IMG/VR virus record: IMGVR_UViG_3300043468_000930 | Coordinates: 1-23,716 of that record | Direction: 5' to 3' (one strand) | Length of the DNA stretch: 23,716 bases | Source: a virus | In this document: positions 1 through 23,716 of the stretch, piece after piece | Numbering within the stretch: the stretch's first letter is position 1 | Layout: each line of letters starts with the position of its first letter | The notes under the pieces: generated by a model | What the model was told of the DNA's origin: nothing | Seen by the model: only the letters and a program-made list of their open reading frames with translations | Database searches by the model: none | Program-made: the position numbers and the translations under genes

Positions 1-200
1 GCGTACATCTTTGTTGCTTTCACCAGTCCAGCCGTTGCGCCGTGCGCAAATGCGCAGCAGTTCCGTCACGCTCAAACCGCGCTTCCATTCGCTGCTCGCG
101 GCTTCAAGGATTTCCGGCTTATAGTGGTCTTCAGCATCGAACGTCCCGCCCATTCCGAGCGCTAATGCAGCCTCGATCACCTTGGCCGATGGCAACTGGC
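1..200. repeat. Left copy of the contig-end direct repeat
   Basis: These 200 bases match 23517-23716 except at 128 (T here, G at 23644) and 135 (C here, T at 23651). The repeat lies inside the capsid gene and keeps its reading frame, so it is best read as assembly overlap of a circular or circularly permuted genome. Both differences change the protein: D-A-E-D here against D-T-E-A in the other copy. That points to mixed phage variants rather than a true duplication. Confidence 0.93.
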
Positions 201-975
201 CGCGGCGGTTTTGGTTCACCACTGGGCGAGTCTGTCGCAAGAGTTGTAATTCGAACTCCTGCGGCGTAGCCTTGCTCTCAATCGCTCGGCGTGTCTCGGC
301 CTCAATCTTGGTTACGTCATAACCGTTATCAATCGCTCGCTCGGCAATGACTGCAATCGCTCGTTGGCGGCCTTGCTCTAGCTTGGCCTTTTCAAAAACT
401 GCCTGTACGTCTGCCTGCGGCTCAACCTGCGTGTTCTCTTCCATAGTTTCCTTCTCCTGAAATTCTGCGGCGACTGCCGCGCTAGTCGAGCGGTCGGCCC
501 CCAATGTAACCAAACTTACCTCGTACAACTCGCCGCCTCGCACAACGTATGCGGGGCCATTGATTTTTTGGGCGTTGACGGTCACTGTTTCGCCTTCGCC
601 GATAAATTGCGGCTTAGCGGTCACATCGACACCGACGCTCGCTTGCCATGGGAAGCCGCCTTTTGCGAGGTCGATTACCTGTTCCGCGTCTGGATTGCTG
701 GCAGAAATCACCCCAGCTATGTCGAGGCGATTTGGGCTGGTAATTGTCGGCACACCATGGCCCACAATGCGCTCGCTGTCGTGACTGCGCAGCAGCGGAA
801 TCGTTCTCGGCGTTTGGAGCGTTTCGAGGTCCACTACGACGGGGTGGCGGTATCCACCAACGCGAACGGGTCCACCGTTATACGCGTTCACGGCCACACT
901 GGGCCGGCTGGGTTCTGCACCTTCCGCGGCGGCTTGGCACTGAATTGTTGCTTCACTTTGTAGGCTTAACTTCAT
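1..975 (-). CDS. Prohead protease-linker-major capsid fusion, N-terminal part (runs off the left end)
   Basis: The reading frame starts at ATG 975-973 and stays open to base 1, then continues in frame at 23516. The joined protein has 638 aa. Residues 1-170 look like an HK97-type prohead serine protease (peptidase S78 family): H65 in RSHDSERIVGHG, S113 in WQASVGV, and E152 in ELYEVSLVTLGA are the expected catalytic positions. Residues 171-258 are charged and helical, like a scaffolding delta domain. Capsid sequence begins near residue 260. The start overlaps the portal stop as ATGA, so translation is probably coupled to the portal. A fused protease, scaffold and shell subunit would supply all three in equal amounts and needs self-cleavage to mature. 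An internal in-frame ATG (MEENTQ, residue 178) could in principle give an unfused capsid precursor. Such fusions are known in some phage families. Confidence 0.9.
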   Translation of the reverse strand, partial: MKLSLQSEATIQCQAAAEGAEPSRPSVAVNAYNGGPVRVGGYRHPVVVDLETLQTPRTIPLLRSHDSERIVGHGVPTITSPNRLDIAGVISASNPDAEQVIDLAKGGFPWQASVGVDVTAKPQFIGEGETVTVNAQKINGPAYVVRGGELYEVSLVTLGADRSTSAAVAAEFQEKETMEENTQVEPQADVQAVFEKAKLEQGRQRAIAVIAERAIDNGYDVTKIEAETRRAIESKATPQEFELQLLRQTRPVVNQNRRGQLPSAKVIEAALALGMGGTFDAEDHYKPEILEAASSEWKRGLSVTELLRICARRNGWTGESNKDVR

Positions 976-2480
976 TGCGGCTCACTTGCTGGTTCGTCCA
1001 CTACTTCTGTCGGTTCGTCAATGTCGTCTTCAATGTCCTCTTCCGGCTCCTCGGGCATCGGTTGCTGAGGTGCTGGGGCCGCTTGCTGCGGCGTTAGTCC
1101 TAACTCCCTCATCAACTGCAATTCCCTTGCTCGCTGCTTGAGTTCATCTTCCCAGTCGAGACCTCGCCGAGCGTATTCACGCGCTAGCGTTGTGGTGTGG
1201 TTGGTGAGCTCCGTCGCCTGGCCGGTCGCCTCTTTGCTGCGGTCAACGTGTTCGGCTTCAGTCCAGCGCCAAATGGGCGCCCAGTCTTGGACCGTTTCGA
1301 CAAATGCTGGCGGCAGATAATCGGGTATTAAAAGGGCCTCATCTAGCCAGTCGCGGTACAGCGGATCGAGAAATTGACGTTCATAAATTAGCACGCGCTC
1401 GGCGCTGCGAGTTCGCCAAAACGCCTGTAGGTCAAGTCGGCCACTAGCGTAGTTGTATTTGGAGGCATCAATAGCCAGCACTGCCGGCATATCAACGCAC
1501 CTGGCGGCCTCGCGCACCATCGACGTTACAAATTGCTCGAATGTCGCGTTGGGGTGTTCTGCCTTGAATTGCGATAGCTTTGCACCTGCTGGTAGCGTTA
1601 CCATCGCCCCGCGTTCAATCTCCATCCGTTCCCACGGCTCGGCTTGGTCCTCATCGTCGCTGGCGGCCATCTGTTCCAGCACTGCGGCATGATCGGCGGC
1701 GGTTTCGGCGGCAGTTAAGGTCGCCAGTACAAAACGGCGTAATTGGGCAAAGATTCCTAGCGAGGGCGTTAACCATGGAATGCCGCGTAATTGGCCTGGT
1801 CGGTCGGCGCGGAATAGATGGTATACGTCTCTAGCTGATACCCGCTGAGCCGTTTGAAATGGCGCAAACAAATCGCCGGGATGATTCGGCAAAACATAGT
1901 ACGCCATCACCTCACCGTTGGCGTCTAGCTCTGTTGCGGACTCATCAACGCCTAGCTGGGCAATAACCGAATCGGTCTCAAAATGGTCGGCCTCGAGTAG
2001 CCTGACATTGAGCCGAACTGGCGAACGCCAAAATGGGTTTAGGCTAGTAAACTTTGTGAAAAACGCTTCGCCATCTTGAGGCACCGCAATTGCTGCGGTT
2101 TGTAGCTTTGTCGGAATATCAGCCTCTGTCCACCACGCGTAAAACAGCCGGCCAACTTGGCTTGCTATTTCGCTAACCTCTTCCCGCTCTAAGTCCGCGC
2201 CCATATAGGTTAAACCTGGCGAGGGACCGGAACCAATCGTATAGTTTGCCAGGGTAGATACGATCCCCCGCGCGTAGCTGTTGTTGGCGATTTCGTAGCG
2301 GCTGCGTTTGCGCAATTGTCGCCGAACGTGTGCGGAGTTGGCACTTCTAGCCGATAAATCGTCCGCTGCCGCCCAGTGTCGTTGGTTATCGTAGTTGGTT
2401 TGCGCGGCGTCGTACTTCGCCTTGACGCGGACAAATTTGGTTTTAGCTGCCGGTTTTGTGAACAGATTCCACCACGCCAT
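972..2480 (-). CDS. Portal protein, lambda family
   Basis: The protein has 502 aa, close to the 533 aa of lambda gpB. The N-terminal stretch around residues 47-85 (NSAHVRRQLRKRSRYEIANN followed by GIVSTLANYTIGSG) and the later WLTPSLGIFAQLRRFVLATL are characteristic of lambda-type portals. The C-terminus is acidic and Pro/Glu rich. It should form the dodecameric ring at one capsid vertex through which DNA enters and to which the tail joins. The start overlaps the stop of the gpW-like gene as TAATG, and the stop overlaps the capsid-fusion start as ATGA. It thus sits in a coupled terminase-gpW-portal-protease string in the same order as lambda A-W-B-C. Confidence 0.93.
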   Translation of the reverse strand: MAWWNLFTKPAAKTKFVRVKAKYDAAQTNYDNQRHWAAADDLSARSANSAHVRRQLRKRSRYEIANNSYARGIVSTLANYTIGSGPSPGLTYMGADLEREEVSEIASQVGRLFYAWWTEADIPTKLQTAAIAVPQDGEAFFTKFTSLNPFWRSPVRLNVRLLEADHFETDSVIAQLGVDESATELDANGEVMAYYVLPNHPGDLFAPFQTAQRVSARDVYHLFRADRPGQLRGIPWLTPSLGIFAQLRRFVLATLTAAETAADHAAVLEQMAASDDEDQAEPWERMEIERGAMVTLPAGAKLSQFKAEHPNATFEQFVTSMVREAARCVDMPAVLAIDASKYNYASGRLDLQAFWRTRSAERVLIYERQFLDPLYRDWLDEALLIPDYLPPAFVETVQDWAPIWRWTEAEHVDRSKEATGQATELTNHTTTLAREYARRGLDWEDELKQRARELQLMRELGLTPQQAAPAPQQPMPEEPEEDIEDDIDEPTEVVDEPASEPQ

Positions 2481-2683
2481 TAGCCGGCTCCTGGTGGAAC
2501 GATTTTGGTATAGCGTAGCCCGCGGTTCTTGCGCCGCGCGGCCTTTTTTGCTTCCAGATATTGATCGGCTTCGATTAACTCGCGCAAACTGCGCTGGGTC
2601 ACGCTCACGCCATCCACGTTCGCGGTTTGCGGGCTCTCTGCCGCGGTTTCAATCGTGCTTTCGAGGTCGCTTGGGTTTGCCAT
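2480..2683 (-). CDS. gpW-like head-tail joining protein
   Basis: This small protein has 67 aa when started at the ATG at 2683 (MANPSDLE). A longer reading from a TTG at 2710 is possible but adds only nine unremarkable residues. The pattern SVTQRSLRELIEADQYLEAK followed by a basic tail ending TKIVPPGAG fits short phage joining proteins of the gpW type. Lambda gpW also lies between terminase and portal, which supports the call. It would plug the portal channel after packaging and prepare the head for tail attachment. The stop shares a base with the portal start (TAATG). Confidence 0.7.
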   Translation of the reverse strand: MANPSDLESTIETAAESPQTANVDGVSVTQRSLRELIEADQYLEAKKAARRKNRGLRYTKIVPPGAG

Positions 2684-2720
2684 GCTGTAATGATGCCTGG
2701 CTACAATCAACCCTCAAGAC

Positions 2721-2909
2721 TCACTTACCCTCTTTTTTCTTTTTTCGTCCAGTACTGGACAAATTGCCGACAATGCTTTCCTTGGTTAGCACTCGGTAGC
2801 CACAATGCCGGCAAATACGAACGCGGCTCCTGGTCTCACCTCGATTGCGGGTTGACCATGCGCGAAGGTCGGCGCAACCACATTTCGGGCACTTGAGGCC
2901 CGCGCTCAT
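2721..2909 (-). CDS. Zinc-ribbon protein resembling the NrdR N-terminal domain
   Basis: The 62-aa protein has two cysteine pairs, C7-x2-C10 and C33-x2-C36, spaced as in a zinc ribbon. The intervening STRNRGETRSRVRICRHC and the following YRVLTKES closely follow the NrdR zinc-ribbon pattern (SR..G...R.R..C..C..RF.T.E). NrdR is a bacterial repressor of ribonucleotide reductase genes, but its ATP-cone domain is absent here. A Lys-rich tail could contact nucleic acid. Phage zinc ribbons of this kind (compare P2 Ogr) often activate late genes, so a late regulator or terminase accessory role is possible; this is inference. The start overlaps the terminase stop as ATGA. Confidence 0.65.
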   Translation of the reverse strand: MSAGLKCPKCGCADLRAWSTRNRGETRSRVRICRHCGYRVLTKESIVGNLSSTGRKKKKEGK

Positions 2910-4972
2910 CGCTCACCGCGCTTTGTTTGCTGCTGCTCGCGCCAAGATACCTTCTTTTTCGGTGGCCGCACGATCTGGCCTGGCAGTTCACCGCCGAGGT
3001 AGCTGGCGGCCACACAGGATCCTACGAGACAATCAAACCACTCGTTGTCGCGGTTTGGGCGCTGGGTCCATTCCATGATCCGCCGGCCTGTCGATTCGCT
3101 CGATTGGTCCTGAGCAAATTCGGCGCTTAAGTGATCGGCTAACATCGTGTGCGCTTCGGGCCGGTCTCCGAAAAACCCGATACTAACCTGGCTGCTTTCG
3201 CTTTGTACGCGCTGTGCCACGACCGTTTTCCAGTAGTTAACGTCGGTCACAAAATGCCGAGCGGCCCGCTTCCCGAGCTGCTGCCGCCACCCTGGGCCGG
3301 TCTTGTCGCCTGGGTTCGGTTTCCAATGTTCGATAGGTGTTGTCGTCGCCGCCAAATAACGTCCGTGATGCGGGTATATCTTGCCGCTTCCACTGGTTCG
3401 CGCTAGCTGATAGATCACCTCCGTTGACACCGACCAGTTTGCGTCAATTAGAAGACAATCAATTTGCTTTGTGCCTCGCGTCTGATAATTGAAGACTTTG
3501 TGCAGGATTTTTAACGCTAAATCGTCAAACGCTTGGGCTAACCCATGCTGAATTGTGGCGGCTTTATACACCTCGGTAATACTAAGCCGTATATCATTTT
3601 TTTTGAAATACGCTCGGCCTTGGTCGGGCCACGCCCCGTAATCGACAACCGCGCCGCGTAGCTGACGGTTCCAAGCCGCCAATAAAAAAAACAAAGCATT
3701 TTGCTGTACGTCAATAAACCCCGTGAGATACTCGGCCCAATCTGGCACAACACCGCGCGGGATATTGTTAATGCGCTGTCCGATAGCCGCCGTTTTGATT
3801 TCGTAAACGCCCTCGAGTTCTTGCCGGCGCGGAGTGTTTTGATACTCCGATAAAAACGCGTCCTCATCCTTGGCCCATAGGTCCATAGCGTACTGTATCG
3901 CGCTCACCTGGTCCGGTTCATGACGATATTCCCACGCCACCTTGCAACCCTCATCGGCTATAGCCCGATGCTCGGTGTAGTAATCGTTTAGCTCGGATAG
4001 CGGCCTCTCAAAGCGTATTAGCTCATTGCGTTTGTCTCGATAGCCTTTCCACCAGTCCATATTGGTCGGCATCTTATACACCAGTTTCATCAAGTCGCCG
4101 CGCCAGTCGGGCATGCGCTGACGATCCAAGAGCCTAGCCGCTAAATCGTCCTCCTGGATTACTGTAACTGCGGCAAATGCTGCCAGTCGTTTTTTAGCTC
4201 CGCCGAGACCTAAAACCGCTCGGCTAATGGTCTGCTCGCGCTGGCTGGTGCTATGAGCGCTTTTCGCGCTGCGTTCGGTCTGCGGGTCGTCTAGCAACAC
4301 CAACTCGGGCCGAATCGTCGAGCCGTCCGGTAGCTTGTCGGATAAACCACGAATGGCGCCGGTTATGCTGCGGCAATACAGCCGCGCGCAACCACAATCA
4401 GCGCTCGGTATGTTTGGAAAAACGATTTCCTCCCGCGTCCAGCGGATGCGCGTCTGTTCGCCATCCAGCGTTTGTGCGTTCGCCCTATTATTTACGCCTT
4501 CGAGTTTTTGAATTGGGTAGCACGCCTCTGGAAAATCGGCCCCAATCAATTCGTCGGACTCAATCGTGATTTTGACGTTGCTGGCGATCTTTACGCTGTC
4601 CGCTTTAGTCGCCGCGATCACCACCACAAACTTGCGATGGCCATATAAAATTGCCCACAGTGTTGCGCCGGTAATCATGGTCGTTTTACCTTGACGCCGC
4701 GGCATGGCTAGAGCATATTGGCCACCGCCTAAAATTACATCTTGCATCACGCTAATTGCGCGTAAATGGTCGTCACTCCAGGGCAAATTAAATGTCTCGG
4801 CCTGGTAGGTCTCCAAAAACAGTTTGAGCGATAGCCGGCATGATTCGCGCCGCTCGGGATTGACCACATCTGGTAGTGGCCCAATCTCTCTGGCGGATTT
4901 TGATTTTTCGCGTTCACGCTCGGCTGAGCGCTCCTTTTTCCGCTGATACCACGCGCTGGATTTGTCAATCAT
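2906..4972 (-). CDS. Terminase large subunit (GpA-like)
   Basis: The 688-aa protein is the DNA-packaging motor and nuclease. The ATPase domain has Walker A PRRQGKTT at residues 91-98 and Walker B ELVLLDDP at 223-230; the segment AAVTVIQEDD at 267-276 fits the coupling motif. The RNase H-like nuclease half has candidate metal-binding aspartates D421 (GFIDVQQN), D510 (CLLIDANW) and D647 (EWFDCLVGS). Its size and nuclease layout match the lambda GpA group rather than the shorter Terminase_3 or Terminase_6 groups. It starts at an ATG overlapping the RusA stop (ATGA) and ends overlapping the zinc-ribbon start. I recognise no small terminase subunit anywhere; one of the small unknown genes upstream may fill that role. 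Confidence 0.93.
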   Translation of the reverse strand: MIDKSSAWYQRKKERSAEREREKSKSAREIGPLPDVVNPERRESCRLSLKLFLETYQAETFNLPWSDDHLRAISVMQDVILGGGQYALAMPRRQGKTTMITGATLWAILYGHRKFVVVIAATKADSVKIASNVKITIESDELIGADFPEACYPIQKLEGVNNRANAQTLDGEQTRIRWTREEIVFPNIPSADCGCARLYCRSITGAIRGLSDKLPDGSTIRPELVLLDDPQTERSAKSAHSTSQREQTISRAVLGLGGAKKRLAAFAAVTVIQEDDLAARLLDRQRMPDWRGDLMKLVYKMPTNMDWWKGYRDKRNELIRFERPLSELNDYYTEHRAIADEGCKVAWEYRHEPDQVSAIQYAMDLWAKDEDAFLSEYQNTPRRQELEGVYEIKTAAIGQRINNIPRGVVPDWAEYLTGFIDVQQNALFFLLAAWNRQLRGAVVDYGAWPDQGRAYFKKNDIRLSITEVYKAATIQHGLAQAFDDLALKILHKVFNYQTRGTKQIDCLLIDANWSVSTEVIYQLARTSGSGKIYPHHGRYLAATTTPIEHWKPNPGDKTGPGWRQQLGKRAARHFVTDVNYWKTVVAQRVQSESSQVSIGFFGDRPEAHTMLADHLSAEFAQDQSSESTGRRIMEWTQRPNRDNEWFDCLVGSCVAASYLGGELPGQIVRPPKKKVSWREQQQTKRGER

Positions 4973-5331
4973 AACACCTCCACGGTTACAAGAAGTACGC
5001 CGCCCTCGGTTTTGCTGCGCCGGATAATTCGCAAATCCGCGATCTGATAATCGCTGGCGTACACATTGGCCTTGGCCAGAGCGTCCAGTGGCGCTTTTAG
5101 AAGGTTATCCAAATCGCGGCAGCGGTTATCTGGCGGAAATGCCTCAATAGTTACTTTGATCTGCTTTTCTATGGGCAATACTGCGCCACCGTATGCTTCG
5201 AGACACGCGGCCAATACGTCCTCGCGGTATTTATAGCCGCGTTTGCTGATATATCGGCGGCTGCCGTGCGCCATCCAGTAATGATTTACCGAGGGTGGCC
5301 ACGGCAGCGTTAAGACTCGCTTGCGTATCAC
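4969..5331 (-). CDS. rusA: RusA-family Holliday-junction resolvase
   Basis: I choose the GTG at 5331, which overlaps the preceding stop as GTGA and lies four bases after GGAGG. A longer frame from 5370 would overlap the upstream gene. The product is then 120 aa, the length of E. coli RusA. The N-terminal LPWPPSVNHYW is the family signature. Acidic residues D73, D75 (RDLDNLLK) and D94 (YASDYQ) have exactly the spacing of the E. coli catalytic set D70, D72, D91. The enzyme cuts four-way DNA junctions, here probably resolving recombination or replication intermediates made by the YqaJ/RecT-like pair before packaging. The next gene is the terminase, consistent with that role. Confidence 0.92.
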   Translation of the reverse strand: MIRKRVLTLPWPPSVNHYWMAHGSRRYISKRGYKYREDVLAACLEAYGGAVLPIEKQIKVTIEAFPPDNRCRDLDNLLKAPLDALAKANVYASDYQIADLRIIRRSKTEGGVLLVTVEVL

Positions 5332-5780
5332 ACGACCTCCATGGCGCAATCGTTGCACCATTTGACCCACTCATGCCATGTCATCTCGCCGGCCTTGTAG
5401 CTGGGCAGCCTCGTTAAGATTTTCTCGTACGCCGCTTTCATGCTGGTATCAAACTTGATCGGCTCATACTTTTTGCGGTCGGCCTGCGCTAAGATTTTTT
5501 CGTTGTTCGCCCAGCGATCACGCTCTAGCTGTATCTCTCTGGCGGCTGCGGCAAGCTTGTAGATCGTCTGTTCGCGCTCAAATCCTGCTGGCGGCTTACT
5601 TTTGCCGCTGGTCCAGTCATCGAGCACTTCAAGACAATCGACAAAATTCACGTTCGATAGATTCCTGGTCCACACTTGATAGGTTTGATCTTTGCTGGCT
5701 AACTCGTTGTACCACGTTTTAAAGGACGGGAAACAAATAAATAACTGATTAAACAATTTTCCGATCTCGTAGCTGTTCAT
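5328..5780 (-). CDS. Small replication-module protein, possibly helicase-loader-like
   Basis: I start it at ATG 5780 (MNSYEIGKL), which overlaps the previous stop as ATGA and follows an AGAGGG ribosome site. A longer frame from 5828 would overlap the upstream gene by over 50 bases. The 150-aa product begins with a compact helical domain rich in aromatics (FPSFKTWYNELASKDQTYQV and VDCLEVLDDW), followed by a charged helical region. The pattern of a short helical N-domain with a conserved W-F-Y core is reminiscent of phage helicase loader/inhibitor proteins such as G39P, but the match is loose. Its place just before rusA and after small early genes suits a replication accessory. Function unproven. 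Confidence 0.85.
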   Translation of the reverse strand: MNSYEIGKLFNQLFICFPSFKTWYNELASKDQTYQVWTRNLSNVNFVDCLEVLDDWTSGKSKPPAGFEREQTIYKLAAAAREIQLERDRWANNEKILAQADRKKYEPIKFDTSMKAAYEKILTRLPSYKAGEMTWHEWVKWCNDCAMEVV

Positions 5781-6352
5781 TGCATAACCCTCTTTCCAAC
5801 TGGTTCGCCGGTGTCGAGGAATCGCCATCCCGTGAGTAATTCGAGGGCAAGTTTGTTATTGGCAAACAGATCGTTGTTGATTAAATCGAGTTTATTCACC
5901 ATCTGCTCTGTTCCGGTCGACTCGACTTGCACTACCCACCGTCCCCGCAACTGCTCCCTGTCCTCCCAGGTGAATGGCGCGTACTTTGGCTCGGGCTTAG
6001 GTTGCTCGATGCGACGACGGTAAACAGCTTTACCAAATTGCACTATTGATCGTCGATGCCAGCCGCTATTATCCAAAACTTCATCGCCGTCTTGCGGTGC
6101 TTCACTAGCCGTATCAATCAACCTCCAACCTTCGCCTGGGTCTGGAGCGTCGTAGACTTGACATCGCTCGTAGCAAAAACCGTCGTCACGACGCCACGGA
6201 TAGTGGCTTCTGTCCCAATAGATGAGCTTATCTATTATCCAAGTCTTGTAACCTTCATGCTGAAACCTCGCCACCATCGGCGGGTCCTTAATTGCGTCTG
6301 CTGGCGTTGCGTCACGCCAGTAGCGTTCGATGTATTGTTGTTGGTTACTCAT
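5777..6352 (-). CDS. Phage protein of unknown function with a C-terminal EDRxxLRGRWV domain
   Basis: The protein has 191 aa and starts at ATG 6352. It appears to have two parts. Residues 1-75 carry several Trp/Tyr (YWRDAT, WIIDKLIYWD, CYERCQVYDA). The C-terminal 65 residues start with PFTWEDREQLRGRWVV and end WRFLDTGEPVGKRV. The C-terminal pattern recurs, from memory, in small phage proteins of unknown function, often near replication or recombination genes. No catalytic motif or membrane segment is visible. The stop overlaps the next start (ATGA). Confidence 0.85.
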   Translation of the reverse strand: MSNQQQYIERYWRDATPADAIKDPPMVARFQHEGYKTWIIDKLIYWDRSHYPWRRDDGFCYERCQVYDAPDPGEGWRLIDTASEAPQDGDEVLDNSGWHRRSIVQFGKAVYRRRIEQPKPEPKYAPFTWEDREQLRGRWVVQVESTGTEQMVNKLDLINNDLFANNKLALELLTGWRFLDTGEPVGKRVMQ

Positions 6353-6362
6353 TGTTTTTTCC

Positions 6363-6569
6363 TTAGTAAAGTTCCTCGTACCTATCGCTCAAAATCTCAT
6401 CTAGCTTCGTCAGCGAAAACATGACCATTTGCAGAAAACCCGACTCGATGCTTTCTTCCGACCCAGCGCCTCGCAGTATTTCTTTTGCTGCGCGAACTTT
6501 GGTTACAAGCGAAACAATTTTGTAAATTTGGTCGTCGCGGTCGTCGCGGTTGTTGGGTTGTTCACTCAT
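6363..6569 (-). CDS. Small hypothetical protein
   Basis: This 68-aa protein is mostly helical by composition, with a polar N-terminus (NNRDDRDDQ) and a C-terminal half rich in Leu, Glu and Met. It has no cysteine or membrane segment. The start at ATG 6569 follows purine-rich sequence with AGG about nine bases upstream. It lies in a run of five small acidic genes between the replication gene and the terminase. I do not recognise it; a DNA-binding or small-terminase-like role cannot be excluded. Confidence 0.75.
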   Translation of the reverse strand: MSEQPNNRDDRDDQIYKIVSLVTKVRAAKEILRGAGSEESIESGFLQMVMFSLTKLDEILSDRYEELY

Positions 6570-6660
6570 TCTCGTTACCTATTTCCTTTCGGCTCGATTA
6601 TTATTAGCGTTCGTCCTAGCGTCGTAATCCTTAAAATCCGGTTCTGTGCTTATCTCGGCT

Positions 6661-6891
6661 TCAGTCCACTCGCTTAATTGCTTCGCGTAGCGTTTTTATT
6701 TGCTGCTTTAGCACTTGTTTTTCTGACGAATCTTCAATTGCGTTTGCAATAAAAGCTTCAGCAATCATAATTGCATGAGCTATTGCGTGCTCGTTTATGT
6801 CTACGTTGCAACGCGACATTTCCGCCAATGTTTCATTCATGAAACGTTCGTAAAACTTATCTTCAAACTCGTCGTCGCGTTCTTCACTCAT
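6661..6891 (-). CDS. Small acidic hypothetical protein, possibly truncated by a frame change
   Basis: I start it at ATG 6891 (MSEERDDEF), nine bases after a clear AAGGAG. A frame from 6993 would overlap the upstream gene by about 100 bases. The product is 76 aa, acidic and helical, with an Ala/Ile-rich middle (EHAIAHAIMIAEAFIANAIE). Near its end, the run of five A on the minus strand (6697-6693) is followed, in the +1 frame, by about 39 further open codons of protein-like sequence ending at TAG 6579. That stop lies 10 bases before the next gene. The natural C-terminus may therefore be longer, with one base differing in the A-run. Confidence 0.7.
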   Translation of the reverse strand: MSEERDDEFEDKFYERFMNETLAEMSRCNVDINEHAIAHAIMIAEAFIANAIEDSSEKQVLKQQIKTLREAIKRVD

Positions 6892-7207
6892 CGCATTCAT
6901 CTCCTTCATCATCATCATACAAAAATGCCTTTCGCTCCTGCCGGATCTGCTCCTGCCAATCAGGGCCAAGTAGCTCTTCACAGCACGCCGCAATCCGCTC
7001 GATGCAACCGAACATCACCCACGGCATGTTTGCAGTCGCCGCGAGTTCTGCCGTTCGTGGAAGCTGCGTAATAAACCGCACTAGTCGCCGCTTGGCTTTT
7101 TCTTGTGCCGGTAGCGTTGCTTCCCATTCCATATGCTCAAGCATCTTGGTTATGTGCAGATTCAAGTCCTTGTCGTCTTGCTCGCTGAACTCATTGTCTC
7201 TCATCAT
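6884..7207 (-). CDS. Hypothetical protein with acidic C-terminus
   Basis: The 107-aa protein has a polar N-terminus, a middle rich in Ala, Leu and Cys (WVMFGCIERIAACCEELLGP), and an acidic tail ending DDDEGDECDE. AAGGA lies just upstream; the ATG at 7204 is slightly better spaced from it than 7207. It overlaps the next gene by eight bases. No family is recognised. The paired cysteines (CC at about residues 74-75) could be structural. Confidence 0.75.
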   Translation of the reverse strand: MMRDNEFSEQDDKDLNLHITKMLEHMEWEATLPAQEKAKRRLVRFITQLPRTAELAATANMPWVMFGCIERIAACCEELLGPDWQEQIRQERKAFLYDDDEGDECDE

Positions 7208-7214
7208 TCATTCC

Positions 7215-7508
7215 TTATCGATAATGTGCCGACCAATAAACTTTTCCACTGCGACCAATCGCATACGCTCTGGCTACGAGCCGATACTTGCGCGTTGTGC
7301 AGTGGTTCGGCCTGGCTACCGATGTACTCGATCCAACACCTGCAAACCGGCAGCCCGGCGCGATGCCCAGAAAATGGCCAACTCGTTCTCGGCTCGCCTG
7401 TAACTGCGCCTCGCGCTTCGCAAACGCAAACGCCTGGCTGTCACTGTTGACTTCTTGCGCTGCGGCGGCTACGGCAAGCAGTAGCCAAAAAATCAAAACC
7501 TTAGCCAT
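7215..7508 (-). CDS. Small secreted protein of unknown function
   Basis: The 97-aa protein starts with a signal peptide (MAKVLIFWLLLAVAAAAQ; probable cleavage after AAA). The mature part has two cysteines at about 53 and 70, and the pattern ERVGHFLG, GVGSSTS, then RAYAIGRSGKVYW near the end. From memory, similar short secreted proteins with an H-F, a Cys pair and a closing G-R-x-G-x-x-Y occur in Planctomycetes and associated phages, sometimes near CAP-domain genes; I cannot verify this. It overlaps the replication gene stop by eight bases. Being exported yet placed in the early block, it may alter the host surface, for example in superinfection exclusion. Function is unproven. Confidence 0.75.
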   Translation of the reverse strand: MAKVLIFWLLLAVAAAAQEVNSDSQAFAFAKREAQLQASRERVGHFLGIAPGCRFAGVGSSTSVARPNHCTTRKYRLVARAYAIGRSGKVYWSAHYR

Positions 7509-8322
7509 TAGTAGCTCCTAAATTTGCTGTGACTCGTTCGTGCATCTTTTGGAAATCCTCGAAAAACGTATCGGGCTTATCCTTGCCCTCGGGTTCCTGT
7601 AGACCCTGCCAACCCTTGCGTATGGTGTATTCCATGGCCGCTATCGAGCGATCCATGCCCCAATCGGCCATCTGCTTGAGTTGCTGCTGGGCGCTGGTGG
7701 GTGTAATCGGCTTCTTGATTTCCTGCCGATGGGCAATCCAGGTCGCCCACGCTCGGTAGAAATCCTGGGGGTTGCCGATCTTTAGGGAGTCGGGAATGTC
7801 TGCAAGATTAAATTCATAAGCCGGCTTCCTGCTGCGTTTCCCCCTTGGGGGTAAGGGGGTATTATCCTTAGTAGTAACCGAATCAGAATCAGAAACAGAA
7901 TCAGAAACCGTAACCCCAGCGTTTTGCTTCTCGTTTGCTAGACCGTTTGCTACTGCGTTTGCTTGACGTTTGCTACCGCCTTTGCTTCCACTTTGCTTGC
8001 GACATTCGCTAATTTCTTTTAGTCGCACCAACCTTCTGGAGTATAACACCCCATTTTGGTCCCTACTTAACACCCCCTTTTGTACTAATTCCTCGATAGC
8101 GTCAATTTTTTGCTGCAATTCGCCGCCACTAATTGCGTTTGCAATTTCTTCGTTAGTTCTAGGCTCACCGTTAGGCCAAACTAAACACCCCTGCTCTTTT
8201 GCTTCAAACATGTAGCAAAGCAAATCGACTAGCAAACCTCTAGCAAAAATCGAGCAAAACCGTAGCTCGGGATCTTTTAGCCAGTCGCCCGTGAAAAACC
8301 AAAACCCTGGAGATTTGTTCAT
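7501..8322 (-). CDS. Replication-initiator-like protein
   Basis: I start the protein at ATG 8322 (MNKSPGFWFFTGDWLKDPEL), giving 273 aa, because an intrinsic terminator occupies 8338-8378 and the K-S-P-x-F-x-F start is typical of phage replication proteins of this type. The frame is open back to 8409, but those 29 codons overlap the terminator. The N-terminal 110 residues look like a winged-helix domain of phage replisome organisers (TNEEIANAISG...IEELVQKGVLSRD). Residues about 115-170 are low-complexity (Ser, Asn, Lys, Asp). The C-terminal 90 residues are a helical domain. Embedded AGCAAA arrays and hexamer repeats suggest the replication origin lies within this gene, as in lambda O. The protein would bind the repeats and recruit a host helicase. 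Confidence 0.75.
   Translation of the reverse strand: MNKSPGFWFFTGDWLKDPELRFCSIFARGLLVDLLCYMFEAKEQGCLVWPNGEPRTNEEIANAISGGELQQKIDAIEELVQKGVLSRDQNGVLYSRRLVRLKEISECRKQSGSKGGSKRQANAVANGLANEKQNAGVTVSDSVSDSDSVTTKDNTPLPPRGKRSRKPAYEFNLADIPDSLKIGNPQDFYRAWATWIAHRQEIKKPITPTSAQQQLKQMADWGMDRSIAAMEYTIRKGWQGLQEPEGKDKPDTFFEDFQKMHERVTANLGATNG
7881..7910. repeat. Tandem AATCAG-type hexamers
   Basis: Five hexamers run head to tail on the plus strand: AATCAG, AATCAG, AAACAG, AATCAG, AAACCG. They are A-rich and lie beside the first AGCAAA array, in the position of an unwinding element. In the protein they encode a Ser-Asp-Val linker, so they may instead be a simple coding repeat. Confidence 0.7.
7923..7997 (-). 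repeat. Iteron-like array 1: seven AGCAAA copies
   Basis: On the plus strand TTTGCT begins at 7923, 7934, 7946, 7958, 7969, 7981 and 7992, so spacings are 11, 12, 12, 11, 12 and 11. On the minus strand the copies are AGCAAA, four of them followed by C and three of these by CG. The copies fall in all three codon phases of the gene (AGC-AAA, A-GCA-AA, AG-CAA-A). This argues for selection on DNA rather than on a repeated peptide. The near helical-turn spacing would place bound protein on one face of the DNA. Confidence 0.8.
8214..8258 (+). repeat. Iteron-like array 2: five AGCAAA copies in the opposite orientation
   Basis: On the plus strand AGCAAA begins at 8214, 8219, 8231, 8242 and 8253. The last four are spaced 12, 11 and 11, the same period as array 1 but inverted. 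The copies again occur in more than one codon phase of the replication gene. About 216 bp separate the two arrays; one isolated TTTGCT lies at 8198 and another at 8109. Confidence 0.78.
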
Positions 8323-8337
8323 ATTCCATATTCCAAC
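8320..8337 (-). promoter_or_regulatory. Paired GGA motifs at the replication-gene start (candidate CsrA site)
   Basis: Between the terminator U-run and the ATG at 8322 the minus strand reads GTTGGAATATGGA then ATATG. GGA occurs at 8334-8332 and 8327-8325; the second is ATGGA, fitting the ANGGA core bound by CsrA. The first GGA, nine bases from the ATG, is also the only likely ribosome-binding element. A CsrA-type dimer covering both would block translation. Binding is inferred. Confidence 0.45.
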
Positions 8338-8378
8338 AAAAAAACCGACCAAATGAGATAGTAGGCTCACTTGATCGG
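8338..8378 (-). terminator. Strong Rho-independent terminator after csrA
   Basis: On the minus strand a 13-bp stem (CCGATCAAGTGAG with CTCATTTGGTCGG; 11 Watson-Crick pairs and two G-U pairs) closes an 8-base loop (8365-8358) and is followed by seven T (8344-8338). This is a textbook intrinsic terminator. It lies between csrA and the replication gene, 15 bases before the latter's ATG, with no obvious promoter between. It may act as an attenuator controlling replication-gene expression. Confidence 0.9.
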
Positions 8379-8418
8379 TTTCGAGCGGTTGCCCGCGCTG
8401 TTGTTTCATAAGCCGCTA

Positions 8419-8628
8419 CTATTCGGCGTTATCCATTGTATCGCCGGCCTGTGGCCGATCAAGCAGTTCCTCCCGTATCACCTTGACCTCTGGCGAGGCG
8501 ATCACCCCCAGCCAAACGCGGTTGCCGTCAATCTTGGTGACCTCTACCGATACTGCGCCGATCCATATCTTTTCGCCAAGGCGGCGACCTAAAATTAAAC
8601 GTCCTGTCGATCCATGCTTCCTTGCCAT
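8419..8628 (-). CDS. csrA: CsrA/RsmA-family RNA-binding regulator
   Basis: The 69-aa protein aligns by eye with CsrA over nearly its full length: RLILGRRLGEKIWIG at residues 10-24, KIDGNRVWLGV at 32-42 and SPEVKVIREEL at 45-55. The RNA-contact residues L4 and R44 of E. coli CsrA correspond to L13 and R52. It carries a nine-residue N-terminal extension, which is unusual because the family normally starts at MLIL. CsrA dimers bind GGA motifs in leaders and block or alter translation and RNA stability. A strong AGGAGG lies 10 bases before its ATG, overlapping the RecT-like gene stop. A terminator follows the gene. Phage CsrA could rewire host metabolism or time phage gene expression; targets are inferred. 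Confidence 0.93.
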   Translation of the reverse strand: MARKHGSTGRLILGRRLGEKIWIGAVSVEVTKIDGNRVWLGVIASPEVKVIREELLDRPQAGDTMDNAE

Positions 8629-8632
8629 TGCT

Positions 8633-9271
8633 TTAGCCTCCTAGCTGGTCTTGAATCAAATCCATTAGCGCCGTTGGCCCCACTGGCCGAACGTCAATTG
8701 TCATATCGTCGATTTCATCCTGCGTATGCAGCCCTAGCGTTACCTCGGGACAATACACTCGCCCAAAAAACGTTGCTGCTCGGTAAATGAGCATCTGCTG
8801 CGGTATCGACCGCCACTTGCTTCCGTCTTTGGAAAACCAGCCGTCTGCCTTTGCCATTGCAATTGTGACTACTGGACCCTCGATACGCTCGCCCGTCGCC
8901 CGCTCGTAGGTGACCACGCGGCAACCCCAATCGTCCTGGCCGACTGTGCCGGAAAAAACGTAGTGCAGCCGCGTGAAAATCTGGCTACGGTTAATCAGCG
9001 CAATGACGAACTTGGCCTCAAACGCCGGCTTGCCATGAATGATTGCCGTATTTTGCATTAAAATTGCAGTGCTCATGTCCAGTCGCCGAGCGAGGTCAAT
9101 GGCGAGCACGCAATTAGCCACATTGCCTTTGTAGGCTTTCGGGGCGTAATCGCTGGCGGCCAGTAATTTTGCCTCGCGCTGGCTGTACTCGAACCACTTT
9201 TCGGTGATTTCTAGCTGCCGCTCCTGCCTGGCTATCTCTTCATCGGTCTTAACTTCTATAAGCTCACTCAT
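8633..9271 (-). CDS. RecT-like single-strand annealing protein
   Basis: The 212-aa protein starts at ATG 9271 after GGGAG. The middle carries NVANCVLAIDLARRLDMS, and the C-terminal part has WFSKDGSKWRSIPQQMLIYR followed by AATFFGRVYCPEVTLGLHT and an acidic E-I-D-D. Order and spacing (W..K..K W...P..M..YRA..F.R...PE...G..T..E) fit the RecT-type recombinases. It is neighbour to a YqaJ exonuclease, the usual partner that makes 3-prime single strands. Together they would catalyse strand annealing in replication, repair or recombination. The family assignment is by pattern only; it is shorter than typical RecT (about 270 aa). Confidence 0.75.
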   Translation of the reverse strand: MSELIEVKTDEEIARQERQLEITEKWFEYSQREAKLLAASDYAPKAYKGNVANCVLAIDLARRLDMSTAILMQNTAIIHGKPAFEAKFVIALINRSQIFTRLHYVFSGTVGQDDWGCRVVTYERATGERIEGPVVTIAMAKADGWFSKDGSKWRSIPQQMLIYRAATFFGRVYCPEVTLGLHTQDEIDDMTIDVRPVGPTALMDLIQDQLGG

Positions 9272-9449
9272 TTTTATCTCCCAAATACGCTTTAATCATT
9301 TGCTCCGCGGCTTTTTGCATCGCCTCTTTCATTGTGCGCTCGATCATGTCCACGATTTCGGCGTTGTGCGCTAGAAGGTCCACAACACCCTCGGCCACAC
9401 CGTCACGCACTGCGTTAAGCAACTGCCTTAGCAATTCCTCACTGTTCAT
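9264..9449 (-). CDS. Small hypothetical helical protein
   Basis: I start it at ATG 9449 (MNSEELLRQ), overlapping the exonuclease stop as ATGA; an apparent longer frame from 9527 lies within the exonuclease gene. The 61-aa product is amphipathic-helical, acidic in the first half and Lys-rich near the end (MKEAMQKAAEQMIKAYLGDK). It overlaps the RecT-like start by eight bases. Being wedged between the two recombination genes suggests an accessory of that pair, but nothing in its sequence proves this. Confidence 0.75.
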   Translation of the reverse strand: MNSEELLRQLLNAVRDGVAEGVVDLLAHNAEIVDMIERTMKEAMQKAAEQMIKAYLGDKNE

Positions 9450-10333
9450 TTGCTGGCCCTCCTCAATACGCGGTACTTGCTCTCTTCCACTTGGTAGGCT
9501 TTGCGCGTTTGCCAGCGATACGACCACTTTGCGCCACTGGGCAGAATTGCGCTTTCGTGGCCGGCCATTAGCTGTAGCATTTGATTTTCCAGCGCTTCCT
9601 TTTTCGTTGTCGCGGCTTTGATCTGCTCGCGTAACTGCTCGAGCTGCTGGTCAATCTCAATCGCTTGCTGGCACACTGGCCCATCGGCAAACACAAGCGG
9701 CTCCTCGCGTGTCGTGTACAGCGATCCAAGGATAGCGCGGTCAATTTGGCCTGGCCCCGCTTCCGGCTCGATACCGGCTTGGCAATTACGCCAAAACGCT
9801 TCTTCACGCACGCACAGTTCCGCAATAAACACCGGCACCGGCTCAACACGATGTACCACCAGTTTTTGGCCGCCAATCAAGCACGCAACAAACGCTTCTT
9901 TCGCACCTGTCACGGCTAGGTTATGCTGTACCTGCACTTGATAGTTGAGCGGCGGATCCTCTTCCCAGTCGCCGGCCCTGTAGCTGCTGGTGGTTTTAAT
10001 TTCCACCAACTTGTCTTGACCATTGCCCACGAACGCGTCTGGCGTACACGCTTGCCATTGCCGAGTTGGGTGTATGACGATCAAATCTTGATCCCAGCGC
10101 CGCACTGGTTCGCCCAGTCGTTCCGATAACGCGTCGCAAATCACCGGCTCAAGCCGGGTGCCCCAGTTCATTGCCTCGGTCTGTGAGTCGTTGACGTAAT
10201 CCACGCCTTGCTTGGTTGCCCAAACTTGTAATGGCGACCTAAAGGGGCAAACGCCCATAATTGCAGGGGCATCGCTGCCACCGATAAACTTGCGGCGCCG
10301 TTCACGCCACTCCATACGCTGCGTATCAGACAT
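9446..10333 (-). CDS. YqaJ-family (lambda-exonuclease-like) viral recombinase nuclease
   Basis: The 295-aa protein has the YqaJ layout: FIGGSDAPAIMG at residues 17-27, E62 in WGTRLEPVICDAL, then D99 in CTPDAFVG and E111-x-K113 in LVEIKTTS, and YQVQVQHNL at 131-139. These are the PD-(D/E)xK catalytic core and the downstream glutamine motif. The C-terminal third is coiled-coil-like (IDQQLEQLREQIKAATTKKE). It is expected to degrade one strand of double-stranded DNA ends, feeding the RecT-like protein. The start at ATG 10333 follows GAGGA at a rather long spacing of 12 bases. The stop overlaps the next start. Confidence 0.92.
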   Translation of the reverse strand: MSDTQRMEWRERRRKFIGGSDAPAIMGVCPFRSPLQVWATKQGVDYVNDSQTEAMNWGTRLEPVICDALSERLGEPVRRWDQDLIVIHPTRQWQACTPDAFVGNGQDKLVEIKTTSSYRAGDWEEDPPLNYQVQVQHNLAVTGAKEAFVACLIGGQKLVVHRVEPVPVFIAELCVREEAFWRNCQAGIEPEAGPGQIDRAILGSLYTTREEPLVFADGPVCQQAIEIDQQLEQLREQIKAATTKKEALENQMLQLMAGHESAILPSGAKWSYRWQTRKAYQVEESKYRVLRRASK

Positions 10334-10348
10334 GGTGTAATTTCGTCC

Positions 10349-10567
10349 TCATTTCTTTTCCCTTGCTTTTTTGTCTTCCAACCAACACTCGAAACACTTT
10401 GCTGTTGAGATGAGATGACCACACTTTTTGCACCGGTGGGTACGCCTCGAACGCCACGGACTAGCGTTTTGCAACCGTGAGAATTTATTGCGGCATCTGG
10501 CAGAACAATAGGCTTTGTCGTTTTTCGTAAGTGGCTCTCCGCATAGCCGACAAATCCTATCGGCCAC
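10349..10567 (-). CDS. Small double zinc-finger protein
   Basis: This 72-aa protein starts at a GTG (10567) and overlaps the previous stop by 11 bases. It has two four-cysteine clusters: C6-x2-C9-x11-C21-x3-C25 and C46-x2-C49-x8-C58-x2-C61. A basic segment (SRLQNASPWRSRRTHR) lies between them and the C-terminus is Lys-rich. It probably binds two zinc ions and nucleic acid. Its place near the start of the early transcript fits an early regulator or recombination accessory. The exact role is unknown. Confidence 0.82.
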   Translation of the reverse strand: MADRICRLCGEPLTKNDKAYCSARCRNKFSRLQNASPWRSRRTHRCKKCGHLISTAKCFECWLEDKKAREKK

Positions 10568-10778
10568 TGGCGGCTAGCCTTCGGTCAATAGCCACACGAT
10601 CACGCGCCGCGGCTCGTTGTTCGGCTGCCACTAGGCGCTGCCATTGCTTGAGGGAGCAGAGCGCGTATTTTGTCACGCAATCAAACTCAACCTGATTTGC
10701 ATTTACAGAATCGTGACGCTCGAAAAACATCACATAACGGGCGGCCATAGCTGCCGCTAGAGATTTCCTGCTGTCCAT
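10557..10778 (-). CDS. Small hypothetical protein, first gene of the early operon
   Basis: The 73-aa product starts at ATG 10778, seven bases after AGGA. It is Ala- and Arg-rich, with helices at both ends (SLAAAMAARYVMFF and LVAAEQRAAARDRVAIDRRL). No family is recognised. It is the first gene after the control region at 10779-10908, so it should be among the first expressed. Confidence 0.7.
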   Translation of the reverse strand: MDSRKSLAAAMAARYVMFFERHDSVNANQVEFDCVTKYALCSLKQWQRLVAAEQRAAARDRVAIDRRLAASGR

Positions 10779-10809
10779 TTCTAAATCCTATAGATGGGAC
10801 AAAAGATAA

Positions 10810-10831
10810 ACAACCAACATGCGTTTGTTGT
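10810..10831. promoter_or_regulatory. Imperfect 22-bp palindrome (candidate operator)
   Basis: Reading outward-in, the arms ACAAC and GTTGT pair perfectly, one C/T mismatch follows, then AAC pairs with GTT around an ATGC-type centre: eight of nine arm positions match. The right arm overlaps the candidate -10 box. The form suits binding of a dimeric helix-turn-helix repressor, but no such repressor was recognised in the genome; the host might supply it. Confidence 0.6.
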
Positions 10832-10855
10832 AACGCGTTAGTGTTATCGACGCAA
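10827..10855 (-). promoter_or_regulatory. Candidate early promoter
   Basis: On the minus strand TTGCGT (10855-10850) and TACAAC (10832-10827) are separated by exactly 17 bases. Agreement with the sigma-70 consensus is moderate (TTG conserved in -35; four of six in -10). Transcription would start near 10820, about 40 bases before the ATG at 10778. Both palindromes overlap it. Confidence 0.35.
10831..10840. promoter_or_regulatory. Perfect 10-bp palindrome TAACGCGTTA
   Basis: The sequence equals its own reverse complement and shares its first base with the 22-bp palindrome. It falls in the spacer of the candidate early promoter, so a protein bound here could alter promoter use. Confidence 0.6.
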
Positions 10856-10908
10856 GAGGGGCGCGGCCTGAAATCGAAAATTATTTTTTTCTTACCCTTG
10901 AAGGAAAA

Positions 10909-11322
10909 TTACGCGCGTGCTACTCCGCTCACGGTGATGTCTAGTTCTAGTAGGCTCGTAGACGTCGCAATACCCAAAAACGTCGTGAAATTGCCGCTGG
11001 CAAGGTCGGACTCTAGGCAAATCCCACCGGCTGTTGTCGAGACGTAGTACGACGTACCCTGTACCAGCGTTGCGCCGAGGTTAATGAGGCCCGCGGTCTG
11101 GATGAGGAAATAGCCATTGGTTGCTGCGGGCAACAAGGCGATCCCGACGGCTGCTGCTTTGGCTACGCCGTCATTAGCATCGGTTTTGTAGTACTTGCCG
11201 TCACCGCTGGCGAGGTACACCGGCTCGCCCTGGCTGACGCTGGCTCCGGCCTGGCCGATAACGAACTGTACGCCTTCTTCGCCGATGCTCACGTTGGCCA
11301 AGGTTTTGCTGATGTCTGCCAT
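10909..11322 (-). CDS. Capsid-decoration/cement-like structural protein
   Basis: The 137-aa protein is Gly/Ala/Thr rich and beta-strand-like. The pattern GEPVYLASGDGKYYKTDAND, then AAAVGIALLPA, then GTSYYVSTTAGGICLESDL fits small beta-sandwich phage proteins seen beside structural genes, similar in style to capsid decoration proteins. It has an excellent ribosome site (AAGGAG at 11336-11331, eight bases before the ATG), unlike most genes here, suggesting high-level, independent translation. It is the last gene of the structural block, after the fibre genes, so a tail or fibre accessory role is also possible. Confidence 0.8.
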   Translation of the reverse strand: MADISKTLANVSIGEEGVQFVIGQAGASVSQGEPVYLASGDGKYYKTDANDGVAKAAAVGIALLPAATNGYFLIQTAGLINLGATLVQGTSYYVSTTAGGICLESDLASGNFTTFLGIATSTSLLELDITVSGVARA

Positions 11323-11484
11323 TATTATTGCTCCTTATATACCCCTCCCCCATGCCTTAGCCCCCCCAAAGGGGTTGTAGGCAGATTAGGGTAGGGAAAG
11401 TTTGTTGAAAAATTTGACGGTTCGCCATGTGGACATTTTGCCGTAGTTTTGTTCCGGAGTACCTTTTTAGGCCCTACAAGGCCG
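11323..11484 (-). other. Noncoding leader before the decoration-like gene, with G-rich hairpin region
   Basis: The region holds no convincing gene. At 11383-11353 the minus strand can form an imperfect hairpin: outer TGCCT with AGGCA, an internal loop, then CCCC with GGGG over a TTT loop. Just after come G-runs of 7, 5 and 4 (11367-11342), enough for a possible RNA G-quadruplex. TATATA lies between the G-runs and the AAGGAG at 11336-11331. An open frame over 11325-11525 is Pro/Gly rich and looks incidental. Confidence 0.55.
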
Positions 11485-12570
11485 CTAATCGGCCAATGCC
11501 ACGCGTTCGACAACCCATGGACCATACGCTAGGACTTTCTTGCCCGACGCTGTACGTAGGCTCCAGCGGTGTTTATCGACTGTTCCCACGGCTGCTGCAT
11601 TTGGCGTGAACGTCGCACGTCTATTGCCACTACCCCCGATAGTAATTGACCCATGCGCTATCGTCTGCAGGTCGGTATTGTTTCGGCTTTCGATGCACAC
11701 CTCAAGATTGCCTTGGGTGCTGAGGTTGACCGGATTATCGTCGGCATCAAACACGTCAACGCTAATCGGGGTGAGGTCGCCAACTGCAATGCTAATCGTC
11801 GTACCAACCACACGCTCTGGGGCCAGTGCTGATAGCGGGCTGACAATGACTGTACTCGATCCGCTCGGCCCTTGCTCTAGCGCATTGCTCGTGAATCGGT
11901 ACACTGCACCATCGAGTTCTACGGTCGTATCTAGCTTATCCGTAACCGCTTTAATCGCAGCAACTTCCGTATCAACAAAATTATCTATCGTATCAATCTT
12001 ACCTTCGACGGTCGTTAATTGCGTTGTTGTCGCAAGCCCACTTTGTATCTCCGTCACCGCATCCGTTGCCAACGCATTTGCATCAATCGCACCGGCTGCA
12101 AAATCCGCTGCTGTAATTACACCCGTTTGTAGTTCGTGAATATCGGCTGCAACGTGATTGCTGCCTGTCACCTGAACTTCGTGATTGCTGTTCGCGCCAA
12201 TCAAAATCCTAGCTGCATCCTGTGCCGATCCAACAAGTTGCTGAATGTCGATTTGAAGCAGATCACTACCACTCACAATCGAATCGTAAACCTGCGCTGC
12301 AATTACGTTGTACCTAAACACCGTCATGCTCATCGCCGTGTTGTTGACAAACACTTCGAGGTTTCCAAGTGTATTTGTGTTACCGCTGGTCAGTGCCAAC
12401 GTGTAGTAACCGTTTGCCAGATGCGTTAGCGTCTCCGTCGTCAGCGCTGCACTGCTGCCGTTTTTGACGAGGCTAAAATTAGTCACGACTGCCGTTGTCA
12501 CGGCTGCACCGTCGGCATCTAGCACTGGGCCAATCGTAACAGTCGTTGCTGTGCTTAGTTTAAGTAACAT
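11485..12570 (-). CDS. Tail-fibre-like protein
   Basis: The 361-aa protein has three parts. Residues 1-95 are a beta-rich module (TVTIGPVLDADGAAVTTAVV through LGNLEVFVNNTA) like N-terminal modules of phage baseplate/fibre proteins. Residues about 140-225 are a low-complexity, probably coiled or collagen-like shaft with many Ala, Thr, Ile and Asp (AIDANALATDAVTEIQSGLA, KIDTIDNFVDTEVAAIKAVT). Residues 245-361 are a second beta-rich Ig-like module (ISVDVFDADDNPVNLSTQGN). This layout suits a trimeric fibre that carries or connects host-binding tips. It starts one base after the stop of the LamG-like gene. Confidence 0.82.
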   Translation of the reverse strand: MLLKLSTATTVTIGPVLDADGAAVTTAVVTNFSLVKNGSSAALTTETLTHLANGYYTLALTSGNTNTLGNLEVFVNNTAMSMTVFRYNVIAAQVYDSIVSGSDLLQIDIQQLVGSAQDAARILIGANSNHEVQVTGSNHVAADIHELQTGVITAADFAAGAIDANALATDAVTEIQSGLATTTQLTTVEGKIDTIDNFVDTEVAAIKAVTDKLDTTVELDGAVYRFTSNALEQGPSGSSTVIVSPLSALAPERVVGTTISIAVGDLTPISVDVFDADDNPVNLSTQGNLEVCIESRNNTDLQTIAHGSITIGGSGNRRATFTPNAAAVGTVDKHRWSLRTASGKKVLAYGPWVVERVALAD

Positions 12571-12571
12571 T

Positions 12572-13384
12572 CTATGGCATACCTGTTAGGATTCGTCGTC
12601 GTCGTGCGCCACTTGGAAACTGGTAAAACGTGTTGCGGTGCGACTCTTGGCGTAGGCCGATGCCTGGGCGACTTGCGAGGAGTTTTATTTCGGGTTCGGT
12701 AAGGACGCGTGAATAAATGCGAACATCATCAATCTGTCCAATGAATGCTTCATTAGTACTGGAATTACCTAACCATCTCCCTATCGAAAACGGCTGTGTG
12801 GTAAACACCATCGAAGAAGTTAAGCTAAGAGTATTAGCTTGCACTCCGTTCAAAAAAATCCTTATTGTTATTCCGTCATAAGTACCGCAAACATGATACC
12901 ACTGATTTAGAGCAGAGGCCGAAACGGTTTCTAAGAGGTGATAGCCGCCGTCTCCTCCGGATGGAGTGCCAACCGCAAAAGAAAAGCGACTATTTACAGA
13001 TAAATTATGATATTGCAAACCATAAGAAACATAAGGCGCAGCGCTACCGTGGAACTTGCTACAAATTTCTCGTCCTGCAGCAGTTCCGGCGCTTGTCGGC
13101 CTAGCCCACGCCGCTAAGGTCACCGCTGTGCTCGGCACTGTCAATTGATTTGCTGTTGAAGCGACTTGCACTGATTCGTTAGTGCTAGAAACAAAATCCA
13201 ACGCCCGCCCATACTGCGATGAAACCCAATCATCCGCTGACATATTAACGAGGCTTCCGTGGTTATTGAAACCACTCACATCGGGCAACATATTTCCGCC
13301 ACCACCATTCGGTAGACTCGGACACCACGCACCGACGAGGCCTTGGCGAAGATTGGCGAACGCATTGCTTCCGTTGTAGTACAT
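12572..13384 (-). CDS. LamG/concanavalin-like lectin domain protein (receptor-binding candidate)
   Basis: The 270-aa protein opens with LRQGLVGAWCPSLPNGGG and has the LamG-type pattern: LPDVSGFNNHGSLVNM, GRALDFVSS, VTLAAWARPTSAG, LNQWYHVCGTYDGITIRIFL-N-G, and FIGQIDDVRIYSRVLTEPEI-K. This jelly-roll fold binds carbohydrates. Located among tail genes just before the fibre gene, it probably recognises a host surface polysaccharide. The C-terminal 35 residues are basic (HRNTFYQFPSGARRRRILTG). Its base composition looks more A/T-rich than its neighbours in the middle of the domain, which may reflect acquisition by exchange; this is a visual impression. Confidence 0.85.
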   Translation of the reverse strand: MYYNGSNAFANLRQGLVGAWCPSLPNGGGGNMLPDVSGFNNHGSLVNMSADDWVSSQYGRALDFVSSTNESVQVASTANQLTVPSTAVTLAAWARPTSAGTAAGREICSKFHGSAAPYVSYGLQYHNLSVNSRFSFAVGTPSGGDGGYHLLETVSASALNQWYHVCGTYDGITIRIFLNGVQANTLSLTSSMVFTTQPFSIGRWLGNSSTNEAFIGQIDDVRIYSRVLTEPEIKLLASRPGIGLRQESHRNTFYQFPSGARRRRILTGMP

Positions 13385-13392
13385 TGGCTCGC

Positions 13393-13896
13393 CTAGCTGA
13401 TGGTATCGTAAATCGCTTGCACGCGTATAAAATGATTTCCGGCAGTCGCATTTAACGCGCTGCCTGCATTATGGACAACAAAAACGGTGAACTGCCCAGG
13501 AAGCCTGCCACCGAACGCCTGAGCAACACTGACCGGCCCAAAATAATAATCTTCGTTGCTCGATGCAGTGATCGTGATGTTGGCGCAGAATCGGCAGATA
13601 GCGTTTTTCACGTTACTCAAACTGATGGTTCTATTGGCATCAGAACCCAAGAAAACATCTGGCCAGCCGCTGCCGTCCCAGCCAATTAGCCAGATTTCAA
13701 TGGAACGACTAACAGTGGGTGAGGTGCCCGTGGTGATTTTTCCGCTGACTAGATAATCGGCATAGCCATTGGTTCTAGTGTCTATGGCTGTGGCTTCGCG
13801 TCCTGCCAATAAATTAACATCACTGGCCAAACTAGCCAGCGTGATGGTCATGTCTGCTGCTGTGACAAAATTCTGCTTCGCGGTATAGGTCGGCAT
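13393..13896 (-). CDS. Tail-region structural protein
   Basis: The 167-aa protein is beta-rich. The pattern NVKNAICRFCANITITASSN then EDYYFGPVSVAQAFGGRLPG and QFTVFVVHNAGSALNATAGN recurs, from memory, in phage structural proteins near fibres. No enzyme motif is seen. It starts at an ATG overlapping the upstream stop (TAATG), so its synthesis is probably coupled to the 150-aa protein before it. A role in the tail tip or fibre attachment is likely by position. Confidence 0.8.
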   Translation of the reverse strand: MPTYTAKQNFVTAADMTITLASLASDVNLLAGREATAIDTRTNGYADYLVSGKITTGTSPTVSRSIEIWLIGWDGSGWPDVFLGSDANRTISLSNVKNAICRFCANITITASSNEDYYFGPVSVAQAFGGRLPGQFTVFVVHNAGSALNATAGNHFIRVQAIYDTIS

Positions 13897-14348
13897 TAAA
13901 CCAAAACCTCACTTGCTTCCATCTCTTTGCGTGCGTTCTTTACAAGCCCAATTCCAATTTCGGGTAGGCCAACGGTTGATGTCCATGAGACAACCTTGCT
14001 GCCCATCGCAATGATGTCGGCGGCTTGTGCCTGCGTTAGAAGCGTTGCGCCAACGAGCTGCGTGAGCATCGCTTGCACCTGCGGCAGATTCACATCGACG
14101 GTCGAGATTCTCGGATCGTCGACCCATGCGACGACACTTTGGCAAAGCCCCGCCACTTGCGGATTAGAGGACTTTTCGCCGGCAAGCAGTTTCGGCCAAA
14201 TGCCGCCAAAAATGGCGTAGGTCTTGAGGTCGCGGATTGCAACGGACTGCTGGACGACAACGGTCTTGGCGTTGATCGCGTCCGCTGCTTGCTGGTCGGA
14301 AAGACCTTGGTACTGGGGCTTGGATAACTCGTCGGATAATACAGTCAT
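13896..14348 (-). CDS. Tail-region protein with a phage-typical N-terminus
   Basis: The 150-aa protein begins DELSKPQYQGLSDQQAADAI-N-A-K-T, a pattern I recall from small phage tail-region proteins of unknown function, and continues with helical segments (LKTYAIFGGIWPKLLAG, VQAMLTQLVGATLLTQAQAA). It has a good ribosome site (AAAGGA before ATG 14348). It may be a chaperone or minor tail component; the sequence does not decide. Confidence 0.8.
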   Translation of the reverse strand: MTVLSDELSKPQYQGLSDQQAADAINAKTVVVQQSVAIRDLKTYAIFGGIWPKLLAGEKSSNPQVAGLCQSVVAWVDDPRISTVDVNLPQVQAMLTQLVGATLLTQAQAADIIAMGSKVVSWTSTVGLPEIGIGLVKNARKEMEASEVLV

Positions 14349-14360
14349 GTCTTCGGTCCT

Positions 14361-15260
14361 TTATGGAGGAAGTATTGTTTCTTCTTGTAGCCCGTCTCTT
14401 ACTGTCGTTGCGTTAACTGAAATTAAAACGCCGGCAATATCCGGTATTTCCGTTTTGTTGGTCGTGTTGATCGAAGGCTGATATATTTCGGCGAAACCTT
14501 TTACGTCACATGCCCCTGTCGGAATGATGGTTGTATCGGGACAAATGCCCTGCGGGTCGTACACCTTCATGTTGCCGCTGCTTCCAATTATGCCCGAGTA
14601 GTCTGCAATAACCCCATCAAACTCAACATTGCTGACCCGGTTGGTTAGGTTCACTCGCCAGCATGGCGTAATTTTTTGGAGATTGACTAGCGCATAACGG
14701 AAGGTTACGCCAAGATTACCGGCTTGGACTAAATGCGCGTGGCCATAGCGACCAGCCGTGGTCGAGCCTAAATGCCGAAACCCTGAATAAAACCACTCGG
14801 TTGAAAACGTGTCCGCGTCCTCGATAGCCACCATCGATCCCATTGCTAGTGTCGTCGTCGTGTTTGCTGGGTCGCGCACTGAACAAAACGATAGCCCGTT
14901 TATTGCCGCTGGCACAACTTCACCTGGCGCGGCGCCTTGCTGAAATACGCAATGTCGAAACCAATGTTTGTACACCTTCAAACGTTGACCCGTGAATACA
15001 TTTAACCGCGTGCTGATATTGGCGTTTCTCGTATCGAATCTTGCGTCGGCCTGGGCGTATCCCATGACGGTATATGGGTAAACTGTCCACTGCGTATCAT
15101 TTCTGACCAAAATATGGCCGGCCTGAAAAGTATCAATCACTTGCTGGGTTGTGAGATTACCAAGGCCAGCGTCATACTCCTGAGCGGCGCGTAACATTCG
15201 GTTTGCATCCCGCGCCGTTACACGGCGGTCGAGCCGATCTCCTCGCAAAAACACCGTCAT
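14361..15260 (-). CDS. Probable tail-tip or fibre-hub structural protein
   Basis: The 299-aa protein starts with RGDRLDRRVTARDANRMLRA, followed by mixed beta/alpha sequence with many aromatic residues and six or more cysteines (HCVF, SFCSV, PCWRV, GICPDT, GACDV). The phrase VFTGQRLKVYKHWFRHCVF and the later YSGFRHLGSTTAGRYGHAHL show no known catalytic pattern. Position after the conserved tail protein at 15257-16081 suggests a distal tail role. Its start overlaps the upstream stop (ATGA). Confidence 0.8.
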   Translation of the reverse strand: MTVFLRGDRLDRRVTARDANRMLRAAQEYDAGLGNLTTQQVIDTFQAGHILVRNDTQWTVYPYTVMGYAQADARFDTRNANISTRLNVFTGQRLKVYKHWFRHCVFQQGAAPGEVVPAAINGLSFCSVRDPANTTTTLAMGSMVAIEDADTFSTEWFYSGFRHLGSTTAGRYGHAHLVQAGNLGVTFRYALVNLQKITPCWRVNLTNRVSNVEFDGVIADYSGIIGSSGNMKVYDPQGICPDTTIIPTGACDVKGFAEIYQPSINTTNKTEIPDIAGVLISVNATTVRDGLQEETILPP

Positions 15261-16081
15261 GTGCCGATCCCCAGTAAAGAGAAATCGCCATCTTCATATA
15301 CCTTCTCAATGTAAGCAAAAACTGGGTTTTTGACGATGTTGGTCACATTGCCGCCCGTATCTTGAACGTCGGCATACACAAACCAAATAAAATCATGGCC
15401 TTTCTTGGTAATCGACATTCCGTTGATGTTTAGGTTTGCGACGTTCGGCGAGGCGATAAACTGGAAAGAGATTGAAAACTCATCTTCGTTTCGCAGTCGC
15501 CCGCGGCAACCGCCAAACAGCACCTCGCCTGCTGCCTTACCTCTAAAAAATGCGTTGTTTTTTGTGGCGGTCAAATTGTAGAGCGTGTTTTTGTAGCTCT
15601 CGGTTACAACTTCCGCTGGAAAAATATAAGTCTCTGTCCACTGATACGTTGGGATAGACACGTCAACGCCTTGAACGCGGCCATCCTGGACGTTAATTGC
15701 CCCTCGATAGTTCGGAGCTGTCGTCGGCGAGCCGGCCCGTGGCGCGCGATAAATGGCCTCGGTTTTTTTGCTTTGCGTGATGCGCTGGTCCTGTACGCCG
15801 ATGTCAAATTCGTATTCAAATTCGTTGACCTGTAAGCGCTTCGCCGAATCGTAGCTCACTGTCACTTTGTACGCCGCGTTGCTCATCGGCTCAAATGCAA
15901 ACCGGCGGCGTATGAGCCCGTTAAACACCGTGGGCGCTGTAGCGCGTACGGAATCGACTGCGATGTTGCTTAGCGCTGTTCCGTTGACGATGTACACCAA
16001 CTCGGCGGTTGAGCTTCGGCCATCAACGCTGACATCACCAGTTCGGCTTTCCAAAGCGAGTTCGGTTACCGTTATGCTCAC
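15257..16081 (-). CDS. Conserved tail protein downstream of the tape measure
   Basis: The 274-aa protein starts at GTG 16081, overlapping the tape-measure stop as GTGA with GGGAGGAG just upstream. The C-terminal segment FFRGKAAGEVLFGGCRGRLR, then FSISFQFIASPNVANLNING and KKGHDFIWFVYAD, fits a phage structural protein type I recall beside tape-measure genes. Its place suggests a distal tail or baseplate hub component. No hydrolase motif is visible. Confidence 0.85.
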   Translation of the reverse strand: MSITVTELALESRTGDVSVDGRSSTAELVYIVNGTALSNIAVDSVRATAPTVFNGLIRRRFAFEPMSNAAYKVTVSYDSAKRLQVNEFEYEFDIGVQDQRITQSKKTEAIYRAPRAGSPTTAPNYRGAINVQDGRVQGVDVSIPTYQWTETYIFPAEVVTESYKNTLYNLTATKNNAFFRGKAAGEVLFGGCRGRLRNEDEFSISFQFIASPNVANLNINGMSITKKGHDFIWFVYADVQDTGGNVTNIVKNPVFAYIEKVYEDGDFSLLGIGT

Positions 16082-17613
16082 GCCACTCCTCCCTCTTCGT
16101 CGAGCCGGATTAGTTCATCGGTGTTGTCGCCGATTCGCAATAGCGCCGATAGCATGTCCTGCTGTAGATTACTGGCTCCGAGTCCTGCTATGGCGGCTGC
16201 CGCAAACGTACCGGCTGTTTCGGCGCCTTGCTGTCCCTGCTGCAACTGCGCCACGTCGACCGCTCGGCCCTTAGCTTCCTCGGCTCGCTGCCTGGCGGCT
16301 TCCTCGGCGGCCTTTTGGTCCGCCTCCATGCTTTTAATGAGTTCAGTTTGTGCGGCGGCCATTTCTGCATCGCGCGCGGCCTGGCGTCTGGCGTTTTCTT
16401 GGGCTAGTGCGGTGTCAACTCCGCCCATCATTTGCTGGCGCGCTGCCGCTCGCTGCTCTAGCTCCTGATTGCGCTGCTGTATTTGCGACTGGCGATCCGC
16501 GGCCCTGCCGCCCGTCACGCCGGCTACTATTCCCAGTCCTTGCACCGTTCCGGCTAACTGGTCTAATCCGGCCCTTTTCAAAACGTCCGATAGCGGCTTG
16601 GCGATCTGGTTCATCGCCGTGTAGGTTAGGCCCAGTAGCCTTTCGAGCATGTTATCCCATACGTTCAAAATCGACACACCGATAGCATCGAACGCGCCTT
16701 CCAGATACGTTTGCAGCGTATTGGTTACGCTGACGAGGCTTGCGTAAACGCCATCCCAGCCGCTCATGATCGCGCCGGTTGTGCCTAGCCAACCCACTTT
16801 AAGCGTAGCGGTAAACGTGTTCCAGCTTCCGGTAAACTTTGCCAGGTCGCTCATCCATGCGATAAACTCGCCGGCTAGTATTACTACCTGGTCTGCTAGC
16901 CAGGTTAGCATGGGGGCAACGACTTTTCCAATCGCGTTGGCGATCCCCTGCATGGACATAAATAACTTATCAAGGGCATCATTAAACGCGGCCCCTGCTG
17001 CCACGTTCTCACCCGACATGGACACGCCGAGCGATCTTGCTTCGGCCCGCATTGCCTCGAGTTCCTTCCGACCGCCCGAAATCATGGGAATGAGATTTGC
17101 GCCGGCCTTGCCAAATAAGGCCATCGCCATCGAGGTTTTTTGCGCTGGATCAGCAATGGAACCAATCGCATCGGCAACGGCCATAAATTGCTCATCGGGC
17201 GCCATCGCGGCAAGGCTTTTTGGATCGAGGCCCAGTTTCTCTAGTGCCTTGTTGGCGCTGCCGGACCCTATTCCTTTTTGCAGCGTCCGAAAACCTTTTT
17301 CCAAATCTTCGACCGATGAACCCGATAGCTTGGCCGCGTAGCCGAGTTCGCTGATTGCCTCGGTTGATAATCCCGTTCGCTGCGAAATATCTCCAATTTG
17401 ATCGGCGTAATTCGCAAACGACCTCGTGGCGGCAACGACACCGGCACCAGCGGCAAGCATAGCGCCTCCGATTGCTTTGCCTGCCGTAATGAACGGCGCA
17501 GAAAAAGCCTGGAGGCGTTTTGCCACGCTTTTGAGTGTTCGGCGTAACGGCGAGTCGTCCGCAAAAATACGGATGAACGCGCCGCCTGCCTCAATTGCCT
17601 TTTTCGATGCCAT
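16078..17613 (-). CDS. Tail tape-measure protein
   Basis: The 511-aa protein has the expected Ala/Gly-rich helical composition with hydrophobic segments (AGKAIGGAMLAAGAGVVAAT near residue 45). The tape-measure motif block DQIGDISQRTGLSTEAISEL, GYAAKLSGSSVEDLEKGFRT and GLDPKSLAAMAPDEQF lies in the N-terminal third. Residues about 370-480 are a charged Gln/Ala/Glu coiled coil. It sets tail length and is ejected with the DNA. At the usual 0.15 nm per residue it predicts a tail near 75 nm, short for a siphovirus. It follows the chaperone and the DUF2190-like gene. Confidence 0.92.
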   Translation of the reverse strand: MASKKAIEAGGAFIRIFADDSPLRRTLKSVAKRLQAFSAPFITAGKAIGGAMLAAGAGVVAATRSFANYADQIGDISQRTGLSTEAISELGYAAKLSGSSVEDLEKGFRTLQKGIGSGSANKALEKLGLDPKSLAAMAPDEQFMAVADAIGSIADPAQKTSMAMALFGKAGANLIPMISGGRKELEAMRAEARSLGVSMSGENVAAGAAFNDALDKLFMSMQGIANAIGKVVAPMLTWLADQVVILAGEFIAWMSDLAKFTGSWNTFTATLKVGWLGTTGAIMSGWDGVYASLVSVTNTLQTYLEGAFDAIGVSILNVWDNMLERLLGLTYTAMNQIAKPLSDVLKRAGLDQLAGTVQGLGIVAGVTGGRAADRQSQIQQRNQELEQRAAARQQMMGGVDTALAQENARRQAARDAEMAAAQTELIKSMEADQKAAEEAARQRAEEAKGRAVDVAQLQQGQQGAETAGTFAAAAIAGLGASNLQQDMLSALLRIGDNTDELIRLDEEGGVA

Positions 17614-17614
17614 A

Positions 17615-18364
17615 CTATGCCGAAATCATCTTATAGGACATGAGCAAATCAATATGAGTCGCCGTTGCTACGTCGCTGCCATCCTTGATAATCGTGATTG
17701 CTGTGTTGACGTCGTTGGCAACAAAACTAGCACCGTCGGCCAAAATCAATCCGTTGGTCGCTGTGCCAATGCGGAGTAGTGTTGATTGCGTGAGTCCAGC
17801 CACCTTAGCGTCCATGAGCTTAACCACGCTCGCTGACTGCGTACCTCGCACCATCACTCCGGTTGCCGTTGCTGCGTTGCCGCCGATGGCAATGAGGGCC
17901 AAATCAACAAGTTGGTAGCGAATGCCGGCTCGCGCTGGTAGCACTGTAGCGCCTGCGTTGACCTGTGCCACTGTGAATCGCTGCCGCGTATGCTGTACGC
18001 CGCTTTCACTGCCAGGGATAATGTAAACGGTTACGTTAGTATCGCCAGATACGGCGGCTTCAACGGCGATCCCAACCAAAAAGCCTGCGCTATCGCTGGT
18101 CGTCACTGCGCCGCTGCCGGCTGTACCGCCCACTGGGTCGCCTGTCGGGTTCCAGTAGAGCCGCGCTCCTCGGCTGATTGCGCCGGTTACTTTCGGCATT
18201 AAAATTTGCCCCGAAACAACCACGCTGCCGCGCTCGCTAGCGGCTAGATCGGTTGCTACGATTCCAAATAACGAGCCGATTGAAACGCAATCGCCAGCCG
18301 TTGCGGCTGATGCTGGAACGTAGGGTAGAATGTCTGTTACTGTTTTGACTTCTGCTTGACTCAC
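17615..18364 (-). CDS. DUF2190-like decoration domain fused to a second structural domain
   Basis: The 249-aa protein starts at GTG 18364, eight bases after AAGGAG, overlapping the frameshift-extension stop as GTGA. Residues 1-125 look like the DUF2190 capsid-decoration fold: GDCVSIGSLFGIVATDLAAS, ERGSVVVSGQILMPK, ISRGARLYWNP, GFLVGIAVEAA. Residues 125-249 form another Ala/Thr-rich domain (LPARAGIRYQLVDLALIAIG, ATATHIDLLMSY). Decoration genes normally sit by the capsid gene; here it lies between tail chaperone and tape measure, so it may coat the tail or be expressed late at high level. Confidence 0.82.
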   Translation of the reverse strand: MSQAEVKTVTDILPYVPASAATAGDCVSIGSLFGIVATDLAASERGSVVVSGQILMPKVTGAISRGARLYWNPTGDPVGGTAGSGAVTTSDSAGFLVGIAVEAAVSGDTNVTVYIIPGSESGVQHTRQRFTVAQVNAGATVLPARAGIRYQLVDLALIAIGGNAATATGVMVRGTQSASVVKLMDAKVAGLTQSTLLRIGTATNGLILADGASFVANDVNTAITIIKDGSDVATATHIDLLMSYKMISA

Positions 18365-18621
18365 TTTTGCTTCTCCTTAAAACTCTTAACTGCTGCCTTC
18401 CAGTCCCCGACCTGTTCTAGGTCGCGGTAAAAATCTGCGGGCCGAATCACTCGGCTGTTGCGTTTCCTGTGCGTGTTATATATCGCCGCCGCGATTGTTC
18501 CGGCTCTGGCCCATTCTGCTTTGCGCCGGCCCTTGACCATTTCGGATAGATCCCAAAATGTTAGCTCGCTTCCGTCAATTCCGAGTTCTCCACACCACTG
18601 GTTGATGACTCCGACAACATC
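18361..18621 (-). CDS. Tail assembly chaperone extension, reached by -1 frameshift (gpGT-like)
   Basis: In the -1 frame relative to the chaperone gene, 86 codons stay open from the slippery site to TGA at 18363-18361. There is no start for a separate gene before it. The peptide includes WCGELGIDGSELTFWDLSEM, VKGRRKAEWARAGTIAAAIY-N and VIRPADFYRDLEQ, a pattern typical of gpT-like chaperone extensions (L...M..GR...W......A..N.HR). Slippage at 18621-18627 would give a fusion of 132 + 86 = 218 aa. As in lambda, the long form should bind tail tube subunits and the short form coat the tape measure. Confidence 0.85.
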   Translation of the reverse strand, partial: DVVGVINQWCGELGIDGSELTFWDLSEMVKGRRKAEWARAGTIAAAIYNTHRKRNSRVIRPADFYRDLEQVGDWKAAVKSFKEKQK

Positions 18622-19016
18622 AAATTTTCGGTTGCTTCCTGAATGATTGCGGCCATTTTTTGTTTTACCTCTATCGCTATCGCTTGCAGCATCTTGCCCC
18701 GACCGCTGCGGTCCTGCGAAAAATTTACAAGTTCGTCAATTAGCGCCTCCCTGGCTTTGTCGATGACTTCGCCGTATAGCTGTTCCTCGAGGTCTTCTTT
18801 GGTGTCATTTGGGTGCTGGCGCATCGCGCACAAAAACACCAAATCGGCAACCAATTCCGCGTTGCCAAACAGATCCCCGATAAACTCCTCCGGTAGCCCT
18901 GGATTGAGACGAACCCGCTCTTGGCCTCGATAGTACCAAATACTTCTAGCCTCGCGCATTACGCCTATAGTCCAGCGCAACGACCAGGTTTTTTTGCCGT
19001 CGAAAAACTGTTGCAT
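18561..19016 (-). CDS. Tail assembly chaperone, short form (gpG-like)
   Basis: The 151-aa protein starts at ATG 19016 after GAGG and lies between the tail tube and tape-measure genes, where gpG homologues lie. It has SIWYYRGQERVRLNPGLPEE, a helical FGNAELVADLVFLCAMRQHP and a Glu/Ala-rich helix. The C-terminus after the slippery site (MLSESSTSGVENSELTEAS) is low complexity, as expected of a normal-termination tail. It should coat the tape-measure protein during tail assembly. Confidence 0.88.
   Translation of the reverse strand: MQQFFDGKKTWSLRWTIGVMREARSIWYYRGQERVRLNPGLPEEFIGDLFGNAELVADLVFLCAMRQHPNDTKEDLEEQLYGEVIDKAREALIDELVNFSQDRSGRGKMLQAIAIEVKQKMAAIIQEATENLMLSESSTSGVENSELTEAS
18621..18627 (-). 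promoter_or_regulatory. Slippery heptamer A-AAT-TTG for programmed -1 frameshift
   Basis: On the minus strand the zero-frame codons are GAA-AAT-TTG. The heptamer A-AAT-TTG fits X-XXY-YYZ exactly (AAA, TTT, G), so both tRNAs can re-pair after slipping one base back. It lies 20 codons before the zero-frame stop at 18561 and connects to the long open -1 frame. Position and product match the conserved G/GT frameshift of long-tailed phages. Confidence 0.85.
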
Positions 19017-19027
19017 ATCGCCTCAAG

Positions 19028-19477
19028 TTATGGGGGTGGTGCTGTTCCGGTTGCAACTGCTACGGCGTTGGCGGTCGCTGCTGGCACAAACGTTGCGTCT
19101 ACTGTTACCGCGTCCTCGAGCGGCTGCGATTCGTTCCACGTCGTGAAAAAACCTTGAATCCGCCAACCGTCCGACGCCGCTACCGTTTGCAAGCCGTCAA
19201 GAATGAGCAAATCAACTGTCGTTCGCGCCTGCGCGGCTGTTTCCAGCGCCGCAAAATCAGTATCGTCTTTGTCTTTGTGCATCCGAATGTCAAAGGATAG
19301 CTCGGTAAGCGCTGGCAATTGCAAACGGTAATTGCTATCGCGGTTCGAGGCATCAAATGCTGTATTGGTTAAATTTGCGGTCACCTCGATAACTGGATTA
19401 ACCAGCGCCCATGTTGGGCTGCCATACGTAGCGCTGTTTCGGTACACCTTGCAATCTAGGCCCTTTAAAATGGCCAT
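19028..19477 (-). CDS. Major tail (tube) protein
   Basis: The 149-aa protein starts at ATG 19477 with AAGGAG about six bases upstream. It has the tube-protein style: MAILKGLDCKVYRNSATYGS, then VIEVTANLTNTAFDASNRDS with LPALTELSFDIRMHKDKDDT and DLLILDG. The C-terminus is an Ala/Val/Pro-rich stretch. It sits upstream of the frameshifted chaperone, the standard place for the tube subunit. It should polymerise into the hexameric tail tube. Confidence 0.88.
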   Translation of the reverse strand: MAILKGLDCKVYRNSATYGSPTWALVNPVIEVTANLTNTAFDASNRDSNYRLQLPALTELSFDIRMHKDKDDTDFAALETAAQARTTVDLLILDGLQTVAASDGWRIQGFFTTWNESQPLEDAVTVDATFVPAATANAVAVATGTAPPP

Positions 19478-19487
19478 ACTCTACTCC

Positions 19488-19934
19488 TTACTTGTTAAAC
19501 GCTTTTGAGAACAAATCCGGCAACTTTCCTGCTGTTTTGTCGTATGCCGGCTGCATGTAGGGCCGCGCTTCTAAGCGTACTTGCATACTGCGAAGGCGTC
19601 CGCGCGCGTATACGTTTCTTGTGACCACGCCGCCAAACTCCAGCGCTCGCGGCGCGTCAAACCCCTCACCGAAACTGGCCGGCCCAATAGTGACAGCTAC
19701 TGGTTCTTGCCGATCCACGATGAAAAACAAAAACTTTTTGAGGAGGCCATCGACTACTCGAGGCGGCTTGCCTGGCGGACTCGGCGTTTTCCTGCGGCGC
19801 ATACTCGACCTGGCATCGCGGCGGATGAACGCGCCGGCCTGGCCCACGTACCGAATCTTCGCCTTTTCCACTGGCGTCAACACGGCTTGCTCGCGGAAAA
19901 TAATTTTGGCCTGTTTGATATTAACGTTTATCAT
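19488..19934 (-). CDS. HK97 gp10-like / minor tail protein
   Basis: The 148-aa protein is basic and has VGQAGAFIRRDARSSMRRRK, TPSPPGKPPRVVDGLLKKFL, and a C-terminal segment ARPYMQPAYDKTAGKLPDLF, a closing pattern common to HK97 gp10-like head-tail/tail completion proteins (RPfm.PA...). It lies just upstream of the tube gene, as gp10-like genes do. It begins inside the last codons of the 56-aa gene (14-base overlap), with AAAGGG before the ATG. Confidence 0.83.
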   Translation of the reverse strand: MINVNIKQAKIIFREQAVLTPVEKAKIRYVGQAGAFIRRDARSSMRRRKTPSPPGKPPRVVDGLLKKFLFFIVDRQEPVAVTIGPASFGEGFDAPRALEFGGVVTRNVYARGRLRSMQVRLEARPYMQPAYDKTAGKLPDLFSKAFNK

Positions 19935-20091
19935 CGGCGCCCTTTAGTTCAGCGATCTCTTTCCATAGCTGCCGCCGATCCTCTTCGCAGTCGTTGGCTA
20001 GCTTTTCAAATCGTCGCCATAACACCGTTAGCGCGCCCGTCATCGCGGCCATACCGGCAGACATGGCGCCGAGTACCGTAACTGGTTCCAT
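19921..20091 (-). CDS. 56-aa single-pass membrane protein (holin or spanin candidate)
   Basis: This short frame starts at ATG 20091, five bases after GAGG, and ends at TAA 19921. Residues 5-24 (TVLGAMSAGMAAMTGALTVL core) form one hydrophobic segment. The rest is a charged helix with Arg/Glu/Asp (WRRFEKLANDCEEDRRQLWK, EIAELK), probably a coiled coil. That layout fits an inner-membrane i-spanin or a small class III-type holin. It fills exactly the gap between the secreted peptide gene and the gp10-like gene, seven bases after one stop and overlapping the next start by 14. It is easily missed because of its length. Confidence 0.75.
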   Translation of the reverse strand: MEPVTVLGAMSAGMAAMTGALTVLWRRFEKLANDCEEDRRQLWKEIAELKGADDKR

Positions 20092-20098
20092 GGTCGCC

Positions 20099-20281
20099 TC
20101 ACTTCCTGCGCGCTCGGAGTCGCGGAAATAGACGTTGCAAAAATGGCTTCCTTGCCACCACTGCTTGCCGGCTGTTGGTTGTGGGCTGCACCGATTCCAT
20201 TACGGTCGCCGCCGGCAAACAATTTCCTTTAGTGCAAACTGGTTCCTGCAATAGCGCTGCGGCTAAAAATAGTTCAATCAT
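20099..20281 (-). CDS. 60-aa secreted or membrane peptide with basic C-terminus
   Basis: It starts at ATG 20281, overlapping the peptidase stop as ATGA. A short hydrophobic N-terminus (MIELFLAAALLQ) looks like a signal sequence, followed by CTKGNC (two cysteines four residues apart) and a strongly basic tail (FLQRLFPRLRARRK). The basic amphipathic end could bind membranes or nucleic acid. Its position between the cysteine peptidase and the membrane protein suggests a lysis or envelope role. No family is recognised. Confidence 0.65.
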   Translation of the reverse strand: MIELFLAAALLQEPVCTKGNCLPAATVMESVQPTTNSRQAVVARKPFLQRLFPRLRARRK

Positions 20282-21117
20282 TGAATCACGGACTCCTTGA
20301 TAAAATCAACGCTACGCGGCCTTACTTCGCTCATATCGCTTAGGCCGACAAAATACGTGAATCGGTGCTGAAGCATCTGCCGCACTGCATTTGGCGTGAC
20401 GTAGGCCCAGCCATCCATGCCCCAGCGCTTGGACCATGAATTGTGGAGCAGATAGTAGTAGCCCTGGTCGGTCGATTTGCCCACTGCGGCATCCGGCACG
20501 TACCCACCGATAACGACTGCGTGACCACCACCGCCTGGCGCAAACCGGCTGATAATTCCTTGGCTGCTGGGTGTCATTGCACTACCCCAGGCAATGCCAA
20601 TGTTCACCAGTCCTGCGCCACTAGCCAAAAATGTTTTTACATCGGGTTCCTGCTCAATCCAGCTTGCACTTCTGATTTTATAAGGTGCAGCGGCGGACCA
20701 TAAATTGTTTGGTATTGCATTATATCCCCCGTACGGATAAACGACTGGTCTCGGGTACGGGTATTGCGCCTCGGGGCAAATGCCAAACTCTTTTGCAAGC
20801 CGAGCGCCTCCCTGTAGTGTTGATCCCGAGTCACCCATAATGCCTGACATTTTTTGGCTGCCGAGATACGCAAATAATCGGCTTAGCTGCAAATACTGGC
20901 CCTGCGTAGCGACGTAGTGACACCATTCAAGACAAGTCGATAGCGAGTGTCCTTGGCAACTACCCATGCTGCCCTGGTCCTCTGTGACAACAATTGGCCG
21001 CGGGTCAATGCGCTCGGGTTCGTCAAAATCGCCGCTTTTCAGCGCCATAGGTACGCACTCGCCCTGCAACTGCTCGCGGTCCTCGAGGTCAATTCGGTAG
21101 CCGTAGTTTTGGTTCAC
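20278..21117 (-). CDS. Papain-family (C1) cysteine peptidase
   Basis: The 279-aa protein starts at GTG 21117, overlapping the lipoprotein stop as GTGA. It has a complete papain triad: Q48 and C54 in DQGSMGSCQGHS, H199 in GGGGHAVVIGGY, and N226 in YLLHNSWSKRWGMDGWAYV. A conserved-looking STLQGGARLAKEFGICPE lies between. There is no long inhibitory prodomain and no signal peptide, so it would be made active in the cytoplasm, or be a virion protein. C1 peptidases cut proteins, not glycan. In this location it could act as an envelope-degrading lysis enzyme for a host with a protein-rich wall, or process virion or host proteins. Confidence 0.9.
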   Translation of the reverse strand: MNQNYGYRIDLEDREQLQGECVPMALKSGDFDEPERIDPRPIVVTEDQGSMGSCQGHSLSTCLEWCHYVATQGQYLQLSRLFAYLGSQKMSGIMGDSGSTLQGGARLAKEFGICPEAQYPYPRPVVYPYGGYNAIPNNLWSAAAPYKIRSASWIEQEPDVKTFLASGAGLVNIGIAWGSAMTPSSQGIISRFAPGGGGHAVVIGGYVPDAAVGKSTDQGYYYLLHNSWSKRWGMDGWAYVTPNAVRQMLQHRFTYFVGLSDMSEVRPRSVDFIKESVIQ

Positions 21118-21476
21118 CGCTGGGCCTCCCGAAATTGCGTAGCGAGTTGCCTGAGCGCGTCACTATCTTTGCGGCTGAGCTCGCCGTTGCTAATGTTATT
21201 CTCCATGAACACATCGAGATTTGCTGCGGCTTGCTTTCTTGCCTGCTCTGTTCTCGGCTGCAAAAACTCTAGCAATTCAGCGTCGGTTTTGATTCCGCCG
21301 GTTTCGACTGCTGCGGCAGCTTCACTAAATGCCCCATGCAAGCCAACGCTGTACTCGCGCAAAAACTCCTGCGCTACCGACCGTGCGCGCGGCTGTGCGG
21401 TCGCGCACCCGAGCGTTATCGCGGCGGCCACGATCACGAAACAAGCTACATCGAAAATAGCTTGCTCACGCTTCAT
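21114..21476 (-). CDS. Putative phage lipoprotein
   Basis: I start at ATG 21476 (MKREQAIFD), nine bases after AAAGG; the frame is open to a TTG at 21494. The 120-aa product has a hydrophobic stretch and a lipobox-like ITLGC with C24 as the lipidation site. The mature part is helical and rich in Ala, Glu and Gln. Outer-membrane lipoproteins in phage lysis cassettes are often o-spanins, although this is longer than classic Rz1. It overlaps the preceding gene by 11 bases and the peptidase start as GTGA. Confidence 0.7.
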   Translation of the reverse strand: MKREQAIFDVACFVIVAAAITLGCATAQPRARSVAQEFLREYSVGLHGAFSEAAAAVETGGIKTDAELLEFLQPRTEQARKQAAANLDVFMENNISNGELSRKDSDALRQLATQFREAQR

Positions 21477-21774
21477 CGGCTTTCGCCTTATCAATAATTT
21501 TTTCGACGATGGCCAGCACTAGCGCCTTGAGCGCACTATCAATTTGCGGCTCCAAAATAAAATTCGGCACACCTGGAATATCCAGCGGCGCTATGTAGTC
21601 GTCGTATAGCTTCGAGACCAGCTCGAGAACAGCGGTTTTATCGAGGCCCGCGATTAGACCTTTCAAAAAGTCCAGCCGGCTTAACAGCATCTCGATAACA
21701 CTGAGCCGCGTTGTGGTTCCGCTGCCCTTGGCCGCGGTCAAAATCGAGACAATGGATTGCTCTAGCTCGTTCAT
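21466..21774 (-). CDS. Hypothetical helical protein in the neck/lysis interval
   Basis: The 102-aa protein starts at ATG 21774, overlapping the previous stop (ATGA). It is helical, with LSVIEMLLSRLDFLKGLIAG, then KLYDDYIAPLDIPGVPNFIL and a Leu/Ile-rich C-terminal helix (SALKALVLAIVEKIIDKAK). The Y-D-x-Y-I-x-P-L-D-x-P-G-x-P-N pattern looks conserved and I recall it from other phages, but it has no known function. Amphipathic helices could associate with membrane. Confidence 0.75.
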   Translation of the reverse strand: MNELEQSIVSILTAAKGSGTTTRLSVIEMLLSRLDFLKGLIAGLDKTAVLELVSKLYDDYIAPLDIPGVPNFILEPQIDSALKALVLAIVEKIIDKAKADEA

Positions 21775-22190
21775 AGTTCCTCAAAGTTTGCGCGTGCTAT
21801 TGATGCGAATTGTGACACGTTACGCCAACGATCTTCACTAATGGGTGTAGACCACTCAACCTCGAGTGTCCTATAACCCTCGGGGGGCTCCTCCATGAGC
21901 GTTTTAATAATCATTTCCATGTTTGCTAAATACTCTTCGGCCAAGTCGTCCCACTTGCTAGTCTCGGCATCTAGCGGCGCAAAAAACGCAACAAATAGCG
22001 CCAGTGTTTTCGGCGTGCTAGATCGGTTGCGGCGCTCAATCGTGGCGTCGGCTGGTACAACTAAAATCTTGGGTGCAGTTAAATCGGCTCGCTCGAGGGT
22101 CGGAATGTTGCTCACGATGGTTTCATAGCCGGTTAGGGCGTTAATTTGGGTTTTGATTTTGTTTCGCAAACTAAACCAAGCGCTGCTCAT
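21771..22190 (-). CDS. Tail completion / neck protein (gpU-like position)
   Basis: I start it at ATG 22190 (MSSAWFSLRNKIKTQINALT), which overlaps the connector stop as ATGA; a frame from 22259 would overlap the connector by over 70 bases. The 139-aa protein has PKILVVPADATIERRNRSST and an acidic helix SKWDDLAEEYLANMEMIIKT. Size and place after the head-tail connector suit a tail terminator or minor neck protein. The family assignment is by context. Confidence 0.75.
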   Translation of the reverse strand: MSSAWFSLRNKIKTQINALTGYETIVSNIPTLERADLTAPKILVVPADATIERRNRSSTPKTLALFVAFFAPLDAETSKWDDLAEEYLANMEMIIKTLMEEPPEGYRTLEVEWSTPISEDRWRNVSQFASIARANFEEL

Positions 22191-22573
22191 AGCGGCCCCG
22201 CTGCCGACTCGACTGTGTGTATTCTGTACGTTTTGTTTTGCCGGTCGTGGTAGCGCCACACGTTTTCACCGCCTACCTGTACCACGGTGTACTGTATAGC
22301 GGTTGCACCACTGCCAACTTGTATGCGGTCGCCAGCCTCGGGTTTTGCATTAGCCCCGAGACCAGCGGTTAAATCCGCGGCATCTATCAGCCAGTCCACT
22401 TGTCGCCCCGTTACTAGCACGCCGTCGCCAACGTCGGTCTCAAACCGTGTCTCGGCTTTGGTCGCTAGTAGCGTGACTGTGATTCCGTCCTGCGAATAAA
22501 TTACCGATTGTGATAGGTAGTCTTTTCGCTGTAAACGCAACCACTCTGCGGCACTGGCTAATAAATCGGCCAC
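22187..22573 (-). CDS. Head-tail connector (head closure) protein
   Basis: The 128-aa protein starts at GTG 22573, one base after the capsid-fusion stop. An N-terminal helix (LASAAEWLRLQRKDYLSQSV) is followed by beta-rich sequence, ending WRYHDRQNKTYRIHTVE, a closing pattern I recall in phage neck proteins. Position directly after the major capsid gene and before the tail genes supports a head-closure role, linking portal complex and tail. Confidence 0.75.
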   Translation of the reverse strand: MADLLASAAEWLRLQRKDYLSQSVIYSQDGITVTLLATKAETRFETDVGDGVLVTGRQVDWLIDAADLTAGLGANAKPEAGDRIQVGSGATAIQYTVVQVGGENVWRYHDRQNKTYRIHTVESAAGPL

Positions 22574-22574
22574 G

Positions 22575-23716
22575 TTATGCTTCGCCCTTGCTCTTGACCC
22601 CTGCGCGATATTCCATCATGGCCACACCAAAATCGTGATAGCCCATCATGGAAATGCCAAGCAAATCAAAATCGGCGTCGGCTAGTTCCACGGTCGGGGT
22701 TTGCACGCCATTGAGAAATACAACCTGAATCGTTGCCAGTTCGTTTGGATCGGCAAGCAGATACCAAATTTTGCTGCCGTAGCCTGTGTACAAACTGTTG
22801 CTCAAATACGGCGTTGACACTGGGATAAACCGATTCGCAAAAACGTTCGCGCTGGGTACTCGCTCGGTCGTTGCTGCGCCGCCGGTGTTATTGTTTGTCG
22901 AAACAAATAATTCACGCGCGACACTATCCAGTTCCGGTGGTACAAGCAAATACCGAGGCATGATCCCCAACGGTTCACCGTTCGGGTCCGTTTGCTTCAT
23001 GAACTTTTCGACCCCTGCTTGCAAACCCGCGGAAGATAAATTGGTGGATGCGCCAGTAATGTAGTTGTTGTTGCCGGCTGCAAAAAACGTTGAGTTGTCC
23101 ATAAACTCGGTCCAAAACACCTTATTGAGCCGCGTTGCTGCACCTCGGCCCAGTCGCTGGCGGACGCGATCCATTGCGCCCATGTCGTCGTTAATAATGT
23201 CGCGGCGGTCAATGCCCAGAAACTTTGCGTAGGTATCGGCCTGGTTGGTGTATTCGGTTTCGCCGAGCGTACCATGCTTAATGCGTTCGCCGCGGCCCAG
23301 TAGTTCGTAGTCAAGGCCACCGACTAGGCTGTACGATTTCATTTGCTTGAAGTCGGATACTGGCGAAATCAGCGAAATCGACCGCCAAGCAGAGTCCACG
23401 GCGTTGAACGCATCGGCGATCATTTTGTTGGCAACGTTGCTGAGAATACCGCCAATGTCATACGTTGACACACCGCTGGCGGCTTCCACTGGGGCAAACG
23501 CGGCGCGGAGTAAACCGCGTACATCTTTGTTGCTTTCACCAGTCCAGCCGTTGCGCCGTGCGCAAATGCGCAGCAGTTCCGTCACGCTCAAACCGCGCTT
23601 CCATTCGCTGCTCGCGGCTTCAAGGATTTCCGGCTTATAGTGGGCTTCAGTATCGAACGTCCCGCCCATTCCGAGCGCTAATGCAGCCTCGATCACCTTG
23701 GCCGATGGCAACTGGC
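22575..23716 (-). CDS. Major capsid protein part of the protease-capsid fusion (C-terminal part)
   Basis: This is the continuation of the frame that enters from position 1 and ends with TAA at 22575. About 380 residues are present, typical for an HK97-fold shell protein. It most resembles the Mu gpT-like major head subunit group: the segments YAKFLGIDRRDIINDDMGA and RLGRGAATRLNKVFW, and the C-terminal MMGYHDFGVAMMEYRAG, fit that family. The TTG near 23711 that could serve as a start is only a Leu codon of the longer frame (Q-L-P-S-A-K). The protein should build the icosahedral shell after protease cleavage removes the N-terminal domains. The head-tail connector gene follows at 22573, one base beyond the stop. 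Confidence 0.9.
   Translation of the reverse strand, partial: QLPSAKVIEAALALGMGGTFDTEAHYKPEILEAASSEWKRGLSVTELLRICARRNGWTGESNKDVRGLLRAAFAPVEAASGVSTYDIGGILSNVANKMIADAFNAVDSAWRSISLISPVSDFKQMKSYSLVGGLDYELLGRGERIKHGTLGETEYTNQADTYAKFLGIDRRDIINDDMGAMDRVRQRLGRGAATRLNKVFWTEFMDNSTFFAAGNNNYITGASTNLSSAGLQAGVEKFMKQTDPNGEPLGIMPRYLLVPPELDSVARELFVSTNNNTGGAATTERVPSANVFANRFIPVSTPYLSNSLYTGYGSKIWYLLADPNELATIQVVFLNGVQTPTVELADADFDLLGISMMGYHDFGVAMMEYRAGVKSKGEA
23517..23716. repeat. Right copy of the contig-end direct repeat
   Basis: This is the second copy of bases 1-200, with 198 of 200 identical. Joining position 23516 to position 1 restores one uninterrupted capsid reading frame and gives a unit genome of about 23,516 bp. 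I cannot tell from sequence alone whether the real ends are cohesive, headful-permuted or direct terminal repeats. Confidence 0.93.

Follow-up and report, generated by a model that had tools for sequence, protein, structure and literature searches.

The stretch of DNA analysed here, called the window, is the whole of the 23,716-base virus record IMGVR_UViG_3300043468_000930 from an uncultured phage, and its main genes all lie on the minus strand. The two ends of the record (1-200 and 23517-23716) agree in 198 of 200 bases, so that a circular or circularly permuted genome is probable; for the overlap with its two mismatches, population variation is the alternative reading. One of the genes encodes a replication initiator, and within it lie two opposed arrays of the hexamer AGCAAA, together with a tract of a different hexamer and a short G/C-run element:

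7501-8409, minus strand: replication initiator gene, O-like or replisome organizer by PHROG profiles, longest open reading frame 302 aa
8214-8258, plus strand: array 2, five AGCAAA copies starting at 8214, 8219, 8231, 8242 and 8253, which read TTTGCT on the coding strand
8020-8289, minus strand: predicted winged-helix DNA-binding domain, residues ~41-130 (AlphaFold), containing array 2
7923-7997, minus strand: array 1, seven AGCAAA copies on the coding strand with a period of 11-12 bp, in the linker-coding region
7873-7914, minus strand: hexamer tract, strict (GWTTCK)5 at 7879-7908 with flanks GTTACG and GTTACT, of low duplex stability
7840-7859, no strand assigned: C5-TT-G5 hairpin (7840-7851) and a further G5/C5 run, adjoining the tract

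The initiator matches the PHROG profiles phrog_678 'replication initiation O-like' (E 3.3e-13) and phrog_13246 'replisome organizer' (E 5.2e-12). A Pfam search gave no family at E 0.01, and therefore also no RepA_N domain (PF06970), and neither Pfam nor PHROG gave an AAA+ match. The start codon is probably M30 (8322), because the homology of the relatives begins only at about residue 30. From this start it is about 64-108 bp to array 2, which falls within the part that codes for the DNA-binding domain. Genes for RecE-like, RecT-like and RusA-like proteins are found nearby, and a search for a helicase loader (P/DnaC-like) among the short neighbours at 7215-7508, 6884-7207 and 6661-6993 gave no informative PHROG match, an absence that carries little weight. 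Directly upstream of the initiator, a 69-aa open reading frame (8420-8629, minus strand) matches CsrA (PF02599, E 7.9e-12) and represents a phage-borne post-transcriptional regulator adjoining the replication gene. Elsewhere in the record, a papain-family cysteine protease (20278-21117, minus strand; PF00112, E 4.6e-12) is encoded among the late genes, and the product of 12572-13384 (minus strand) has a concanavalin-like lectin domain (Laminin_G_3, E 9e-28) and is likely a host-binding or tail-associated protein.

For the initiator, AlphaFold predicts a winged-helix domain at the N-terminus and a helical domain at the C-terminus, joined by a disordered linker (mean pLDDT 71; residues 41-130 mostly 84-95, block pLDDT 71-95), and the codons of this linker contain array 1. 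The best rows of a VIA-align comparison are the N-terminal domains of staphylococcal plasmid initiators (4pql, Z 7.8; 4pt7, Z 7.5; 5kbj, Z 7.4), the top rows having 79-87 residues aligned and scoring only slightly above other winged helices. In Foldseek the best row, a DnaD N-terminal domain, was not significant (E 0.17 or worse), and a sequence search of solved structures gave no match. The match of the predicted fold is middling (Z under 8), and a fold by itself shows no function.

All twelve hexamer positions reported by a preceding sequence-only reading of this DNA are exact to the base. Array 1 points towards the hexamer tract and array 2 away from it, the two being separated by about 190-200 bp. 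The whole record has 46 copies of AGCAAA, against 20 +/- 4.6 in shuffles (maximum 33), and the copies outside the arrays are scattered. In the initiator gene, AGCAAA occurs 10 times on the coding strand where 2.35 +/- 1.33 copies are expected if the protein is kept and codons are shuffled among synonymous positions, and none of 20,000 such shuffles reaches 10 (maximum 8). TTTGCT occurs five times, against 0.56 expected under the same null (P 5e-5). Codons resampled according to their usage in the genome give a concordant result. The count against shuffled codons that had been proposed as a check thus places the hexamers far above synonymous expectation.

Close relatives of the initiator are encoded by 38 IMG/VR loci, and both arrays are carried by 31 non-redundant relatives, which together with the window form a set of 32 sequences. 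By their codon pattern, judged by eye, the sequences fall into group A (L005-L013, L015-L019), group B (L014, L020-L038) and group C (the window, L001, L003, L004). If codons are drawn from clade usage and AACAAA/TTTGTT are also counted as sites, array 2 has 4-5 sites in 32/32 sequences, compared with about 0.3-1.0 expected, and array 1 has 5-10 sites, compared with 1.0-2.5. Although array 1 varies in copy number and peptide, 161 of 167 intervals between its copies over the relatives measure 11 or 12 bp, and the copies fall in all three codon phases (88/67/44), which bears out the earlier claim that no repeated peptide explains them. Array 2 is found at the same place in all close relatives with steps of 11, 11 and 12 bp, and in groups A and C a fifth, overlapping copy follows 5 bp further on. 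Between groups, the excess of codon identity is 0.58 in the array-2 codons and only 0.05 in 84 other codons (Mann-Whitney P 8.7e-8), which makes array 2 the top 15-codon window; across the groups its Gly is always GGT, its Ala always GCT, and two Leu are always TTG. The hexamers therefore do not drift at synonymous sites in related phages.

The hexamer itself has changed in one clade. In group A, array 1 consists mostly of AACAAA (40 A and 16 G at the variable position), and two sites of array 2 are TTTGTT, which is the same change (20 A, 30 G), whereas groups B and C together have 0 A and 143 G in array 1 and 2 A and 91 G in array 2. Such a shared change suggests that both arrays have one reader. 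It is a single evolutionary event that would fit RNA pairing equally, yet it links the two arrays. Further away, four relatives at about 34% identity (L080-L083) do not have array 2 in the domain-coding part; instead, their linker carries TTTGC copies on the 5' side and GCAAA copies on the 3' side, the two kinds being partly interleaved, directly before the tract. As the polarity is kept in these four, the order of inverted sites, direct sites and tract is the conserved feature, to which this phage group adds the separation of ~190 bp. Beyond these, a comparison of the family alignment with 84,980 bacterial and archaeal genomes gave no relative, a second search for distant relatives gave no further ones, and named phage and plasmid records hold remote relatives only; in the three remote relatives examined (L040, L041, L203), the tract is absent and a comparable iteron array was not found.

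The A-rich hexamer tandem described earlier is present and can be refined: read on the coding strand, it is (GWTTCK)5 at 7879-7908, bordered on either side by degenerate units. In the relatives it recurs as (GWTTCK)5-7 and directly follows array 1 in the 3' direction of the coding strand. Its Asp codon is GAT without exception (85 of 85, compared with 119 of 229 elsewhere in the domain), its Val codon GTT in 107 of 108 cases (77 of 142 elsewhere), and its Ser codon TCG or TCT in 163 of 169, and Val and Asp interchange freely while the codons stay fixed. To judge from these codons, the constraint on the tract acts on the DNA. In duplex stability, the tract ranks among the lowest 3.2% of the locus for 17 of 18 group-B sequences and among the lowest 10% for 12 of the 14 from groups A and C; when 50-bp stretches of low stability were picked from the record, 7859-7908 came sixth. 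The tract is thus probably a DNA unwinding element. Unstable DNA between the arrays (8010-8109) was considered as a candidate for this role too and was rejected, having no counterpart in the relatives.

Matches to (GWTTCK)5 outside the family are nearly pure microsatellites with 1.3 distinct units, compared with 3.0 in the family. The mixed 24-mer GTTTCKGATTCKGTTTCKGATTCK matched 25 viral DNA stretches, 21 of which belong to this initiator family, and many of its matches in bacterial genomes are acidic or serine-rich proteins without a replication role, so that an origin cannot be deduced from the tract by itself. Beside the tract, the C5-TT-G5 sequence described earlier as a hairpin is indeed present, but its stability is not clearly above that of shuffles (z -1.25 and -1.66). 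The region recurs as C-run, C-run and G-run in clades A and C and is absent in clade B, and it may belong to the origin. Just 3' of the tract, L023 and L038 have 7-bp inverted repeats, GACACAC...GTGTGTC and GACACGC...GCGTGTC, a compensated pair that takes the place of the C-run hairpin of the window.

Taken at the level of sequence comparison, these data show selection on the DNA sequence of both arrays and of the tract, with conserved polarity. The DNA-level structure is real and strongly conserved, and it probably represents a known kind of origin in a new layout. With a probability of roughly three in four, the locus is an embedded theta replication origin in the initiator gene that is bound by the gene's own winged-helix initiator. 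The probable embedded origin of the sequence-only reading is supported as well, since neither the synonymous nulls nor the comparison of synonymous sites in relatives, the two results that could have refuted it, spoke against it. A GC-skew analysis, which had also been proposed, showed no sign change at the site; the skew follows gene orientation and is uninformative here.

Array 1 and the tract could also form the origin on their own, with array 2 serving as an operator: bound there, a short way into its own gene, the initiator would block transcription. Autoregulation by way of inverted iteron copies is established for the initiators of several iteron plasmids, and the position of array 2, some 64-108 bp past the likely start codon and in the opposite orientation to array 1, would suit such a role, as would the joint change of the hexamers in both arrays. 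In the four most distant relatives, however, the inverted sites are in the linker and not near the start, interleaved with direct sites beside the tract, which ties them to the origin and makes a separate operator unlikely.

Still less probable is a long-range stem of about 50 pairs between the two arrays, closing a loop of ~190 nt in mRNA or single-stranded DNA, with selection acting on pairing rather than on protein binding. RNA folding does predict 22-42 array-to-array pairs, above synonymous shuffles in most of ten loci, duplex energies are about -50 kcal/mol, and the G-to-A change in array 1 together with C-to-T in array 2 preserves pairing. Such pairing, however, is expected from any two opposed arrays of one hexamer, and if the spacers are shuffled and the hexamers kept, the complementarity in the 32 sequences is no more than the hexamers alone give (mean z -0.10). 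The paired register also varies between sequences, the copy number ranges from 5 to 10 in array 1 but is steady at 4-5 in array 2, and the helical phasing of 11-12 bp is typical of sites on duplex DNA. That the repeats are a peptide or codon-bias artefact, caused by conserved protein sequence (FCSIFARGLLVDLLC; SDSVSDS) or by slippage, is very improbable, because even though array 2 encodes a strongly conserved peptide and GWTTCK-type hexamer microsatellites are found in many unrelated genes, the synonymous nulls, the freezing of codons between clades, the three codon phases and the mixed units of the tract all stand against it.

If the locus is an origin, the N-terminal winged-helix domain of the initiator would bind the AGCAAA hexamers of both arrays, and as the sites are about one helical turn apart, protomers would come to lie side by side and form two oppositely oriented nucleoprotein arrays. 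Strain from the complex assembled on array 1 would then open the adjacent (GWTTCK)n tract, which would serve as unwinding element and possibly as a repeated register for single-strand binding, and the C-terminal domain could then recruit the host helicase or primase. Looping or filament growth may contribute, and replication would follow the theta mode. Binding, opening and loading are proposed here by analogy with the established systems of lambda O, SPP1 gp38 and pSK41 Rep.

Similar tracts are found in other phage initiators. In four unrelated initiators (L094, L121, L129, L160), GWTTCK or its complement lies beside ~11-bp CCGCAACTCG repeats, the initiator profiles in this set being phrog_5810 and phrog_270 (for L094 and L160), and L214 joins the set by DNA similarity. 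In L215 and L218, a tract lies beside AACCAGTGGTTT and CCATATGG repeats, and in L157 (phrog_6251) there is a tract in the initiator, where iterons were not recognised. Named Pseudomonas and Acinetobacter phage initiator genes have related TGATTCC repeats. In the named phages L238-L240 and L249, GWTTCK-like tracts or TGATTCC/NAATCC repeats are found beside unrelated iterons or in the initiator linker. All these cases were picked by search or by eye without a null, and as the same hexamers also turn up in proteins that have no part in replication, they are a lead only; it is possible that GWTTCK-like tracts are an unwinding element shared across unrelated phage initiators. Opposed sites, too, are seen in another initiator gene, jbd68_54 of Pseudomonas phage JBD68 (L242), which has GGGTGCAA iterons, with an inverted TTGCACC after the first and after the last copy. 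A more far-reaching proposal, which must be regarded as doubtful, combines the two arrays, one of them in the codons of the DNA-binding domain, with a (GWTTCK)n tract that is opened and then serves as a sequence-specific single-strand register, and sees in this tract, found on either strand beside unrelated iterons of other phage initiator families, a phage counterpart of the DnaA-trio.

The locus would be a clean natural case of origin information held in the synonymous codons of a conserved protein domain, complemented by a clade in which both arrays have changed. Should the tract turn out to be an unwinding code that is common among phage initiator genes, the origins of many uncultured phages could be read from sequence.

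Among known origins, the one of lambda and the Stx phages lies within gene O and has 4 or 6 iterons, the copy number of which changes the protein (PMC7466680). Like there, the origin proposed here lies inside the initiator gene, the iterons are flanked by an easily opened tract, and their number is variable; moreover, the product matches profiles of O-like initiators, so that the iterons lie inside an O-like gene. The comparison with the lambda origin drawn by the sequence-only reading holds for this location, but not for the type of iteron. The lambda iterons are imperfect inverted repeats of about 19 bp (PMC7466680), and in origins of the lambda type each iteron of ~18-19 bp is bound by a dimer. 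Here, an asymmetric 6-bp core recurs every 11-12 bp, and the informative positions are those of A[GA]CAAA only, which is not palindromic and whose flanks are weak. Also the second, opposed array and the 6-bp periodic tract are unlike lambda. In phage P1, oriL is within repL and its AT-rich part was shown by synonymous substitution (PMC9948254); it resembles the present case as an origin in an initiator gene and differs in having an AT-rich region and no paired iteron arrays.

In SPP1, the replisome organizer gp38 binds the direct repeats of oriL in gene 38, beside an AT-rich unwinding element (PMC6316719), and here the repeats likewise lie inside the initiator gene next to a probable unwinding element. 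The second cluster of SPP1, oriR, is about 13 kb away (PMC6316719), whereas array 2 is only about 200 bp away and inverted. The Rep protein of the staphylococcal RepA_N plasmid pSK41 binds with its winged-helix N-terminal domain to boxes in the linker-coding middle of rep (PMC5703833). Array 1 is placed in the same way, and the predicted fold is closest to such domains (4pql, 4pt7, 5kbj), by a small margin over other winged helices. The four Rep boxes of pSK41, however, are in one place, and the passages used here describe no further array of opposite orientation within the codons of the DNA-binding domain (PMC5703833); unlike RepA_N initiators, the phage protein also has no RepA_N match in Pfam.

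A precedent for the opposition of arrays, which had seemed unfamiliar to the sequence-only reading, is E. coli oriC, so that the arrangement is present here as described and is not without parallel: oriC has two phased arrays of weak DnaA sites in opposite orientation, one of them nearer to the unwinding element (PMC5043065). Both systems have two phased, oppositely oriented arrays of one type of site, but the initiator of oriC is the AAA+ protein DnaA, and oriC lies outside the initiator gene. The purpose of opposed initiator arrays is an open point for oriC and becomes testable in a small phage system. E. coli remains viable without the oriC array that is distant from the unwinding element (PMC5043065), and array 2 may accordingly have a role in regulation or efficiency.

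Follow-up and report, generated by a model that had tools for sequence, protein, structure and literature searches.

The interval between csrA and the replication gene (rep) of this virus holds a conserved module. Comparison of seven versions shows that a predicted promoter, a first hairpin (H1), a linker, a second hairpin (H2), a terminator hairpin (H3) and the rep start follow one another there, with the loops of H1 and H3 able to pair in a kissing contact. This anatomy is well supported by the sequence comparison, which also allows a function to be proposed. We moderately favor reading the module as a promoter-RNA-terminator unit that would by default produce an RNA of ~90 nt, and act as a transcription attenuator controlling the onset or dose of replication.

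The stretch of DNA analyzed here, which we call the window, is the IMG/VR record IMGVR_UViG_3300043468_000930, positions 1 to 23,716 (viral, 23.7 kb). Every gene to which we could assign a role, whether in head, tail, recombination, replication or packaging, lies on the minus strand, and the record carries a single csrA. Recombination genes precede csrA (Table 1), while rep, the start of which was fixed by comparison with relatives, is followed on the same strand by RusA, terminase and portal genes. Of 294 Planctomycetota genomes, about 25-30 encode relatives of the portal (window 972-2480, minus strand), mostly at 42-48% identity and with E values down to 2e-120, versus at most about 31% identity in Pseudomonadota. 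Since the portal is thus far closer to Planctomycetota prophage portals than to those of Pseudomonadota, the host of the virus is probably a planctomycete. Among the structural genes there is also a phage peptidase (window 20278-21117, minus strand; phrog_16701), which looks papain-like by eye.

Table 1. The csrA-rep interval and its flanking genes (window positions)
Feature	Position	Strand	Evidence or remark
YqaJ/RecE-like exonuclease, upstream neighbor	9446..10333	-	PF09588 5e-27; phrog_434
RecT-like annealing protein, upstream neighbor	8633..9271	-	phrog_561 4e-59
csrA, 69 aa	8419..8628	-	Pfam PF02599 CsrA 7.9e-12
Predicted sigma70-like promoter TTGATC-N16-TACAAT, in the 3' end of csrA	8435..8462	-	Scan; -10 ends 7 nt before H1
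Hairpin H1, GCCG-AATAGTAG-CGGC, predicted 5' end of the short RNA	8412..8427	-	Includes the csrA stop codon
H1 loop segment ATAGTAG, 7 nt, predicted kissing partner of the terminator loop	8416..8422	-	7/7 pairs in 7/7 versions
Linker with AACAACA	8397..8411	-	Alignment: CAACA in 6/7 versions
Hairpin H2, GCGG-GCAA-CCGC, GNRA tetraloop	8385..8396	-	Alignment
Hairpin H3 and U-tract, intrinsic terminator, predicted 3' end of the ~90-nt RNA	8338..8382	-	10/17 stem pairs with compensatory changes
Terminator-loop segment CTACTAT, 7 nt, predicted kissing partner of the H1 loop	8358..8364	-	7/7 pairs in 7/7 versions
GUUGGA Shine-Dalgarno region and spacer	8323..8337	-	(G/A)UUGG retained in every version
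Replication initiator (rep), O-like/replisome organizer, 273 aa from the 8322 start	7501..8322	-	phrog_678 3.3e-13; phrog_13246 5.2e-12

Using the rep protein as query, we obtained 38 viral loci. In four of these (L002, L003, L004 and L005) rep is alike over nearly its full length, and all four have the hairpin, the elements of L002 and L003 being identical. In the remaining loci, where the likeness is largely confined to the N-terminal half of the protein, the DNA upstream of rep is unrelated. A DNA pattern consisting of the conserved middle hairpin and the T-run, which is independent of both csrA and rep, led to three more versions. This brings the total to seven distinct versions in 14 IMG/VR contigs of uncultured viruses including the window, with one copy per record. 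Looser DNA patterns and RecT-based loci yielded no additional version, and a descriptor of the terminator plus the kissing hairpin, run over 1.7 Mb of both-strand sequence, recovered only the members and one unrelated match (L086) without H2. In cellular genome contigs, the DNA pattern scan gave 43 matches, none with the full element; the two best covariance-model matches from such contigs (L095 and L098) proved to be plain terminators. No element was found in 392 Planctomycetota genomes by a scan with strict filters and without a positive control, and csrA, RecT and the element were all absent from the DNA preceding related portals in 20 prophage stretches. In Rfam, the sole match of the window element at E<=10 was a chance one to LasI, far below the cut-off of that family, and L002 and L045 gave nothing at gathering level. 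As a separate observation, many of the loci L006-L039 have a stretch of the GGAATGGAAAGGA type in common, immediately ahead of the rep ATG.

The seven versions have a common architecture. H1 consists of a stem of 4-7 bp with an 8-nt loop and is followed by the A/C-rich linker, whereas H2 reads GCGG-GNAA-CCGC, N being its sole variable position. H3 has a stem of 15-17 bp running directly into a U6-7 tract, in other words a stable hairpin with the adjoining U-tract expected of an intrinsic terminator. In the window, its 17-bp stem and 8-nt loop span 8382-8341 and the U7 tract extends to 8338, with a fold z of -2.3. The distance from H1 to the U-tract is 89-92 nt in all versions, and that from H1 to the ATG is 102-105 nt, likewise in all versions and across three types of replication gene. 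Single-sequence minimum free energy (MFE) folds of the isolated RNA contain H1, H2 and H3 in each of the seven.

Covariation supports this structure, including the contact between the loops. Each version has, at the csrA stop or directly past it, a 7-nt stretch that is the exact complement of its own terminator loop, although the letters differ in five of them. The predicted 7-bp kissing helix is thus perfect in 7/7 versions, with both-side changes at four of its seven pairs; cognate H1 and H3 loops form all seven pairs, and when loops are exchanged among versions in which they differ, 3-6 of 7 pairs form. Across the seven distinct versions, which are partly related and recombined and come from one group of viral contigs only, 97.8% of the base-pair cells are paired in the named structure (32 pairs including the kissing helix). 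In this same set, compensatory, both-side changes affect 17 pairs and 45 cells; neither these two counts nor the 97.8% is reached by any of 500 shuffles, and sliding the partner by 1-3 columns lowers the pairing to 32-49%. In H1, all cells (100%) are paired and three of the four stem pairs show compensatory changes. We also considered a closing helix between CAACAA and UUGUUG, over the Shine-Dalgarno region, which is present in several MFE folds; it is nearly invariant, breaks in L002 and is unproven.

An earlier note, made from the window alone, had pointed to csrA, a terminator, a 15-base gap and an ATG preceded by two GGAs. All of these are present on the minus strand, the rep ATG at 8322 lying 15 nt past the U-tract with both GGAs in the gap. 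The hairpin and its U7 were likewise borne out, with a stem of 17 rather than 13 bp, and the hairpin turned out to form only the final third of a structured RNA that is conserved. Three features had escaped the note: the promoter upstream of H1, the invariant GNRA hairpin, and the kissing of the H1 loop with that of the terminator. The check that it had named beforehand, conservation of the terminator in close relatives, came out in its favor: the terminator is present, with covariation, in 7/7 versions, 12-15 nt before rep. As a class, terminator-like sites are not enriched in this region (6 found in 7000-10500 versus 4.3 expected from shuffles); it is the conservation, the covariation and the collapsing slid controls across seven versions that place this one above chance. 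One might object that the hairpin is coding sequence belonging to an N-terminally extended rep, with an accidental fold, since in the window, and also in L004, the frame is open from an in-frame ATG at 8409. Comparison refutes this reading, to which we give practically no chance. In L002 that frame has a stop between the hairpin and the start, so the hairpin is noncoding; the changes follow base pairing; and many rep homologs without the element start at MAKSPGF.

Upstream of H1, within the 3' end of csrA, lies the predicted promoter. In the window its score is the fourth best of 23680 positions on the strand and the best of its region. A site at the equivalent position is the best of the region from -400 to +130 in 7/7 versions, ranking 1-8 per contig strand, by an approximate E. 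coli matrix, applied to a virus the host of which is probably a planctomycete. In all seven the -10 box begins at -12 or -13 from H1 and ends 6-7 nt before it, and an extended TGn is present in the four in which the -10 hexamer is weaker. We compared the promoter with synonymous recodings of csrA. The observed score is reached in 3-10/5000 trials for four versions, in 265/5000 for the window and in 395/5000 for L004. In L048 the match is weak and often reproduced by recoding, but recoding is of little use there, since the stop codon is overlapped by the box. Codon choice thus does not explain the promoter in 4/7 versions.

This promoter bears on the proposal that replication would need read-through. 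No site between the terminator and the rep start of the window fits a promoter, as the earlier note had held, and since the terminator is kept and csrA is always immediately upstream, transcription into rep must pass the terminator. That part of the proposal is supported, whereas dependence on the csrA operon is weakened: with a conserved promoter immediately ahead of H1, rep may not depend on read-through from that operon, and the terminator may mainly attenuate the local promoter.

The other part of the proposal, a plain early-operon terminator combined with repression of rep by phage CsrA bound to the GGA pair, fares worse, and we find it highly improbable. The CsrA domain of the protein scores 45.4 bits versus a curated cut-off of 27, placing it in the family, and alignment to PDB CsrA chains shows that the RR near the N terminus and the R of the REE motif, which we take to be RNA-contact residues, are retained. 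Moreover, csrA is directly upstream of the element in every case, and none of the element loci was found without it; phage csrA genes without the element do occur (L021, L118-L122, L154 and L158, with L118-L122 coming from a single-protein csrA search). It is the GGAs that fail to follow. A GGA lies between the U-tract and the ATG in 4/7 versions, two being present only in the window, one each in L004, L047 and L048, and none in L002, L005 and L045; wherever present, it overlaps the Shine-Dalgarno region. Absence from three versions and a doublet restricted to the window leave the repression unsupported, and the promoter before the terminator also speaks against it. A further GGA, just after the -10 box in 6/7 versions, is excluded as a site on the short RNA because it is upstream of the predicted start, inside csrA. 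The element thus resembles CsrA/RsmA-controlled leaders in its adjacent csrA, but differs in having no conserved GGA recognition motifs and no conserved A-N-GGA in a loop; a CsrA-repressed leader would be expected to show conserved (A)NGGA sites, one of them overlapping the Shine-Dalgarno region. Such repression would in addition leave the kissing loop, H2 and the promoter unexplained.

According to the attenuator reading, RNA polymerase would start at H1 and mostly stop at H3, releasing a compact and stable small RNA, while a regulated fraction would pass H3 and constitute the sole obvious local source of mRNA for rep, together with RusA, terminase and portal. Kissing between H1 and H3, along with H2, would create a tertiary fold setting either the frequency of termination at H3 or the lifetime of the RNA. 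Candidates for the signal are changes in the translation of csrA across H1, an H2-binding protein, and the short RNA itself once it has accumulated. Transcription start, termination and regulated read-through are all deduced here from sequence signals. No competing conserved (antiterminator) fold was found among the MFE folds of the seven versions, which leaves the manner in which read-through would be regulated unsupported.

The own promoter, the compact RNA and the terminator with its U6-7 would also suit a free small RNA gene that acts in trans, its targets belonging to the host or the phage, with its location before rep being incidental and rep served by leftover read-through or upstream transcription. 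The AAC-repeat linker, which we liken to an Hfq (ARN) site, would fit such a gene as well. This is possible, with a clearly minor share of the probability, given that conservation runs beyond the U-tract and that the distance to the ATG is fixed across different rep genes. The (G/A)UUGG retained just past the U-tract argues for a role in a read-through mRNA. A ligand- or protein-sensing leader akin to a riboswitch, in which H1, H2 and H3 form the aptamer and H3 is its terminator, would account for the invariant GNRA hairpin, the covarying stems, the kissing loop and the placement of a terminator before a gene. We consider it quite improbable: since the stem of the terminator belongs to the kissing fold, aptamer and terminator are not seen to exclude each other as they normally would, the downstream genes are replication initiators rather than members of a metabolic pathway, and no Rfam riboswitch matches, which leaves the element outside known aptamer classes.

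Kissing loops and pseudoknots are used by plasmid replication-control RNAs such as ColE1 RNA I/II and the IncI-type repZ leader, in which an antisense RNA pairs with its target or a pseudoknot forms at the ribosome site of rep. The present element is like them in its 7-nt loop-loop pairing beside a replication gene and in loops that vary among relatives with complementarity retained. It is different in that both loops are in the sense RNA, one of them being a terminator loop. Among described arrangements, IsrK of prophage Gifsy-1 comes closest, a phage small RNA the transcripts of which partly pass its terminator into coding genes (PMC4825925). IsrK has its own promoter, an intrinsic terminator, a partial read-through mRNA and a regulatory gene upstream (antQ, an antiterminator) (PMC4825925); the promoter, the terminator and the downstream protein gene have counterparts here, as sequence signals only. 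IsrK, however, works in trans to turn on the translation of a small ORF, and the product to which this leads is AntQ rather than a replication initiator; the parts of the description on which this comparison is based mention no kissing of a first hairpin with the loop of the terminator (PMC4825925). In P4, base pairing of CI RNA with the leader is described in that source as causing premature termination of the replication genes (PMC4825925). CI and the c4 RNAs of P1 and P7 are similar to the predicted RNA of the element in being short and in originating from an operon leader, that of replication genes in P4 and of an antirepressor in P1 (PMC4825925, PMC2864571). CI is processed and pairs outside itself (PMC4825925), whereas here both partners belong to a single predicted RNA, with an intrinsic terminator at its end. 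The covariance model of c4 antisense RNA (RF01695, listed in PMC2864571) did not match the element.

The genes downstream of the element belong to three PHROG families. That of the window (phrog_678/13246) is matched by those of L002, L004 and L005 in the protein search; L047 has phrog_2509, with L045 alike by eye; and L052 has phrog_1408, with L048 nearly identical. The first two groups share a weaker phrog_678 match in the C-terminal half and are not wholly unrelated. Similarity of the element does not track that of csrA or rep (84% for L002-L047 and also for L005-L045), which suggests that the element has moved by recombination as a module, and its presence before initiators of three families points to a transferable control module. 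Exchange in a mosaic fashion can also be seen among individual loci, L048 and L052 having the element and rep in common with different csrA bodies, and L005 and L047 having csrA in common with different rep genes.

The element therefore represents a structured RNA family without an Rfam match and, within a literature covered in part and possibly holding an earlier description, new to phage gene control. It combines clear covariation, including a loop-loop contact that involves a terminator, with a location at the switch into DNA replication. A bolder and rather unlikely suggestion is that phage RNA regulators of a new class are at work here: a hairpin next to the promoter would kiss the loop of its own terminator and so set read-through into the replication genes, with the loops, which change fast yet always match, also serving as an intermolecular specificity code, as in plasmid copy-control and phage immunity RNAs, and csrA as a constant partner. 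csrA has been reported from 30/2517 phage genomes by a study that terms obscure what csrA alleles carried on plasmids do (PMC7366521); the element offers a testable link between phage-borne csrA genes, the role of which is unclear (PMC7366521), and the timing of phage replication. Finally, in two loci with another phage csrA (L121 728-915 and L122 2050-2330), the gene is followed by GGA-rich hairpin DNA ahead of a different replication-like gene. This DNA contains 13 and 22 GGAs versus shuffle means of 5.3 and 8.7, with tandem repeats in L122, and in GGA density it resembles a CsrB-type decoy.
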